64,000 nt of DNA from Prosthecobacter sp. Lineage in GTDB: Bacteria; Verrucomicrobiota; Verrucomicrobiia; Verrucomicrobiales; Verrucomicrobiaceae. Location of the stretch: NCBI GenBank assembly GCA_019186985.1, contig JABARQ010000045.1, forward strand, positions 1 through 64,000, read 5' to 3'. A model generated the notes under the pieces. It was not told the DNA's origin. It did no database searches and saw only the letters and a list, made by a program, of their open reading frames with translations. Shown here piece by piece: positions 1 through 64,000 of the stretch; the first letter of the stretch is position 1, and each line of letters opens with the position of its first letter. A program made the translations under genes and the position numbers.

Positions 1-2
1 CC

Positions 3-1346
3 TGGTCCGGCGGCCGCAGGCGCATCCTCGGCAAGGGGCCCCTCGAGGCCTACTGCTACCATGTCATGTCCCGCACCTGCGGCGGTGATGTCTTCTTCGA
101 TGATGTCGAAAAGGAGGCCCTCCGTCGCCTCCTCTGGAAAATGAGCGACTTCTGCGGCGTCCGCCTCGTCACCTACTGCATCATGGGCAACCACTTCCAT
201 GCCCTCCTCGAGGTTCCCCGGAAGGACATCTGGCTCCAGCGCTTCTCCGGCCCCCAGGGCGAACTCCGCCTCTTCGACCACCTCCGCACCCTCTACAGCA
301 AGGCCTTCGTCGCCCTCCTGCGCCAGGACCTCGATGAGCTGCGCAAACGCGGCCTGGAATCCCTCGCCCTGGCCAAAATCGAGGCCATCAAGCGCCGCTT
401 CTGCGACCTCTCGCTCTTCGTCAAGGAGGTCAAGGAACGCTTCAGCCGCTGGTTGAACAAACGCCGCGGCCGAAAGGGCACGCTGTGGATGGACCGCTTC
501 AAGAGCGTCATGGTGGAGGGACACGGCGAGCCTCTGCACACGATGGCGGCCTACATCGACCTCAACCCGGTGAGGGCGGGCCTGGTGGAGGATCCGAAGG
601 ACTACCGCTGGTGCGGCTATGGCGAGGCGATGGGCGGCAGTCGGAGGGCGCAGCGCGGGCTGGCACGGGTGACGGGCAGCCGCCTGGAAAACCGGCACAT
701 CACGAACAGCCACCCAGCCGGCGATCCCGCTGAGCCTGGAGAGGAGGCCAGCGCAGGGCCTGACGAAGCGGGCAACCACGACCCAGCATCCGCTTCTGCA
801 GCCTGCAGCGAGGCAAGCGTGCCCGTGATGCCGCAGTCGGCCTGCCAGGAAGGTTCGCCACAAACCCCAGGCTCAAGCTTCGCCGAGACGTCAACCCTAA
901 CGGCCGCAAACCCCAGCCAGGTTCACGACGAAGCCAGGCAGGAGATTCCAAGCAAGAGCACCACCCATGAAACATCAAGCAGCGAGGTTCCGTCGCCCGA
1001 AGCCCATGAAGAATGGACCGAGGCGTACCGCTGCCTGCTGTTCAGCAGCGGCGTGGAGGTGAGGGATGCGCAGAACGAAAACGTGGTCAGGCGCGGGGTG
1101 AGCGCGGAGGCGGCGCGGGCGGTGCTGAAGGCGGGCGGCAAGCTGGGTTCGGGGGAACTGGTGAGGCTGCGGGTGAGGTATTTCAGCGACGGGCTGGTGC
1201 TGGGGAGCCGTGAGTTTGTGGAGGGCGTGTTCGAGGAGAACCGCGAGAAGTTCGGTCCGAAGCGGAAGGACGGCGCACGCAGGATCGCCGAGGCGACCGG
1301 CGGTCTGCACTCGATGCGGAAGCTTCGACGGCTGCCCGTCGGTTGA
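3..1346 (+). CDS. RAYT (REP-associated tyrosine transposase, Y1_Tnp/IS200-like), 5' end off window
   Basis: Single-strand DNA transposase family protein of the kind that mobilises REP/REPIN palindromes. The HUH metal site is visible as GNHFHALLEV about 43 residues after the first internal Met at 66. The RAYT signatures NKRRGRKGTLWMDRFKS and AAYIDLNPVRAGLV follow; the catalytic Tyr is probably in or near the latter helix. The frame stays open to the left edge and reads a family-typical lead-in (LEAYCYHVMSRTCGG), so the true start lies upstream of the window. After residue ~215 comes a low-complexity Ala/Ser/Glu/Pro stretch, then a conserved-looking tail (GLVLGSREFVEGVF..FGPKRKDGAR). A dispersed hairpin repeat begins about 26 bp after the stop. 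Whether it is active cannot be judged here. Confidence 0.88.
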   Translation, partial: WSGGRRRILGKGPLEAYCYHVMSRTCGGDVFFDDVEKEALRRLLWKMSDFCGVRLVTYCIMGNHFHALLEVPRKDIWLQRFSGPQGELRLFDHLRTLYSKAFVALLRQDLDELRKRGLESLALAKIEAIKRRFCDLSLFVKEVKERFSRWLNKRRGRKGTLWMDRFKSVMVEGHGEPLHTMAAYIDLNPVRAGLVEDPKDYRWCGYGEAMGGSRRAQRGLARVTGSRLENRHITNSHPAGDPAEPGEEASAGPDEAGNHDPASASAACSEASVPVMPQSACQEGSPQTPGSSFAETSTLTAANPSQVHDEARQEIPSKSTTHETSSSEVPSPEAHEEWTEAYRCLLFSSGVEVRDAQNENVVRRGVSAEAARAVLKAGGKLGSGELVRLRVRYFSDGLVLGSREFVEGVFEENREKFGPKRKDGARRIAEATGGLHSMRKLRRLPVG

Positions 1347-1652
1347 TGCCAGAACCAAGAATAGGCATTGAACTCAAGACGCTCTTTGCGGCCCTGCATC
1401 GAATCCAGCAGGCCTGGGGATGAGTCGACGCTTTCCAGGCAGCCCGATTTGCTGGCAGAAATATGAAGGGTAGAAAGATTTTCCCGAGCGGCCCTGCGTC
1501 CTCTGAAATTTTTTCACCCGTCATTTGCACACCACACCCAAGGAGAAAAAAGCTGCCTGGTGCTCAGCCTCTCGACCAACTCATCGCCGAGTGCCGTTAA
1601 TGCCAGGCATTCTGCATGCGAGGCCTGCCGACTTTGCAGCAGCAGCATCAGG
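1347..1652. other. Gene-free interval after the RAYT
   Basis: About 306 bases without a convincing gene. Most of it is copy 1 of the dispersed repeat (1373-1526). The remainder is the 3' flank of the minus-strand secreted protein. I see no terminator or RNA gene. Confidence 0.6.
1373..1526 (+). repeat. Dispersed intergenic hairpin repeat, copy 1
   Basis: First of three related intergenic elements. It shares with copy 3 the blocks CTCAAGACGC, CTTTGCG, CAGCCCGAT, GGGTAGAAAG (1468-1477), GCGGCCCT and CTCTGAAAT. In this copy the stem is degenerate: GGGTAGAAA at 1468 faces TTTTTTCACCC at 1509-1519. It lies directly downstream of the RAYT gene, so it may be that protein's associated repeat; this is inference from position only. 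Confidence 0.75.
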
Positions 1653-2735
1653 TTATTGCGGGACGGCCTCGATTCTCCAAAAGGCGCGCTCTTCGTCTGA
1701 CAGGCTGTCTTCCAAGATGATCTCCTGGAAGTTCTCAGGCATTCGCGGCGCAGTCACGGACGTCCAGTTTTGAAGGTCGGTGGATTTCTGAAGCACATAG
1801 CTGGCACCAGGAATGGCATCGAAGGCAAACCCGATCCGGCCGGTCGCCGGGTTGTAAACTCCACTTTTAATGTGCAGCCCAGCCAGACCGCTTTGAACCG
1901 CCGCCGGAGACATGGCGTGCCCCGGATAGACATGCCCGCTGGCGGACACGATTTGCGTTCCCGGTGTGAGTGCCCGGATGCCGATGCGATGACTTCTTGT
2001 GCAGTCGAATTCAACTGCATTGAAAGTACCACCCCCGATTGGAGGCTGGCCGTTTATAAGTTCACAATAGGTCTGGCCGACGGCCCGAATCGACATGGAC
2101 AAGGTCACGACATCCCCCACCTTGACGTTGAGGATGCCGGCCTCGTATTTCGCCTGGGGGTCAATCGGCTCGGCTCGTGGGAATGCATCTCCGCCATCAA
2201 TCTGCCAGTCCCCTTCAGGCGTTGAAAATCGCGTTTGAACATCAAAATTGAAGGCATCCTGGTTGGGATGCTTTCCATCAAGGCTGTAGGTCAATCCGTG
2301 ACTCACAACAATCTGCACATCGGACCCATCGGGAGAGGTGTCGTGATCAACCGAGAATGTTTCGTTCCAGATCAGCGCCAAATTTAAGCGAGCCCGGCAA
2401 TCAATCGTCGCCTGAGGATTGCCCACCCCACTCTCCACATTTGTCAGGGCACTCCAATAAATCCACAAATACCCGGGGGATATGCTGCATGAAAAGCCCG
2501 AATCGACATCTCCCCAGTCGCCAAAAGGTCGGAAATCCTTGGAATGATTAAATTCCTTCTTCCCAAGCTCGACCAGCACTTTCGATTCCTGCTCAATCCA
2601 AGGATTTGTCGGCGGACTGTAGGAGGCCGAATGAGTAAAATTCACCATGTAGCCAAAGTTGGTGACATCCCCGTGTGCCCAATTCAGAGACAGAACAGCC
2701 ATCATGAGGGCACGACACGCCAGGGCGGCTGCCAT
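1653..2735 (-). CDS. Secreted protein with verrucomicrobial C-terminal 'STDLxNW' domain
   Basis: Unknown function. From the chosen ATG the protein (about 360 aa) opens with a signal peptide (MAAALACRALMMAVLSLNWAHG). Its last ~80 residues carry the motif SYVLQKSTDLQNWTSV and a final FWRIEAVPQ, a C-terminal module often seen in large secreted Verrucomicrobia proteins. The middle is probably beta-rich with no catalytic motif I recognise. The start is uncertain: the frame is open further up to a GTG at 3086 that has a perfect AGGAGG nine bases away, and an ATG lies at 2855. I prefer 2735 because it puts the signal peptide at the N-terminus. The lectin gene lies upstream on the same strand. Confidence 0.6.
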   Translation of the reverse strand: MAAALACRALMMAVLSLNWAHGDVTNFGYMVNFTHSASYSPPTNPWIEQESKVLVELGKKEFNHSKDFRPFGDWGDVDSGFSCSISPGYLWIYWSALTNVESGVGNPQATIDCRARLNLALIWNETFSVDHDTSPDGSDVQIVVSHGLTYSLDGKHPNQDAFNFDVQTRFSTPEGDWQIDGGDAFPRAEPIDPQAKYEAGILNVKVGDVVTLSMSIRAVGQTYCELINGQPPIGGGTFNAVEFDCTRSHRIGIRALTPGTQIVSASGHVYPGHAMSPAAVQSGLAGLHIKSGVYNPATGRIGFAFDAIPGASYVLQKSTDLQNWTSVTAPRMPENFQEIILEDSLSDEERAFWRIEAVPQ

Positions 2736-3119
2736 CTGCCGCAGGCAAAGAAGCCTGGAACCCTGAAGATCATCGAAACGGGTGGTGCACAGCGCTGTCC
2801 TGGATCCCATCCGGTCAAACCACGGCGACCTGGGAGATTTTAAAACAAGCTTCATTACATTGATCCAAACGCTTTCTGGAGAACGGCAGTTATGCCGTGT
2901 TTGGCGAATCTGCGCCAATTTATGTGAAGAATTCCAAGACGGGCCGACATTCACAGAAAATCTCGGACGGCATTGGGATTCGAGGAATGCTGCCCTGCAA
3001 CCGGCATCGCGATCCGATTTCGTGCAACCTCGGGAGCTGCATGCATGCAAACTCCCACAAGCACCCGATGGTGAAACAGCGGGCACCGTAATATTCCTCC
3101 TGATTTTATAAAACAGTCC
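2736..3119. other. Interval between lectin gene and secreted protein
   Basis: About 384 bases with no confident gene. It is open in the frame of the downstream minus-strand gene, so it may be an N-terminal extension of that protein translated from the GTG at 3086. The encoded residues are Cys/Arg-rich and show no domain I know. Confidence 0.4.
3096..3101 (-). promoter_or_regulatory. Shine-Dalgarno AGGAGG before GTG 3086
   Basis: On the minus strand AGGAGG is followed by nine bases and then a GTG at 3086, in frame with the secreted protein ending at 1653. Strong SD sites are scarce in this window, so this one weighs in favour of the long form or of a lost or short upstream reading frame. Confidence 0.45.
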
Positions 3120-3455
3120 TCAAGCACCGATGGCCAGCCAGTTGAACTCCACGGCATAGACACGGGTGTTCGCCCAGGTACAGACCTCGGCCATAAAGCC
3201 CGTCGGCGTGATGTCCGCCGCCCTGAGGCTGACACGCGCGGTGTCCCGTTGGTCGATGTCGAAGCCGGTGAGTCCGAGCTGGACCACGGGCACGGACGAA
3301 AAGGGCGAATCAAAGACCACCTCCATGCGGAAGCAGCGGGATTCCGCGCCCTCCGAGTCATCCCTGGCATCCAGGCACCAGCCATCCGTCAAAACGCCAA
3401 GGCCGAGATGGGAGGAGAGAACTTTCCAGGGAACAGGGGAGGTTTGCATTGGCAT
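3120..3455 (-). CDS. H-type lectin domain protein
   Basis: Small protein of 111 aa. Residues ~45-110 match the H-type lectin fold (discoidin/Helix pomatia agglutinin type): a hydrophobic VPVVQLGLTGFDI strand, the core ITPTGFMAEVCTWANTRVYAVEFNWLAIGA, and the family's GF..TW...Y...W pattern. Such domains bind N-acetylgalactosamine-like sugars and usually trimerise. There is no signal peptide or membrane segment from this ATG. It lies 3' of the metalloprotease gene on the same strand, separated by a dispersed repeat. The sugar specificity is not readable from sequence. Confidence 0.72.
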   Translation of the reverse strand: MPMQTSPVPWKVLSSHLGLGVLTDGWCLDARDDSEGAESRCFRMEVVFDSPFSSVPVVQLGLTGFDIDQRDTARVSLRAADITPTGFMAEVCTWANTRVYAVEFNWLAIGA

Positions 3456-3800
3456 CCATGCACAAGCAGCATCCGGGCCGGGCTAAGCTTTCCTTTTAGA
3501 GGGAGACCAAAATGCCGGCCACAAAGGATTTCAGGCCTGGCAAGCCAGGAACAGATGCCCGGCAGACGGCACGATCCGCTGGCAGAAACATGGAGGGCAG
3601 AAAGTTTTTCCCAAGCAGCCCTCAGGCCTTCTGAAATGTTTCTGCCCCTCATTTTTCACCCCCATCCACGACACCTGCCCCAAGGTGCCCCAGACAACGC
3701 CCCTCGGTGGTTGATGATGCTGCTGCGAACGCCAAAAGGATGCCAGACTTTGAGAGCCCAATCCAGGAATGGCGGGCGCAGCAAAGATTCGCATACAAAG
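3456..3800. other. Gene-free interval between lectin and metalloprotease genes
   Basis: About 345 bases. It carries copy 2 of the dispersed repeat (3526-3656). The rest shows no gene. Confidence 0.6.
3526..3656 (+). repeat. Dispersed intergenic hairpin repeat, copy 2
   Basis: Related to copies 1 and 3. The stem is perfect: GGGCAGAAA at 3595-3603 pairs with TTTCTGCCC at 3639-3647, enclosing TTTTTCCCAAGC..CCTTCTGAAATG. Where copy 3 has a T-A pair in this stem, copy 2 has C-G, a compensatory change that argues the folded form matters. Confidence 0.8.
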
Positions 3801-5228
3801 CTAAAATCGCTGCAGAATCGCTTCGGCGTTTCGTCGGCGCTGACAGCTGAGCGAATCGTGCTGAGAGGCCCTTTTCAGACGTTCCTTGACCTGCTTTTCT
3901 AAATGGCGATCACGGGGCCCCTTCTGCCGCTGGAACTGGTCCCAAAAGATGCGTCCGATGGCGTAGTTGGCAGCGGCGCCGGAGGCCTCCTTCCGGAAAG
4001 TTTTGGCCATTTCAATCAATGCCTGCACTTCTTCACCGAAGCAGGGGCCGGTGCGATAATACAGGCCAAAGGCTGCCGCACGGTGAAGGTGTTCACGTCT
4101 TTTGAATCGAAGGCTCCGCTGTTTGGCGGGCTTCACGCATACGGAAATCACTTCGGAGGTCACCCTTCGGTCTGGCGCACTTTGAAACACGGCCCAGATC
4201 TCATGCGTGCCAGCCTGACTAAACGTGTAGCCGCCTGACTGCCCAAAGATGCTGATGTCACGACGATACGGGTTCCGCCTGGTAATTGTGTGGGTCTTGA
4301 TCCCGGCACAGTAATGTTTGGTGGCCCGGTATCTGCGCACCTCACCATCGGGGCTTCTAATCCATATCGTAAAGGTCTTGTAACCTGGATCAAGCTGCTC
4401 AGGGACCACGACAGGCCCCCTGGCTCCTGGCGCCAAACCCAGGGTTACATCCAGTTCAACAGGTTCAAAAGGCCAGAACTCCTCATCCTTCACAGCCAGG
4501 GACATCTTGAGCCTGTTGTCTTCTACACCGTCAAAGCCTCCATCAAAGAATGGTTGACCGAGCGTGCCCAGGTCCCCATAGCGGCCGCCGCCCGGTTGAA
4601 TATAAATGGACGAGGAGCATTGGCAGAGCAGCCCCTGATGGCTCTGGCTATATCGATAGTTTGCTGCGGAAAAATTTGTCAAATACACCGACTCCCGCAT
4701 CAGATTGGCGCTGTCGTTCTGGTGGCCGAGGTTGAAGACATGCCCCAGTTCATGCCCGCTGGTGTATCGAACTTGTTCTTGATAGGCGTCCGGCCTGTCC
4801 CGGTCGATGGCGTTGAGAAACACCGCGCAGCCTTCCCGGGGCTTGTCGGAGAACACGGCATTCAATCCTTGATCATGGGAAACCTGAAAGCCGCGGTCAA
4901 ACATGACCCCGAAAACACCCGCAAACGGCGCATAGTCCGAAGCGTAGATGATGCCTATTTTAGATGTGGGGCCTGGTGCTACAGGGTTGCCGGTCAGGCG
5001 GCTTAGAAACTCATGCAACTCGCGCGACGATAATGCGGCCTGATTTCCCATCTCAATGTGAGGCACCTGAGGGGGCAGCAATCGGAAATCAATATCGGCC
5101 GCCGAGTTTGTCCAAAACAAATCCCGCAGCCACGCCACCATACCTTGCGCCCCGGGTGCATCGTCAAAAGGCACGGGCATGCCCTGGATGGCCCCGAGGT
5201 AACCTGCCTGGCATTGAATCGAAATCAT
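3801..5228 (-). CDS. Metzincin-like zinc metalloprotease
   Basis: Protein of 475 aa with the extended zinc site HELGHVFNLGH at residues 159-169 (HExxHxxGxxH) and a nearby candidate Met-turn (NLM, ~176), typical of metzincin-type peptidases. Glu160 would be the catalytic base. The region after residue ~230 is likely beta-sandwich and of unknown role; it ends with basic segments. No signal peptide is seen from this ATG, so the site of action is unclear. It follows two lipoprotein genes with gaps of only 9 and 6 bases, consistent with one transcript. The peptidase substrate is unknown. Confidence 0.75.
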   Translation of the reverse strand: MISIQCQAGYLGAIQGMPVPFDDAPGAQGMVAWLRDLFWTNSAADIDFRLLPPQVPHIEMGNQAALSSRELHEFLSRLTGNPVAPGPTSKIGIIYASDYAPFAGVFGVMFDRGFQVSHDQGLNAVFSDKPREGCAVFLNAIDRDRPDAYQEQVRYTSGHELGHVFNLGHQNDSANLMRESVYLTNFSAANYRYSQSHQGLLCQCSSSIYIQPGGGRYGDLGTLGQPFFDGGFDGVEDNRLKMSLAVKDEEFWPFEPVELDVTLGLAPGARGPVVVPEQLDPGYKTFTIWIRSPDGEVRRYRATKHYCAGIKTHTITRRNPYRRDISIFGQSGGYTFSQAGTHEIWAVFQSAPDRRVTSEVISVCVKPAKQRSLRFKRREHLHRAAAFGLYYRTGPCFGEEVQALIEMAKTFRKEASGAAANYAIGRIFWDQFQRQKGPRDRHLEKQVKERLKRASQHDSLSCQRRRNAEAILQRF

Positions 5229-5237
5229 GGCGGCAGC

Positions 5238-6590
5238 TCATTTCAGCCGGATGAGGAGCGGAACCGTGGCAAAGTTCTGACCTTCCTTGTATTTCACCTG
5301 CATTCTGACAACATGGGTGACGCCTTTCTTCAAGCCTGACTTGAGCAAAATGGTCACTGCTTTTTCAGCCGTCTTGGCGATGGATGCCACGCCATTTTCC
5401 ACAACTGCCCCAGTGTGCAGGTCCACGAGCTCCGCCGTGCTCGACACTTCTGAGAAATCAATGTTGCAGCTCACTTCGAAACTCAGGGGCGCCGAGGCAG
5501 GGGGGACAGGGTACTCCGTGACACCTTGGGTGTCAGTACTTCCACCCAGCGGGCTCCATTTAGGCAGCGGCTTCGGCTCAACATTCGGCTCCATGTCACC
5601 CTCCTTCCGCTTCCAAGTGTCAAAGTCCCGCTGGTAAAGCGACCCATTCACAGGATGAAACTTCAATGACACCGGCAGGTCGTAAAAATTCACCGGCACC
5701 AGCCTCACGCCCTGCTTTCCAAGATCGTCTATGCGAAAATAGCTTGGTCCCGCCACCTTGACGATGTCGATCCTGGGTTTGCTGCGCTTTTTTCCATCAA
5801 AACTGTTTGTCCCGAAATCGAACCCGGCCGGACGGTCAGACTCGACCTCTCCAAGCTCCTCGATCACGGCCAGGGTGGCGGCGTGCGCAGCGTCCCGGTC
5901 TTCCATCTTGTCCTGCAATGTCCTCTCGGCCTCGTCCAGCTTTCGCCTCGCGGCCTTTTCCTGCGCCTGCAGGCTCTTCAAATCGTCTCCACTTGCGCTG
6001 CTTTTGGCCGCCTGGATTTCCTCCAAATCCTCCTTGGCATAGTCACGAGCCACCGTTGCGTCACGCACCGCTTTGTCTGCGGCTTTCTCGGCTGCTTTAG
6101 CCTCGATCACAGCCTTTTCCGCGCCTTCAAGCTTCGATGCATAGGCGGTGTGACTGGTCTTGACCGCCGCAGCCTTTTCACCCTCCGTCTTCACCTCCGC
6201 CTCCTGCTCCTTCTCCCCCTGCTTGATCGCGCCTGAAAAGAGTGTGCCGACTGCTTTGATCAACGCCTCAGGCACGGCCACAGAGTTGAGCTTGTAACTC
6301 ACTTCGTTCAGCCCGCCCTCTGTGGCAAAGGTGGGCTTGAACTCATGGCTGGCCAGGAAACTTTGCGCAGAAACCGTGTAGGTGCGACTCGGGTCTGGCA
6401 AATAAAACACCTCCTTGGTTAGCGCACCGGTCGGGCTGATTGCAACTTTCAAAAAAGGCTGCGGCAATGAATAGAGATGCCCTCGTTCGTTGGATGCACC
6501 TGTGGATCGTTTTGAGGTGATCGTGGAAACACACCCAGATGTCAGCAGCAAGCTGGCCACGGAGAACAGATGCCAAGATGATTTTTTCAT
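5238..6590 (-). CDS. Lipoprotein with long Ala/Glu/Lys coiled coil
   Basis: Protein of 450 aa. The N-terminus is a type II signal peptide with lipobox LTSGC (Cys20), so it should be lipid-anchored. Residues ~120-250 are a highly charged Ala/Glu/Lys/Asp coiled-coil segment. The C-terminal third is probably beta-sandwich (VSCNIDFSEVSSTAELVDLHTG). Not a family I can name. It lies 9 bases upstream of the metalloprotease and 6 bases downstream of a second lipoprotein, suggesting a three-gene envelope operon. Confidence 0.7.
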   Translation of the reverse strand: MKKSSWHLFSVASLLLTSGCVSTITSKRSTGASNERGHLYSLPQPFLKVAISPTGALTKEVFYLPDPSRTYTVSAQSFLASHEFKPTFATEGGLNEVSYKLNSVAVPEALIKAVGTLFSGAIKQGEKEQEAEVKTEGEKAAAVKTSHTAYASKLEGAEKAVIEAKAAEKAADKAVRDATVARDYAKEDLEEIQAAKSSASGDDLKSLQAQEKAARRKLDEAERTLQDKMEDRDAAHAATLAVIEELGEVESDRPAGFDFGTNSFDGKKRSKPRIDIVKVAGPSYFRIDDLGKQGVRLVPVNFYDLPVSLKFHPVNGSLYQRDFDTWKRKEGDMEPNVEPKPLPKWSPLGGSTDTQGVTEYPVPPASAPLSFEVSCNIDFSEVSSTAELVDLHTGAVVENGVASIAKTAEKAVTILLKSGLKKGVTHVVRMQVKYKEGQNFATVPLLIRLK

Positions 6591-6596
6591 AGCTGA

Positions 6597-7160
6597 TTAG
6601 AGGACTTTCATGATTGCTCCGTCTTCCCCAACCAGGATCCAGCTCCCGTCAGCATGTCGCAGGAACTTGAAGATGGCGACTCTTGGCGCGTGCTGAGGCA
6701 GCTGCTGCGTCTCGGCAGGCGCCTGCGAAACACCTTTATCCAAGGCGAATCTGCCCGCCTCCATGGCAGCCGTGAGAATCTCCTGTCCCGCCGCTATGAC
6801 CGCTTTCGGAATGTCTGTGGAATCAGAGGCATCCTCAAAGGTACCTAGCACACCATTCGTAAAGCTAAACTTACCTTCCGTCTTCGCCAGATAAGCAAAG
6901 GGCTGTGCGCTGTTCAGTTTGTTCGGGTCAGATATGTACTCCAGGTCTACGGTGACACCGCCTGCGTTATCTGTGTAGGCAATCAAATATGGGGAAGTGC
7001 CAAGATGCCGAATGCCGCGCACCTTGGCGTCCATCGAACTGTCGAGGTTAGAGACTACTTTTACCCCGGAACAACTGCTTAAACCAAACATACCAAGCAG
7101 CAACAATTCGCATGATATGGGCAGAAACCAAGCCACCCTGGGCAAATTGATCGTTTTCAT
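6597..7160 (-). CDS. Small lipoprotein
   Basis: Protein of 187 aa with a long N-terminal hydrophobic segment ending in lipobox LSSC (Cys30), so probably membrane-anchored. The rest has no motif I recognise. It is the first gene of the presumed lipoprotein-lipoprotein-metalloprotease operon. Its ATG sits in the edge of an AT-rich palindrome (ATATTATT-A-AATAATAT, 7159-7175), with no Shine-Dalgarno visible. Confidence 0.65.
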   Translation of the reverse strand: MKTINLPRVAWFLPISCELLLLGMFGLSSCSGVKVVSNLDSSMDAKVRGIRHLGTSPYLIAYTDNAGGVTVDLEYISDPNKLNSAQPFAYLAKTEGKFSFTNGVLGTFEDASDSTDIPKAVIAAGQEILTAAMEAGRFALDKGVSQAPAETQQLPQHAPRVAIFKFLRHADGSWILVGEDGAIMKVL

Positions 7161-7720
7161 ATTATTAAATAATATCAGTTAATTTTAAGCAGGTTACTTT
7201 GTGTTAAGCAATGCCTTTATCAGTTAAAAAGATGCCGGATGTTTAGCACTCAACCTCCGAAGATTGACCTTCAGTGCAGCACAGAGATCCATCTCAAGAC
7301 GCACTTTGCGTTCCTGAATCCAATCCGGAAGGGATGGTTGTGCCGACGCATCCCTGACAGCCCGATCTGCGGGGAGAAAGAGATTGGGTAGAAAGAGTTT
7401 TTCCAAGCGGCCCTCGGCCTCTGAAATGTTTCTACCCCTCATTTTTCTGCCACCTCCCATCCCCCCTTAGCCGCAGGTCGCAATCGGCAGCCACCCACGG
7501 TTTTTCTCGACGACACATGCCAACGTGACGTTGCGGAATGCGGAACCGGCCTCAGGCGAGGTTCTTCAGCTGCGGGCACGCCCCCTCACCTAACGCCGAA
7601 AGGATGACAAAACCCTCCGCCTGCGCCTGTTTAGAGCATCCCTTCGGATCCCAACCGTTCGCCAGGGATTGATCATCTCGCCCTTGCCCGGCCGCCGACC
7701 CACGCCTTCAATAGCCTTTC
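7161..7720. other. Long gene-free interval between divergent genes
   Basis: About 560 bases between the minus-strand lipoprotein and the plus-strand heme protein. It contains copy 3 of the dispersed repeat (7293-7447) and AT-rich DNA next to the lipoprotein start. Both flanking promoters must lie here, but I cannot place either with confidence. Confidence 0.6.
7293..7447 (+). repeat. Dispersed intergenic hairpin repeat, copy 3
   Basis: Shares long blocks with copy 1 (CTCAAGACGC, CTTTGCG, CAGCCCGAT, GGGTAGAAAGA, AAGCGGCCCT) and with copy 2 (CTGAAATGTTTCT, CCCCTCATTTTT). The stem is perfect: GGGTAGAAA at 7386-7394 pairs with TTTCTACCC at 7429-7437. Confidence 0.8.
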
Positions 7721-10459
7721 ATGCCACGCCAGCCCCTCGCCCTGCTCGCCCTCGCCGCCGGTCTTGCCTCAGCCGTCCTCGCCGCCGGCGGAAAGCCGGA
7801 CAAGCCGAACAAGAAGTCCAACTACGTCGTCGGCAAGCCGGCCTTCGCCCCGGACTACAACCAGCCCGCCTTCGATCCGGCGAAAGCCGCGCCCGAACAC
7901 CTGGACGTCAGCATGTTCCACCTTCCCGAGGGGCTGGAGATCAAGGTCTGGGCGACCTCGCCGATGCTCTTCAACCCCGCCAACATGGACGTCGACGCCC
8001 AGGGCCGCATCTGGGTCGCCGAGGGCGTCAACTACCGCCGTCACAGCGGTCGCAGCCGCGAGGGCGACGCCATCCGCGTCCTGCAGGACACCGATGGTGA
8101 CGGCAGCGCCGACAGCAGCCATGTGTTCGTCCGGGAAAAGGAGCTTGAATGTCCCATGGGCGTCGCCGTCTTCGACAACGTCGTCCTTGTCTCCAACACG
8201 CCGGACCTCATCAAGTACGTCGATGTGAACCGCGACCTGAAGTTCGACCCGGCCGTGGACACCCGAGAGGTCCTCCTCACCGGCTTCGAGCAGCAGCAGC
8301 ACGACCACAGCCTCCATAGCGTCTACGCCGGACCCGACGGGCGCTGGTATTTCAGCAACGGCAACTGCGGCGCCCTGTTCAGTGACAAGAGCGGCAACAC
8401 CTTCCGCATCGGCGGCGCCTACCTCAACAACCCCTACACCGGCGAGAAGAGCGATGACGGCCACGTCTATGTCGGCGGCTTTACCGCAAGCATCGACCCC
8501 AGCGGCCATGGCGCCCGCATCCTCGGCCACGGCTACCGCAACAGCTTTGAAGGCGTGCGCAACTCGTTCGGCGACATGTATCTCAACGACAACGATGACC
8601 CGCCCGCCTGCCGCGTCAGCCACCTCATCGAAGGCGGCTTCTTCGGATTCTTCTCCGCCGATGGCAAACGCCAGTGGCGCGCCGACAAGCGCCCCGGCCA
8701 GGACATTCCCACCGCCGAATGGCGCCAGGACGATCCAGGCAGCATCCCGGCCGGCGACATCTATGGCGGCGGTGCGCCCACGGGCATGGCGTTTTATGAA
8801 AACGGCGCGCTGGGCGACAAGTGGAACGGCCTGCTGCTGAGCTGTGAAACCGGGCGCAACGTCGTCTTCGGCTACCTGCCGAAGCCCGATGGCGCAGGCA
8901 TGAAGCTGGAGCGCTTCAACTTCTGCACCACCAACACCAGCGGCGTCTTCAAGGGCAGCGACTTCGTCGGCGGCAAGGACAACATGTCCGACGAGCGCCA
9001 CACCCTCTTCCGCCCCAGCGATGTCTGCGTGGGCACCGATGGCGCCGTTTACATTTCCGACTGGTATGACAAGCGCACCGGCGGCCACCAGGACACGGAT
9101 GAAACCTGCAGCGGCACCATCTATCGCATCACTGCCAAAGGCTCCAAACCAGCATCGCCCAAGCTCGACCTCAACACCGCGGCCGGCCAGCTTGAAGCCC
9201 TGAAGTCCCCCGCCACCAACGTCCGCCACGCCGCCTTTGTGAAGCTGAAGGAAAAGGGCGCGGAGTCCGCGAAGGCCGTGGGCGCGCTGATTGACGACAA
9301 AAACCCCTACATCGCCGCCCGGGCCGTCTGGCTGCTTGCCCAGCTTGGCGAAGCCGGCACTCAGCGCGTCCGCGTCTGGCTGGAATCCGAGGACGCCACC
9401 CATCGGCTCGTCGCCCTGCGCTCCCTGCGTGCCGCCAACCCGGACATCCTCGACCTGCTCAGCACCATGGCCCACGACGGCTCGCCCGCCGTGCGCCGCG
9501 AGGTCGCCGTCGCCCTGCGCGACATGCCCGCCGCGCAGAGCCTCAACATCCTCGTCGAGCTGGCCAAGCGCTACGATGGCAAGGACCGCTCCTACCTCGA
9601 AGCCTGGGGCCTTGGCTGCAGCGGCAAGGAGGCGCCCGTCTGGAGCGAGCTGAAGAAGATCATGGACGGCAACGCCCTGGACTGGAGCGAGAAATTCGCC
9701 CGCCTGACCTGGAGGCTGCATCCGGTGGAAGCCGTGAGCGACCTGGAGGCACGGGCCACCAGCGGCAAGCTCAGCCCCGCCGAACGCAGGCTGGCTCTCG
9801 ACACGCTCGCCTTCATCCAGGACGCCGCCGCCGCCCGGGCCATGCTGGCCGCCGCCAGGGACAAGGCTTCACCGGTGCACGCCGACGCCATGTGGTGGCT
9901 GGTCAACCGCAGCACGAATGACTGGGCGGAGTTTGGCATCCCCGGCGAATTGAAGAAGCAGGGCATCTTTGATCCCGACGCCGTCAAGCTCATCACCATC
10001 GAAACACCTCCCGCCATGCCGAGCGCCATCAAGGTCGAGGACGTGCTGAAGCTGAAGGGCGACGTGCAGCACGGCCAGTCGCTGACCGTCCGCTGCGTCA
10101 TGTGTCATCAGCTCAACGGCCAGGGAGTCGAGTTCGGCCCGAACCTCCAGGGCTGGGGCATCAGCCAGCCCAGCGAGATCATCGCCCAGGCCCTCATCGA
10201 GCCGAGCAAGGACATCGCCCACGGCTTCGACGGCGTCAGCATCACCTGCAAGGACGGCACGAAGATCGACGGCATGGTCCTGAGCGAGGGCGACATCCTC
10301 ATCATCCGCAGCATGGGCGGCCAGACGCAGTTTGTGGCGAAGGAAAAGATCGCCTCACGCCGCAAGATGGACCGTTCGCTGATGATGAGCGCGACCATGC
10401 TCGGCATGACCGCGCAGGACGTGGCCGACATCGTCGCCTACCTGCGGCAGGCGGAATAA
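7721..10459 (+). CDS. PVC-type heme-binding CxxCH protein with dehydrogenase-like propeller
   Basis: Secreted protein of 912 aa with a signal peptide (first ~25 residues). The N-terminal ~470 residues resemble the 'membrane-bound dehydrogenase' beta-propeller of Planctomycetes and Verrucomicrobia (GLEIKVWATSPMLFNPANMDV, then EGVNYRRH and repeated blades). The middle is alpha-helical and HEAT-like (VRHAAFVKL, ARAVWLLAQLG, HRLVALRSL). The C-terminus is a c-type cytochrome with one heme site, CVMCH. The likely role is periplasmic oxidation of a sugar or polyol with electron transfer to the heme; the substrate is unknown. The next gene encodes a secreted beta-helix protein, which fits polysaccharide use. 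Confidence 0.85.
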   Translation: MPRQPLALLALAAGLASAVLAAGGKPDKPNKKSNYVVGKPAFAPDYNQPAFDPAKAAPEHLDVSMFHLPEGLEIKVWATSPMLFNPANMDVDAQGRIWVAEGVNYRRHSGRSREGDAIRVLQDTDGDGSADSSHVFVREKELECPMGVAVFDNVVLVSNTPDLIKYVDVNRDLKFDPAVDTREVLLTGFEQQQHDHSLHSVYAGPDGRWYFSNGNCGALFSDKSGNTFRIGGAYLNNPYTGEKSDDGHVYVGGFTASIDPSGHGARILGHGYRNSFEGVRNSFGDMYLNDNDDPPACRVSHLIEGGFFGFFSADGKRQWRADKRPGQDIPTAEWRQDDPGSIPAGDIYGGGAPTGMAFYENGALGDKWNGLLLSCETGRNVVFGYLPKPDGAGMKLERFNFCTTNTSGVFKGSDFVGGKDNMSDERHTLFRPSDVCVGTDGAVYISDWYDKRTGGHQDTDETCSGTIYRITAKGSKPASPKLDLNTAAGQLEALKSPATNVRHAAFVKLKEKGAESAKAVGALIDDKNPYIAARAVWLLAQLGEAGTQRVRVWLESEDATHRLVALRSLRAANPDILDLLSTMAHDGSPAVRREVAVALRDMPAAQSLNILVELAKRYDGKDRSYLEAWGLGCSGKEAPVWSELKKIMDGNALDWSEKFARLTWRLHPVEAVSDLEARATSGKLSPAERRLALDTLAFIQDAAAARAMLAAARDKASPVHADAMWWLVNRSTNDWAEFGIPGELKKQGIFDPDAVKLITIETPPAMPSAIKVEDVLKLKGDVQHGQSLTVRCVMCHQLNGQGVEFGPNLQGWGISQPSEIIAQALIEPSKDIAHGFDGVSITCKDGTKIDGMVLSEGDILIIRSMGGQTQFVAKEKIASRRKMDRSLMMSATMLGMTAQDVADIVAYLRQAE

Positions 10460-10513
10460 TCCTTTCTGCAAACAGGCCCGGATAGTCGCGAACGATGGCG
10501 CCGTAGGTAGAGC

Positions 10514-11734
10514 ATGCCCACGCGCCTTTTTCCTGCCGTCACGCTTCTCTGCCTCAGCCTTCAGGCACTCCCCGCAGCCGATCCCGCCGCCAAGCCGGTC
10601 GAGATCGACGCCTCCAAGCACCCTTCCCTGCAGGCCGCCTTTGACGCCGTGCCCGCCAGCGGAGGCATCGTCAAACTGCCGCCGGGCAAGGTGGAGATCG
10701 ACAGCCCGCTGGTCATCCGGACCGGCGACACCCGGATCGTCGGCGCCGGCGCCGCCACCTGGATCAAGAACAACAACCAGGAGGGCAGGCCCGCGCTGAT
10801 CATCCGTCCGCCGGACCTCGACACCGACAAGAAGGCCAGGCTCTGGCGCGTGCAGCTCGCCGACTTCCGGATCGAGGGCCAGGAGAAGAGCGGCGACGGC
10901 GTGCTCGCCGAGTACGTCCAGGAGATTTACCTCGAGGGCATGAGCATCGACCACAACGGCGGCCATGGCATCCACATGCGGAGCTGCTTTGAGGACCCGC
11001 GCATCGCCGACTGCATCCTCACCTACAACAAGGCCTGCGGCATCGAGATCTTCGACTGCCATGACATCGTCGTGAACGCGAACCACTTCGAGGAGAACCA
11101 GGACGCCCTGCACTGCGCGGACAGCTTCAACCTCTGCATGAACGGCAACAATGTGGACGACCATCTGCGCCACGGCGTCGTGATCGAAAACACCTACGGC
11201 TCCGTGCTTTCGGGCAACATGATCGAGGAATGCAACGGCACCGCCGTCATCCTCGACCGCGACTGCTACGGCATCACCCTCAGCGCCAACGTCATCGCCC
11301 ATCATCTCGAGGGCGGCATCGACCTGCGGGACGCCCATGGCTGCGCCGTCAGCGCCAACACCTTCGTCCTCGCCCACAAGTTCGGTGTCCGCATCGGCCC
11401 GGGCAGCGGCCGCAACAGCATCTCCGCCAACACCTTCACCAACACCTACATCGGCGACGGCAAGGACAAGCGACCCGCCGAGGGGCCGACGCCGATGCAC
11501 ATCGACGAAGGCGCCGGCGTCTTCGTGGATGGCGGGCAGGACTGTGTCATCAGCGGCAACACCTTCACCGGGCTTGGCACCGCCGCCGTCTGGGGCAACT
11601 CCGGCAGCACCGGCATGCTGATCACCAACAACCTCTGCCGGGACTGCGGCCGGAACCTGGAGGCGGACGCCCCCTGGATTGACCTCAAGCAGGAGCGTTA
11701 CAGCCTGGTCCAGGACAACCTGATCAACCGCTGA
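10514..11734 (+). CDS. Secreted right-handed parallel beta-helix protein
   Basis: Protein of 406 aa with a signal peptide (MPTRLFPAVTLLCLSLQALPA) and then a pectate-lyase-like superhelix. Evidence is the ladder of short repeats such as NHFEENQDALHC, SGNMIEECNGTAVIL, SANVIAHHLEGGIDL, SANTFVLAHKFGVRIG and SGNTFTGLGTAAVWG, with regularly spaced Asn. It begins with the usual ASKHPSLQAAFDAVPASGG motif. It may be a polysaccharide lyase, an epimerase or a non-catalytic binding protein; catalytic residues cannot be assigned. It lies 54 bases after the heme protein gene, likely co-transcribed. Confidence 0.8.
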   Translation: MPTRLFPAVTLLCLSLQALPAADPAAKPVEIDASKHPSLQAAFDAVPASGGIVKLPPGKVEIDSPLVIRTGDTRIVGAGAATWIKNNNQEGRPALIIRPPDLDTDKKARLWRVQLADFRIEGQEKSGDGVLAEYVQEIYLEGMSIDHNGGHGIHMRSCFEDPRIADCILTYNKACGIEIFDCHDIVVNANHFEENQDALHCADSFNLCMNGNNVDDHLRHGVVIENTYGSVLSGNMIEECNGTAVILDRDCYGITLSANVIAHHLEGGIDLRDAHGCAVSANTFVLAHKFGVRIGPGSGRNSISANTFTNTYIGDGKDKRPAEGPTPMHIDEGAGVFVDGGQDCVISGNTFTGLGTAAVWGNSGSTGMLITNNLCRDCGRNLEADAPWIDLKQERYSLVQDNLINR

Positions 11735-11853
11735 GCCCGGCGGCGGACCGCCCTGGCGGCATGAAAAAACAGGCGGTGATTGCCAGGCCCCGAAGACTGG
11801 CGCAGGATGGGTTGTGCAGGTCCGTGAAATGAGCGCCTGCCGAAGCAGAGTTC

Positions 11854-12753
11854 ATGAGCCGCCCCCCCATCCAATTTTTCAACCGCGTCACCCGCCAGGT
11901 CGAAACCGAGTCCGTCTACGGCGAAAAGCCACTCCGCTTCATCTACGAAAACCCGCTCGGCGCCGTGGCGCTTCATGCCCTGGTGAAAAAGGCCGCCTTC
12001 TCCCGCTGGTACGGCCGCAGGATGGACAGCGCCGCCAGCGCCGCGCAGATCCAGCCCTTCATTGAAACCTATGGACTGGATCCGGAGGAGTTCCGCGAAC
12101 CCGTTTCGGAGTTCCGTTCGTTCAACGAGTTCTTTTACCGCAGGCTCAAGCCCGGGGCCCGTCCCGTTGACGCCGACCCCGCCGTGATCACGCTGCCCGC
12201 CGACGGCCGTCACCTGGTGATCCCGGACCTCTCCCAGTGCCGCGACTTCATGGTCAAGGGCGTGCGTTTCGACATTGCCGCCCTGCTGGGCGACACCGGA
12301 CAGGCGACCCGTTACGAGAAGGGCGCCATGCTGGTCTCCAGGCTCTGCCCGACCGACTATCACCGCTTTCATTTTCCCTGTGACGGTCTCTCCGGCACGC
12401 CGCGCCTGATCAACGGTCCGCTTTATTCCGTCAGCCCGATCGCCCTGCTCAGGCGGCCCGGCATCCTGTGGGAGAACAAGCGCTACATCACCCGCATCCG
12501 CACGGACAGGCTTGGAGAAGTGGCCTTTCTCGAAGTCGGAGCCACCTGCGTCGGTTCGGTCGTCCACACTTCACGCCCCGGGCAGGTGGTGCGCAAGGGT
12601 GATGAGAAGGGCTACTTCCGCTTTGGAGGTTCCTGCGTCATCACCCTGTTCGAAGCCGGTCGCATCCGGTTTGCCGACGACCTTCTGGAGCACAGCGCCG
12701 AAGGCCGTGAGGTCTATGCACGCATGGGGGAATGTGCCGGACAGCTCTGCTGA
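11854..12753 (+). CDS. psd: Phosphatidylserine decarboxylase
   Basis: Makes phosphatidylethanolamine from phosphatidylserine at the membrane; pyruvoyl enzyme formed by self-cleavage. The 299 aa protein has the family's order of motifs: SEFRSFNEFFYRRLKPGARP near 85-104, PADGRH with catalytic Asp117, PTDYHRFHFP with His170, and the cleavage motif FGGS near 257-260, where Ser260 would become the pyruvoyl group. The Gly-Gly-Ser form matches the eukaryotic/clostridial type rather than the E. coli LGST form. The ATG at 11854 begins a family-like N-terminus. Confidence 0.95.
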   Translation: MSRPPIQFFNRVTRQVETESVYGEKPLRFIYENPLGAVALHALVKKAAFSRWYGRRMDSAASAAQIQPFIETYGLDPEEFREPVSEFRSFNEFFYRRLKPGARPVDADPAVITLPADGRHLVIPDLSQCRDFMVKGVRFDIAALLGDTGQATRYEKGAMLVSRLCPTDYHRFHFPCDGLSGTPRLINGPLYSVSPIALLRRPGILWENKRYITRIRTDRLGEVAFLEVGATCVGSVVHTSRPGQVVRKGDEKGYFRFGGSCVITLFEAGRIRFADDLLEHSAEGREVYARMGECAGQLC

Positions 12754-12839
12754 ACCAGGGGGTTTCTTCGAAAAAACCCCAAAAAACCCTCAGAAGAGAT
12801 ATTGACCCCCGTCCAGGAAGCTGCCAGTCTCAAAAGCCT

Positions 12840-13112
12840 ATGGCCAAAAAAGCAACTACTCGCAAAGCAAACCCCGCCCTCATGAAACCCGTGCAGCCGG
12901 ACGCCGTTCTGGCCGCCATCGTCGGCAATGCCGCACAGCCCCGCAGTGCGATCACCAAGAAGATCTGGGATCACATCAAGAAGAACGACCTTCAGGACAA
13001 GAAGAACAAGCGCAACATCAACGCCGACGACAAGCTGAAGGCCCTGTTCGGTGGCAAGGCCTCCGCCACGATGTTCGAACTGACCAAGTACGTCAGCCAG
13101 CACGTCAGCTGA
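12840..13112 (+). CDS. Stand-alone SWIB/MDM2 domain protein
   Basis: Protein of 90 aa. A short Lys-rich N-terminus (MAKKATTRKANPAL) is followed by a complete SWIB fold: MKPVQPDAVLAAIVG, ITKKIWDHIKKNDLQDKKNKRNI, LKALFGGKASATMFELTKYVSQHV. Small SWIB proteins are characteristic of Chlamydiae and other PVC bacteria. A chromatin or DNA-topology role is proposed for some, but the function here is unknown. The ATG at 12840 is preferred over an in-frame start at 12732 because the extra residues look non-coding. A strong terminator follows. Confidence 0.88.
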   Translation: MAKKATTRKANPALMKPVQPDAVLAAIVGNAAQPRSAITKKIWDHIKKNDLQDKKNKRNINADDKLKALFGGKASATMFELTKYVSQHVS

Positions 13113-13138
13113 CCCTTTTCCGGCAAGTCCGGTTTCCC

Positions 13139-13173
13139 AAGGCCGCTCCCATCGACTGGAGAGCGGCCTTTTT
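13139..13173. terminator. Bidirectional rho-independent terminator
   Basis: Stem AAGGCCGCTC (13139-13148) pairs with GAGCGGCCTT (13161-13170), followed by T residues on the plus strand and preceded by A residues for the minus strand. It sits between the convergent SWIB and LOG-family genes and can serve both. Confidence 0.85.
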
Positions 13174-13187
13174 CATGCCCTGGTGTC

Positions 13188-13772
13188 TCAGACCAGCTCC
13201 TTGATCCACTTGCCGCAGGTGTGCGGCTGAAACTCCCTCATGACGCGCAGCAGGGCTCCCGGGGAAGTTTCAGCCAGCAGGCTGGCACGGTGTTCCGGCT
13301 TGAGCAGCCCCTCGCCGCTCATGTGATCCAGGAAGGACAGCAGCCTGTCGAAAAAGCCGTTCACATTCAGCAGGCCCACCGGCTTGCCATGAAAGCCAAG
13401 CTGCAGCCAGGTGAGCGTTTCAAACAGCTCGTCCAGGGTGCCAAAACCTCCGGGCAGCGCGATGAAGCCGTCGCTCAGGTCCACCATGGTCTGCTTCCGT
13501 TCATGCATCGAACGCGTGACGATCAGCTGCGTGCAGCCCTTGTGACCCAGCTCCTTGGCCAGCAGTGATTCGGGAATCACACCGATCACCTCGCCTCCCG
13601 CAGCCAGGGCGGCGTCGGCAATCACGCCCATCAGGCCGACATTGCCGCCACCATAGACGATGCCCAGCCCCTGCCCGGCCAGATGCCGGGCCAGATCGAC
13701 GGCGGCGGACTGAAACGCAGGGTCCTGGCCCCGGCTGGACCCACAATAGATGGCGACACGCTGCATGGGCAT
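13188..13772 (-). CDS. TIGR00730/LOG family nucleotide phosphoribohydrolase
   Basis: Rossmann-fold protein of 194 aa. It has the family's nucleotide-binding GGGNVGLMG motif (~41-49) and the catalytic PGGFGTLDELFETLTWLQLG motif (~107). LOG proteins hydrolyse nucleoside 5'-monophosphates to base plus ribose 5-phosphate; in plants and some bacteria this releases cytokinins, elsewhere it may act in purine or pyrimidine housekeeping. Length and start (MPMQRVAIYCGSSRG) match the family. It shares a strand with the FmdB-like gene just upstream. Confidence 0.9.
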   Translation of the reverse strand: MPMQRVAIYCGSSRGQDPAFQSAAVDLARHLAGQGLGIVYGGGNVGLMGVIADAALAAGGEVIGVIPESLLAKELGHKGCTQLIVTRSMHERKQTMVDLSDGFIALPGGFGTLDELFETLTWLQLGFHGKPVGLLNVNGFFDRLLSFLDHMSGEGLLKPEHRASLLAETSPGALLRVMREFQPHTCGKWIKELV

Positions 13773-13784
13773 GGTCGTCGCAGT

Positions 13785-14006
13785 TCAATGACAGCCGCAG
13801 CCGGAGCCGCAGGAGCCGGCTGCGGACGGGCGCGGGCTGGAGGCGCCTCCCATCAGGCCCGTGCCGCCCACGGGCACCCGGCGCACCGGCTCGCCGCTGT
13901 CCGGATGACGGGTGAGCGGCGCATCCTTCATGCTTTGACGGACCTCGAAGCGCCGTGGCTGCTCGTGGTCATGCTGGGGGATGGTTTCGTAGACGTAGGT
14001 GGGCAT
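13785..14006 (-). CDS. FmdB-like small protein lacking zinc-ribbon cysteines
   Basis: Protein of 73 aa beginning MPTYVYET, like FmdB zinc-ribbon proteins, and continuing in register with the family (RRFEVRQSMKDAPLT..PDSGEPVRRV). The two CxxC pairs are absent: the first knuckle reads ETIPQHDHEQ and the second HPDSGE. Instead the extreme C-terminus carries a Cys/His cluster, GSCGSGCGCH. FmdB proteins are proposed regulators in other bacteria; the role is unknown. It is 12 bases upstream of the LOG-family gene, so probably co-transcribed. The ATG at 14006 is chosen by alignment to the family start. Confidence 0.7.
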   Translation of the reverse strand: MPTYVYETIPQHDHEQPRRFEVRQSMKDAPLTRHPDSGEPVRRVPVGGTGLMGGASSPRPSAAGSCGSGCGCH

Positions 14007-14145
14007 GGGGGAGGAATGGTTAGGCAAGCATTGCCGGAGCCCGTCCCCGGAATCAAGCCCGGGCTGGCTTCAAAAGTGATGGCACCTCGTCCTTGCCGCA
14101 TCGCGTATCCCAGCTACCTACCCAGTCCGAACTCAACAAACCATT

Positions 14146-14757
14146 ATGGCCCACACCCTCCCCGCCCTTCCCTACGACAAGACCGCGCTTGAGCCGCACA
14201 TCGACGCCATGACCATGGAGATCCATCATGGCCGTCACCACAACGCCTATGTGACCAACCTCAACAACGCCATCGCCGGCAACGCCGAGCTTGAAGCGAA
14301 GTCGATTGAGGACCTCTGCAAGACCATCAACAGCGTTCCGGAAGGCATCCGCGCCGCCGTCCGCAACAACGGCGGCGGTCATTACAACCACAGCCTTTTC
14401 TGGAACATCATGGGCCCGAACGCCGGCGGCGCCCCCACCGGCGAGCTTGCCGACTCCATCAACGCCGCCTTTGGCAGCTTTGACGCCTTCAAGGAAGCCT
14501 TCGCCAAGGCTGGCGCCACCCGCTTTGGCTCCGGCTGGGCCTGGCTCGTGGTGAAGGACGGCAAGCTCGCCGTGACCTCCACGCCGAACCAGGACAATCC
14601 GCTCATGGACGGCAGCGGCACGCCCATCCTGGGCTGCGACGTCTGGGAGCACGCCTACTACCTGAAGTATCAGAACAAGCGCCCCGACTACATCTCCGCC
14701 TGGTGGAACGTGGTCAACTGGGCCGCCGTGGCCGAGCTCTTCGCCAAGGCGAAGTAA
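14146..14757 (+). CDS. sodA: Manganese/iron superoxide dismutase
   Basis: Dismutates superoxide in the cytoplasm. The 203 aa protein has all four metal ligands: His27 in MEIHHGRHH, His82 in [11 protein letters not shown], and Asp and His in the [11 protein letters not shown] block. The [11 protein letters not shown] and GSGWAWL signatures are those of the Mn-type enzymes, although cambialistic metal use cannot be excluded. The length is normal for the family. A strong terminator follows, so it is probably monocistronic. Confidence 0.95.
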
Positions 14758-14781
14758 GCCCCGACCGCAAGGCCTGTCTTC

Positions 14782-14816
14782 AAAACCTCCAGTCCTCAAA
14801 AGGCTGGAGGTTTTTT
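14782..14816 (+). terminator. Rho-independent terminator after sodA
   Basis: Stem AAAACCTCCAG (14782-14792) pairs with CTGGAGGTTTT (14804-14814), loop of about 11 bases, running into a T6 tract at 14811-14816. Confidence 0.9.
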
Positions 14817-14897
14817 GTGCCAGCATCCGGACATGCACGCTGAGTTTCATGTTTTTGGGATATGACAGGCCTGCAAACGCGGCCTAATCATCAAAGC

Positions 14898-16280
14898 ATG
14901 AAATTCATGAGGTGTTTGACTTCGTACGCGCTTGTCCTCGCCAGCGCCGCGATGCTGAGCGCTCAGGCTCCGCCTCCACCCCCGGAACCCGCTGCGCCCG
15001 TCACCCCATCCCCGCAACCTGCGGCCACGCCTTCGACTCCGCCTGCACCAGAGGATCCAGCACAGTTGATGAAGCTCAGCCCTCTTGGCAGCAAGCCGGA
15101 CTGGACCCTTCTGGACGCCTTCGCGCGCTCCATGTCCCGAGCAGAGTTTGAGAAGGCCTGGCGGGAGATTTACTCCCAGCCCAACAGCCTGCCGCCGCCG
15201 TTTGAAATCACCCAGGAAGCCCTGCTCGTGCCCGGCGGCCAGACGGGCGAGCCACCACGCCGGGTGAGCTTTCAATCCGCGGCGGATTCGGCCGACCGCC
15301 CCGCCCCTCCAGGCTTCTGGCGCAGCGCCAGCCGGCTGCCGCCGCTGCAAGGCCGCCCTGTGTTGAGCGACCTGGTCATCGCCCTCGACCCCGGCCACCT
15401 CGGAGGCCAGTGGGCGGCGATGGAGGAACGGCTGCTCAGCTTCCAGCCGGGCGAAGACATCCGGGAAGGCGACCTCTCCCTGCTCACCGCCCGGGTGCTG
15501 AAGCAACGCCTCACCGATCTCGGCGCCATCGTGCATCTGGTCCGCGAAAATGCCGAACCCGTGACCTCCCGACGCCCGCAGGACTTCGACCAGGACGCCC
15601 GTCAGCTCCTGACGGAATCCGGATTTGCCAGCCCCACGGAAAGCTACCTGGGCCTGGTCGGCGACGCCAAGCTGCTGACCGTGCAGTGGCAGCGGGAGAA
15701 GCTGTTTTACCGCGTCAGTGAAATCCATGCGCGAGGTGGGAAAGTGAACCATCAGATCAGGCCGGACATCGTGCTCTGCCTGCACTACAACGCCGAATCC
15801 TGGGGAGATGCCTCCGCCCCGCAGTTTTCGCCATTGAACCACCTGCACACGCTCGTCAACGGCTGCTACGCCAACTCCGAGCTGATGCAGCAGGACGTCC
15901 GTTTTGAAATGCTGATGCGGCTCTTCGGACGGGTGCACGAGGAGGAGCTGCCGCTTGCCAGCGCCGTCGCCGAAGGCATGGCCCGCAGCACCACCCTGCC
16001 GCCTTATGTCTACACCACGCCCAACGCCAGGCGCGTGAACGACAACCCCTACGTCTATGCCCGGAACCTGCTTGCCAACCGCCTTTATCTCTGCCCGGTC
16101 GTCTATCTGGAGCCCTATGTCATGAACCACGAGGAAACCTACCGAAGGCTGCTTGCCGGGCATTACCACGGCCGCACCCTCATCGGCGGCAGGCTCGTCA
16201 GCAGCGCCATCGAGGACTATGCACGCGGCGTCGTGGACGGCCTCGTGAAGCATTACCAAAAACATCGCCGCAACTCATGA
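14898..16280 (+). CDS. N-acetylmuramoyl-L-alanine amidase (Amidase_3)
   Basis: Zinc amidase that cleaves the stem peptide from peptidoglycan. The ATG at 14898 starts a signal peptide (MKFMRCLTSYALVLASAAMLSAQA) followed by a Pro-rich linker to about residue 55. The catalytic domain has VIALDPGHLGG (zinc His), REGDLSLLTARVLKQRL (zinc Glu) and DIVLCLHYNA (zinc His); a late Glu in VVYLEPYVMNHEE may be the catalytic acid. The insert between the second and third motifs is longer than in AmiC-type enzymes. The last four bases overlap the next ATG, so translation of the two genes is likely coupled. Confidence 0.85.
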   Translation: MKFMRCLTSYALVLASAAMLSAQAPPPPPEPAAPVTPSPQPAATPSTPPAPEDPAQLMKLSPLGSKPDWTLLDAFARSMSRAEFEKAWREIYSQPNSLPPPFEITQEALLVPGGQTGEPPRRVSFQSAADSADRPAPPGFWRSASRLPPLQGRPVLSDLVIALDPGHLGGQWAAMEERLLSFQPGEDIREGDLSLLTARVLKQRLTDLGAIVHLVRENAEPVTSRRPQDFDQDARQLLTESGFASPTESYLGLVGDAKLLTVQWQREKLFYRVSEIHARGGKVNHQIRPDIVLCLHYNAESWGDASAPQFSPLNHLHTLVNGCYANSELMQQDVRFEMLMRLFGRVHEEELPLASAVAEGMARSTTLPPYVYTTPNARRVNDNPYVYARNLLANRLYLCPVVYLEPYVMNHEETYRRLLAGHYHGRTLIGGRLVSSAIEDYARGVVDGLVKHYQKHRRNS

Positions 16281-17710
16281 AGATCCTTTTGATCGGCTGC
16301 GGCTATGTCGGCGAACGCGCCGCCGACCTGCTCCACGCGGGCGGCCACGAAGTGCTTGGCGTCACGCATTCCCAGTCCTCGGCGGAGCGGCTGGGCGCCG
16401 TCAAACCCTGGACGGTCCTCAGCGGCGATGTCGCCTGCCCTGACGCCGTGCAGGCCCTGCGCTCCCGGACAGGCCCGGTGGATGCCTTCATTCACTGTGC
16501 CAGCTCCGGACGCGGAGGCGCGGATGCCTACCAGGCCGTGTATGTGAACGGCATGACCCACCTGGCCTCAGCTTATCCAGAAGCCCGGCCGCTTTTCACC
16601 AGCAGCACCAGCGTGTATCCGCAGACCGACGGCAGCCAGGTCGATGAAGAAAGTCACGCTGATCCAGACCGCGAAACAGGCCGGCTCCTTCGTGCGGCTG
16701 AAAACATCGCCCTCGGCCGGAACGGCCTCGTCGCCAGACTGGCCGGCATCTACGGACCCGGCAGGTCCTTCGTGCTGAAAAACCTGCTGGAAGGTCGCAG
16801 CGGAATCGAGGTCAGCCCGGAAGCGCCGGAGGGACGCCTGCTCAACCAGATCCATGTCGATGACGCCGCCTGCGCCCTCGTTCATCTCGTCACGACCAAC
16901 CAGGCCGGCATCTTCAACGTGGTGGACGACGCCCAGCTCACCCAGCGTGCCTGCCTCGAAAAGCTGGCAGCCCTTTTCAGCCTGCCGGTTCCTGAAACAC
17001 GGTCTCCCGACCCGCTGCGCAAGCGTGGCTGGAGTCACAAGTCCGTTTCCAACGCCAGGCTCCGGGCCACCGGCTGGTCCCCCGCCTTTCCCTCCTACTT
17101 CGACGCCCTGCGCCACGACCCGCAGCTGGTGTCCTCCATCCTGGCCCTGGTCGATGAAGCCGGCGAAGTCCCCCTGCCCCGCAGCGCCAACATCGTCCTC
17201 ATCGGCCTGATGGGCAGCGGCAAGTCCAGCGTCGGCAGAATTGTCGCCCGCCTGCTCGGCTTTCAGTTCGTGGACACCGACCACATGATCGTCGACCGCG
17301 CAGGATGCAGCATCCCGGAGATCTTCGCCCGAGAAGGCGAGGCCGGTTTCCGCAGGCGGGAAAGCGCCGTGTTGAGGGAACTCCTGGGCACGCGACACAG
17401 TGTCATCGCCACCGGGGGCGGCATCATCACCCAGCCTGTGAACCTTCCCCTGCTCCGGCACCTCGGCTTCATCACCTGGCTTGAGGCCAGCACCGACCTT
17501 CTCGTCAGGCGCACCTCCTCCAACAACGACCGCCCCCTGCTGCGGGGCGAGGAGCCGCCCAGGGTCAAACTGGAACGTCTCATTCAGGAGCGCGGCCCCA
17601 TTTACAAGGCCATGGCCGACCTGCGCATCCAGACCGACGAGCTTTCCCAGGAGGAGAGCGCCTACGGTGTGGCGGAAAGCGCCCGGCTTTTCTTTTCCTT
17701 GAGGAAATAG
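16277..17710 (+). CDS. Fusion: NAD(P)-dependent epimerase-like domain + shikimate kinase
   Basis: Two-domain protein of 477 aa. Residues 1-~285 are an atypical SDR/YeeZ-type epimerase with the nucleotide motif LLIGCGYVGERAADLL and a later VARLAGIYGPGR segment. Residues ~303-477 are a full shikimate kinase: Walker A GLMGSGKSS (310-318), FVDTDHMI, FRRRES, the GGG motif ATGGGI (378-383), and the lid-like NNDRPLL. The kinase phosphorylates shikimate in the chorismate pathway; the substrate of the dehydrogenase half is unknown. There is no stop or frame break between the halves. The start overlaps the amidase stop (ATGA). Confidence 0.85.
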   Translation: MKILLIGCGYVGERAADLLHAGGHEVLGVTHSQSSAERLGAVKPWTVLSGDVACPDAVQALRSRTGPVDAFIHCASSGRGGADAYQAVYVNGMTHLASAYPEARPLFTSSTSVYPQTDGSQVDEESHADPDRETGRLLRAAENIALGRNGLVARLAGIYGPGRSFVLKNLLEGRSGIEVSPEAPEGRLLNQIHVDDAACALVHLVTTNQAGIFNVVDDAQLTQRACLEKLAALFSLPVPETRSPDPLRKRGWSHKSVSNARLRATGWSPAFPSYFDALRHDPQLVSSILALVDEAGEVPLPRSANIVLIGLMGSGKSSVGRIVARLLGFQFVDTDHMIVDRAGCSIPEIFAREGEAGFRRRESAVLRELLGTRHSVIATGGGIITQPVNLPLLRHLGFITWLEASTDLLVRRTSSNNDRPLLRGEEPPRVKLERLIQERGPIYKAMADLRIQTDELSQEESAYGVAESARLFFSLRK

Positions 17711-17794
17711 CAGCTTCGAAGGCGAATTCAGAGTGACATGTCGCTCTATTGCTGAATTTTGGAAATTGCGGAAATTTATAGCTTCGTGTTTGCG

Positions 17795-17826
17795 ATTTTT
17801 GTAAATTCAGTGTAATTTTTGTAAAT
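17795..17826 (+). promoter_or_regulatory. Paired ATTTTTGTAAAT direct repeats upstream of histidine kinase
   Basis: Two exact 12-base copies, at 17795-17806 and 17815-17826, start 20 bases apart (about two helical turns) in an AT-rich interval of 127 bases. A TATACT box lies just downstream at 17831. The arrangement looks like an operator for a dimeric regulator, possibly the partner response regulator. The role is inferred. Confidence 0.45.
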
Positions 17827-17837
17827 ACTATATACTC

Positions 17838-19316
17838 GTGACTTCCCTCGCCTCTCATCCTCCCGCGACGACTCCGCTGCACTTTGGTGCAGCTGCGGGA
17901 ACTGTTGAGGTGACTCCCCAGGCGGCCCCGAAGCTGGACCCCAAAGTTCTGGCAAAGGCGGAGGGTTCGGCCCGGTTTGCAGGTGAAATCCAGCAGCTTA
18001 ATCTGCGGAACGCACGGCTGGGCGCCTGGTTTGTCATGGTACTGGTGCCCTTTTGCGCCGTGCTGGACTGGCTGGCCTATCCCGAATTTTTCTGGGACTT
18101 CCTCCTGCTCAGACTGCTGTGCTCGCTCCTCTGCGTGCCCCTGCTGCTCGCCCTCGATCAAAGCTGGGCGGCCAGGTATCATCGTGTCTACCCCGTCATT
18201 CTGCCCCTGCTGCCGGCACTGGCCATCAGCCTCATGATCTACCTCAGCGGCGACGCCGGTTCAGGCTATTACACCGGCCTGCTGCTCTGCCTGGTGGGGA
18301 CCTCCTTTGTGTTTCATTGGACCTTCCAGGAGATCGGCCTCACGGTCGGCCTGGTGCTCGCCTGCTACTTTGCCGCCACGCTGCCCAACGTGGATTATGC
18401 GGCGGGGATGCACGGCAACGCCCACTTCATCAACAACACGATCTTCACCCTGCTGACCTGCCTGGTGCTTTATTTCGGCAGCCGTCAGCATCACGGCATC
18501 CGGCTTAGGGAGTTCGTCAACCGCTGCAAGGTGGAGGCTCAGCGGGAGGAGCTGAGCAGCCGTAATGAAGAGCTGACCAGCACCCTGCGCCTGCTGCGCG
18601 AAACCGAGGCCCAGCTTGTGCAGAGTGAAAAGCTGGCGTCGATCGGCCGACTCAGCGCGGGGATCGTTCATGAGATCAACAATCCGCTCAACTTCGTACA
18701 GACGGCGGTCTTCCTGCTCAAGAAGAAGGCGAAGGCCATGACTCCTGAACAGGGCGAACCCCTGAATGAGATCCTCACCGACATCAGCGAGGGCGTCGGC
18801 AGGGTGGCGTCGATCGTCTCCGACCTGAGGATCTTCGCCCATCCGGAAAGCCGCGGGGCCTCTCCCGTCGACCTGGGCGCTGCGGTGCGCAAAACCACCC
18901 GCCTGATGAACAAGCAGCTGACCGAGCTCAGCGCGGAGTTCATCATCAACCTGCCGCCGAAGCTCGTCGTCCTGGGTGACGAAAACCACATCATCCAGAT
19001 CCTCATCAACCTGCTGCAGAACAGCTTCGACGCCATGTCCAGCCAGAAGGCCCCGAAGATCATCCTCAGCGCCGCCCGGACGGGTGAGGGCGTGGAGGTC
19101 AGGATCCGCGACAACGGGGACGGCATCGCCGACGACGTGCTCCAGAAGATTTTCGACCCCTTCTTCACCACCAAGGACGTTGGCAAGGGCATGGGCCTGG
19201 GCCTGAGCCTGTGCTACCGCATGATGCAGGGCATGAACGGCTCGATCTCAGCCACCAGCCAGCCCGGCCACCACACCGAATTCACCCTCACCTTCAGGTC
19301 CACAGACATCGAATGA
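17838..19316 (+). CDS. Membrane sensor histidine kinase
   Basis: Protein of 492 aa from a GTG start. Residues ~62-215 form about six membrane helices with short loops and no large periplasmic domain, so the signal may be membrane-borne. A short coiled coil (~225-265) leads to the H-box LSAGIVHEINNPLNF with phospho-acceptor His278, then an N-box (NLLQNSFDAM), G1 (DNGDGI) and F/G2 boxes (FDPFFTTKDVGKGMGLGLSL) of an intact HATPase. The stop overlaps the ATG of the response regulator. Start choice is uncertain because the TATACT box is almost adjacent to the GTG. Confidence 0.88.
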   Translation: MTSLASHPPATTPLHFGAAAGTVEVTPQAAPKLDPKVLAKAEGSARFAGEIQQLNLRNARLGAWFVMVLVPFCAVLDWLAYPEFFWDFLLLRLLCSLLCVPLLLALDQSWAARYHRVYPVILPLLPALAISLMIYLSGDAGSGYYTGLLLCLVGTSFVFHWTFQEIGLTVGLVLACYFAATLPNVDYAAGMHGNAHFINNTIFTLLTCLVLYFGSRQHHGIRLREFVNRCKVEAQREELSSRNEELTSTLRLLRETEAQLVQSEKLASIGRLSAGIVHEINNPLNFVQTAVFLLKKKAKAMTPEQGEPLNEILTDISEGVGRVASIVSDLRIFAHPESRGASPVDLGAAVRKTTRLMNKQLTELSAEFIINLPPKLVVLGDENHIIQILINLLQNSFDAMSSQKAPKIILSAARTGEGVEVRIRDNGDGIADDVLQKIFDPFFTTKDVGKGMGLGLSLCYRMMQGMNGSISATSQPGHHTEFTLTFRSTDIE

Positions 19317-20587
19317 CCCCTCCAGGCAAATCTCCCTTTCACATCCTGTATGTGGACGATGAGGAGCGCTCCCTGCATTACTTTGAGCGCTGCTTTGAGG
19401 ACGATTATGTCATTCACACGGCCACCAACGCCGCCGACGCCTGGAGGATCCTGGAGCAGCACGGCTCGCGCATCGGCGTGCTGATGACCGACCAGCGGAT
19501 GCCGGGAGAAAGCGGTGTCGAGCTGCTGGAGCGCGTGAGCAGGGTGCAGCCCGGCATCATCCGCATCCTGGTCACCGCCTACACCGACTACGACAGCGCC
19601 GTGAAGGCCGTCAACGAAGGCCGCGCCTGGCGCTACCTGCACAAGCCCCTCAACCCTGACAACCTTGGCGTGGTGCTGCAGGAGGCCATGGAGGCCTATC
19701 AGTCCGCGGTCAGCCGTGAACGGCTGCTCACCGACAAGGCGGATGACCTGCGCAGCCAGCTCATGGCGGACCGCGTCAGCGGCATGGCCATCCTGGCGGA
19801 GGGCCTCAACCACCACCTGCGCAACGCCCTGACCGTGGTGCGCGCCTTCATTGACCTCGCCCCCATGAAGCTCATGGAGGAGATCGAGGGCCGCCATCCG
19901 CGCGACCCCGCCTTCTGGATCGAGACCCAGGGCCAGGCCACCCATCAGATCGAGAGGATTCAAAACCTGCTCACCCACCTCGCCCACGCCTCCCATGCCA
20001 GGAAGCTCAACCGCCATGACCGGGTGCGGCTTTCCGACCTCCTGGCCGAGGCCCAGGCCCTGTATGCAAGCCACCTTCAGGAACGCAGGCTGCGGCTGAC
20101 CCTGGAGGTGCCTGCGGATTTCCCGGACCTGCTCGTGCATGGCGACCGCTTCCGCCAGCTCATCAGCCTGCTCTTCATCGAGGAGATCACCCACCTGCAG
20201 CCGGGTGATGACATCCGCTTCTCCGCCAGGGTCGAAACCGACGCCTTCGGCGACTCCTTCGCCGTCATCACCCTGGAGGACACGGGCGCCTGGGGAGGTC
20301 CGCATGACAGTGCGCAGAATTTGTTCGACCCCTTCTACACGCGCAGCCGCAAGCCCGACGACTTCGGCGTGAACATGATGGCCTGCTACGTCACCATGCA
20401 CCTGCACGGCGGGGCCATCTCCGCACGCAGGCTCGACCCCCAGGGGCTGGAGCTCAGCCTGCGCCTGCCACTGGATCCCGACAAGAACTGCCGTGAGGCC
20501 GAGGACTTCCTCCGCTGCACGCTCACGGGTGAGCAGCCCGGCGGCAGGTCCGTGGTGAAGAGCCCCCTCGCCGCCGCCGCAGCCTGA
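19313..20587 (+). CDS. Hybrid response regulator: REC + HisKA/HATPase-like domain
   Basis: Protein of 424 aa. Residues ~8-125 are a receiver domain with acidic pair Asp15/Asp16, phospho-acceptor Asp60 (LMTDQRMPG) and Lys in YLHKPLNP. A helical region follows with an H-box-like GLNHHLRNALTVV (~165). The C-terminal ATPase-like domain keeps a DPFYTRSRKPDDFGVNMMACY segment, but its G boxes are degenerate (TGAWGG), so ATP binding is doubtful. It may be a phospho-regulated partner of the upstream kinase rather than a kinase itself. No DNA-binding domain is seen. It overlaps the kinase gene by four bases. Confidence 0.8.
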   Translation: MTPPGKSPFHILYVDDEERSLHYFERCFEDDYVIHTATNAADAWRILEQHGSRIGVLMTDQRMPGESGVELLERVSRVQPGIIRILVTAYTDYDSAVKAVNEGRAWRYLHKPLNPDNLGVVLQEAMEAYQSAVSRERLLTDKADDLRSQLMADRVSGMAILAEGLNHHLRNALTVVRAFIDLAPMKLMEEIEGRHPRDPAFWIETQGQATHQIERIQNLLTHLAHASHARKLNRHDRVRLSDLLAEAQALYASHLQERRLRLTLEVPADFPDLLVHGDRFRQLISLLFIEEITHLQPGDDIRFSARVETDAFGDSFAVITLEDTGAWGGPHDSAQNLFDPFYTRSRKPDDFGVNMMACYVTMHLHGGAISARRLDPQGLELSLRLPLDPDKNCREAEDFLRCTLTGEQPGGRSVVKSPLAAAAA

Positions 20588-20608
20588 GAACCAGGCCCGG
20601 GCCGCCAG

Positions 20609-23332
20609 CTACTCAGCCCCCTGCTCCGCGCGCATCTTCTGGAAGGGCACGCTTTCACAGACGGCGATGAACATGTCCCGGAACCTGTAGCCGCCGGCCT
20701 TCGTGCGCCTGACAACCTCCTGCACCGCCGGCTTGTCGCTGTAGCCCAGGCCGCGGCCGAGGGCGTAGGTCATGAGGTTTTCCGCAAGATTGCGCGTGAA
20801 GTCATCCGCCAGGTCGCGCGCCAGGATGCCGCGCAGCTCGACCAGGTCCTTGAACTGCTGGCCGCGAACGAGCTGGCCCGATGCATCAATCGGGTGCTTC
20901 TTCTCCTCCGTCCGGTAGCGGCCGATGGCGTCGTAGTTTTCAAAGGCGAATCCGATCGGGTCCAGGAAGGCGTGACAGCCCGCGCAGGAGGCGTTGCTGC
21001 GATGCTCCGCAAGCTGCTCGCGCAGGGTCATGTTCGAGGAGCGCATCTTCTTGTCGTCCAGCGGCGGCACACCGCCGGGCGCCGGCGGAGGAGGCGTGCC
21101 CAGGATGTTCTCCAGCAGGTACTTGCCACGCTTCACCGGTGATGTGCGCGTCTGCTCCGAGGTCAGCGTCAGGATGCTGCCGTGGGTCAGGATGCCGCCC
21201 CGCGGAGTACCCTGGAGCGACACCTTTTCAAACTTGTCACCCTTCGGCCCGTCCTTGACCCCGTAATAGGCGGCCAGCCGCCTGTCCATGAAGCTGTAGT
21301 CGGCGTTGAGGAACTCAAGCACGCTGCGGTTCTCGTTCAGGATGTGCTGGAAGAAGGCCTGGCTCTCACGCTTCATCGCGCCGGCAATCCTGCCGTTCCA
21401 CTCAGGGAAACGGCGCGTGTCAGGTGAAACAATGTCCATGTCCCTCAGCTGCAGCCACTGCCCGGCGAAGTCCTCCGTCAGGGAATAGGCCCGCCAGTCG
21501 CTCATCATGCGGGCGACCTCGGCGGCCAGGTTCCTCCTCAGCTCGTTCTTCGCGGCAAGCTGCAGAAGGCGTTCATCCGGCGGCGAGGACCAGATGAAGT
21601 AGGACAGGCGGCTGGCAAGGCTGAACTCATCAATGTCCACGATGCCGTTCTGCACCGGACCGGCCGGCTGTGGCGAAACACGGAACAGGAACGAAGGCGA
21701 CACCAGCATGCCTTCGAGCACATAACGAAGAGCCCCCAGAGGCTGCTCCCCCTCCTTGATGGCAAGCTCGGCAAAGGACTTCCACTTCGTCTTCTCATCC
21801 TCACGAAGCGGGCGGCGGAACAGGCGCGCGCCCATCTTCTCCACCAGCGCGGGAAGATCAGCGGACTGGATGCCGCCCGCCTTGCCCAGCGGCCCTTCAA
21901 CCTTCACCTGATGCACCCAGAGGTTGCGGTCCTGCTTGGTCTCGGGGTCCCAGAAGTCATTCGTGAACCAGACCTGCAGCTCATGTGCGCCGGCCGGCAG
22001 GTCCGCCTCGACATGAAACCACTGCGGCGCCTGGTTCTTCGCGGTCACTGAAAAGGCTCCGATGGTCTTGCCGGCGATGCGCAGCTCGGCCTTCGCAGGC
22101 TCGTCGCCAGCCTGCTGCGCCCCGGCCTTGAGCGTGAACTTGTAGCGGCCGGCTTCGGCCAGCTCGACGGCACGTTTCACATAGCCGCCGCTTGCCAGGA
22201 CGATGCCGCCCGTGTCAGGCGCCGCGTCCCCCTCGCCCTTTGAAAAATCCTCGCCGGTGTACAGCACGGCGGGCAGGCCCACCGGCTTGTCATTCAGCAG
22301 CCAGCGAAGGAACCGGCTGCCTCGCGGTGCCAGCAGGCCGAAGGGCCCCTGCACGGTGATCTTGTCGAGCGCCACGTTGCGGTCACGCTTCGCCGGGTCC
22401 GGATTGGCAGGATCAGAATGATCGTTCAGGTACGCCACGGAGATCTTCGACTCCCCGCCGTTGAGCTGCACGGTCTTGGTGATCTTCTGCCAGGGCCCCT
22501 TGTCATCCTTCCAGCGCGTCGTCACATCATAGGTGGACACGTCCTTGCCATTCACCCGCAGGGCCACCTTGGCGGGTTCGCCTCCGGATTCGGTCGCCGC
22601 AACATGAAGCGTCACCAGGTAGCTGCCGGCTGCGGGTGCGTTGAACTTGCCCGTGGCCTCGGCGGCGCTGTGAAACCAGCGCACGCCGTTGGACTCGTCC
22701 GTTTTTCCCTTGCTGCTCCAGAGCCTGCCGGCTCCCAGCTCCACGTCGGCGTGATCCGGAATGGAGACGTCAAAGGCATCCTCCGCCACCTCCCGCGAGG
22801 CACGCAGGTACTTCTCCATCAGCATCGGCGACACGCTCAGCACGTCACCGATGTTGTCAAAGCCGTAGCCGCTGTCGTCCGGGGGGAACTCCCTGGCCGG
22901 GCGCGAATCGACAAAAAGGAGGTCTCGGACCGTGTTGTTGTACTCCGTCCGGTTCAGGCGGCGCGCCGTGACATGGCCCGGGTCGGGCTTCGCCGGATCA
23001 AACCAGAACACCGCGTCATCAATCCACGCCACGATCTCGTCGCGCTGCTGCAGGCTGGGCTTGTCCTTCTTCTCCGGGGGCATGACATGGGTGACCAGCT
23101 GCTGGCGCACATGGTCCCACATGACGAAGTCCGAACGCATCGTTGGATAGTCCTTGTGCTCGTCGAGCAGGAAGCTGCCCTTGTCCACGCCGTCGGCATG
23201 GCAGTCGTAGCAGTACTGCTCCAGCAGCGGCCGGATCTTCTGTTCAAAGGCGGCCTGGCCGCGCGTGGCGACGGTGTCGGCGCCCCGGACGGCCAGGGGC
23301 AGCAGGAGGAGGATTTGAAGGGAACGCAGCAT
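20609..23332 (-). CDS. DUF1592-family c-type cytochrome protein (PVC type)
   Basis: Large secreted protein of 907 aa. From the ATG at 23332 it begins with a signal peptide (MLRSLQILLLLPLAVRGAD) and a heme site CYDCH (PSCyt1 type). A DUF1587-like VTARRLNRTEYNNTVRDLL follows, then two similar carbohydrate-binding-like beta segments. After these come DUF1595-like GARLFRRPLREDE, DUF1592 (ASRLSYFIWSSPPDERLL), DUF1588 with a second heme site CAGCHAFLDPIGFAFENYD, and DUF1585 at the end. The family is expanded in Planctomycetes and Verrucomicrobia and presumed to act in periplasmic polysaccharide oxidation; the reaction is not established. The usual DUF1552 partner gene is not adjacent. Confidence 0.85.
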   Translation of the reverse strand: MLRSLQILLLLPLAVRGADTVATRGQAAFEQKIRPLLEQYCYDCHADGVDKGSFLLDEHKDYPTMRSDFVMWDHVRQQLVTHVMPPEKKDKPSLQQRDEIVAWIDDAVFWFDPAKPDPGHVTARRLNRTEYNNTVRDLLFVDSRPAREFPPDDSGYGFDNIGDVLSVSPMLMEKYLRASREVAEDAFDVSIPDHADVELGAGRLWSSKGKTDESNGVRWFHSAAEATGKFNAPAAGSYLVTLHVAATESGGEPAKVALRVNGKDVSTYDVTTRWKDDKGPWQKITKTVQLNGGESKISVAYLNDHSDPANPDPAKRDRNVALDKITVQGPFGLLAPRGSRFLRWLLNDKPVGLPAVLYTGEDFSKGEGDAAPDTGGIVLASGGYVKRAVELAEAGRYKFTLKAGAQQAGDEPAKAELRIAGKTIGAFSVTAKNQAPQWFHVEADLPAGAHELQVWFTNDFWDPETKQDRNLWVHQVKVEGPLGKAGGIQSADLPALVEKMGARLFRRPLREDEKTKWKSFAELAIKEGEQPLGALRYVLEGMLVSPSFLFRVSPQPAGPVQNGIVDIDEFSLASRLSYFIWSSPPDERLLQLAAKNELRRNLAAEVARMMSDWRAYSLTEDFAGQWLQLRDMDIVSPDTRRFPEWNGRIAGAMKRESQAFFQHILNENRSVLEFLNADYSFMDRRLAAYYGVKDGPKGDKFEKVSLQGTPRGGILTHGSILTLTSEQTRTSPVKRGKYLLENILGTPPPPAPGGVPPLDDKKMRSSNMTLREQLAEHRSNASCAGCHAFLDPIGFAFENYDAIGRYRTEEKKHPIDASGQLVRGQQFKDLVELRGILARDLADDFTRNLAENLMTYALGRGLGYSDKPAVQEVVRRTKAGGYRFRDMFIAVCESVPFQKMRAEQGAE

Positions 23333-23430
23333 GGGGGGTGAGGGGGATACGAACGGGCACGGACCGACTTTCCCCTGCGTGACATTTGTCAAACCCCGTG
23401 TCCACCTTGAATTACGCCCGGATGGCCCCG

Positions 23431-24627
23431 TCAGGCGCGTGCCTGCCGGCCCCGGTAGGCCAGGGCGAAGAACAGGCAGACGGCGGCCGTCAGCGCGGTC
23501 TCGCCCAGCCAAAACTTCCGCCAGTCCGTCCCGGCGGCGGTCAGGCAGGCGTCATGCCACCAGCCTCCGCCCAGGTAGCCGCACAGGTTTCCCACCCCGC
23601 TCATCAGCAGGGCCAGCAGCGCCTGCGCCCTCACACGCCAGCGGGGGTCGATCCGCTCCTCCAGGTAGATCTGCGTCGTGATGAAGTAGAGCGTGAAGGC
23701 AAGGCCGTGCATGACCGTGCCGGTCACGATCCATCCCAGGCCGTTCACGGCGTTCAGGGAATAACGAACCACGCAGAGGGCGATCCCCGTGAGGAAGATC
23801 CACTTCAGCCTGTAGCGGGTCATCACCCGAGACAGCAGCAGCATGACCAGGATTTCCGTCGTCTGGGCCAGCGACATCACCGCCGAGATGTTCTTCACGC
23901 CCAGGTCCTTCAGCTGCAGGGCCGTGTAGGGGTAGAACGCCGCCAGCGGCATGCAGTAGAGCGCCGCCGTGGCAAACACCACGCGATGATCGCGGTTCCT
24001 GAGCAGCTCAAGCGCGTCCAGGCCGAGGATCTGCAGCCAGCTGCGGTGTGCGGGAGCATCCGTGGGAGCCACGTCCGGAAGCATCCGGCTCACCAGCGCC
24101 GCCAGCAGCCAGAGCCCGGAGGCAGCGAAGCCTCCGCGCAGGGAGGCGTCCGAGTGCAGGACAAAGCTGAGGAGCCAGCACCCGGCCATCCATCCGAAGG
24201 TGGCGCAGGCACGCAGCGGGCCAAACTCCCGCTTCGCATCCTGGAGCCGTGAAAAGACGATGCTGCTGGCGATGCTCCACACAGGCGTGGCCACCAGCGC
24301 CTGAACCTGCGCGCACAGCAGCACCAGCGAGTCTTCCAGACGCCAGCGCAGGGACAAACAGGTGAGGAGAAGGGTGAAGGACGTCAGGCAGGCGAGCCAG
24401 CGGAACAGCCGCGTCGGCGCCATCCGCTGGTCGGCCAGCGCCCCGACGAACAACGGTGAGATGAACGCCGCCACCGCCGTCGTGGAAAGCACCCAGGGAA
24501 CCAGGTGCCCCTTGCCATGCGCGGCAAAAACATTCGCCAGCGGCACGCTCCAGATGCCCATCGGCATGGCGGTGCAGAAGAACAGCAGGGCAAGCCTGCC
24601 GCGTTGGGTCGGATGGGGGGCGTCCAC
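23431..24627 (-). CDS. MFS transporter, nucleoside:H+ symporter-like
   Basis: Polytopic inner-membrane protein of 398 aa with about 12 hydrophobic helices. It resembles the nucleoside:proton symporter branch of the major facilitator superfamily: FFCTAMPMGIWSVPLANVF at the N-terminus, an FVGALADQRM loop between helices 2 and 3, and VFSRLQDAKREFGPLRACATFGW in the central region. The substrate is assigned only by resemblance. It lies between the DUF1592 cytochrome and manA genes on the same strand, with gaps of about 98 and 72 bases. Confidence 0.78.
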   Translation of the reverse strand: MDAPHPTQRGRLALLFFCTAMPMGIWSVPLANVFAAHGKGHLVPWVLSTTAVAAFISPLFVGALADQRMAPTRLFRWLACLTSFTLLLTCLSLRWRLEDSLVLLCAQVQALVATPVWSIASSIVFSRLQDAKREFGPLRACATFGWMAGCWLLSFVLHSDASLRGGFAASGLWLLAALVSRMLPDVAPTDAPAHRSWLQILGLDALELLRNRDHRVVFATAALYCMPLAAFYPYTALQLKDLGVKNISAVMSLAQTTEILVMLLLSRVMTRYRLKWIFLTGIALCVVRYSLNAVNGLGWIVTGTVMHGLAFTLYFITTQIYLEERIDPRWRVRAQALLALLMSGVGNLCGYLGGGWWHDACLTAAGTDWRKFWLGETALTAAVCLFFALAYRGRQARA

Positions 24628-24699
24628 TGAGGTTGGCCGTCCAATGAGCGCCGGACAAACTGTTTGTCAAAGCACGGCTCCGGAAGGGATCGTCGCCGC

Positions 24700-25647
24700 T
24701 CAGGGGATCGAGACCTCCAGCCACTCCGCATCCCCGGAGGCCACGGCTTCTCTTCTGCGTTCCAGGCTCATGGCGGCGGGCACGATGGCAAAGTCACCCG
24801 CCTTCAGCTCCTGGCCGCCCAGCCGGATCGTCCCGTGAACCACGGCCAGGGTCAGGTGCATGCCCGCCCATTCCTCCAGACGGCAGCCCGCAGCCGCGCA
24901 CGCCGGCCGGACCCGGAAAAACTCACAGGCCACCTCCCGTCCGCGGGTCAGCACCGGCACGCCGGCCGAACCATCGATGCAACAAAGCGACTCCTCCACG
25001 TGCAGCTCGCGGGGCCTTCCATCCGCACCAACCCTGTTCCAGTCAAAGAGACGGAAGGTGGTGTCGCTGTTCTGCTGTATCTCATAGATCACCAGTCCCG
25101 CCCCGATGGCATGTACAAGCCCGCTTGGGATGAACAGGCAGTCGCCTGCCTGCGGCTCCAGAACCCGCACGCAGCCGGCCACATTGCCCGTCTCCGCCGC
25201 ATGCTCCAGTTCCGCCCTGCCCACGCCTTCCCGAAGGCCTGCGTAAACCTTCGCCCCGGGCGCCGCCGCCGCCACATACCACATCTCCGTCTTTGGCTCT
25301 CCGCCCAGCTCCGCCGCAACGGAGGCCGGAGGATGCACCTGGATGGACAGGTCGTCGCAGGCGTCCAGGATCTTCATCAGCAGCGGATACCTGGGCGAGG
25401 CATGCCCAGCCAGCGCCTGGCCAAAAACCGCCTCGCGATGCCGCGTCCACAGCTCATGCAGCGTCACCGGCGTGCCGTCCTGGAGCCTGGAGACGCTCTG
25501 CTCGGGACCGCGGTCGCAGATTTCCCAGGACTCCCCGAACCGCGCCCCGCTTTCGGCCGGCTGTTTTCCAAACCGCCGCTCCAGCGCATGACCGCCCCAC
25601 AGGCGCTTCTGAAGCAGGGGCTGGAACTTGATCAGGAAATCCCACAT
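24700..25647 (-). CDS. manA: Mannose-6-phosphate isomerase, class I
   Basis: Interconverts mannose 6-phosphate and fructose 6-phosphate. The 315 aa protein has the cupin zinc site of the type I enzymes: SIQVHPP (~100), KTEMWYV, and a later LVHAIGAG with the third His. It opens MWDFLIKFQPLLQKRLWGG, typical of the short bacterial ManA branch; the ATG at 25647 is chosen by this alignment. Divergent from the Rrf2-type regulator, whose start is 115 bases away, so the two could share a control region. Confidence 0.88.
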   Translation of the reverse strand: MWDFLIKFQPLLQKRLWGGHALERRFGKQPAESGARFGESWEICDRGPEQSVSRLQDGTPVTLHELWTRHREAVFGQALAGHASPRYPLLMKILDACDDLSIQVHPPASVAAELGGEPKTEMWYVAAAAPGAKVYAGLREGVGRAELEHAAETGNVAGCVRVLEPQAGDCLFIPSGLVHAIGAGLVIYEIQQNSDTTFRLFDWNRVGADGRPRELHVEESLCCIDGSAGVPVLTRGREVACEFFRVRPACAAAGCRLEEWAGMHLTLAVVHGTIRLGGQELKAGDFAIVPAAMSLERRREAVASGDAEWLEVSIP

Positions 25648-25762
25648 GAGGCCACCCAAACGCCGGATTCCCGCAGAGGCAACGTCGAACCACCCCGTGA
25701 TTCGTTCGAAGTTGCTGGCAATCCGGCTTGATCCAGCCCTTCAGGTGACTAAGCAGGACGCC

Positions 25763-26209
25763 ATGAAACTCTCCAAAAAGGCCGAATACGCCATGCGCGC
25801 GCTCCTCTCCATGGCGCGCGACACGGAAACCTCGACCTTTTCCATCCAGGACATCGCCACACGGGAGAAGATCCCCCTCAAGTTCCTGGAGCAGATCCTC
25901 CTGGCCCTGAAGAACGGCGGGCTGCTGAAAAGCAAGCGCGGCGTCGGCGGCGGCTATCAGTTTCAGAAAAATCCCGCGCGCATCACCCTCGGCGAGGTGG
26001 TCACGCTCATCGACGGCCCCTTTGAGCCGATCACCTGCGCCTCTCCCGGCAGGCATGGAGGCAGCTGTGAATGCGGCATCTCCGGCGGCTGCGGGCTTGG
26101 CCAGACCTTCTCCATCCTCAAGCAGCAGGTGGACGAATGGCTGGGCTCCACGACGCTCGCCCAGGTCCTGGAACGTGAGCGGCGCACGGCGGTCAGCTTT
26201 GAAATCTGA
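25763..26209 (+). CDS. Rrf2-family transcriptional regulator with Cys cluster
   Basis: Protein of 148 aa. Residues 1-~75 are the Rrf2 winged helix (MKLSKKAEYAMRALLSMA, FLEQILLALKNGGLLKSKRGVGGGYQF). A dimerisation helix follows with four cysteines (C..CEC..C between ~95 and 115), spaced like the Fe-S ligands of IscR/NsrR-type members but with longer gaps, so redox or Fe-S sensing is plausible. The ATG at 25763 has AGGA seven bases upstream. It is divergent from manA and convergent with the sodium symporter gene, 6 bases away. Confidence 0.88.
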   Translation: MKLSKKAEYAMRALLSMARDTETSTFSIQDIATREKIPLKFLEQILLALKNGGLLKSKRGVGGGYQFQKNPARITLGEVVTLIDGPFEPITCASPGRHGGSCECGISGGCGLGQTFSILKQQVDEWLGSTTLAQVLERERRTAVSFEI

Positions 26210-26215
26210 ACCGGC

Positions 26216-27700
26216 CTAACCTTGTGTTCTTCCACGCCCCGAGGCGAGCAGCCCGACGGATAGGGTGACGACGACCCCCAGCAGGCTGAACCAGATGAAG
26301 GACACCAGCTGGGCGGGCTTCGCGGCCGTGAAGACGCCGTTTTGATAGAGGAACAGCGTCAGCAGCACGGCAAAGCCGGCAAAGCATCCCGTCAGCGCCC
26401 CCCTCGCATCCGCGCGCTTCGTGAACATGCCCAGGAAGAACAGTCCGAGCAGCGGACCGCCGACCAGGCCGATCACCGTGTTCACCGACTCCACCAGGTT
26501 TCCAGGCATGTGTGACACCGCAAAGGCGAGGGCCATGACCAGCACGCCATAGCCGACGGTGATCCAGCGCGCATTGCTGACCTTGGTCGAGGCAGCCCCC
26601 TCCCCGCCCCCGGCCAGGCGCTGCTGGAAGTCCACCACCGTGGCCGAGGCTAGCGAGTTCAGCCCTGCGGAGATCGTCGACATGCTGGCCGCGTAGATCG
26701 CCGCGATGAGCAGGCCTGGCAGCCCGGCGGGAAGCTGCGTCACCACAAAGTAAGGCAGGATCTGGTCCTCCTTCTCGATCAGGCCCGCCGCCAGCGGATC
26801 ACCATGCTGCTTGTAAAACGCATAGAGCACCAGTCCGGTGCCATAGAACAGCACCAGCACCGGCAGGATGAACCAGAGCTTGATCCACAGCGAACGCTGC
26901 GACTCCTTCAGGCTGCCGGCGCTGAGATAGCGCTGCACGGAGACCTGGTCGGTGGACATCTGCACGAGATGCAGAAAGGCGCCCGCGATGAGCACGGCGC
27001 CAAGGTTGACGCGGTCGGAGAGGGCGAAGGACAGCTTCAGGTCCATGCGGCCGTCGGCCACCACGGTGTCCCACATGCCGGAAAGGCCGCCTGGAATCCT
27101 GCCCAGCGCCACCAGCACGATCAGGAGCTGCCCGCCAAACAGCACGACCAGCTGCATCACGTCCGTCCAGATCACCGCCCTCATGCCGCCGAGCGCCGTG
27201 TAGAGCGTCGTCAGCGTGCCCGTGGCCAGGATCGTGACCCACAGCGGCAGGCCGGTGACCTTCTCCAGCGCCAGAGCCGGCGCGTAGGTCGCCGCCGCCA
27301 GCCAGAGCGCCACGCGGAAGATGAACAGCCCGGAGGCCAGCAGCCGCGTGGACAGCGAAAAACGTTCCTCCAAAATTTGGTAGGCCGTGAAGTACCTCGA
27401 CTGGTAGAACTTCGGCAGCATGAACAGCGTCGTGAACGGCGTGGCGATGAAGAAGGCCAGGACCACGTAGGCGAAGGCGAAGCCGTTCTTGTAGACGTCC
27501 GCCGGCCCGGCCAGGTAGCTGATGCCGGAGAACAGCGCCGCGAGGATCGACATCGCCACCAGGATGCTGTTCATGCCGCGCCCGGCCAGGAAGTAGTCGC
27601 CGAGCGACTTCGAGCCGCGTGCGGAGATCAGCCCCACGCCCACGGAGGCCGTGAGATAAACGCCGAAGATCGTGTAGTCGAGCCAGGAGAAGTGGGTCAT
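26216..27700 (-). CDS. Sodium:solute symporter (SSS family)
   Basis: Inner-membrane protein of 494 aa with about 13 hydrophobic helices. The SSS signature is clear in the N-terminal half: GLISARGSKSLGDYFLAGRGMNSILVAMSILAALFSGISYLAGPADVY region, GGMRAVIWTDVMQ, and STDQVSVQRYLSA. It is the last gene of a presumed operon with an HpcH/HpaI aldolase and an SDR dehydrogenase (23-base gap), so a sugar acid or related carbonyl compound is a reasonable substrate guess. Confidence 0.9.
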   Translation of the reverse strand: MTHFSWLDYTIFGVYLTASVGVGLISARGSKSLGDYFLAGRGMNSILVAMSILAALFSGISYLAGPADVYKNGFAFAYVVLAFFIATPFTTLFMLPKFYQSRYFTAYQILEERFSLSTRLLASGLFIFRVALWLAAATYAPALALEKVTGLPLWVTILATGTLTTLYTALGGMRAVIWTDVMQLVVLFGGQLLIVLVALGRIPGGLSGMWDTVVADGRMDLKLSFALSDRVNLGAVLIAGAFLHLVQMSTDQVSVQRYLSAGSLKESQRSLWIKLWFILPVLVLFYGTGLVLYAFYKQHGDPLAAGLIEKEDQILPYFVVTQLPAGLPGLLIAAIYAASMSTISAGLNSLASATVVDFQQRLAGGGEGAASTKVSNARWITVGYGVLVMALAFAVSHMPGNLVESVNTVIGLVGGPLLGLFFLGMFTKRADARGALTGCFAGFAVLLTLFLYQNGVFTAAKPAQLVSFIWFSLLGVVVTLSVGLLASGRGRTQG

Positions 27701-27723
27701 CGGCGGGAGGTTGGAGGCTGGTG

Positions 27724-28500
27724 TTATTTGGCCGTGTAGCCGCCGTCCACGGGCAGGTTCACGCCGGTGATGTAGCGGGAGGCGTCACTGAGCAGGAAGA
27801 TCACCGCGCCGCCCAGGTCCGTCTCGTCCGCCATGCGGCCCAGCATCGTGTGCTCGCAGTAGCGCTGGAGAAACGGCTCCGGCTGGTTGTTGAAGAAGCC
27901 GCCGGGCGCCAGGCAGTTCACCCGCACGCTCGAAGGGCCGTAGAGCGCGGCATAGAAGCGCGTCAGGTTCTCCATGCCGCCCTTGTGGAAAAAGTAGTCC
28001 GGAGGCAGGTCGCCCATGCCAGTGCCCTGATAAAGCTCGTAGCTGGGGCCGATCATGCCCTGGATGCTGCCGATGTTGACGATGCTGCCACGTCCGGCAT
28101 CGGCCATCTTCCGGCCGAAGTGCCGGTGCATCAGCATCAAGCCGGTCGCATTCACCTTCATGGATTCGGCAAACTGCTCCGCACTGCCGTTCGTGCCCTT
28201 CATCGGCCTCAGCACGGCGTTGTTCACCAGGCCGTCGAGGGCGCCGAACTTTTCATGAACCCGCTCCGCCAGCGCAGCAATCGATGCTTCATCGCCCTGG
28301 TCGAGCTGCTCGGCAATGACCGTGCGGCCAAGAGCGGCCTCCTCATCAGCCACCTTCCGAAGCTTCGCCACGTCGCGCGCCGCCAGGATCAGCCGGGCGC
28401 CCGTCGCCGCCAGCATGGCCGCCAGCCCGCGTCCGTACAACCCCGCGCCACCGGTGAGAAGCAGGGTGCGGCCTTGAAGGGAGAAGAGATCGTTGCTCAT
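27724..28500 (-). CDS. SDR-family oxidoreductase
   Basis: Classical short-chain dehydrogenase of 258 aa. It has the nucleotide motif TGGAGLYGRG (a variant of TGxxxGxG), NNAVLRP in place of NNAG, Ser in NIGSIQG, and the catalytic YFFHK (YxxxK). It ends in the typical ITGVNLPVDGGYTAK. It probably oxidises or reduces a sugar-acid intermediate with NAD(P). It follows the aldolase gene after only four bases. The ATG at 28500 is favoured because upstream residues are shadow sequence. Confidence 0.88.
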   Translation of the reverse strand: MSNDLFSLQGRTLLLTGGAGLYGRGLAAMLAATGARLILAARDVAKLRKVADEEAALGRTVIAEQLDQGDEASIAALAERVHEKFGALDGLVNNAVLRPMKGTNGSAEQFAESMKVNATGLMLMHRHFGRKMADAGRGSIVNIGSIQGMIGPSYELYQGTGMGDLPPDYFFHKGGMENLTRFYAALYGPSSVRVNCLAPGGFFNNQPEPFLQRYCEHTMLGRMADETDLGGAVIFLLSDASRYITGVNLPVDGGYTAK

Positions 28501-28504
28501 GGCG

Positions 28505-29317
28505 TTACTTGGACTTGTAGATCGAGTCGCCGGAGGATGCAGCATCCGCCCCGGCGAAGTCGCCGACAAGCTTGTGGAAGCCGCTGCCCAGCTCCAGCAC
28601 ATCCGCACCCAGGGTGAAGACACGCGTGCCTTCGGCGATGACCTCCTCCTTCTGGCCGTAGAGCGAGGCGACGGCCGGATACTTGCCATGCTTCAGCGCC
28701 GCGGCGGCCACCTTCTTGCGGGCGGCGACCACTTCAGGATGGGTGGCCTGGCCGAGCCTTCCAATGCGATGGCTGAAGTCACCCGCGCCAAACAGCAGCA
28801 TGTCGAAGCCGGGCACGGCGGCGATTTCGTCCACCTTTTCCAGCGCCTCGGGGCTTTCAATCTGGAGGATGATGAACTTCTCCGTGTTGCAGTGATGCGC
28901 GTACTCCGCCAGGGGCACCTGGCAGAAAAGGCCGTCCATGTTGCCCGCGTCCAGAGCCTTGCTGCCCAGCGGCCGGCAGCGGACCATGTCGACCACGCCA
29001 CGCGCCTCGTCCGCGCTGGTGACATGCGGCACCATGATGCCCGTGGCGTCGCATTCGAAGGGTTTCACATACTCGCTGTAGCCGCCCTTGTTGACGCGGA
29101 CGATCGTGTCCATGTCGTAAAGCTTGGCCGCCCTGACCTGGTGCTCCAGGTTGAGCCAGTCATTGGGCACATGCTCGTTGCAGAGCCAGACCGCGCTCGC
29201 CCCGGCAAGCCCCGCCAGCTCGACGATGCGCGGGTCGCCGAGGTTGAGCTTGAGCACGGTGCTGTTCTGGCCGGCGCGGAGTTCGCGGAGGATGCGGGAG
29301 GGGCGGAGGGATGGCAT
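28505..29317 (-). CDS. HpcH/HpaI-type aldolase
   Basis: TIM-barrel aldolase of 270 aa from the 2-keto-3-deoxy sugar acid / citrate-lyase beta superfamily. Visible motifs are RILRELRAGQNSTVLKLNLGDP at the start, IMVPHVTSADEAR (~95), and ILQIESPEALEKVDEIAAVPGFDMLLFGAGDFSHRIG, with the metal-binding Glu and Asp. It likely cleaves a 2-keto-3-hydroxy acid to pyruvate and an aldehyde. It is the first gene of the aldolase-SDR-symporter operon. Confidence 0.88.
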   Translation of the reverse strand: MPSLRPSRILRELRAGQNSTVLKLNLGDPRIVELAGLAGASAVWLCNEHVPNDWLNLEHQVRAAKLYDMDTIVRVNKGGYSEYVKPFECDATGIMVPHVTSADEARGVVDMVRCRPLGSKALDAGNMDGLFCQVPLAEYAHHCNTEKFIILQIESPEALEKVDEIAAVPGFDMLLFGAGDFSHRIGRLGQATHPEVVAARKKVAAAALKHGKYPAVASLYGQKEEVIAEGTRVFTLGADVLELGSGFHKLVGDFAGADAASSGDSIYKSK

Positions 29318-29403
29318 GACGGTGAAGGCCTACCCAAACGACCCGCGCAGGAATGAGCAATCATCGTTTGGTGGTTCCAGGCGGGCACCACCCGCCTCTC
29401 CGG

Positions 29404-31806
29404 CTATTTCGTGACCGCTTCAAAACGCTGCACGGCCTTTCCTGACGCGACGTCCCAGACATGCAGCACGCCGTCATCACCCCCGGCAGCCACCAGGCCG
29501 CCGGTGCGGGATGCCGACAGGGTGTTCATGAAGGCCGTGACGCCCGGCAGCAACTTCACCTGCGCGCCATCGCTGCTGACCAGGCGCACCTTGCCGTCGC
29601 CCGAGCTGGTGGCGGCGACATCGCCACCGCCCAGGTAGCGCAGCGCGCTGACCTCCTTGTCCCAGCCGTCGATGTTCTTGCGCCGGTCCCCGGCCGTCCA
29701 GTCCCAGACCTTCACCACGTTGTCCGCGCCCGAGCTGGCGAGCAGCCGTCCGTCGGCACGCCATGAAAGGCCTAACACATGATGCGTATGACCTTCGAAG
29801 AGCTTCACCATCCTTCCACCTGCCAGCTCCGTGACACGCACCGCCTTGTCGGCGCCGCCTGAGGCCAGCAGCCTCCCGTCGGGCGAAAAGTCCAGGGCCA
29901 GAACCGTGTCGAGATGCCGTTCACTGAACTCCGCCTTCAGCTTCCCTGAAGCCATGTCCCAGAGGCTGATGTCACCGCTTCGTGAAGGTTCGCCGGATCC
30001 CGCCGCCAGGGTCTGGCCATCCGGCGACAGCGCCAGGGCGTTCACCCGGTCGGTGATGGGCGAATCCGCGCCGTCGCCGCCAAGGACACGCTCCAGCGTC
30101 CATCCCGCCTTCGATGCATCGGGAATCAGAAGCCCCCCCCCGGCTCCATAAGCCACGCAGCCTTCCGCCGTCGGCCAGGCCAGTGCCGTGACGGAAGCCG
30201 CTGCGGGCAGCGTCACGGAGGCGGCGGCAGAGCCTGTGACGGCCGACCAGACCTGCAACGCCGAACCTGAAACAAGGGCGGCGACCTGAGATCCATCCGG
30301 AGAAAAGGACAGGGCCTGAACCACAGGCAGTGAGGCGGCCAGGGCCTTTTCATCCGCAGCCCTGGCGGATGCAGCGGCGTCCTGGGCCTTCTGTGCGGCG
30401 GCGGCGGCGGCCTTGGCCGAAGCAACGGCTTCACCGGCCTTGGCCTGCGCCTGGGTGACCACCTGGATCTCCTCTGCGGCATCCGCAACGGCGGCCTCGG
30501 CACGCTGAAGCCCTTCCTGCGCCGTCTTCAATTCGGCGTCCGCCTTGCCCGCCTTTTCACGGACGTCGGCCTGCTTCTTGAGCAGGGCGGCGTCAGGCTT
30601 GGCCGGAGCAGCCGCCGCAGCCACCTGGTCATCCACTTCCTTGAGAGCCTTGTCGGCCGCCGCCTTGCCGTCGGCCTTCGCCTGGAGGTCCTTCTTTTTT
30701 TCCTCCAGCGACTTCTTCGCCACGCCCTCCAGTTCACCGGCCTTCTTCAGCCGAGCCTTGAGATCGGCCTCCTCCTTCTCCGTCTTTTTGATCATTTCGT
30801 TACGCCATGCGGTTTCGACCGTGGCGCGCGCCAGTTCGTCCGCCTTCGCGGCCAGCCTGCGGGCGGTCTCGATGTCGCCGCTGATTTCGACCTTCATCTT
30901 GCCGTCGGCGGCGTCCCAGATCCTGATCCTGTGATCTTCACCGGCGGTGGCCGCCAGCCTTTCATCGGGGCTCAACACCGCCGCCGACACCTTCGCACCA
31001 TGCTTGAGGTCACGCAGCTTCCTGCCGGTGGAGTTTTCCACCAGGGAAACGGAACCGGCGGCGGCAGCCTGCATGTCGAGCTTGAACTTGCCGGGGGTGG
31101 GGGCGGCGGGCACCACCACCGGCCTGGGCGTCAGGCCCGCCTGCTTCCAGACCTTCACCTCCCGGAAGCTGCCGCTGAGCAGACGCTGGCCGTCGCGGGT
31201 GAATGCCAGAACCGGCACGATGTCACGGTGAGCCACGCCTGGATTCCTGTAGAGGCCCGACTTGATCAGGGCCGGATCGGTGAGCTTCGTGACCAGGGTG
31301 CCGGTTGGAACATGGTAAACAGACACTTGGTTGCCGCGGGCGGCGGCGACGAGGCTTCCATCCGGCGAGACAGCGCTGGCAAAGATGGGGGCAAATGCGG
31401 CGGGCAGAGGCTCCCAGGCGATCTTGCGCTCCACCTTTCCGGAGTGATGAGCGCCCTCGTCGATCCACTGCTTCAGAAGGGCGAGCTCAGCCTCGTCAAG
31501 CGGCACGGCCCCCACCTTGTTGCCCTTCGGCGGCATCTCGGAGTCCCACTTGCCTGCGGCCGCCTGCCAGACAAGGCTTTTTCCTCCATCTCCAGCCACC
31601 AGCCCCTCGCCGTTCTCACCGCCTTTCCGCATCAGCTCGGGAGTCTCCATGTTCAGGCCCGCCTTGGTGGTCGTCTTGTTGTGGCAGGCGATGCAGTTGT
31701 CCTTCAGGAGGGGCAGGATCTCCTTCTCATAGCTGACCGGGGCTGCCAGCGCCAGGGCGGGGACCAGGGCGCACGCAAGGGCGGAGATGACAGGGTTGAG
31801 CGGCAT
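29404..31806 (-). CDS. Secreted c-type cytochrome with coiled coil and WD40 propeller
   Basis: Protein of 800 aa. From the ATG at 31806: signal peptide (MPLNPVISALACALVPALALA), one heme site CIACH in a PSCyt1-type domain (~20-120), early WD40 blades, then an Ala/Lys/Glu coiled coil of about 180 residues (~310-490), and several more WD40 blades (DRVNALALSPDGQTLAAG, DTVLALDFSPDGRLLASGG, HHVLGLSWRADGRLLASSG). The coiled coil interrupts the propeller. The architecture is common in PVC bacteria; function is not established. Earlier in-frame starts exist but would mask the signal peptide. Confidence 0.82.
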   Translation of the reverse strand: MPLNPVISALACALVPALALAAPVSYEKEILPLLKDNCIACHNKTTTKAGLNMETPELMRKGGENGEGLVAGDGGKSLVWQAAAGKWDSEMPPKGNKVGAVPLDEAELALLKQWIDEGAHHSGKVERKIAWEPLPAAFAPIFASAVSPDGSLVAAARGNQVSVYHVPTGTLVTKLTDPALIKSGLYRNPGVAHRDIVPVLAFTRDGQRLLSGSFREVKVWKQAGLTPRPVVVPAAPTPGKFKLDMQAAAAGSVSLVENSTGRKLRDLKHGAKVSAAVLSPDERLAATAGEDHRIRIWDAADGKMKVEISGDIETARRLAAKADELARATVETAWRNEMIKKTEKEEADLKARLKKAGELEGVAKKSLEEKKKDLQAKADGKAAADKALKEVDDQVAAAAAPAKPDAALLKKQADVREKAGKADAELKTAQEGLQRAEAAVADAAEEIQVVTQAQAKAGEAVASAKAAAAAAQKAQDAAASARAADEKALAASLPVVQALSFSPDGSQVAALVSGSALQVWSAVTGSAAASVTLPAAASVTALAWPTAEGCVAYGAGGGLLIPDASKAGWTLERVLGGDGADSPITDRVNALALSPDGQTLAAGSGEPSRSGDISLWDMASGKLKAEFSERHLDTVLALDFSPDGRLLASGGADKAVRVTELAGGRMVKLFEGHTHHVLGLSWRADGRLLASSGADNVVKVWDWTAGDRRKNIDGWDKEVSALRYLGGGDVAATSSGDGKVRLVSSDGAQVKLLPGVTAFMNTLSASRTGGLVAAGGDDGVLHVWDVASGKAVQRFEAVTK

Positions 31807-31904
31807 AGCCCAACCATTACGCAGGACGAACCAACGTTTGCGCAACGTTCTCGGGCGCCCATCCGCCCGGCATGTGTGCGGGGACGCCTTCCTCATGCCG
31901 CGCC

Positions 31905-32483
31905 TCAATGCCGGCGGGCGTGGCCGTGCGAGCTTGAGCCGGAGCCCGGGTGATGCCCCCCGCTGCTTGAAAGGGTGGCAAAGGACGGACGTCCGCCGCC
32001 ATGGGAGGCGGAGCCGCCCTGCGAGAAGAACGGGCTCACTCCACGCGAAGGCAGGGCGGGCCTTGCGGAAGGAGCCCCGTGCCGGGGCGTGTGAAACGAA
32101 GGCTTCGGCGCAATGCCTGGAAACGAGGAGGAACGATGATGGTGGCTGCCGCCGCTGCGGAAAAAGGAGCTGCCGCCGGTGGGGCAGGATCTAGCGGGGG
32201 AAATGTAGACCGGACGGCTGCAGGAGGGGGCGGCGTGGACCGGACGTCCACAGCTGCGGCCGTATCCGCCCCGGACATAGGTGAAGCTGGTCGAGGCCGG
32301 GAACAGGAAGGGCGAGGAATATCCCCCGCCCCAGTAGCCGGAGTCATGGTAGCTGACGTTGGAATAAGCCGGGGCGGAGTAGCCGACGCCCGCCACGGGC
32401 ATGCCGTAGGGGTCGACGACGCAGGAGGAAAGCAGGGTGCCGCCGGCGGCGGCGAGCAGAAGAAGGCGGAGCTTGGTTTTCAT
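31905..32483 (-). CDS. Ser/Gly/His-rich lipoprotein
   Basis: Protein of 192 aa with a lipoprotein signal peptide (MKTKLRLLLLAAAGGTLLSSC, lipobox Cys21). The mature part is low-complexity: Tyr/Gly/Ser first, then Ser/His/Pro/Arg, ending GHARRH. It has no recognisable domain. Probably an envelope structural or surface protein. Codon use and the clean signal sequence support a real gene despite the composition. Confidence 0.65.
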   Translation of the reverse strand: MKTKLRLLLLAAAGGTLLSSCVVDPYGMPVAGVGYSAPAYSNVSYHDSGYWGGGYSSPFLFPASTSFTYVRGGYGRSCGRPVHAAPSCSRPVYISPARSCPTGGSSFFRSGGSHHHRSSSFPGIAPKPSFHTPRHGAPSARPALPSRGVSPFFSQGGSASHGGGRPSFATLSSSGGHHPGSGSSSHGHARRH

Positions 32484-32515
32484 GGCCGCCTGCTATGACA
32501 TTGCCACGCTTCCGG

Positions 32516-33232
32516 TTATTCAGGCTTATTTTCAGGCTTTGTCACGGACCCTTCGGAGGGCGTTCCCGGCATGGCGCTGAAAAGGAAGTAACGCGGGGAG
32601 GAAAGGAGGTCGCCCAGCTCGCGCGTGGCCACACGATGCAGGCAGTGCTCAAGCCTTTCCAGCGCGGCGGGCCAGCGGGCCAGGTGCTTTTCCAGAAACC
32701 GTTTCAGGGAGGCGTTCGCACGCATCTCCACGGACAGGGTTCCCAGGTTCAGCAGCAGGGTGCCCAGGAAGGCGGCAAGCAGGGCCAGGATGGCGAAGCG
32801 TCCGGGCACCCGCAGCAGGAACATGGCCCCGACGGCCAGGACGACCGCCAGCGTCGGGCCGTAGCGCGTCCATCGGATGACCGTGAGACGCCACTTGAAT
32901 TCATTGAGGGCGTCGCCCTCCTGCACGGCATGCCCCGCTTCATGCAGGCTCACCGCCCAGGCCGCCAGATGAGTTCCACGCGCCACCTCACGACTGAGGA
33001 AAAGCCGTCGGCGCGCCGGATCATAAAAATTGGTGACGACACCTTCATGTTCAAGGATGTCCACATCGCCCACCCCCTCGAAATTCAGGAACAGGCGCGC
33101 AATCTCCGCTCCTGTATGGGCCGTGGGGGCGGTTTCCTTGACCGACTGGCACCACATTTCATCAAACCTGCCACGCGCCCACCGGCAGACCCCCAGGCAG
33201 ACGACCAGCAGGAGGATTGGAATGGCCAGCAT
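32516..33232 (-). CDS. Zinc metallopeptidase, YugP type
   Basis: Membrane protein of 238 aa. An N-terminal helix (MLAIPILLLVVCLGVCRW) precedes the soluble part with FYDPARRRLFLSREVA and the zinc site SLHEAGHAVQ (HExxH), then two to three membrane helices (~125-170). This order matches the YugP/PF04298 neutral zinc peptidase family. The substrate is unknown. The C-terminal tail is unique. Confidence 0.8.
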   Translation of the reverse strand: MLAIPILLLVVCLGVCRWARGRFDEMWCQSVKETAPTAHTGAEIARLFLNFEGVGDVDILEHEGVVTNFYDPARRRLFLSREVARGTHLAAWAVSLHEAGHAVQEGDALNEFKWRLTVIRWTRYGPTLAVVLAVGAMFLLRVPGRFAILALLAAFLGTLLLNLGTLSVEMRANASLKRFLEKHLARWPAALERLEHCLHRVATRELGDLLSSPRYFLFSAMPGTPSEGSVTKPENKPE

Positions 33233-33278
33233 GGGGGTCAGGAGTAGGCGCCCATCCGCAGGCAGGCGGCGGGTGCAA

Positions 33279-34148
33279 TCAGTCGATCTTGCCTAGACCG
33301 GCCTCGGGATCAGGCTCGATGAATCCAAGCTCAACCAGGAACTCATCCATGGCCATCAGCGTGGCCTCGTACATTTCAAAGGACAGGTTGAAGTTGAAGA
33401 AGCCGTGGCCCTGGCCTTCGAACTCGATCAGGCGGCAGATGTTCTTCTTCTTCGAGCTTTTACGGGCGAACTCATAGCTGCCGCCGAAGGGCACCACCCT
33501 GTCCGCGGTGCCGTGCATGATCAGCATGGGAGGCAGCCCCTTGTCGATCGCACGGATCAGGTTTGCATCCTTCGCAAGTCCGGCGTCCGGGAAACGGTCC
33601 AGTCCAAAGCCCTTCTTGGAGGTGTCCAGCACAGGATTGAAAAGCACCAGCGCGTTGGGCACGGGACTGCTCTCCACGGCCTCGGAGGGATCATCAAACT
33701 TGCTGAGCATTGCGGCGGAGGCGATGGCGTGCGCCCCGCAGCTGCCGCCGACGCCCACGATCTTGCCGGGATTGATGCCGAGCTCGATGGCGTTCAGCCT
33801 CAGCCAGCGCATTGCGGAACGCGCGTCCGCCATGGCTTCCAGGGGGCCGGCCCTGTGACGGCTGGAGACGCGGTAGTCAAAGGCCATGGTCAGCATGCCG
33901 CGGGAGGCGAAATACACGCAGTGCGGGGCGAACTGCGCCACCTGGCCGTTGTCCCAGCCGCTGCTGAAGAAGAAGGCGGCCACGGATTTCGGATAAGGCG
34001 GCTCCTTTTCCGCAGGCGGCTCCCAGATGTAGACCGGCAGGCTCACGTCACCCACCACCTTGTAGACCTCCTCGCGGGCTGTTTTCAACAGCTCGCGATT
34101 GCGATCCAAAGGCAGGGTTCTGGGATGACCTTCACCGTTAATTTCCAT
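33279..34148 (-). CDS. Alpha/beta hydrolase (esterase/acyl-hydrolase type)
   Basis: Protein of 289 aa without a signal peptide. The nucleophile elbow is GGSCGAH (Ser ~136, GxSxG form), the acid is Asp in MHGTADRVVP, and the base His in GQGHGFFNF. The oxyanion loop reads FFFSSGWDNG rather than HGGG. It resembles BD-FAE/esterase-lipase proteins that are abundant in Verrucomicrobia for polysaccharide deacylation. The substrate is unknown. Confidence 0.82.
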   Translation of the reverse strand: MEINGEGHPRTLPLDRNRELLKTAREEVYKVVGDVSLPVYIWEPPAEKEPPYPKSVAAFFFSSGWDNGQVAQFAPHCVYFASRGMLTMAFDYRVSSRHRAGPLEAMADARSAMRWLRLNAIELGINPGKIVGVGGSCGAHAIASAAMLSKFDDPSEAVESSPVPNALVLFNPVLDTSKKGFGLDRFPDAGLAKDANLIRAIDKGLPPMLIMHGTADRVVPFGGSYEFARKSSKKKNICRLIEFEGQGHGFFNFNLSFEMYEATLMAMDEFLVELGFIEPDPEAGLGKID

Positions 34149-34275
34149 GAGTCAGGGGCGGGGAGCGGCGATTGTTACGAATCTGCCAGGGATCAGCAAC
34201 CTCTTTTCCAGCAAGTTCGGTGACATTGACATCCGGAAGGCGGAAAGATAGCCTGCACCCGTATTTTTGAAACTC

Positions 34276-34641
34276 ATGCAAGCCATTCCGCGTCCTTACC
34301 TGCACGTCCTGCCGCTCCTGGCAGGATGCCTGAGCCTGACCTCATGTGAGGAGACACAAAAGCTCCAGCGGGAGGCGGATGACACCAACACCAAGGTGCA
34401 GGCCATCCAGCAGGAGACCCAGCAGATGGACATGAAGATGGCTCAATATCGCCGGGAAATCCCAGCCTATGTGGGTGCCGGCGAGACCGCCATCAAGCAG
34501 TACACGGTGCAGCTTGCCGCTGAACTGGCGGCTGCCGAAGGCCAGGTCGCCAGAGCCCAGGCGGAGGTCAAGGAAGCTGAAGCCGCCCTGGCCCAGGCCC
34601 GCAAAAGCCTGGAAGAAATCAAAAGCAAGGATCCACGCTAA
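34276..34641 (+). CDS. Small coiled-coil lipoprotein
   Basis: Protein of 121 aa: lipoprotein signal peptide with lipobox SLTSC, then an almost uninterrupted coiled coil (EETQKLQREADDTNTKVQAIQ... to AEAALAQARKSLEEI). Function unknown; possibly an envelope spacer or anchor. The next gene starts 11 bases later and also encodes a coiled-coil protein. The ATG at 34276 is chosen over a TTG at 34267. Confidence 0.65.
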   Translation: MQAIPRPYLHVLPLLAGCLSLTSCEETQKLQREADDTNTKVQAIQQETQQMDMKMAQYRREIPAYVGAGETAIKQYTVQLAAELAAAEGQVARAQAEVKEAEAALAQARKSLEEIKSKDPR

Positions 34642-34652
34642 ACACCTTGATC

Positions 34653-35132
34653 ATGAAAAACATCATCGCACTTCTGATCTTCGCCGGCGGCTTCTACGGC
34701 TGGTACCTGCACCACCAGAAAACCCAGGCGGAGGAAAGCCTTCAGGCGGCCAGGTATCAGCTGGCAGAGGTCGAAACCTCCACGGCGGCACGCCGTGCCG
34801 AATTCCAGGCTGCGGAAAAGGCCATGTCGATCAAGACAAAGGTCAACGATCAGAAAGCCGAGCTCGCCAGGCTTCAGACCAGGCTGCAGGCGCTTTCCAC
34901 GGAACGCAGTTCGGTGCAGGCGGAGAGGCAGGCGGCCCTCGGTGCGATCCGCCAGAAGTTCATCGGCAGAACCTTTCCCCTGATCACCACCGGAGGCCGG
35001 GACCTGGGCCAGGTGCGCATCATCAAGATGGACGACAGCGGTCTTTCGGTGGCCACCACCACCGGAGTGGCCAAGGTTCTGCCCAACGAACTCCCGCAGG
35101 ATCTCCGCTCACAGTTCCTCTACTCCTTCTGA
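34653..35132 (+). CDS. Membrane-anchored coiled-coil protein
   Basis: Protein of 159 aa. One N-terminal membrane helix (MKNIIALLIFAGGFYGWYL), then a coiled coil to about residue 100, then a small beta-like domain (FPLITTGGRDLGQVRIIKMDDSGLSVATTTG) that resembles short domains found after coiled coils in Verrucomicrobia hypotheticals. Probably co-transcribed with the preceding lipoprotein. Function unknown. Confidence 0.65.
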   Translation: MKNIIALLIFAGGFYGWYLHHQKTQAEESLQAARYQLAEVETSTAARRAEFQAAEKAMSIKTKVNDQKAELARLQTRLQALSTERSSVQAERQAALGAIRQKFIGRTFPLITTGGRDLGQVRIIKMDDSGLSVATTTGVAKVLPNELPQDLRSQFLYSF

Positions 35133-35204
35133 GCCTGGACCTCAGGAATCGAATCGACGCATGAGCCGGCTTGCATCAAGCGTAGGGCTCCTCCCCGTGT
35201 TTTC

Positions 35205-36257
35205 ATGAAGCGCCTCGTTTGTCTCGCCCCCCTCTTCCTCGTCCTTGCCTGGCCGGCCCTTGCCGATCAGGTCGTGCTCGTTGCCGGCGGCACCCGGGAT
35301 GAAGTCGACATCGCGGCCACCGAAGCCAGGCTTCGCGAACCTTTCGGAACGGAGTTCGATTCAGGAGGTCACCTGTGGGTCGTGGAAATGGTGTCCGGCA
35401 ACCGCCTGCTGCAGGTGGACGGCGGCGGCCAGATCTCCCACATCGCCGGGCAGCTGGAGCCCGGCTTCAGCGGTGATGGCGGCCCGGCCATTCGCGCCCG
35501 GTTCAACGGTCCCCACAACTTCGCCATCCTGCCCGATGACAACCTGCTGATCGCCGACACCTGGAACGGCCGCATCCGCAGGGTGGACATCAAGTCACGC
35601 CTGATCACCACGCTCGAAGGCTGGCAGGCACCTGCGGAAAGATCGCGCGGGAACGGCCCCTTCTGCATCACCCTGACCCCTGACAAAAAGCGCCTGCACA
35701 TCGCCGACCTGCGCCAGGTGCATGAACTCGACCTTGCCACCGGCAGGTCGCGCGTGGTCGCCGGCAACGGCAAAAAAGGCATCCCCAAGGAGGATGAAGC
35801 CGCCGCCGGACAGCCGCTGGTTGACCCACGCGCCGCCGCCGAGGATCATCAGGGCAACCTTTACATCCTGGAGCGCAACGGCAACGCCCTGCGCGTCGTC
35901 GGCAAGGATGGACGCATCCGCACGGTCGTGAATGCGAGCGGCAAAAAAGGCGCCGACGGCGACGGCGGCCCGGCCCTCGAAGCCACGATGAACGGCCCCA
36001 AGCACCTGTGCGTGGACAAGGATGACAGCATCCTCATCGCCGATGCGGAAAACCACCTCATCCGCCGCTACATCCCCGCCACAGGCAGGATCGAACGTGT
36101 CGCAGGAACCGGTCAGAAAGGCGCGGCGGGCGTGGGCGGCAGCCCCCTCAAGTGCCAGCTCTCACGCCCCCACGGAGTCACCATTCACCCCGGGAGCGGC
36201 GAACTGTTCATCACGGACAGCTACAACAACCGCATCCTGAAGATCGAGCGCCAGTAG
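35205..36257 (+). CDS. Secreted NHL-repeat beta-propeller protein
   Basis: Protein of 350 aa with a signal peptide (MKRLVCLAPLFLVLAWPALA). It contains about five to six NHL-type blades with the phrases GFSGDGGPAIRARFNGPHNFAIL, GADGDGGPALEATMNGPKHLCV and QLSRPHGVTIHPGSGELFITDSYNNRILKI. Such propellers usually bind partners or ligands and are common in PVC secretomes. No catalytic residues are identified. The next gene starts 14 bases downstream. Confidence 0.82.
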   Translation: MKRLVCLAPLFLVLAWPALADQVVLVAGGTRDEVDIAATEARLREPFGTEFDSGGHLWVVEMVSGNRLLQVDGGGQISHIAGQLEPGFSGDGGPAIRARFNGPHNFAILPDDNLLIADTWNGRIRRVDIKSRLITTLEGWQAPAERSRGNGPFCITLTPDKKRLHIADLRQVHELDLATGRSRVVAGNGKKGIPKEDEAAAGQPLVDPRAAAEDHQGNLYILERNGNALRVVGKDGRIRTVVNASGKKGADGDGGPALEATMNGPKHLCVDKDDSILIADAENHLIRRYIPATGRIERVAGTGQKGAAGVGGSPLKCQLSRPHGVTIHPGSGELFITDSYNNRILKIERQ

Positions 36258-36271
36258 CAGCCTGCCGTCCG

Positions 36272-37015
36272 ATGTCCGCCCGCCTCCGTGACCCGGCCGC
36301 CTCAGCGCACATCGCGCCCCTTTTTGTCTTCATGCTGCTCCTGGCCCTGCCCGGATGGCTGAAGGTTGAAAACCCGGAGCTGCCCTGGCATCAGCGGGCT
36401 CCGGAACACTGGGTCTACCCACTGCAGACGCTGGTCTGCGGAGCCCTGCTGCTGGCAATGCGGCGGCATTATGTGCTAGGCCCCTGGCGGGGGCTGGGAA
36501 CCGCCCTGCTGCTGGCGGCCGCCGGAATCGCCGCCTGGATCACACCATCCTGGCTTTTCCAGGCGCTTGACGCCGGAGAAAGCTCCCCCGGCTGGTGGAA
36601 ATGGCTGGGCCTGGCTGAAAGGCGCGAAGGCTTCGACCCAGCAGTCCTCTCCGCCTGGCCCGCAGCCCAGGGATTTTCGCTCTTCATGCGCTTTGTCCGC
36701 ATGGTTGTCATCGTCCCCCTGGTGGAGGAGCTGTTCTGGCGGGGCTTTTTGATGCGCTACCTGAATGCTCCTGACGGACGGTGGCGGCAGGTGCCCTTTG
36801 GCACGCACTCCTGGAGCGCCTACGGCATCACCACCGGCCTCGTCGTGCTCGCGCACCAGCCGGTGGACTACCTGGGGGCGCTGGTCTGGGGCTCGCTGGT
36901 CTACGCGCTTGCCGTCCGCACCCGCAGCCTGGGAGCCTGCGTCGTCATGCATGCCTTCGGCAACCTGCTTCTGGGCGTTTACGCCCTGGGCACCCGGCAA
37001 TGGGGCTTCTGGTGA
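36272..37015 (+). CDS. CPBP-family intramembrane protease (CAAX protease-related)
   Basis: Membrane protein of 247 aa with about six hydrophobic helices. It has the three CPBP motifs: EELFWRG (EExxxR, ~152), a His in VVLAHQPVDYLGALVWG, and VMHAFGNLLLG (HxxxN). It is closest to the CAAX protease-related subgroup (TIGR03008) often linked to exosortase systems, although no exosortase gene is seen here. Cuts membrane-embedded peptides; substrate unknown. The ATG at 36272 avoids overlap with the NHL gene. Confidence 0.8.
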   Translation: MSARLRDPAASAHIAPLFVFMLLLALPGWLKVENPELPWHQRAPEHWVYPLQTLVCGALLLAMRRHYVLGPWRGLGTALLLAAAGIAAWITPSWLFQALDAGESSPGWWKWLGLAERREGFDPAVLSAWPAAQGFSLFMRFVRMVVIVPLVEELFWRGFLMRYLNAPDGRWRQVPFGTHSWSAYGITTGLVVLAHQPVDYLGALVWGSLVYALAVRTRSLGACVVMHAFGNLLLGVYALGTRQWGFW

Positions 37016-37053
37016 TAGAGGCAAGGGAGGCCGTCGTTGCCAGAATCCCCCCA

Positions 37054-37758
37054 ATGAATTGTCCGACCACCGCCATCCTGGCCCTGTACCTGACCTGCCG
37101 CCTGCTTCATGCCAGCGACAACATGCCGCCGGCGGATCCTGACCTGCCGCAGCCCCTGGACGCAGGGTTTGCCACCTTACTGGTCAGCCAGTCCCCCTTC
37201 ACACGTTCGGTGAACCTGGAGCAGACCCTGCAGCTCACCGGTGTCGCCTACATCAACGGCCGCCCCGTGGCCACCGTCCTCGACAAGCAGACCAAGGAGC
37301 GCATTCTGCTCACCGAGGAGGCCAACGTCCAGGGCTGGCGGCTGCTTGCCGTCGAGGCCGGCACCGACCCGACACTCACGCAGGTACAGGTCATGATCGG
37401 CCCGGAAACCCTCACCATGCACTACCATGGCCTGCAGGCTGCGGATGATGGGAAAGGTGGCGTCAAGGCGCAGGTCGCCGGACATGGTTCCAGGAAGGAC
37501 AGCGGCAAACAACGCCCTTCCGACCTGCTGGGCAAAAACGGGCGCGAGCTCTATGCCGCCCTTTCGAAGGATGCGCGCGACAAGTTCAGGGACGCCATCA
37601 AGGCCAGGCTGGAGAAAAGCCCGGAGCTGACCCGCGAACAAACTTCCGAGTACGCCCAGAAGCTCTACGGCAAGCTCAAGGCCGCCGACCAGGGCGAGGC
37701 CGCTGGCGCCAGGCCGCCCAAATCCGCAAAGCCGCCGAAGAAGAAGCAGGGCGCCTGA
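37054..37758 (+). CDS. Hypothetical secreted protein
   Basis: Protein of 234 aa. A short signal-peptide-like N-terminus (MNCPTTAILALYLTCRLLHA) is followed by a compact region (VNLEQTLQLTGVAYINGRPVATVLDKQTKERILL, GWRLLAVEAG) and a charged C-terminal half ending in a Lys/Pro-rich tail (KPPKKKQGA). No family I recognise. The prediction rests on the open frame, the signal peptide and the position 38 bases after the CPBP protease. Convergent with cysS. Confidence 0.6.
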   Translation: MNCPTTAILALYLTCRLLHASDNMPPADPDLPQPLDAGFATLLVSQSPFTRSVNLEQTLQLTGVAYINGRPVATVLDKQTKERILLTEEANVQGWRLLAVEAGTDPTLTQVQVMIGPETLTMHYHGLQAADDGKGGVKAQVAGHGSRKDSGKQRPSDLLGKNGRELYAALSKDARDKFRDAIKARLEKSPELTREQTSEYAQKLYGKLKAADQGEAAGARPPKSAKPPKKKQGA

Positions 37759-37770
37759 TGGCAGGTCCGC

Positions 37771-39183
37771 CTACTTCGGCATCACCTGGTAGCCGTCCTT
37801 GCCGTCCTTGATGATCCAGCCGAGGGCGTCGAGCTCCTTGCGCAGGGCGTCCGCCGCCGCCCAGTCCTTGGACTGCTTGGCATTCCAGCGTTGTTCGGCC
37901 AGCGTGGCGATCTCCGCCGGCACCTCCACCGCAGCCTCATCCAGGATCGGCGGCAGCCGGAGCCCCAGCGCTTCGAGCATGAAGTGCAGCCCGCGATGGC
38001 AGGCCAGGACCTCCGCTTCCGTCAGCGCAGCGGGCTTCGTGCGGTTGATGGCTCCAAACACCGCGCCAAGGGCCCCGGGAACGTTCAGGTCATCCGTCAG
38101 GGTTTTCCAGGCATCGGCAAACGGCCCCGGAGCAAGGTCGCCCCTGGCCGGCGATGCCGCACAACCGCGTTCCAGCAGCGCCTTGTCAAACCTGGCCAGC
38201 TTCTGAAGGGCCTGACGTGCGGCGTCCAGCGAATGAAAGGTGAAGTTCAACGGTGCGCGGTAGTGGCCGCTGATCAGGACATAACGGACTTCGGCGGGAT
38301 GATAACCACGCTTCTGCAAGTCCTCGAGCGTGTAGAGGTTGCCCAGGCTCTTGCTCATCTTGCCGCCGTCCACCATGAGGTGCGTCACATGGAACCAGTG
38401 GTGGGCGAACTTGCCATGCGTCGAGCAGCAGCTCTGCGCGATCTCGTTCTCATGATGAGGAAAGATCAGGTCGATGCCGCCGCTGTGCACATCGAAGTCC
38501 TCGCCGAGGTATTCGAGCGACATGGCGCTGCATTCCAGATGCCAGCCGGGCCGGCCATCCCCCCAGGGGCTGGGCCAGTGGTTAGGCCCGTCCTCGGGGC
38601 GGCGTGCCTTCCAGAGGGCGAAATCCGCCAGGGAATCCTTGCTGTATTCATCGCTGTCCATCGCCCCGGCGGTCGTCGAGGCGCCGAGCTTCAGCTCACG
38701 GTCCTCCAGGTGGGAAAGGCGGCCGTAATCGGGGTAGGACGCAACCTTGAAATACACGCTGCCGTCGGCGGAGGCATAGGCATGGCCGCGCTGGATCAGA
38801 GTTTCGATCATGCGGATCTGATGCGGGATGTGCGCCACGGCGCTCGGCTCCACATGTGGTGGAAGCAGGTTCAGCGCCGCACAGTCCGCGTGAAACTTCT
38901 CCGTCCAGAAGCGGGTGAAATCCCCCAGGGACTGACCAGCCTTCTGCGAATCACGGATGGTCTTGTCATCCACGTCGGTCAGGTTGCGGACATGCAGCGT
39001 CGGCAGGCCGCCCATCTCCACCACACGGCGGAAGACATCCTGGGCGACAAAGGTGCGGAAATTGCCGATGTGGGCGGGGCCGTAGACCGTGGGACCACAG
39101 CAGTAGAAGCGCAGCGTTCTGCCATCCAGCGGCTGGATGGTACGGGACTGGCGGGTCAGGGTGTCGTGCAGGGTCAGGGCCAT
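37771..39183 (-). CDS. cysS: Cysteinyl-tRNA synthetase
   Basis: Charges tRNA-Cys in the cytoplasm. Class I synthetase of 470 aa with the HIGH-type motif [17 protein letters not shown], including the zinc Cys, zinc ligands in WHLECSAM and the HHENEIAQS helix, and the KMSKSLGN loop. The C-terminus (KDGYQVMPK) is complete. The ATG at 39183 aligns with the family start; longer in-frame starts are shadow sequence. Divergent from argG, whose start is 158 bases away. Confidence 0.95.
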
Positions 39184-39341
39184 GAAGGGGCGCATTCTGC
39201 CGGGGGATGGCCTGCGGGCAAGCACGGCTTCCATGCAGCCATGCGCGGCACAGCCTCCAACCCGGATGGTAAAAAGCTCCTGGCGCGCTTGCCAGAGGGG
39301 ATTCATGGCCTACTCTCGCGCCCCTTCCCTGCCCCGAACTT

Positions 39342-40586
<1,245 letters not shown>

Positions 40587-40599
40587 TCCGGCGACCTGT

Positions 40600-40986
40600 T
40601 CAAAACACCCTCTGCCATTCTCGAAGGATGATCAGCGACTGCTCACGGGCGGTGCTGATCACCTTCGGGGCCATCAACACCCAGCCCGGCAGGATCACGG
40701 CCGCGAAGAGCAGGCTGATCAGGGCGTTTTTCACCGCTCCATTCAAGGCCATCACGATGCCAAAGGTCAGGACCAGCACTCCGGCCCCCGCCACGACATG
40801 CCAATGCCAGGCGTCGAGACCGGTGGGCAGAGCGAGATAGATCATGGTCAGCACCACCACCCAGGTGGCACGACGATAGCCTGCACATGCCGCTTCCACC
40901 CGCCGCTCCGCCTCAAGCCGTGCAGCCAGCCGCTCGTTGTCCGTGGGACGGCTGGAGAAAAGGAATCCGGGGTCGCTGAAGCTCAT
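40600..40986 (-). CDS. Small membrane protein of unknown function
   Basis: Protein of 128 aa with three likely membrane helices (ATWVVVLTMIYLALPTG, WHVVAGAGVLVLTFGIVMALN, ALISLLFAAVILPGWVLMA) after a charged N-terminal segment. No family recognised. The ATG at 40986 is preferred over a start at 41016. It lies 47 bases downstream of the Mrp gene on the same strand. Confidence 0.6.
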   Translation of the reverse strand: MSFSDPGFLFSSRPTDNERLAARLEAERRVEAACAGYRRATWVVVLTMIYLALPTGLDAWHWHVVAGAGVLVLTFGIVMALNGAVKNALISLLFAAVILPGWVLMAPKVISTAREQSLIILREWQRVF

Positions 40987-41033
40987 GAATGCCAGTGTTA
41001 GAAAGGGAGCAGGCAAAACCCACCCTCTGAGGA

Positions 41034-42083
41034 TCAGTTGACCAGTTCACGCACCTTCGCCGCAATGTCATGGAAGGCCTTGGAGGCCGCTGATTTTGCC
41101 GCCTCCTCCAGGGCGATCGGATGCCCTTCATCCCCCGCTTCACGGACGTGCATCTCAATCGGCACCTGTCCGAGCAGCGGCACGCCGAGACGCTTCGCCT
41201 CATGCTCACCGCCCCCCTTGCCAAAGATATGGTACACCTGGCCGTCTCCCGGGCAGAGGAAGTAGCTCATGTTCTCGATGATGCCGAGGATGGGCACGTT
41301 CACCTTCTGGAACATGGCGCAGGCCTTGCGGGCGTCGATCAGAGCCACTTCCTGGGGCGTGGTGACGATGACCGCACCGTCCAGGGCCACGGTTTGAACG
41401 ATGGTCAGCTGGATGTCCCCGGTGCCAGGCGGCAGGTCCAGGATCAGGTAATCCAGATCCTCCCAGGCGCACTGACGCAGGAACTGCTGGGTATAACGTG
41501 TCGCCACCGGGCCGCGGACGATCACCGGGCTGTCGTCATCCAGCAGGAAGCCCATGCTGATGAGCTGCAGGCCGTAGCGTTCGACGGGCACAATCTGCTG
41601 CTCCTCGTTTTGGTAAGGCCGTTCATGGCTGCCGAACATGTGGGCGATGCTCGGTCCGTAAAGGTCGCAGTCGCAGAGGCCGACCCTCGCCCCGGTCTTG
41701 CTCAACGCCACGGCCAGGTTGCTGGCGACCGTGCTTTTGCCAACCCCACCCTTCCCTGAGGCCACGGCAATGATCTTCTTCACTCCGGGGATGCTGGACT
41801 TGGGCAGCTTGTCCGCGCCCGACTGCGCCGGTGTCGGCGGCTCCTTGATGTCGAAATCCAGGCGCGGCTCGGTCACACCCGGCACCTTCGACAGGACATC
41901 CATGGCCTGCTCATGAATGAGGCGCGGGATGTTGGGATCACGCGTGGCGAGGCTGATCTCCACCACGACCTTGCCACCCTCAACCTGGATGCTCTTGACC
42001 AGGCCAAACGAAAGGATGTCGCGGCTGAAGCCGGGATAACGGACGGTGGCCAGGGCGGCGCGAATGTCGGACTCGGTGGGCAT
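41034..42083 (-). CDS. apbC: Mrp/ApbC-family Fe-S carrier ATPase
   Basis: Protein of 349 aa. The N-terminal ~80 residues are a MIP18 (DUF59) domain. A deviant Walker A, ASGKGGVGKST, follows, then DCDLYGPSIAHMFG and LDLPPGTGD. Proteins of this family bind and transfer Fe-S clusters. The cluster site normally written CPxC reads CPGDG here (SYFLCPGDGQVYHIFGKGGG), so the second Cys is missing. The ATG at 42083 fits the MIP18 start. Lies between nth and a small membrane-protein gene. Confidence 0.9.
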   Translation of the reverse strand: MPTESDIRAALATVRYPGFSRDILSFGLVKSIQVEGGKVVVEISLATRDPNIPRLIHEQAMDVLSKVPGVTEPRLDFDIKEPPTPAQSGADKLPKSSIPGVKKIIAVASGKGGVGKSTVASNLAVALSKTGARVGLCDCDLYGPSIAHMFGSHERPYQNEEQQIVPVERYGLQLISMGFLLDDDSPVIVRGPVATRYTQQFLRQCAWEDLDYLILDLPPGTGDIQLTIVQTVALDGAVIVTTPQEVALIDARKACAMFQKVNVPILGIIENMSYFLCPGDGQVYHIFGKGGGEHEAKRLGVPLLGQVPIEMHVREAGDEGHPIALEEAAKSAASKAFHDIAAKVRELVN

Positions 42084-42139
42084 GGGGGGAACGGGACGGG
42101 TTGGGGAATTACGTTCCGCTAGCCCTGGCGGAGGCAAAC

Positions 42140-42796
42140 TCAAGCTTTCCGTGTCTTCAACGGACGCTTCCTTTCCGGAAAAAGGGTGCTGCAGATCTCA
42201 CAAACCCTGCCGTCACAGCCACGGGCCGTGCAGTGTTCACGGCCATAGAAGATGATCTGGAGGTGCAGCTTGTTCCATGAAGACTCCGGAAAGAGGCGCT
42301 TCAGGTCACGTTCGGTCTGCACCACGTTTCTGCCCTCTGTGAGCTTCCAGCGCTGGGCCAGGCGGTGGATGTGGGTGTCCACGGGAAAACTGGGCACGTC
42401 AAAGGCCTGGGCCATCACCACCTGGGCCGTTTTGTGGCCGACCCCGGGAAGGCGCTCCAGGGCCTCCAGGTCGGCCGGCACCTGCCCGCCATGCTCGTCG
42501 ATCAGAATCTGCGACAGCTTCTGAATCGCCTTCGCCTTCTGCGGCCCCAGACCACAGGGCTTGACGATCGCTTCGATCTTCGCCACCGGCTGCCGCGCCA
42601 GCTCCACGGGCGTCCCGCCCAGCTCTCCGAACAGCCTGGGCGTCACCTGATTGACCCGCACATCCGTGCACTGGGCCGAAAGGAGCACCGCCACCAGCAG
42701 GGTGAAGGCGTCACTGTGATCCAGCGGCACCGGCGGATCTGGATAAAGCTCGCCCAGACGCCGCAGGACGTGCTCAGCTCGTTCAGCCTTGGTCAC
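42140..42796 (-). CDS. nth: Endonuclease III (DNA glycosylase/AP lyase)
   Basis: Repairs oxidised pyrimidines in DNA. It has the helix-hairpin-helix LERLPGVGHKTAQVV with catalytic Lys and VDTHIHRLAQRW with catalytic Asp. The C-terminal cysteines read C-x4-C-x4-C-x2-C (HCTARGCDGRVCEIC), not the classical C-x6-C-x2-C-x5-C of the 4Fe-4S cluster. The GTG at 42796 is chosen: VTKAERAEHVLRRL aligns with the E. coli start and it begins 7 bases after the upstream gene's stop. An ATG at 42841 in the same frame would overlap that gene. Confidence 0.88.
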   Translation of the reverse strand: MTKAERAEHVLRRLGELYPDPPVPLDHSDAFTLLVAVLLSAQCTDVRVNQVTPRLFGELGGTPVELARQPVAKIEAIVKPCGLGPQKAKAIQKLSQILIDEHGGQVPADLEALERLPGVGHKTAQVVMAQAFDVPSFPVDTHIHRLAQRWKLTEGRNVVQTERDLKRLFPESSWNKLHLQIIFYGREHCTARGCDGRVCEICSTLFPERKRPLKTRKA

Positions 42797-42803
42797 AGTG
42801 GCT

Positions 42804-43295
42804 TCAGCTGCGGGAGATGCGGCTGACCATCCGGCGCACATGACCGTAGGCCTGGCGGTCTTTGAGGATGGCCACGCTCTTGGAGAAGGAGCCCCACTTC
42901 AGCACTCGGATGTTCACGTTCCTGACCCCCCAGGCGTTCATGTGGGCCCGGGTGGGCTGATAGATGTCGATGGTATTGGTTCCCACCAGCGCCGAGCCAT
43001 AATCGTCCACCTGATAAATGTGCGGGCTGCCTTCGATCTGGAAAATGGTGCCCACCGGGAAGACGGACCAGTCGGCGGCGGCGCTGCGCACCACTCCATA
43101 CTTGAGCTGGTTGCCAACCGCGCTGCGTGCCCCGTAGATGATATGGTCAGACTCGCTGTGAGTATAAGCCGTGGTCCGGACACCGGTGATTCGAGTACCT
43201 TTGCGACTGACCACACGTCCTCCACTTGTACTGGCGCAGGAAGCCAGCATCAGGGCAGATAGGCAGCAAAGGAGGATCGAGGCGTGTCGGGTCAT
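42804..43295 (-). CDS. 3D-domain lipoprotein (double-psi beta-barrel)
   Basis: Lipoprotein of 163 aa (MTRHASILLCCLSALMLASC, Cys20). The mature part is a 3D-type domain: TRTTAYTHSE-like start (RTTAYTHSESDHIIYG), SVFPVGTIFQI, and YQVDDYGSALVGTNTIDIY with the Asp cluster. Similar domains occur in lytic transglycosylases (MltA) and resuscitation factors, so peptidoglycan binding or cleavage is likely. Upstream of nth on the same strand with a 7-base gap. Confidence 0.8.
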   Translation of the reverse strand: MTRHASILLCCLSALMLASCASTSGGRVVSRKGTRITGVRTTAYTHSESDHIIYGARSAVGNQLKYGVVRSAAADWSVFPVGTIFQIEGSPHIYQVDDYGSALVGTNTIDIYQPTRAHMNAWGVRNVNIRVLKWGSFSKSVAILKDRQAYGHVRRMVSRISRS

Positions 43296-43455
43296 TGTTT
43301 AGGGTTCTAAATATTCAACAATGGCTCAAGGCCGGGCTTATCTTTTGGCATGAATGGGGGAATTGCAATCCCGGATTTCACCCCCTGGGCTTCATGGCGG
43401 ACAGTTGATCATCCGCGACAGGACCGGCGGGCATGGTGCGTAGGTTCACCCCGCC

Positions 43456-45654
43456 ATGAACTTTTCCAGAGTCCTCCCCGCAGCGTTGTGCTGCCTGAGC
43501 CTGCCCGTCCTTGCGGCCGAGGCCAGGCGCCCGCTGAACTTCGCCAACGACATCGTGCCGATCCTGACCAAGGGCGGCTGCAACGGTGGCGGCTGCCATG
43601 GCAAGGCCAGCGGACAGAACGGCTTCAAGCTCTCGCTGCTCGGCTTCGAGCCCCAGGAGGACTACGAGCACATCGTCAAGGAGGCGCGCGGACGCCGCAT
43701 CTTCCCCGCCGCCCCCGAACAAAGCCTGCTTCTCACCAAGGGCACCGCCCAGCTTCCCCATGGCGGCGGCAAGAAGCTCGACCCGAAGTCCGAGGACTAC
43801 CAGGACCTGCTGCGCTGGATCCGTGAAGGCATGCCCTACGGCAGCGACAGCGACCCCAAAATGGTGCGCATCAGCGTGGAACCCGGCGTGCTGACCATGC
43901 CCCTCAAGGGCAGCACCCAGCTCAAGGTCACCGCTCATTACAGCGACGGCTCCACCCGCGACGTCACCCGCCGCGCGCTCTATGAGGCCAACGAAAAGGC
44001 CATGGCGGAGACCTCCGAAACCGGCGGTGTCAGGCTCTTCGACCTGCCGGGAGATGTCGCCGTCATGATCCGCTACCAGGGCAAGGTCACCACCTTCCGC
44101 GCCACCGTCCCGCTCGGCGCCCCGGTCGACAAGCTGCCGCCGGTCGCCAATGACATCGACAGGCTGGTCTTCGCCAAGCTGAAGACCATCGGCATCCCGC
44201 CTTCGGACATCTGTGACGACGGCACCTTCATCCGCAGGGTCACGCTCGACATCACCGGACGCCTGCCCACCGCGGATGAAATGAAGGACTTCATGGCCTC
44301 GGCCGAGCCCGGCAAGCGCACGCAGCTCGTCAACCGCCTGCTCGACAGCGCCGAGTACGCCGAATACTTCGCCAACAAGTGGAGCGCCCTGCTGCGCAAC
44401 CAGCGCACGCAGCCGACCTACGCACGCGGCAGCTACCTGTTCTGGTCCTGGATCCGCGACAGCATCGCCGACAACATGCCTTTCGACCAGTTCGCCCGCG
44501 AAGTCGTCGCCGCCTCAGGCAGCCTCGACCAGCATCCGCCCGTGGCCTGGTACCGCCAGGTCAAGGAGCCGAAGACCCAGATGGAGGACGTCGCCCAGCT
44601 CTTCCTCGGCACCCGCATGCAGTGCGCCCAGTGCCATCATCATCCCTTCGAAAAATGGAGCCAGCAGGACTACTACGGCTTCGCCGCCTTCTTCGCCAAC
44701 GTCAGCCGCAAGAACGCCACCGCGAAGGATGAGGAGATCATCTTCAACAAACGCGGCGCCGCCCAGATGACCAACATCCGCACCAAGCAGCCCGTGACGC
44801 CCACCAGTCTCGGCGGCGAGCCGCTCAAGCTCCGGCCGGAGCAGGATCCGCGCCTTGAGCTGGCCGGCTGGATGAGCCGGAAGGACAACCCCTTCTTCGC
44901 CCACACCCTGGTCAACCGCTACTGGAAGCACTTCTTCAACCGCGGCCTCGTCGAGCCCGAGGATGACATGCGCGAAACCAACCCGCCGGTGAACCCCGAG
45001 CTGCTGTCCGCCCTGGCGGCGGAGTTTGTCCGCGGCGGCTATGACCTGAAGGCGCTCATCCGCAGCATCACCACCAGCACCACCTACCAGCTCAGCGCCG
45101 TGCCTAACCAATACAACGCCAGGGACCGCCAGAACTTCAGCCGCTACTACCCGAAGCGCCTGAACGCCGAGGTGCTCTACGACGCCGTCAACCGCCTGCT
45201 CGACGTGGAGAGCAGCTTTGCCGGCCAGGCGCCCGGCACCCGCGCCGTGGCCCTGCCCGACAACAGCTACAACCAGAGCAACTACTTCCTGACCGTGTTC
45301 GGCAGGCCCGACTCCTCCAGCGCCTGCGAATGCGAACGCACCCAGGAGGCCAGCCTGGCCCAGAGCCTGCACCTGCTCAACGCCGCCGACATCCAGAACC
45401 AGCTCGCACGCGCCAACGGCAGGGCCGACCGCATGGCCAGGGATGCAAGTCCGGACGACGACAAGATCACCGACGTCTACCACATCGCCCTCAGCCGCGA
45501 GCCCAACGCCGCCGAGATGAAGCTCGCCCATCAGCACCTCGCGAAAAAGGTTCAGGGCAAGACAGGCGAGGAGTCGCTGAAGGCCCGCAAGGAGGCGTTT
45601 GAAGACATTCTCTGGGCGCTGCTCAACACCAAGGAGTTCCTCTTCAACCACTGA
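43456..45654 (+). CDS. DUF1549/DUF1553 c-type cytochrome protein
   Basis: Secreted protein of 732 aa with a signal peptide (MNFSRVLPAALCCLSLPVLA). A PSCyt1-like start has the heme-type motif CNGGGCHG (C-x4-CH, usual in this family). A Big_2-like Ig domain follows (ISVEPGVLTMPLKGSTQLKVTA), then DUF1549 (DIDRLVFAKLKTIGIPPSD, RRVTLDITGRLPT), a second heme site CAQCH, and DUF1553 (RNRYWKHFF-type NRYWKHFFNRGLVEPEDDMRE). The family is expanded in PVC bacteria. The usual DUF1501 partner is not next door; instead an 8-base gap leads to a secreted coiled-coil protein. Confidence 0.88.
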   Translation: MNFSRVLPAALCCLSLPVLAAEARRPLNFANDIVPILTKGGCNGGGCHGKASGQNGFKLSLLGFEPQEDYEHIVKEARGRRIFPAAPEQSLLLTKGTAQLPHGGGKKLDPKSEDYQDLLRWIREGMPYGSDSDPKMVRISVEPGVLTMPLKGSTQLKVTAHYSDGSTRDVTRRALYEANEKAMAETSETGGVRLFDLPGDVAVMIRYQGKVTTFRATVPLGAPVDKLPPVANDIDRLVFAKLKTIGIPPSDICDDGTFIRRVTLDITGRLPTADEMKDFMASAEPGKRTQLVNRLLDSAEYAEYFANKWSALLRNQRTQPTYARGSYLFWSWIRDSIADNMPFDQFAREVVAASGSLDQHPPVAWYRQVKEPKTQMEDVAQLFLGTRMQCAQCHHHPFEKWSQQDYYGFAAFFANVSRKNATAKDEEIIFNKRGAAQMTNIRTKQPVTPTSLGGEPLKLRPEQDPRLELAGWMSRKDNPFFAHTLVNRYWKHFFNRGLVEPEDDMRETNPPVNPELLSALAAEFVRGGYDLKALIRSITTSTTYQLSAVPNQYNARDRQNFSRYYPKRLNAEVLYDAVNRLLDVESSFAGQAPGTRAVALPDNSYNQSNYFLTVFGRPDSSSACECERTQEASLAQSLHLLNAADIQNQLARANGRADRMARDASPDDDKITDVYHIALSREPNAAEMKLAHQHLAKKVQGKTGEESLKARKEAFEDILWALLNTKEFLFNH

Positions 45655-45661
45655 GGCAGCC

Positions 45662-47926
45662 ATGTTCCCCCTTCCCTTTCAGGCCAAGGCCGGAACGGCC
45701 CTTGCCGTTGTCTCCCTGCTGGTCTCTTCCCTGTCCGCGCAGGTCACGGCCCCCTCACCGCTGCTGACCTCCATCCAGCCTCTGGGCGGCAAGCCGGGCG
45801 GCACCGTCACCCTCCAGGTGAAGGGCACCGACGTCGATGAAACCGAAGCCCTGGTGCTGACCCGCCTGCGCGACGGCTCCCTGATCTCCGTTCCCACAGC
45901 CGTGCCCGCTGGAAAAAAGGGCGTGCTGGAGGCCAGGCTTCCCGCCGATGCAGGCCCCGGCATTTACGACCTGCGGATCCGCACCCCTCATGGCGTGTCC
46001 AACCCCAGGGTTTTCCAAATCAGTCCGGCCGGCATCGTCGAATCCACCGGCACCAACACCACCTCCTCCACCGCCATCAGCGTCACCGCAGGCTCCGCCA
46101 TCCACGGCACCTTCAAGTCATCCGCGCCTCACTGGTTCAGCCTGACCGGCAAAAAAGGACAGCGCCTGCTCGGCGCCTTCATCGGCGGCACCTGGGATGT
46201 ACGCACCAGCCTGATCGGCACGGTCTTTGACAGCACCGGCCGCGAGCTTGCCCGCATGCGCGATGGCATCCTGGATGTGACCTGGCCCTCCGACGGCACC
46301 TTCCACCTGAAGCTGCACGACCTCATGTTTGGCAGCGGCGATGACTACGGCTACCGCTTCACCCTGACCCAGGGAGCGGTGATCTGGGCGGCGAACCAGG
46401 ACACCGTCCTGGGCTGGAACCTGACGGGTGGCAAACCCACTGAACTGCGAGTTCTCCGCAGCAGGCCTCTGGAATATCTCAAGGCCGCCCCGGACGTCAT
46501 TGCAAAATGGGTTGCCGACAATCCCGTCCAGCCGCTGCCCCTGCCCAAAGGCCTGGATCTGCCCGGCAACGACGCCCTCTCCTCCCTGGCCATCGGCCAG
46601 ACAATCGCCGGCTGGTTCCCCGCTCATGGCGGAGCCAGGCAGTTCGACCTGCCTTTCAAGAAGGGCGACCGTTTCATCATCGAAGTCGTCTCCCAGCAGC
46701 TCGGTTTCATGACCGATCCCACCCTGCTGGTGGAAAATGTGAAGGGCGACACACTGAGCCCCCAGGCCGAAGTCACCGACCCGCCCGCCTCCGTCCCGGC
46801 TCCCTCCACCCGCCTCACCCTCCTGGACCCCGCCTACGGCCATGAAGCCAGCGCCGACGGCGTGTTTCGAATCTCCGTCAGTGATCCCAGCAACGCCGCC
46901 AACGGACGTCGTCTGCCTTTTGAACTCCAGGTACACAAGGCCGCCGACAGCCGCATCGACGGCGCCATCGCCCTGCTTTCAAAACTGCCTGCCGCCGCCG
47001 CGACCGGCCCTTATGACCTCCCCTCCGCCAACCTTTGGAGGAACGGTACCCTGGCCCTGGAAGTCTTTGTGCCCGGGCGCACCGCCCTCAGTGAGGCCGC
47101 CAGCTTCAATGTCGGCGGCCTTGCCGCAGGCGTCACCAGCCTGGGCGGCTTCATCGGCAGGGGCCAGAGCCTGGGGTATGTCATCCTCAAGGCCTCGGCG
47201 GACGCGCCCGCCGGTGCATCGGCCCTGTCCGGGCTGGCGCGAACCCACTTTCTGACCTGGCCCGTCAAGGACACCGGCCGCGAAGCCCTGGTCACCCGGC
47301 TGGCCGGGGCGCCAACCCTCGGCGTCGTGCCGGAAGCTGCCCCCGTGCAGATCGAGCCCGCCAGTACTGCCGTCACGGAAGTTCAGGCCACCGGTAAACT
47401 GGAGCTGGCCTTGAAGGTCACCCGTCATCCCGGCTGCACCGAGGTGCTCAAGCTCAAGGCGCTCGGTTTCACCGATCCCGCCAAGGCCCCCGAGATCACC
47501 ATCGCCGCCAAGGCTTCCGAGGGAAAGATCGCGCTCGACCTCAAGACCTTGAAGCTGCCGCCCGGAGATCATGTCTGCGTGCTTCAGGGCACGGCAAAGA
47601 TGCCGTATCAGAAAACCCATGCTGAAGCCGAGGAGGCAGGCCGCAAGGCACAAAAGGCGGTCGAAGCCCGGACCGCAGCCCAGAAGAACCTGGATGCCGC
47701 CAAGGAACAGCTGAAGACCGTGAAGCCCGAGGACAAGGCCGCGCTGACCGCCCAGCAGGCGAAGATCAAGGACCTGACCACCGCCCTGGCTGCGGCCGAC
47801 AAGGCCCGGGCAGAGGCTGAAAAAACCGCCAAAGCCCTCGCCGCCAAAAACGCCCCCAAGGACACCACCTTCCTCGTGCACTCCTCCCCCATCCGCTTCC
47901 GCGTGATCGAGGCGGTGAAAAAGTGA
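45662..47926 (+). CDS. Secreted IPT/pre-peptidase-like protein with C-terminal coiled coil
   Basis: Protein of 754 aa. Signal peptide (MFPLPFQAKAGTALAVVSLLVSSLSA), an IPT-like domain (SIQPLGGKPGGTVTLQVKGTDVD...VSNPRVFQIS), a pre-peptidase-like beta-sandwich (SAIHGTFKSSAPHWFSLTGKKGQRLLGAFIGG), a second similar region, and an Ala/Lys/Glu coiled coil near 650-730. No catalytic motif is visible. Follows the DUF1549/DUF1553 gene by 7 bases, so the two probably act together in the envelope, perhaps as a scaffold. Confidence 0.75.
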   Translation: MFPLPFQAKAGTALAVVSLLVSSLSAQVTAPSPLLTSIQPLGGKPGGTVTLQVKGTDVDETEALVLTRLRDGSLISVPTAVPAGKKGVLEARLPADAGPGIYDLRIRTPHGVSNPRVFQISPAGIVESTGTNTTSSTAISVTAGSAIHGTFKSSAPHWFSLTGKKGQRLLGAFIGGTWDVRTSLIGTVFDSTGRELARMRDGILDVTWPSDGTFHLKLHDLMFGSGDDYGYRFTLTQGAVIWAANQDTVLGWNLTGGKPTELRVLRSRPLEYLKAAPDVIAKWVADNPVQPLPLPKGLDLPGNDALSSLAIGQTIAGWFPAHGGARQFDLPFKKGDRFIIEVVSQQLGFMTDPTLLVENVKGDTLSPQAEVTDPPASVPAPSTRLTLLDPAYGHEASADGVFRISVSDPSNAANGRRLPFELQVHKAADSRIDGAIALLSKLPAAAATGPYDLPSANLWRNGTLALEVFVPGRTALSEAASFNVGGLAAGVTSLGGFIGRGQSLGYVILKASADAPAGASALSGLARTHFLTWPVKDTGREALVTRLAGAPTLGVVPEAAPVQIEPASTAVTEVQATGKLELALKVTRHPGCTEVLKLKALGFTDPAKAPEITIAAKASEGKIALDLKTLKLPPGDHVCVLQGTAKMPYQKTHAEAEEAGRKAQKAVEARTAAQKNLDAAKEQLKTVKPEDKAALTAQQAKIKDLTTALAAADKARAEAEKTAKALAAKNAPKDTTFLVHSSPIRFRVIEAVKK

Positions 47927-48001
47927 CCTGGGCGACCGACCTAACCACCTCCACGACAAAGGCGCGAGGCCGGCACATGGCAGCGGCAAGGCGGCTTCAG
48001 C

Positions 48002-49609
48002 TTACACCTCGATTTTCAAGTCTTCCGCAATCGTCGCGAACTGTTCCAGGGCGGCCTGCAAGTCCTCCATGATGTCCTGGGCGATCACGCCGGGCGCGGG
48101 GAGATTGGCGGATTCTTCGAGGGCGTCGTCTTTGAGCCAGAAGATGTCGAGGTTGATCTTGTCGCGCTTGATCAGGTCCTCGTAGTCGAAGGCTTTGAAG
48201 CGCTCGGTTTCCTTCCGGTCGTGGCGGGAAGTGGCAGCGGCGTCCCGCCGCTTTTTATCCAATCCAGCAGCAAGCGGCGAGACGCCGCTTCTACCAAAGT
48301 AACAATTCACGAAGTCATCCAGATGCTCGCGCTTCAGGGGATTCTCCTTGAGCGTGAAGTGCATGTTGGTGCGCAGGTCGTAGATCCAGAGCTTCTTGGT
48401 CCAGGGCTTCTCCTGGGCAGGTTTGCGGTCGAAGAAGAGGACGTTGGCCTTCACGCCTTGGGCGTAAAAGATGCCGGTGGGCAAGCGCAACAGGGTGTGG
48501 ACATCGGCTTGCTTGAGGAGTTCGCGGCGAATCGTTTCCCCGGCTCCGCCTTCAAAGAGCACGTTGTCCGGCAGCACCACGGCGGCGCGACCGTGCATCT
48601 TGAGGATGGTGAAGATGTGCTGGAGGAAGTTGAGCTGCTTGTTGCTCGTGCTGGCCCAGAAGTCGTCGCGATTGATGACGAGGCTTTCCTTGGAGGACTC
48701 GCCCGCTTCGTTCACGATGGTGACGCTGCTCTTTTTGCCAAAGGGCGGATTGGCCAGGACGATCTCGTATTCGCCGTGCTTCCCGGCCAGCGCGTCCTTG
48801 GTGATCACGGGCAAGTCAAAGGTGGAAGCCGTGGAAGCGGCGTCCCGCCGCTTATCATCTGACTCAAGCGGCGGGACGCCGCTTCCACCATCCCCAATCC
48901 CATGCAGCAGCAGGTTCATGGCGCAGAGGCGGGTCACACTGTCCACCAGCTCGATGCCGTAGAAGGTTCCGCTCTTGAGCTGCTTCTTCTGGTCGCGGTC
49001 GAGCTGATGATGCTTGGCGATGTGGTCATGCGCGGCCAGCAGGAAGCCGCCGGTGCCGCAGGAGGGATCGCAGATGGTTTCGCCGGGCTGCGGGGCCACG
49101 ACTTCGACCATGGCGGCAATGAGGGCGCGCGGGGTGAAGTATTGGCCTGCGCCGCCCTTCACGTCCTCGGCGTTCTTTTGCAGCAGGCCCTCGTAGGCAT
49201 CGCCCTTCACATCGGCGGAAAGGCTGGACCACTGCTCCTTGTCGATCAGGTCCACGATCAGCCGCCGCAGTTTGGCCGGGTCCTGGATCTTGTTCTGCGC
49301 CTTGCGGAAGATGATGCCCAGCATCCCGGAGCACTTGCCCAGTTCCTCCAGCGTGTGGCGGTAATGCACCTCCAGCTCATCGCCATCCTTGGCGAGCAGG
49401 GAGGGCCAGTCCTTGCCCTTCGGGATAGTGGAAGCGGCGTCCCGCCGCTTGTCTTCACTCAGATAGGGAGACTTGGCCTGCTCGTCCGCCATCTTCAGGA
49501 ACAAAAGAAACGTGAGCTGCTCCACATAGTCGCCATAGGACAACCCATCATCGCGCAGGATGCTGCAGTAGTTCCAGAGCTTGGAGACGAGGGCGGTGGG
49601 GTTGGTCAT
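48002..49609 (-). CDS. hsdM: Type I restriction-modification methyltransferase subunit HsdM
   Basis: N6-adenine methyltransferase of 535 aa. HsdM N-terminal helices (LWNYCSILRDDGLSYGDYVEQLTFLLFLKM), SAM motif ICDPSCGTGGF (179-189) and catalytic NPPFGKKS (287-293) are intact. The protein carries three in-frame repeat peptides absent from family members: residues ~53-61 (KRRDAAST), ~242-260 (GSGVPPL..KRRDAAST) and one before RHDRKETERFKAFDYEDL near 445. It is the last gene of the hsd operon, 96 bases after the DUF3800 gene. Confidence 0.95.
   Translation of the reverse strand: MTNPTALVSKLWNYCSILRDDGLSYGDYVEQLTFLLFLKMADEQAKSPYLSEDKRRDAASTIPKGKDWPSLLAKDGDELEVHYRHTLEELGKCSGMLGIIFRKAQNKIQDPAKLRRLIVDLIDKEQWSSLSADVKGDAYEGLLQKNAEDVKGGAGQYFTPRALIAAMVEVVAPQPGETICDPSCGTGGFLLAAHDHIAKHHQLDRDQKKQLKSGTFYGIELVDSVTRLCAMNLLLHGIGDGGSGVPPLESDDKRRDAASTASTFDLPVITKDALAGKHGEYEIVLANPPFGKKSSVTIVNEAGESSKESLVINRDDFWASTSNKQLNFLQHIFTILKMHGRAAVVLPDNVLFEGGAGETIRRELLKQADVHTLLRLPTGIFYAQGVKANVLFFDRKPAQEKPWTKKLWIYDLRTNMHFTLKENPLKREHLDDFVNCYFGRSGVSPLAAGLDKKRRDAAATSRHDRKETERFKAFDYEDLIKRDKINLDIFWLKDDALEESANLPAPGVIAQDIMEDLQAALEQFATIAEDLKIEV
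48231..48294. repeat. REPIN-like element in hsdM (copy 1)
   Basis: Two inverted REP arms of 23 bases, 48231-48253 and 48272-48294. The right arm, read on the opposite strand, starts with GTAG, the tetranucleotide typical of enterobacterial REPs. Its core AAGCGGCG-AGA-CGCCGCTT is a perfect hairpin. Translated in frame on the minus strand as SGVSPL...KRRDAAAT. Confidence 0.9.
48831..48888. repeat. REPIN-like element in hsdM (copy 2)
   Basis: Perfect 23-base inverted repeat, 48831-48853 against 48866-48888, each arm being GTGG followed by the core AAGCGGCGTCCCGCCGCTT, itself a hairpin with a TCC loop. Spacer of 12 bases. Translated on the minus strand as GSGVPPL..DDKRRDAAST between the SAM motif and NPPF motif of HsdM. 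Confidence 0.93.
49428..49450. repeat. Single REP arm in hsdM (copy 3)
   Basis: One arm only: GTGG plus the 19-base core AAGCGGCGTCCCGCCGCTT, identical to the left arm of the 48831 copy. Read as DKRRDAAST in HsdM residues 53-61. No inverted partner is seen nearby. Confidence 0.88.
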
Positions 49610-49705
49610 TAAAGTTTGATCTTGATCGTTTGCGGGTTCCGTGGGACACTCAACTCAGCCTGCCCCACCTGAATTCCGACTCCATGTCGTCGAAGGGTAA
49701 CCTTC

Positions 49706-50533
49706 TCAGGGTGAGGGCGGGCTTAATTTTTGGGCGGCAGTCAAGCGGTGCTTGCGGGTGTAGTAGTGCTGGTTTCCCACATACGAAGCCGAGTCGTAGA
49801 GGTCCACCACGAGCCTGATCTTATCACCGAGGAAGTCATAGTAGCGCGTCTCCCCGCGCTCAAAGACACGCTGCACGGCCCAGCACAGGTAGTCGGCGAC
49901 GTTGAGCAACGGCTCCGTGTGGTGGTTCTGCACGTTGAAGACCACGGTGGAGGTGATGCCATCCGTGTCGTGCTTCTTGCCGTGGCGCTCCACGGCTTTG
50001 TTCAGTGCCAGCTCCAGGTTCGTGTTCTTCGTGCTGTTGCCGCGTTCGGCGATGTTCAACACCAGCTTCTGCCCCAGACGCAGCTTGTTCTTCAGCAGGT
50101 GAGACAACACGTCCGCGTAGAACTCCGAGTCTTTGCCGTTGTGCTTGGTCTGGAACAATCGCGGAATCTTCCGCGCCACCATCACCTCGATGGTGCAGTC
50201 CAGACCTTCGATGAAGCGGAAAAAGCGTTCCCTCACTTCAGGCGGATCATCCGTGGCGTGGAAATAGAACCCCTTGCCCTGACTCTTCTTGAGCACGCTC
50301 GGGATCGTGTTCACATAGCGGTCCGCCAGCACCTCCTGCTGAAGCGCCCGCACCTGATCGCGGATCGGCCCCAGTTCACCGTTGAATTTCACCATGCCGA
50401 TGGCGAACGCCAGTGACACGCCCTGCTGACCGATGATCGGAATGCGTCCCTTGCCGAAAAAGGCCGTGTCGCCCGCTTCATCGAGGAAGCGATGACTCGT
50501 CTCGGACTTGGGTGGGTCGGTGGTGTCGATCAT
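49706..50533 (-). CDS. DUF3800 domain protein
   Basis: Protein of 275 aa. The N-terminal acidic motif HRFLDEAGDTAFF and the late LLNVADYLCWAVQRVFERGETRYYDFLGDKI match DUF3800, a family with a predicted RNase H-like fold and conserved Asp/Glu residues often found near mobile elements and defence genes. It could be a nuclease, but this is not established. The ATG at 50533 is used; a TTG at 50551 abuts the upstream stop. Lies 18 bases after the HTH-type gene inside the hsd operon. Confidence 0.75.
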   Translation of the reverse strand: MIDTTDPPKSETSHRFLDEAGDTAFFGKGRIPIIGQQGVSLAFAIGMVKFNGELGPIRDQVRALQQEVLADRYVNTIPSVLKKSQGKGFYFHATDDPPEVRERFFRFIEGLDCTIEVMVARKIPRLFQTKHNGKDSEFYADVLSHLLKNKLRLGQKLVLNIAERGNSTKNTNLELALNKAVERHGKKHDTDGITSTVVFNVQNHHTEPLLNVADYLCWAVQRVFERGETRYYDFLGDKIRLVVDLYDSASYVGNQHYYTRKHRLTAAQKLSPPSP

Positions 50534-50551
50534 GAAAGAAGGTTGGACCAA

Positions 50552-51811
50552 CTATTTAGCTTGGATTGCCAATAGGCCGGGAACATTGCTCGCCAAACTA
50601 GCTGGGTGATACTCATACGCTTTGACCATTGGATCCATCAGATCAGCTCGCAAGCAGAGCCAATCCATATACATTTTTGCCGGAGAATTCGCCTCCATCG
50701 CTTCCGGTTGGGTGAGAAACTTCGTCTTCATCGCATCGACGTAACGCCGCAAAAGGGCTGCTGTCTGCCATGCTTGGGCTGCTTGAACGGCCTTGTCCAG
50801 AGCTGTGGACTCGTTCTTCCTCTGGCTGTCCATCTTGGCGCGGAACTGAGCGATACGTTCACGGCGTTCCTGCTCAAGCTTGAGTCTGTCCGCCTCCTCT
50901 TGTCGCCTGATTCTCTCATCTCGCTTGTAATCAGCCAGAAGTTGCACCGTGCGAATGATCTCCGGCAGTCGATCTTCCACTTTTTGACGCTTCCCATCTT
51001 TCCAAGTCGTTGTGAGCTTGAATCCCCATGGCGATTCCAGCGAGAATTCTAAGACACCGCAGGGGTCTTCTCTCCATTCTCGCCAATGTCGCTTGGCTTC
51101 TTCTGGTTCCAATTTCGTCCTCCGGCTTTTCTCTCGCATAGAGAACGAAACCCTTTCGTCACCAACTTGAGCCCAGCACAGTCCTGAAGGTCGCTGTTGA
51201 TAGCTGTATTGATAGGAATGCTCAGGCCGATTCATTCCGGGGTCCATCGAACACACAAACGTTATCCCCACCGCCTCAGCCCCTCTGGCAAAGGCGTCCA
51301 AGAGAATCAACGCCCGCTCTTCAGAGGCTGCGGCGACGGAGGCATTGAATCGCTTTCGCTCCTTGCGCTGGTCCCACGGTATCTTGCTGCGGGACTCCCG
51401 CCATTGAGCACGGGTCGCTTTCACCAGCACATGGAGATTCTCCAGGTTCGCCGCAAGTTGAACCTTCGGCCATTCCTCCGCTGCTTCCTCAGCGTCCACG
51501 CGATCCTCTGCTGGATCAGGTCTGAGAAGCTTGCGGCTCTTCTGGCTGAGGCTGTTGCCCATATCCACCTGCCATTTGAGCTTGGTTTCCGGTCCCGCCT
51601 TCGGCAGAGCAGGTTTCTTCATTGCTTTGCCAAACTGCACTTGTGCCCAATGTCCCACCGGGGGTGTGGGTATATTCATAGCCATGCAGATGCGTTTCAA
51701 GGCACTGCTGGAAATACCCAGTCCAGCCGCAATCTGCGTGCATGGTCGTGACCACACATCATCAAAGAGAACACTCCTCTCCAGCACAACAGGGTCTGGA
51801 CGTGACGATAT
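50552..51811 (-). CDS. Unknown protein with N-terminal HTH and C-terminal coiled coil
   Basis: Protein of about 420 aa starting at 51814 (the ATGA overlaps the hsdS stop at 51811). The N-terminus (VVLERSVLFDDVWSRPCTQIAAGLGISSSALKRICMAMNIPTPPVGHWAQ) is a helix-turn-helix module also seen in other accessory-region proteins. The middle is charged, and residues ~300-380 form an Arg/Glu/Lys coiled coil. I do not know a function. Being locked into the hsd operon by overlapping stop/start codons argues for a role tied to the restriction system or its control. Confidence 0.7.
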   Translation of the reverse strand: MSSRPDPVVLERSVLFDDVWSRPCTQIAAGLGISSSALKRICMAMNIPTPPVGHWAQVQFGKAMKKPALPKAGPETKLKWQVDMGNSLSQKSRKLLRPDPAEDRVDAEEAAEEWPKVQLAANLENLHVLVKATRAQWRESRSKIPWDQRKERKRFNASVAAASEERALILLDAFARGAEAVGITFVCSMDPGMNRPEHSYQYSYQQRPSGLCWAQVGDERVSFSMREKSRRTKLEPEEAKRHWREWREDPCGVLEFSLESPWGFKLTTTWKDGKRQKVEDRLPEIIRTVQLLADYKRDERIRRQEEADRLKLEQERRERIAQFRAKMDSQRKNESTALDKAVQAAQAWQTAALLRRYVDAMKTKFLTQPEAMEANSPAKMYMDWLCLRADLMDPMVKAYEYHPASLASNVPGLLAIQAK

Positions 51812-53319
51812 CATCCAAGCTCGCCGGTGAACGCTTTTTGCAGCACCGCCTGCCGCAGGCGGGTGGCGCGTTGGAGGTTGGTGGTGACCACGGCTTCCAA
51901 TTCCTCCACCACGCTCAACCGCCGCTCCACTTCCGCCACGATGCGGGTTTGTTCGGCGAGGGGTGGGAGGGGAACGGGGATTTTGTTGAGGGCAGCTTGA
52001 GTAAGTTTTGGCTGGGCGCTTCCCGTAACGGAAAACGAAAGGTCTTTGCCATTCAGAAAGACAGCGAGATAAGCGAGAGGGATTCCTCCAAGAGTCTGGA
52101 CAATGTGAGCGTGATTATTGACCCAAAAGCGCCCGGTTGCTTTAAATGCTATTGGCGTGCTTCGAGACAGGAGATTTGCTCCGTCTTCAGCGATCAGGAG
52201 AAATTCCCCGTCGAAAAGAAAGTCGTCAATGTCATCAATGATTCCCGATGCGCCATAGTATGGGTATTGCCCGGAACGTTTATCGCGGTCGGCAGACTTT
52301 AAAGGCACTCTGCGCCCATCGTGATTTACTGTGATTTGATCCACGGTGGCCCAAGTCCAGCCATCTGGAAGAGTCACGAGATCGTCTACTTCGGGTGAAT
52401 CAGGCTCCTTGTATTTCCCCCGGCCCTGCCAGTTTTGGCGGCGTTCGCTGAGGATGCGAGCGAGGAGTTGCTGGCCGGATTCGAAAGTGGAAGCGGCATC
52501 CTGCCGCTTTGGGTTCGGTGACACTTTCGACCCGGCTTTGGAGGAAGAGGGCCTGGCGATTGAATCTGGATCAAGCAGCGGGACGCCGCTTCCACACAGT
52601 TCGGCTTCGGTGGGGACGAGGCGGCCTTCGCAGGCGGCTTTCAGGACGGCGGCGCGGTAGCGTTTGAGGTTGGCCTGCACCCGCCGCAACGCCTCCACTC
52701 CCGCCTCCAGCCGCGTGAATTGCTTCTCAATCTCCGCCACGATGCGGCGTTGGTCGGGAAGAGGTGGCAACGGAACCGGAAGCTTGGAAAGGATTTCAAC
52801 GTTGATGTTCTTCTGCGCGGTGGCCGGGGCCAGCCGCTCAAGTTCTGCTTTGGCGATTCGGAAATAGAGTTCAATGAAGCGCACGGTCACCGGGTCACCA
52901 TCATAATGAAAACCGACAACACTATCTGGGAAGCAAGCCGGATAGCTTAGAATCCCCGTCTCACCGATGTTCGCAGCAATGGTGATGCAAAGGGTTCCAG
53001 CCGGCCAAAGGCGACTCTGCGCCAATCCCAAGTCGCTATAAGTCTGGCTGTGCTTTCTGATCGTGCCTCCTGACTCGCGAATGTCGCCCGTCTGGATAAA
53101 TGGGTGTGGTCCGCCGTAAAGTTTGGCGTCGTTTCTCGGACGGTGTTTTGATTTCCCACGGGACAGTTCGCCAATGTCCTGGAGATAAACGGTTTGCCAG
53201 CCGTGTGGAACTGTAATGGCTTGGTCCGCCATTTCATGATTCGGGTGTTCTCTGGGAGCGTGGCCGTGACCAATCTTCGATTGCCTTTTTGGGGCGTAGG
53301 CGTCCGGGGGGGCACTCAT
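51811..53319 (-). CDS. hsdS: Type I restriction-modification specificity subunit HsdS
   Basis: DNA-recognition subunit of 502 aa with two target-recognition halves. The conserved helices are visible twice: PVPLPPLPDQRRIVAEIEKQFTRLEAGVEALRR centrally and PVPLPPLAEQTRIVAEVERRLSVVEELEAVV at the C-terminus. TRD starts are TVPHGWQTVYLQDIGE and TLPDGWTWATVDQITV. Between them, after RLVPTEAEL, an in-frame repeat peptide (CGSGVPLL...KRQDAAST) is inserted in the linker before ESGQQLLARILSERR. The first ~35 residues are poorly conserved. Overlaps both neighbours by four bases. Confidence 0.93.
   Translation of the reverse strand: MSAPPDAYAPKRQSKIGHGHAPREHPNHEMADQAITVPHGWQTVYLQDIGELSRGKSKHRPRNDAKLYGGPHPFIQTGDIRESGGTIRKHSQTYSDLGLAQSRLWPAGTLCITIAANIGETGILSYPACFPDSVVGFHYDGDPVTVRFIELYFRIAKAELERLAPATAQKNINVEILSKLPVPLPPLPDQRRIVAEIEKQFTRLEAGVEALRRVQANLKRYRAAVLKAACEGRLVPTEAELCGSGVPLLDPDSIARPSSSKAGSKVSPNPKRQDAASTFESGQQLLARILSERRQNWQGRGKYKEPDSPEVDDLVTLPDGWTWATVDQITVNHDGRRVPLKSADRDKRSGQYPYYGASGIIDDIDDFLFDGEFLLIAEDGANLLSRSTPIAFKATGRFWVNNHAHIVQTLGGIPLAYLAVFLNGKDLSFSVTGSAQPKLTQAALNKIPVPLPPLAEQTRIVAEVERRLSVVEELEAVVTTNLQRATRLRQAVLQKAFTGELG
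52487..52595. repeat. REPIN-like element in hsdS
   Basis: Left arm 52487-52509 (GTGG plus AAGCGGCATCCTGCCGCTT) and right arm 52573-52595 (AAGCAGCGGGACGCCGCTT plus CCAC), with a longer spacer of 63 bases. The left core changes G-C to A-T at both sides of the loop compared with the 48831 copy, keeping the hairpin. Translated in the HsdS linker. Confidence 0.9.
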
Positions 53320-54242
53320 GCTTTCAGATGTGAGCCGTAAAAGTCAAAAAATGTATCGAGATTCTGGGCAGTGTTCTGCGCCAATTCGCGGTGACTAGCG
53401 AAAGCTGGTGTGCTCAGAGTCGCGGAAAATAAAAAGAGAAAGTGCCCCCAGATAAAGCAGTAGTGAGCATGCGCGTAGGTTTGGAGTGTTCCGACGCTGC
53501 TCTTGAAAGGCGGCTGCATGCTGCCGTGAAAGCGATCGTTTCTAAAGGTATAAAGGAGCGCGTTGAACATGAAACTTATCCTTTCGGGCCTCGGCAGGAT
53601 GATCTTCGAACCCAATACATCGACTTCCTCGCCAGCTAGCGACTTGTGCAATAGGATCGCACTTTGCCTCCGCCCAACGCCATTCATGTGTGGGGCGCCG
53701 TATTTCTGAGCCATTTTCGTTAGAAGCAAGATGACCGAGTTATGATGTCCGGCAGGATTGTTGAGTCGGTTCCAGATCTTCTGATAGTCGCTTCCTACTA
53801 CCTGCCACTGGCTAAAAATACGTTCGATCATGTATTCACAGCATTGGACTGGGACACTATTGAGCAATTGGTTCAAAACCAAGTCATGTTCAGGTTGTCC
53901 GTCGATCAATGTAGCCAAACCAGGGGCTTCATCTCCAGGTTTGAAGGGTTTGGGCGCGATAACTCGACCGGCATAGAATGATTCAAATGCCCGCCAGATT
54001 GCATCAAATGAAAGGTCGAATTTCATTGGTAACAATTCCACAGCCTCCACTAAAAATGCGAGGTGGTAGTGGTAGTCGTTGTCTTCTGTATACTTGAAGG
54101 GATAAGGATAGAACATCCTGCTTGGGTTGGAGCGTAAACGCCCCACCAAAGCGGACTCCGCCGGATAAGGAGAATCAGCGAGATCAGTCTTGAGCTCCCA
54201 ATCTTTGTAGTGCTTGTGGCGTTGGACCCGGATCTTACTCAT
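53316..54242 (-). CDS. Unknown protein with HEPN-like RNDRFHG motif, inside hsd operon
   Basis: Protein of 308 aa, not a known Hsd subunit. It is mostly helical. Near residue ~235 it has LLYTFRNDRFHGSMQPPF, an Rx4H pattern like the RNxxxHG signature of HEPN nuclease/RNA-binding domains, followed by two aromatic helices (YAHAHYCFIWGHFLFLF). That assignment is tentative. Its ATG is 11 bases after the hsdR stop, and its stop overlaps the hsdS start, so it is a fixed member of the operon. The base composition looks AT-richer than hsdR and hsdM, suggesting separate acquisition. Confidence 0.7.
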   Translation of the reverse strand: MSKIRVQRHKHYKDWELKTDLADSPYPAESALVGRLRSNPSRMFYPYPFKYTEDNDYHYHLAFLVEAVELLPMKFDLSFDAIWRAFESFYAGRVIAPKPFKPGDEAPGLATLIDGQPEHDLVLNQLLNSVPVQCCEYMIERIFSQWQVVGSDYQKIWNRLNNPAGHHNSVILLLTKMAQKYGAPHMNGVGRRQSAILLHKSLAGEEVDVLGSKIILPRPERISFMFNALLYTFRNDRFHGSMQPPFKSSVGTLQTYAHAHYCFIWGHFLFLFSATLSTPAFASHRELAQNTAQNLDTFFDFYGSHLKA

Positions 54243-54253
54243 AAACGACTTGG

Positions 54254-57223
54254 TTAAGCTGCGAGCGCCTCGTTGAGTTCTTCCAGGAGCTTCGGCAACT
54301 GGTCGCCAAAGAGTTGATGGGCTTTCCCGAGGCCGCCTTCCTGGTTGAAGGGCGTGTAGTCGAGATCATCCAGCTCGATGCTGAGGCTGGTGGCGATGTG
54401 GTCGCGGATGAGCTTGAGCCACGCGAGCTGTTCGGGGGTGAATGGAGCGCGGACCTCCGAGTCCGCAGCGGGTGGAAAGGTCGAGGGCGATGAGGAACCA
54501 GACGATGTGTTGGCGGAGTTGGCTTCTGAGTTCGGGGCGCTGGGTGTTGGCGGAGTGCTGCGGACTTGGAAGTCCGCGCTCCTTTGGGCCAGCCATTGCT
54601 CGAAGCGCTCGTTCACGGAGTCGGCGAAGGGTTTGAGCACCGGCTGCTGCTCCAGGGCGAAGCGGACGAGGGAGACGAGGTCGGCGAAGCGTCCGGCCTG
54701 GGTGCGGCCTTTGACTTTGTCCGGGGCGGTGGCGGCGAAGGCGTTCCAGAGGTTGTCCTCGGTCCAGGCGGCGTGCTGCTCGCGGAGCTTCTTTTCGAGT
54801 TCCTTGAGCATCTTCTCGGTGAGGCGCTGGGCGTAGGGGCGGCTGTAGAGGATCTGGAGCGCGGTGATCTCGGCCTGATGCTGCTCGATGTAGTCGCGGA
54901 AGGATTTGGCGAGTGCGGTGGCCTTGTCCTTGGCGGCTCCGCTGAAGCCCTGCTCCAGCACTTCATCAATGACGGAGGTGGCGATGGTTTGCTCGCTCTC
55001 CTGATTCACCTTGGCGAGGAGGTCGCGCAGGGCGGGCTTGTCGAACGGGGCGCAGGCGGTGGTGATGAGTTCTGTCTGAGCTTTGGTGAAGGCTTCCTCG
55101 CTGAGTTCCTGGGGTTCGGCTCCTTTGATGCCGGTGGCGTGCTCGGCAACGGCGTCGGGATCGAAGGCCTTCAACAACGCGGCGGACATCTGGCTGAGCG
55201 TGTGCCCGCCGCTGGTGGTGGTGACTTCCTTTTGCTGCGCGGGGGTGAGTTCGCGGTCGAGCCGGGCAAGACGTCCGGCGAGGGAGGTGAGGCTGTCTTC
55301 ATCGCGCTTCCCGAGAGCGACGCCGAGGAGGAGTTTATCAAAGGCGACGGTGGGCTTGCGCTCCAGCGGGCGGGACTCGGTCTTGTCGCTCTCGCAGACG
55401 CCGACGGCATCGACGATGATGAAGTGGGTTTTGGCCTTGGCCTCGGCCCCGGAGACGGATTGCAGATCGGTGGGGGTGAGCACGCGGGTGCCGCGGCCTT
55501 TCATCTGCTCGAAATAGACGCGGCTGCGCACATCGCGGAGGAAGAGCAGGCACTCCAGGGGCTTGATGTCGGTGCCGGTGGCGATCATGTCCACGGTGAC
55601 GGCGATGCGGAGCTGCGGGGAGGTGCGGAACTCGGCGATGAGGTCCTCGCTTTTGGCCGGTTTGCCGGTGGTGGGATGCTTGGCCTGATAGGTGATCTTT
55701 TTGCAGAAGTCGGTGCCTTTGCCAAAGACCTCCCAGACAAGCTGGACGATGTCCTCGGCGTGGCTGTCGTCCTTGGCAAAGATGAGTGTCTTCGGCACCA
55801 AGGCACGGCCGGGGAACAGCTCGGTGAAGAGGGCATCGCGATACGCGGTGAGCACGGTGCGGATCTGCGAGGGGACGACGATGCTGCGGTCGAGTTCCTT
55901 TTCGGTGAAGGCGAGGTCTTCATCAAGGCGCTCCCAGCGGCGGCGGCGGGTCTCTTTGTGCCGACGGTCCACGTAGAAGCCTTTCTCCACCTTGTCGCCG
56001 GCCTCGGTGACGCGGGTGCGGATTCGATAGACCTCGTAGCCGACATTCACGCCATCGGCGACGGCCCGCTCGTGGCCATACTCCATGACGAGGTTCTGGT
56101 TGAAGAAGCCGATGGTCTGCTTCGACGGCGTGGCGGTGAGGCCGATGAGGTGGGCATCGAAATACTCCAGCACCTGACGCCAGAGGCCGTAGATGGAGCG
56201 GTGGCACTCGTCGGTGACGATGAAGTCGAAGGTCTCAATGGGGATGGCGGGATTGTAGGCGACGTCCAGAGTGGAAGCGGCATCCTGCCGCTTGTCAGAG
56301 GAACCAAGCGGCGGGACGCCGCTTCCACTTTGCATCGCCGCTGCGATCTCGAAACCAGATCGCTCATCAATATCCTCGGGCAGCTCCTCGCCGCGCAGCA
56401 TGGAGTAGAGCCGCTGGATGGTGCAGATGGTGACGCGGCAGACTTCGTCGAGCTTGTTCGAGGTGAGGTGCTGGACGTTGTAAACGGCGGTGAATTTCCG
56501 TCCGTCATCGGGCAGCACGTATTGATCGAACTCGGTCTTCGCCTGGCGACCGAGATTCGCCCGGTCCACGAGGAAGAGAACGCGTTTGGCCTTGGCGAAC
56601 TTGATGAGGCGGTAGGTGAAGGCGCAGGCGGTGAAGGTCTTGCCCGAGCCGGTGGCCATCTGGATGAGAGAACGCGGATAATCCGAGGCGAGCGACTGCT
56701 CCAGGCCGGTGATGCCTTCCACCTGGCAGTCTCTCATGCCGAGCGTGTTCAGCGGATGCGTGAAGGCCATCTCGGCGAGCAGCGTGCGGAGGGTCTTGGC
56801 CGAATCCATCCACTGCGCCAGTGTCTCGGGCCGGTGGAAGCAGAACACCCGGCGTGGGCGCGGATGCGGATCGCGCTCATCGCGGAAGAAGGTCTCCACG
56901 CCGGTGGATTCGTAGCGGAAGGGCAGCGAATCGGAGCCGAGACCCGCCGCGAGGAAGTCGGGCAGATTCTCCGCGTAGTGGGCTGACTGTTCCGCGACTG
57001 TGGAAAGGGTGACACCTTCCTTCTTGGCCTCGACGATGCCGACCGGCCTGCGATTCACCAGGAGCAGGTAGTCGCAGCGCCCCGACTTCAGCGGCACCTC
57101 GCACAAGGCAACGCCAAATGACGCGGAGGGATCGAAGGCCTTGTAGTCCTGAACGGCCCAGCCTGCCGCCGCCAGCATGGCGTCGATGGTTTCGCGGGCT
57201 TGCTGTTCCGGGAGGGCGGGCAT
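54254..57223 (-). CDS. hsdR: Type I restriction enzyme motor/nuclease subunit HsdR
   Basis: Protein of 989 aa. An N-terminal PD-(D/E)xK nuclease is visible (Asp51 in CDYLLLVNRRP, EAKKEG at 65-70). The SF2 translocase has Walker A MATGSGKTF (189-197), VDRANLGRQ, DECH box (338-341) and LTATPSK. The C-terminal half resembles the EcoEI-type HsdR C-terminal domain. Residues ~299-318 are an in-frame repeat peptide (SGSGVPPL..DKRQDAAST) inserted just before DVAYNPAIPIETFDFIVTDECH. It is the first gene of the operon, reading away from the AbiE genes. Confidence 0.95.
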   Translation of the reverse strand: MPALPEQQARETIDAMLAAAGWAVQDYKAFDPSASFGVALCEVPLKSGRCDYLLLVNRRPVGIVEAKKEGVTLSTVAEQSAHYAENLPDFLAAGLGSDSLPFRYESTGVETFFRDERDPHPRPRRVFCFHRPETLAQWMDSAKTLRTLLAEMAFTHPLNTLGMRDCQVEGITGLEQSLASDYPRSLIQMATGSGKTFTACAFTYRLIKFAKAKRVLFLVDRANLGRQAKTEFDQYVLPDDGRKFTAVYNVQHLTSNKLDEVCRVTICTIQRLYSMLRGEELPEDIDERSGFEIAAAMQSGSGVPPLGSSDKRQDAASTLDVAYNPAIPIETFDFIVTDECHRSIYGLWRQVLEYFDAHLIGLTATPSKQTIGFFNQNLVMEYGHERAVADGVNVGYEVYRIRTRVTEAGDKVEKGFYVDRRHKETRRRRWERLDEDLAFTEKELDRSIVVPSQIRTVLTAYRDALFTELFPGRALVPKTLIFAKDDSHAEDIVQLVWEVFGKGTDFCKKITYQAKHPTTGKPAKSEDLIAEFRTSPQLRIAVTVDMIATGTDIKPLECLLFLRDVRSRVYFEQMKGRGTRVLTPTDLQSVSGAEAKAKTHFIIVDAVGVCESDKTESRPLERKPTVAFDKLLLGVALGKRDEDSLTSLAGRLARLDRELTPAQQKEVTTTSGGHTLSQMSAALLKAFDPDAVAEHATGIKGAEPQELSEEAFTKAQTELITTACAPFDKPALRDLLAKVNQESEQTIATSVIDEVLEQGFSGAAKDKATALAKSFRDYIEQHQAEITALQILYSRPYAQRLTEKMLKELEKKLREQHAAWTEDNLWNAFAATAPDKVKGRTQAGRFADLVSLVRFALEQQPVLKPFADSVNERFEQWLAQRSADFQVRSTPPTPSAPNSEANSANTSSGSSSPSTFPPAADSEVRAPFTPEQLAWLKLIRDHIATSLSIELDDLDYTPFNQEGGLGKAHQLFGDQLPKLLEELNEALAA
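56271..56328. repeat. REPIN-like element in hsdR
   Basis: Left arm 56271-56293 (GTGG plus AAGCGGCATCCTGCCGCTT) and right arm 56306-56328 (AAGCGGCGGGACGCCGCTT plus CCAC), spacer of 12 bases. Same total length (58 bases) as the 48831 copy. Translated on the minus strand as SGSGVPPL..DKRQDAAST between motifs I and II of the HsdR translocase. Confidence 0.93.
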
Positions 57224-57375
57224 GCTGAGATTCCCCCATCAAATCAGGACTAAACCCAAGGTCAAGGAATTAGACGCTTTCAGCATTTCACTGACACCAC
57301 CACCCGATAACCCAAGAACTTCAGCCCAAAACAGTTAGACCAACAGCAAATCCCCCAACAATGGGATAAAACCAC

Positions 57376-57433
57376 CTAACCCGCCACTTCCAGCACAGCC
57401 TGGGCGGCGCGGTGGTAGGAACCGGGGGCGCCG
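57376..57433 (-). repeat. Duplicate of lpxB 3' end (possible attachment-site scar)
   Basis: On the minus strand this reads GAPGSYHRAAQAVLEVAG and a stop (TAG), the same amino acids as the last 18 codons of lpxB at 59136. Over 57381-57433 the two copies differ at only two bases, both synonymous; the last Gly codon and the stop also differ. No lpxB body is attached. With the lpxB end it flanks the AbiE pair as a direct repeat. Confidence 0.85.
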
Positions 57434-57453
57434 GAGCACGTCCAAGAACCTGA

Positions 57454-58344
57454 TCAGGAAAGAGGACGCCAGCCCGAAGCCAGACTCCATTTCATAGCAG
57501 GCTGACCAGCAGGATCACCGAGCACTGGCTGCAGAAAGCCGTGCAGCCTTTGGATGATGAGCGGCAAAGGATCAGCCGTGAGCCTGCCTTTTCGGAGAAA
57601 GGCCGACCACTGAGTCTGCTTGTCCCTGCTGTCACCAAATGCTGCCGTCAGCGCCAGCGGTGTCTCGCTCGGCCAGGCAGTGCCTCGGCGAGCGAAGGTG
57701 CCTAGCAGGGCCTCGCGCAACGTCGCCTGATGGAACTCCATGTGCCGACACAGCCAGTCCAGGTCGAAAAAGTCCTTCATGCGGCTGTTGTCCATTCGCA
57801 GTTCCACCGCAGCATGCAATTTCTCGGCGATCACCGTTTCCGGCGGGTAGGTCAGCAACCTCGCCTGGGGAAAATCCAGCAATTCTCGCCACGACTGCTC
57901 CAAGGGTTCTGGAATGATGGTGTCACCAAAACCAATGTCCACTTGAAGAGGAATCCGAGTTCGTTCCAACAGCGCCAAGACCTCGATTCTTATTCCTTCA
58001 TACCTTTCATCCTCACGGATGCGGCTGGCGCTGACATGCGTCCAGACGAGACCATCCTCGGGGTCCGCAGGTGATGCCAGCACCCGCTCGAAGAACATCT
58101 TCAGGTCTTCCACCGAGGAGCTTCCAAAGCCCAGAAGATCCAGGTCTCGCGTGGGACGGTGTGGAGACTGCTGCCATACGGAAAAGAGCTGCGCCCCCTT
58201 GAGCACAAACGTGCGCTCAGCGTGAGCCAGCCTCCAGAGCAGCCGCCCCATCGCGAAACGTTCGAGCAGTCGTTGGAAATCTCCTCCCTGGCTGCGGGAA
58301 AGGTTCAGCAGACGATCCTTGATGGAGGTGGCTAGGTTTTTCAT
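57454..58344 (-). CDS. abiEii: AbiEii-type toxin (nucleotidyltransferase)
   Basis: Protein of 296 aa. The nucleotidyltransferase core is clear: FVLKGAQLFSVWQQSPHRPTRDLDLLG (G-S-like and DxD motifs, ~46-72), a later acid in PLQVDIGFGD, and TYPPETVIAEKLHAAVELRMDNSRMKDFFDL. In type IV AbiE systems this enzyme is the toxin and gives abortive infection when unrestrained. The start overlaps the antitoxin stop by four bases. Convergent to nothing; the lpxB-like repeat and hsdR promoter region follow. Confidence 0.9.
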   Translation of the reverse strand: MKNLATSIKDRLLNLSRSQGGDFQRLLERFAMGRLLWRLAHAERTFVLKGAQLFSVWQQSPHRPTRDLDLLGFGSSSVEDLKMFFERVLASPADPEDGLVWTHVSASRIREDERYEGIRIEVLALLERTRIPLQVDIGFGDTIIPEPLEQSWRELLDFPQARLLTYPPETVIAEKLHAAVELRMDNSRMKDFFDLDWLCRHMEFHQATLREALLGTFARRGTAWPSETPLALTAAFGDSRDKQTQWSAFLRKGRLTADPLPLIIQRLHGFLQPVLGDPAGQPAMKWSLASGWRPLS

Positions 58345-58949
58345 GCCAGCGCCTCCATATAAGGCCGCATCACCTGGTCCATCCGGAATATCTCCCGGTA
58401 CCGATGCATCGGCACCAGGCTTTTTCGGCGGTTACGAAGCCTTTCCCGAAGCGCCTCCAGACATGCTTCCAGAGTCACCTGGTTCCGGTGTTTGAAGCAA
58501 TCCACAATGGTGCGGTCCGGGTCCGTGACCTTCACAGCCACGCCATCCAGCATGTGCGTCTCCACTCCAAGGGTGAAGCTTTCAGGCACCCGGCTGCGAA
58601 TGATGCGCAGGGGAGGCCAGGACACTTTGGGCGTGGGGCAGTTGTGCGGGATCAGCATCCATACCTCATTCGGCTGCTGAGTACCGATCTTGTGAAAGGC
58701 CAGGGCGCTTAGCAGGCAGACAATCCCTTTGGGCACCTGCATCGCAGCCTCCATCAATCCAGGCATGATATGCCCCGGTTCCCCCACCACACTGTAAAGA
58801 CCACGTCCTGTCCGCGTGATCCGCCCAGCCCGTTGCAGCCGGGTCAGCGCCATGGCATTCACACCAACCGCCAGCGCTTCCGCACGACGAAAAAGCGGTT
58901 TTGTCCGCGAAAGCTGCCTCAGCACTTCGAGATGAGGGTTAGACTTCAT
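58341..58949 (-). CDS. abiEi: AbiEi-type antitoxin/transcriptional repressor
   Basis: Protein of 202 aa. An N-terminal winged helix (LFRRAEALAVGVNAMALTRLQRAGRITRTGRGLYSV) is followed by the AbiEi family region (GIVCLLSALAFHKIGTQQPNEVWMLIP, VKVTDPDRTIVDCFKHRNQV). Known AbiEi proteins neutralise the toxin and repress the operon by binding inverted repeats; two such palindromes overlap this gene's promoter. Gene order antitoxin-toxin with ATGA overlap is the standard one. Confidence 0.9.
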   Translation of the reverse strand: MKSNPHLEVLRQLSRTKPLFRRAEALAVGVNAMALTRLQRAGRITRTGRGLYSVVGEPGHIMPGLMEAAMQVPKGIVCLLSALAFHKIGTQQPNEVWMLIPHNCPTPKVSWPPLRIIRSRVPESFTLGVETHMLDGVAVKVTDPDRTIVDCFKHRNQVTLEACLEALRERLRNRRKSLVPMHRYREIFRMDQVMRPYMEALA

Positions 58950-58960
58950 GATACTGGAGC

Positions 58961-59009
58961 AACGTTTTAAACGTTATGCCATTATATATTAATGGCATAG
59001 TTTTTGCAA
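58961..59009 (-). promoter_or_regulatory. abiE promoter with two palindromic operators
   Basis: On the minus strand TTGCAA (59004-59009) and TATAAT (58981-58986) are spaced 17 bases apart. The spacer and -10 box lie in a palindrome with arms ATGCCATTA and TAATGGCAT (58976-58998). A second palindrome, AACGTTT-T-AAACGTT (58961-58975), covers the expected transcription start. The antitoxin ATG is at 58949. This is the layout expected for AbiEi autorepression. Confidence 0.75.
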
Positions 59010-59135
59010 CACATCTTGTTCCTCGTCACCTAGCCATGCGCACCTGCCTAGGTCTGCCACAGAGACGTCCGGCAAAAAAAGCTCAGGCACAAACCTGATT
59101 CAAAGATGAAGCAATCACGCATTCCGAATGAGCAC

Positions 59136-59193
59136 TCACCCCGCCACTTCCAGCACGGCCTGGGCGGCGCGGTGGTAGGAGCCGGGGGCGCCG
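59136..59193 (-). repeat. lpxB 3' end, partner of the repeat at 57376
   Basis: Final 18 codons and stop of lpxB, repeated at 57376-57433. The two copies bracket about 1.7 kb carrying the abiE promoter and both AbiE genes. Confidence 0.85.
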
Positions 59194-60257
59194 AGCTGGG
59201 CGACGACTTCGGCGAGTTCGGCCTGAAGATGGGTGCGGCGGGCGTCGTCGGTGAGCAGGCTGACCATTTCCTCGGCAAGGCTGGTCGGGGTCAGATCAGC
59301 CTGGACAAGTTCGCGGATGACATCGCGGCCGGCGAGGATGTTGACGATGCCGATCTTCTCGATCTTCACGACCAGCTTCGCGGCGAGGTAGGTGATGGGA
59401 TTGACGTGATACACCAGCGCGTAGGGCAGGCCGAAGCAGGCGGCCTCCAGCGTGGCGGTGCCGCTGGCGACGGCTCCCGTCTGGCAGCGCTGCATCAAAT
59501 CATAGACGGTGCCGACCTCGATCCACTTCCGGGCTTCGGGGACGCCGGCGGCATCGGCCAGCTCGCGCATGGTCTGCGCCAGCCGCTCATTGGCGGCCGA
59601 GACGGCAAAGCGGGCGTTCGGGACCTGAAGCCGGATGGCCAGGGCGGCCTGCAGCATGACGGGAAAAAGCTTCTTCACCTCGTTGGAGCGGCTGCCAGGG
59701 AACCAGCCGACCAGGCCGGGCTCGCGCTTCCACTCACGCTTCAGCGCCGTGACACGGTCCACCATGGGATGCCCGCCGAAGACGGTGGGCAGGCCGCTCT
59801 TCTCATAGAACTCCTTCTCAAAGGGGAAGATGCAGATCATGAGGTCGAGCACCCGGGCCATGACCTTCACGCGCCCCTTCTTCCAGGCCCAGACCTGCGG
59901 GCTGATGTAATAGATGAGCCTGCCGGCATAACCCCCTTTGCGAAGGGCCTGGGCGAGCCGGAGGTTGAAGCCGGGATAGTCCACGAAGATCACGGCCTCC
60001 GGGCGTTCCTGAAGGATCTGGCGCACGGAGTCATTCATGCGCGCCTTGAAGTAGGAGTACATCTTCAGCACTTCCCACAGGCCGACGACGCCCGCCTTCT
60101 CCACCCAGTCCTGAATCCCCTTCCCTGCGGCCTCCTTCATGCGCGGTCCGCCCAGGCCGGTGAAGCGCAGCCCGGGCCTCTGCGCCTGCAGCTCCCGGAT
60201 CAGCCCGGCGGCATGGGTGTCCCCGCTGATCTCGCCGGCGATGATGTGAAGATGCAT
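59136..60257 (-). CDS. lpxB: Lipid-A-disaccharide synthase
   Basis: Glycosyltransferase (GT19) joining lipid X and UDP-2,3-diacylglucosamine in lipid A synthesis at the inner membrane. The 373 aa protein has the family blocks MHLHIIAGEISGDTHAAGLI, DYPGFNLRLA, YYISPQVWAWKKGRV, WFPGSRSNEV and ASGTATLEAACFGLPYALVYHV. The ATG at 60257 is chosen by family alignment. Its last 58 bases are duplicated at 57376. A Gfo/Idh/MocA gene lies 43 bases upstream on the same strand. Confidence 0.95.
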   Translation of the reverse strand: MHLHIIAGEISGDTHAAGLIRELQAQRPGLRFTGLGGPRMKEAAGKGIQDWVEKAGVVGLWEVLKMYSYFKARMNDSVRQILQERPEAVIFVDYPGFNLRLAQALRKGGYAGRLIYYISPQVWAWKKGRVKVMARVLDLMICIFPFEKEFYEKSGLPTVFGGHPMVDRVTALKREWKREPGLVGWFPGSRSNEVKKLFPVMLQAALAIRLQVPNARFAVSAANERLAQTMRELADAAGVPEARKWIEVGTVYDLMQRCQTGAVASGTATLEAACFGLPYALVYHVNPITYLAAKLVVKIEKIGIVNILAGRDVIRELVQADLTPTSLAEEMVSLLTDDARRTHLQAELAEVVAQLGAPGSYHRAAQAVLEVAG

Positions 60258-60300
60258 GAGGACGTTGGCTGCGGCTGGAGGCGGGTCGAGAGAAGCGGGA

Positions 60301-61260
<960 letters not shown>

Positions 61261-61489
61261 GTGCCATCCTGTTTAAAGAAGGCCGCCCGTGGAGGCAAAG
61301 GGAAAAGTCAGGCGTCTCCAGCCAAAGCCGCAAAAGCAGTCCCGGACTTCAACCCGTGACCGCAGGGCAGGAGAAAAAACCAGATTCAAGCATCAACCCT
61401 GAGACAGCGCCCCATCTGCGGCTGCGACTAGCCCAAGGCTGCGGCTCACGCCATGATTTCATGATTGCAAGCCTACGAGGAATCCCGGT

Positions 61490-62362
61490 ATGAACAAACC
61501 CATGATGCTTAAAGCCTGCCTGCCATCCGCCCTCCTTCTGCTCAGTTCCTGCACCAGCATGGACGCCATCAAAAAGGGAGACGTCATCGGCGGCCTGATC
61601 GGTGCTCCGTTTGAAATTGCAAGCGGTGCCATCGACACGGCAACCATGCCGCTGAGCCGGCAGAAGCCACAGTGGATCAGGGACGCCGAGATCTCCAACA
61701 TGCGGAACGACCGGCCCATGGTCAACGATCCGGCGTGGTGCCGGAAGTTCGAAAAGGAACTGGCCGCAGGAAGCATCGACATGGCAACCTTCGACGAAAA
61801 CCTGAAGGCCTACAAGATCACCAAAAACGAGAAGTACCTCGGGCGTGCCGAGCAGCTGGCTTCAGGCTCTGAGCAGCAGGGCCAGCTGGAGGAAGCAGTG
61901 ATACAGGCGGTCGGGGAGAAGGCGTTTGATGTCAAAATTTCCGTCAACGGCAGCAGCACGAAGGCCAGATATGACGAGCATTCGGAACGCATCCTTTTTT
62001 TCAGCCCGGTGATGCGGGGGGCGAAGCTGCACCCCAGGGGCCATGCGACGGTCACCCTGCGCAACGACCTCCCGATGAAGCTCAGGCACGGCTACAAGGC
62101 CACCCTCAAGTTCAAGTTCATCATCCCGAGAAAGATGACCACCCGGGCCCTGGGCATGGTTTCCACCAATGAAAGCAACTCGGTGTCCACGGTCACCCAG
62201 ACGCTGGACTTCACGCCGGGCAGCCGCACGCGCAGCGTGAACCTTGACTTTGGCAGCATGAACGGCGCCACAACCGTCAGCATGTATGGGGCATTGTCCG
62301 AATTCCAGCTTTCGGACCCGCCCCACGCCACCTATGAGCTGGTGTCGGTCAGCAAGCTCTGA
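61490..62362 (+). CDS. Lipoprotein of unknown function
   Basis: Protein of 290 aa with a lipobox LLSSC (Cys21). The N-terminal part contains KKGDVIGGLIGAPFEIASGAIDTATMP; the C-terminal half is likely beta-rich (KLRHGYKATLKFKFIIPRKMTTRAL). No family recognised. It lies 38 bases before another lipoprotein gene on the same strand. Confidence 0.65.
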   Translation: MNKPMMLKACLPSALLLLSSCTSMDAIKKGDVIGGLIGAPFEIASGAIDTATMPLSRQKPQWIRDAEISNMRNDRPMVNDPAWCRKFEKELAAGSIDMATFDENLKAYKITKNEKYLGRAEQLASGSEQQGQLEEAVIQAVGEKAFDVKISVNGSSTKARYDEHSERILFFSPVMRGAKLHPRGHATVTLRNDLPMKLRHGYKATLKFKFIIPRKMTTRALGMVSTNESNSVSTVTQTLDFTPGSRTRSVNLDFGSMNGATTVSMYGALSEFQLSDPPHATYELVSVSKL

Positions 62363-62400
62363 AATCCTGAAAGCACGAATTCGAGCCCGTCCCGCCTCTC

Positions 62401-63006
62401 ATGAGAGCCCTCCTTTCACACATTTCCGGAGCGGCTGCGGCCATCGGCCTGCTAGCCGCCTGCCAGAACCCGCCGGCGCAGCCTCGTGTGGCCTTTGAAG
62501 ACAGGCCCCCCTCCTTTTCACCATCGGCTTATGCAGGAAGCGGCGGAGCCAGCCGCCAGCAGGTGGACAGCCAGGAGTTCTACCAATCCAACCAGAGCGC
62601 CTACCAACAAGCCCAGCAAGGCCTGGCCGTTGAACGCGAGCAACGCCGCCGCCGCATGGAGGAGCTGTTTTCCAGCAGCGGCGGCTCAAGCTCCGAAGAA
62701 GGTGGGAGTTCATCTGGCAACGACTCCGGAGGAGGCGGCCGGAACTATCGCGACATGAGGGTGACCTACGACAAGCTGGCCGGGCAGTCACGATCGTCAG
62801 GGTACAACACGATCGTTGTCGAAGGTGGCGGAGACTGTTTTGAAATCGAGTACACCTTTGGGTCCACCGGGTACGCGGTCACCGGACCCGGCGACCTGAC
62901 CGGCCGCATGATCAACATCCGATTTGACAACGGACGCCCTGCCAGCGTGAAAAACTACCATGGCGGCAGCGGTTACTGCAAAGTATCCAGGTTCAGCAGG
63001 CGCTGA
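62401..63006 (+). CDS. Small Ser/Gly-rich lipoprotein
   Basis: Protein of 201 aa with lipobox LLAAC. A Gln/Ser-rich segment (YQSNQSAYQQAQQGL), a Ser/Gly run and then a compact C-terminal domain with two Cys (GGGDCFEIEYTFG, GSGYCKVSRF) that may form a disulfide. Function unknown. Convergent with the topoisomerase gene. Confidence 0.62.
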   Translation: MRALLSHISGAAAAIGLLAACQNPPAQPRVAFEDRPPSFSPSAYAGSGGASRQQVDSQEFYQSNQSAYQQAQQGLAVEREQRRRRMEELFSSSGGSSSEEGGSSSGNDSGGGGRNYRDMRVTYDKLAGQSRSSGYNTIVVEGGGDCFEIEYTFGSTGYAVTGPGDLTGRMINIRFDNGRPASVKNYHGGSGYCKVSRFSRR

Positions 63007-63065
63007 TCAAGGACGGCTCAGCCGGCAGATGGAGGTCTCTTGCACCCGCTGACGCGCAGCTGCAC

Positions 63066-64000
63066 TCACGCCGCCTCGGCCAGCTCGGCGGGCTCATCCT
63101 TGAAATCGAGCTCCTTCTCGACACGAAGGTTTTGAATGATGTCCGCCTGACGTTCAGGGGTGTTCTTGCCCATGTAATAGGAAAGCAGCTCCTTGATGTT
63201 CTTGTGCTCGGGCAGGATGACGGGCTCAAGGCGCATCTTGGAACCGATGAAATGCTTGAACTCGTCAGGGCTGATTTCGCCCAGGCCCTTGAAGCGGGTG
63301 ATCTCGGCGTTCTTGCCGCAGCGATGGATGGCGCGCTGACGCTCCTCGTCGCTGTAGCAGTAGAAGGTCTCCTTTTTGTTACGCACCCGGAACAGCGGCG
63401 TCTGAAGGATGTAGAGGTGGCCCGCACGCACGTTGTGGATGTGCGCCAGCTCGGGAAAGAACTGGAGGAAGAAGGTGATCATCAGCAGGCGGATGTGCAT
63501 GCCGTCCACGTCGGCGTCGGTGGCCAGCACGATCTTGTTGAAGCGCAGGTCCTCGATGTTTTCGTCGATCTGCAGGGCGTTGGCGAGCAGGTAGAACTCC
63601 TCGTTCTCATAGACCACCTTGCGGGTGAGGCCGAAGCAGTTGAGGGGCTTGCCGCGCAGGCTGAAGACGGCCTGGGTTTCAACGTCGCGGCTCTTCGTGA
63701 TGCTGCCCGAGGCGCTGTCACCCTCGGTGATGAAGATGGTGCTCTCCTCGCGGCGCTTGTCCTTGGTGTCGAGGTGGATGCGGCAGTCGCGCAGCTTCTT
63801 GTTGCAGACCTTGGCCTTGCGGGCGTTTTCGCGGGCGGCCTTCTGGATGCCGCTGATCTCCTTGCGCTCCTTTTCGTTGGCCTGGATCTTCTCCTGGAGC
63901 GCCTTGGCGACCTCGGCGTTCTTGTGGAGGAAGTTGTCGAGCTCCTTGACGACGGTGTTGATGATGTGGGTGCGCAGGTTGCGGCCGTCGGGCTCCATGT
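63066..64000 (-). CDS. Type IIA topoisomerase B subunit (GyrB/ParE-like), 5' part off window
   Basis: C-terminal TOPRIM region of a gyrase or topoisomerase IV B subunit, cut by the right edge. The TOPRIM motifs [11 protein letters not shown] and [15 protein letters not shown] are intact, followed by [18 protein letters not shown] and a short C-terminal domain ending ELAEAA. The [12 protein letters not shown] sequence after the first motif is closer to ParE-type enzymes, but the missing N-terminus prevents a firm choice. Confidence 0.85.

Follow-up and report, generated by a model that had tools for sequence, protein, structure and literature searches.

AbiE cassettes beside duplicated gene ends: an lpxB locus of Prosthecobacter and its counterparts at hsdR

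Integrative elements that target the 3' ends of protein-coding genes, such as SGI1 at trmE, leave a duplicated 3' end, with the gene restored by incoming DNA. Among transformable bacteria there are documented cases of homology-facilitated illegitimate recombination. During E. coli conjugation it occurs at low frequency, and most recombinants carry partial duplications of 109-950 bp; these duplications of the lacZ end were attributed to single crossovers of truncated circles (PMC3240628). The same kind of recombination has been proposed for the T6SS immunity arrays of Vibrio (PMC5361080). In the T6SS effector-immunity and Rhs/CDI displacement arrays (Vibrio cholerae), modules enter beside a conserved anchor and older ones are shifted away (PMC5361080). 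A further setting is the gap between hsdS and hsdR of type I restriction-modification (RM) operons, which holds accessory systems (DarTG2 in EPEC) and is termed a potential recombination hotspot in one study (PMC12255303).

Neither AbiE nor the presence of other systems in the hsdS-hsdR gap is new. At the locus described here, a truncated copy of the neighboring gene (herein a stub) marks the insertion of an AbiE pair; the gene is lpxB at this locus and hsdR or a subtilase gene elsewhere. In the open-access literature we found no report of AbiE with hsdR stubs or of an element at lpxB, and none that treats stubs of hsdR or lpxB as scars of insertion.

An AbiE pair between two copies of the lpxB 3' end

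The stretch analyzed, herein the window, comprises the first 64,000 nt of contig JABARQ010000045.1 of Prosthecobacter sp. Its minus strand carries, in order, lpxB, abiEi, abiEii and the type I RM genes hsdR, hsdS and hsdM. The lpxB gene (59136-60257, minus strand; lipid-A-disaccharide synthase; PF02684, E = 4e-88) is intact, with an ATG start at 60257. Its final 18 codons and TGA stop (59136-59193, minus strand) are found again at 57376-57433 (minus strand) as an orphan tail of 18 codons and a TAG stop, which may be the remnant of the native gene end. Together they form a direct repeat of 58 nt with 5 mismatches and a start-to-start spacing of 1760 nt (E = 4e-18; self-BLAST of the 64 kb window). 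All five differences are synonymous (GGT/GGC, GCT/GCC, GGT/GGG, TAG/TGA), and the translation of either copy is GAPGSYHRAAQAVLEVAG followed by the stop. The repeat has sharp edges, with the stop codon at one end and an abrupt break within an lpxB codon at the other, and its folding is unremarkable (z 0.63).

Between the two copies lie abiEi (58341-58949, minus strand), encoding a predicted antitoxin/repressor of 202 aa (PF13338, E = 3e-11; PADLOC AbiEi, E = 7e-61), and abiEii (57454-58344, minus strand), encoding a nucleotidyltransferase-like putative toxin of 296 aa (PF08843, E = 6.6e-42; PADLOC AbiEii, E = 4e-91). The genes share an operon with abiEi upstream, and abiEii overlaps abiEi by 4 nt. 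Ahead of them is a sigma-70-like promoter site, TTGCAA-17-TATAAT (58981-59009, minus strand; 10/12 consensus), together with an inverted repeat of 25 nt, read directly as TATGCCATTA-tatat-TAATGGCATA (58975-58999), which by analogy with the AbiE literature is a candidate AbiEi operator. The overlapping bicistron, the nucleotidyltransferase domain of AbiEii, the wHTH AbiEi and the candidate inverted-repeat operator are those of AbiE type IV toxin-antitoxin (TA) systems; both proteins are ordinary family members, and the unusual part is their setting. From these features we predict that the pair acts in phage defense as a toxin-antitoxin module. The GC content is about 57-59% in the AbiE region and about 64-66% in lpxB.

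The AbiE-linked DNA meets the lpxB stub at 57433/57434, 20 nt past the abiEii stop, where homology ends sharply; this joint is presumably illegitimate. Both lpxB ends have a terminator-like hairpin downstream, at 59083-59098 (minus strand), 38 nt past the lpxB stop, and at 57350-57367 (minus strand), 9 nt past the stop of the orphan tail. Both are matches from a consensus scan, and they would fit each end having retained its own downstream context, the former hairpin then coming with the donor DNA and the latter being the native lpxB terminator.

Directly beyond the lpxB stub lies hsdR (54254-57223; HSDR_N, ResIII, EcoEI_R_C), followed by hsdS (51811-53319; PF01420) and hsdM (48002-49609; N6_Mtase, HsdM_N), all on the minus strand. 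Accessory genes lie inside the operon within 49706-54242; their products are a DUF3800 protein, a 308-aa protein that matches no Pfam family and a protein of 420 aa with a weak RWP-RK match. A short palindromic element with the core GTGGAAGCGGCATCCTGCCGCTT is scattered through hsdR, hsdS and hsdM (window positions 48231, 48831, 49428, 52487 and 56271; reverse copies at 48272, 48866, 52573 and 56306), and within hsdR and hsdS it is in frame, encoding KRQDAAST.

No mobility gene and no transposase lies between the lpxB copies, and no integrase was found among the genes around the repeats. A genome-wide scan restricted to tyrosine recombinases (PF00589) rather than serine recombinases returned eight in the genome and none on the window's contig, C34. 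On these points the preliminary description of the window stands: it had reported the 18 codons and stop at 57376-57433 with synonymous changes only (confirmed by alignment), the abiE promoter and both genes between the copies (confirmed by Pfam and PADLOC, and for the promoter by the consensus scan) and the missing integrase. Its concern that the repeat might be widespread is removed by the count of just two copies in the 5.9 Mb genome, a third being absent; the further copy that it suggested seeking at the outer end of the hsd operon was looked for, and none is there.

The lpxB junction in related genomes

We compared the lpxB 3' end and the DNA downstream of it in 60 loci of the family (L033-L092). 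All 60 have a single lpxB tail at lpxB, and none has AbiE downstream. The genes directly downstream vary in almost every genome of this set; the downstream side of lpxB is a variable junction and a general synteny breakpoint. When a profile of the LpxB C terminus was run over 387 genomes of the order, two lpxB-tail matches at E<=0.002 were obtained in the window's genome alone, and the weak matches in G059, G001, G032, G052, G057 and G009 proved to be chance frames in other sequence. The tail had no match in phage records (BLAST) or in viral contigs (degenerate pattern). Three integrase-like motif matches in ORFs downstream of relatives' lpxB were all false (one shared 236-aa gene).

The preliminary description had proposed looking downstream of lpxB in related strains for an empty site with one copy. 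At the level of strains no empty site was found among the available genomes, in which the nearest LpxB is 79% identical. A donor in which AbiE adjoins lpxB was likewise not found, and the flanks of both lpxB tails gave no informative match in any compared locus, so that the donor and native sides are not assignable from relatives.

Two relatives hold fragments that resemble past events. In G034, the end of lpxB and the sequence after its stop are present as a 52-nt copy at 90% identity (L073 567-618 and 874-925), 307 bp apart, with no recognizable gene between the copies. G020 has an orphan lpxB-like tail, GAYARAAAAVHEALG, with its own stop (L123/L131 116-157, G020:C24); it lies at a contig end beside an N run, on a contig other than that of G020's lpxB. 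Past these two fragments, no other cargo with lpxB-tail repeats was found in relatives. Control DNA, 404 kb from downstream of lpxB, contained only two direct repeats with an identity of 85% or more and a separation of 300-9000 bp; the lpxB tail of G034 is one of these. A repeat of about 60 nt in G036 (L036), 100 bp apart, starts at the final lpxB codons and holds the hairpin CTCGTTCGCCAGAACGAG.

AbiE pairs and defense cassettes beside other gene ends

A scan of GTDB genomes yielded 80 AbiE loci from many phyla; the nearest named AbiE matches are Verrucomicrobiaceae MAGs, and the family set comprises 68 genomes. In G039 (AbiEii 66% identical), the AbiE pair lies between two copies of the hsdR 5' end that form a direct repeat of 207 nt with a spacing of 1793, in the order hsdR stub, abiEi, abiEii, 4 nt and full hsdR. 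The two genes upstream of this arrangement are also present in G023, where they directly adjoin an intact, unduplicated hsdR without a stub; the G023 hsdR is the equivalent of an empty site. At L160 the layout is that of the window, with an hsdR 3' end, AbiE and a 169-nt hsdR 3' tail, and at L159 (Planctomycetota) an 85-nt hsdR 5' stub is followed by AbiE and hsdR. The closest AbiE (AbiEi 85%; AbiEii broken) is that of L179, where a subtilase 3' end, a Schlafen cassette, a decayed hsdR stub, AbiE, an hsdR 5' stub and a subtilase tail follow one another; the repeat of the subtilase 3' end spans 129 nt at 98% identity, with 2 differences. AbiE also adjoins hsdR 5' stubs in G121 (L268 2930-4718, G121:C281), G365 and G332, the first two belonging to other families of the order. 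In a prophage of G015 (L119 3584-7467), AbiE and two other genes separate the portal gene from the S49 protease gene, and 67 nt of the portal-protease junction are duplicated at 91% identity.

Two further observations concern AbiE loci of relatives. G028 (L118 3408-4803) has a second, divergent AbiE-like pair about 2 kb from the first, judged by eye to be a nucleotidyltransferase and a wHTH regulator. A 77-nt repeat flanking AbiE in G017 has a third copy elsewhere on the contig and was set aside as a dispersed repeat.

Of the 75 independent AbiE loci whose flanks were long enough, 6 are tightly bracketed by direct repeats, where random intervals within the same loci predict 0.09 (P about 7e-10); the thresholds were fixed after the first cases had been seen, and three of the six repeats (L201, L219 and L223) are counted although not clearly gene ends. 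One locus (L155) is G039 again. Under a looser criterion, 11 of 78 AbiE loci are bracketed, compared with 4.1%.

The hsdR end is occupied by more than AbiE. In relatives, cassettes of HEC-01, Septu, TIR, Schlafen, AbiE and GmrSD type lie upstream of hsdR, with truncated hsdR 5' ends between them. A series in G004 (L267 4918-12165, G004:C261) runs from a HEC-01-type pair through a stub, a Septu PtuA/PtuB-like pair, a stub, a TIR gene, a stub and a Schlafen-type gene to an intact hsdR; its TIR gene is a TIR-domain/methyltransferase gene. In G365 (L269 780-6117, G365:C66) the order is stub, AbiE, stub, GmrSD with a YhcG-type nuclease, and hsdR, and in G040 a single Schlafen gene lies between an hsdR stub and hsdR. 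Serial insertion arrays are seen at hsdR in G004 and G365 and not at the window's lpxB. Provided that a stub remains after every insertion, the cassette beside the intact hsdR would be the most recent.

Origin of the stubs and comparison with known systems

A stub that arose by duplication in place would be non-functional and could change freely. At lpxB, a small sample of five differences when taken alone, the all-synonymous outcome has P = 0.0017 under neutral drift of both copies and P = 0.016 if the stub was free and the gene drifted synonymously. Between the hsdR 3' copies of L160, 17 of 22 differences are synonymous (P = 1e-8 with both copies drifting; P = 3e-5 with the gene drifting synonymously). 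Seven stub cases combined give P = 6e-5 under the stricter model, in which the gene copy drifts synonymously; individual cases vary, and the first stub of G004 has no synonymous bias and is not allele-like. A synonymous bias fits copies that were already alleles of separate lineages when they came together, in which case the incoming DNA carried a gene end along with the cassette. On balance, the pattern of substitutions suggests that stub and gene copies diverged as working genes before they were joined.

The explanation that accounts best for these loci, and that we consider reasonably probable, is homology-anchored insertion of an AbiE cassette without mobility genes. The cassette probably spread through homologous recombination anchored on a neighboring gene and not through an integrase of its own. 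Donor DNA would have contained AbiE fused to the lpxB 3' end of another lineage; this end would recombine with the resident lpxB through their common sequence, and the other end of the donor would join illegitimately 58 bp ahead of the resident lpxB stop. If the donor fragment was linear, the route may have been homology-facilitated illegitimate recombination; if it was circularized, a single crossover may have sufficed. The outcome would be a whole lpxB with the donor's 3' end, AbiE behind it and the native end orphaned beyond AbiE; the present lpxB 3' end would accordingly be the donor-derived copy. Acting on hsdR 5' ends in type I RM operons, the same process would build defense arrays with stubs between the cassettes. 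Since lpxB is essential and hsdR is presumably under selection, events that failed to restore the gene would be lost, and this would account for stubs being gene ends in every case. Genes for ComEC and DprA are present in the genome; both are common, also in non-competent bacteria, and they permit competence without proving it.

Other origins have been weighed. The preliminary description read the repeats as attL and attR of a site-specific integrative element that targeted the 3' end of lpxB, that carried a replacement end and whose integrase was lost or acts in trans. The geometry is the classic one (a gene 3' end, a replacement end with synonymous changes, sharp edges), direct repeats that restore the end of the target gene are present in the window (58 nt, synonymous) as in integrase-dependent islands, and the partial lpxB-tail duplication of G034 (52 bp, 307 bp apart) and the orphan of G020 could be further traces of such an element. 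Yet the contig lacks an integrase, about 60 relatives have no such element at lpxB, and a second complete lpxB tail is missing from the other genomes among the 387 of the order, from phage records and from viral contigs. Use of the same attachment site was not seen in relatives; no comparable lpxB pair was found in the other genomes among the 387. Moreover, pairs of the same AbiE family are bracketed elsewhere by fragments of other genes and by repeats of other lengths, and anchors that vary in both respects are not expected of an integrase with a fixed att site. We therefore regard an integrative element as unlikely; insertion at the lpxB 3' end and the arrival of a replacement end with it are kept in the homology-anchored reading, and the attL/attR assignment is dropped. 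Duplication in situ is another candidate: AbiE DNA would have been taken up while a break was being repaired, or a template switched, at the end of lpxB, with the last 58 bp copied twice as a long target duplication and the copies drifting thereafter. The subtilase copies of L179, 98% identical with 2 differences, look as a recent event of this kind would, but the synonymous differences at lpxB (5/5, P = 0.016) and L160 (17/22, P = 3e-5) are unexpected for a dead stub and make this origin quite unlikely.

It is also conceivable that hsdR is a site of growing, ordered arrays at which a dedicated process attaches AbiE, Schlafen, TIR, Septu and GmrSD cassettes to conserved gene ends, in place of occasional homologous recombination followed by selection; this we hold to be improbable. 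A stepwise history would begin with an AbiE plasmid or circle that integrated by a full Campbell crossover in lpxB, a later deletion leaving the final 58 bp of the duplicate. Such a history is driven by homology, accounts for allele-like copies and for stubs of either gene end, and has a precedent in the single-crossover lacZ-end duplications of 109-950 bp in E. coli (PMC3240628). It appears very improbable here, as no vector backbone is left and a deletion within tens of bases of AbiE would be needed at several independent loci.

Insertion beside gene ends bears on how small defense and TA modules spread without an integrase or transposase. Stubs are a readable scar that would record the anchor gene, the order of insertion (newest beside the intact hsdR) and the donor allele, and the route of acquisition is testable through stub scans of genomes. 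Stub insertion would also give a concrete reason for type I RM operons gathering defense systems between hsdS and hsdR.

Compared with SGI1-type elements, the window locus has neither an integrase nor a fixed core, and the same cargo is found at different anchors. Transposon target-site duplications do not match, since the copies have diverged, their lengths vary from 32 to 228 nt and the window's copies have no transposase between them; integron cassettes differ in that the stubs are coding gene ends and not attC-like. For DarTG2 in EPEC, hsdR stubs and a mechanism are not reported in the part of the study considered here (PMC12255303), whereas in the present loci the stubs mark successive insertions. 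T6SS/Rhs arrays build up with fragments of anchor or effector genes that are comparable to our stubs (PMC5361080); they differ in that the cargo here consists of defense/TA cassettes, the anchors are hsdR 5' ends, hsdR 3' ends, lpxB and subtilase, and the anchor gene is restored instead of displaced. The logic of the T6SS/Rhs arrays is thereby extended to defense modules.
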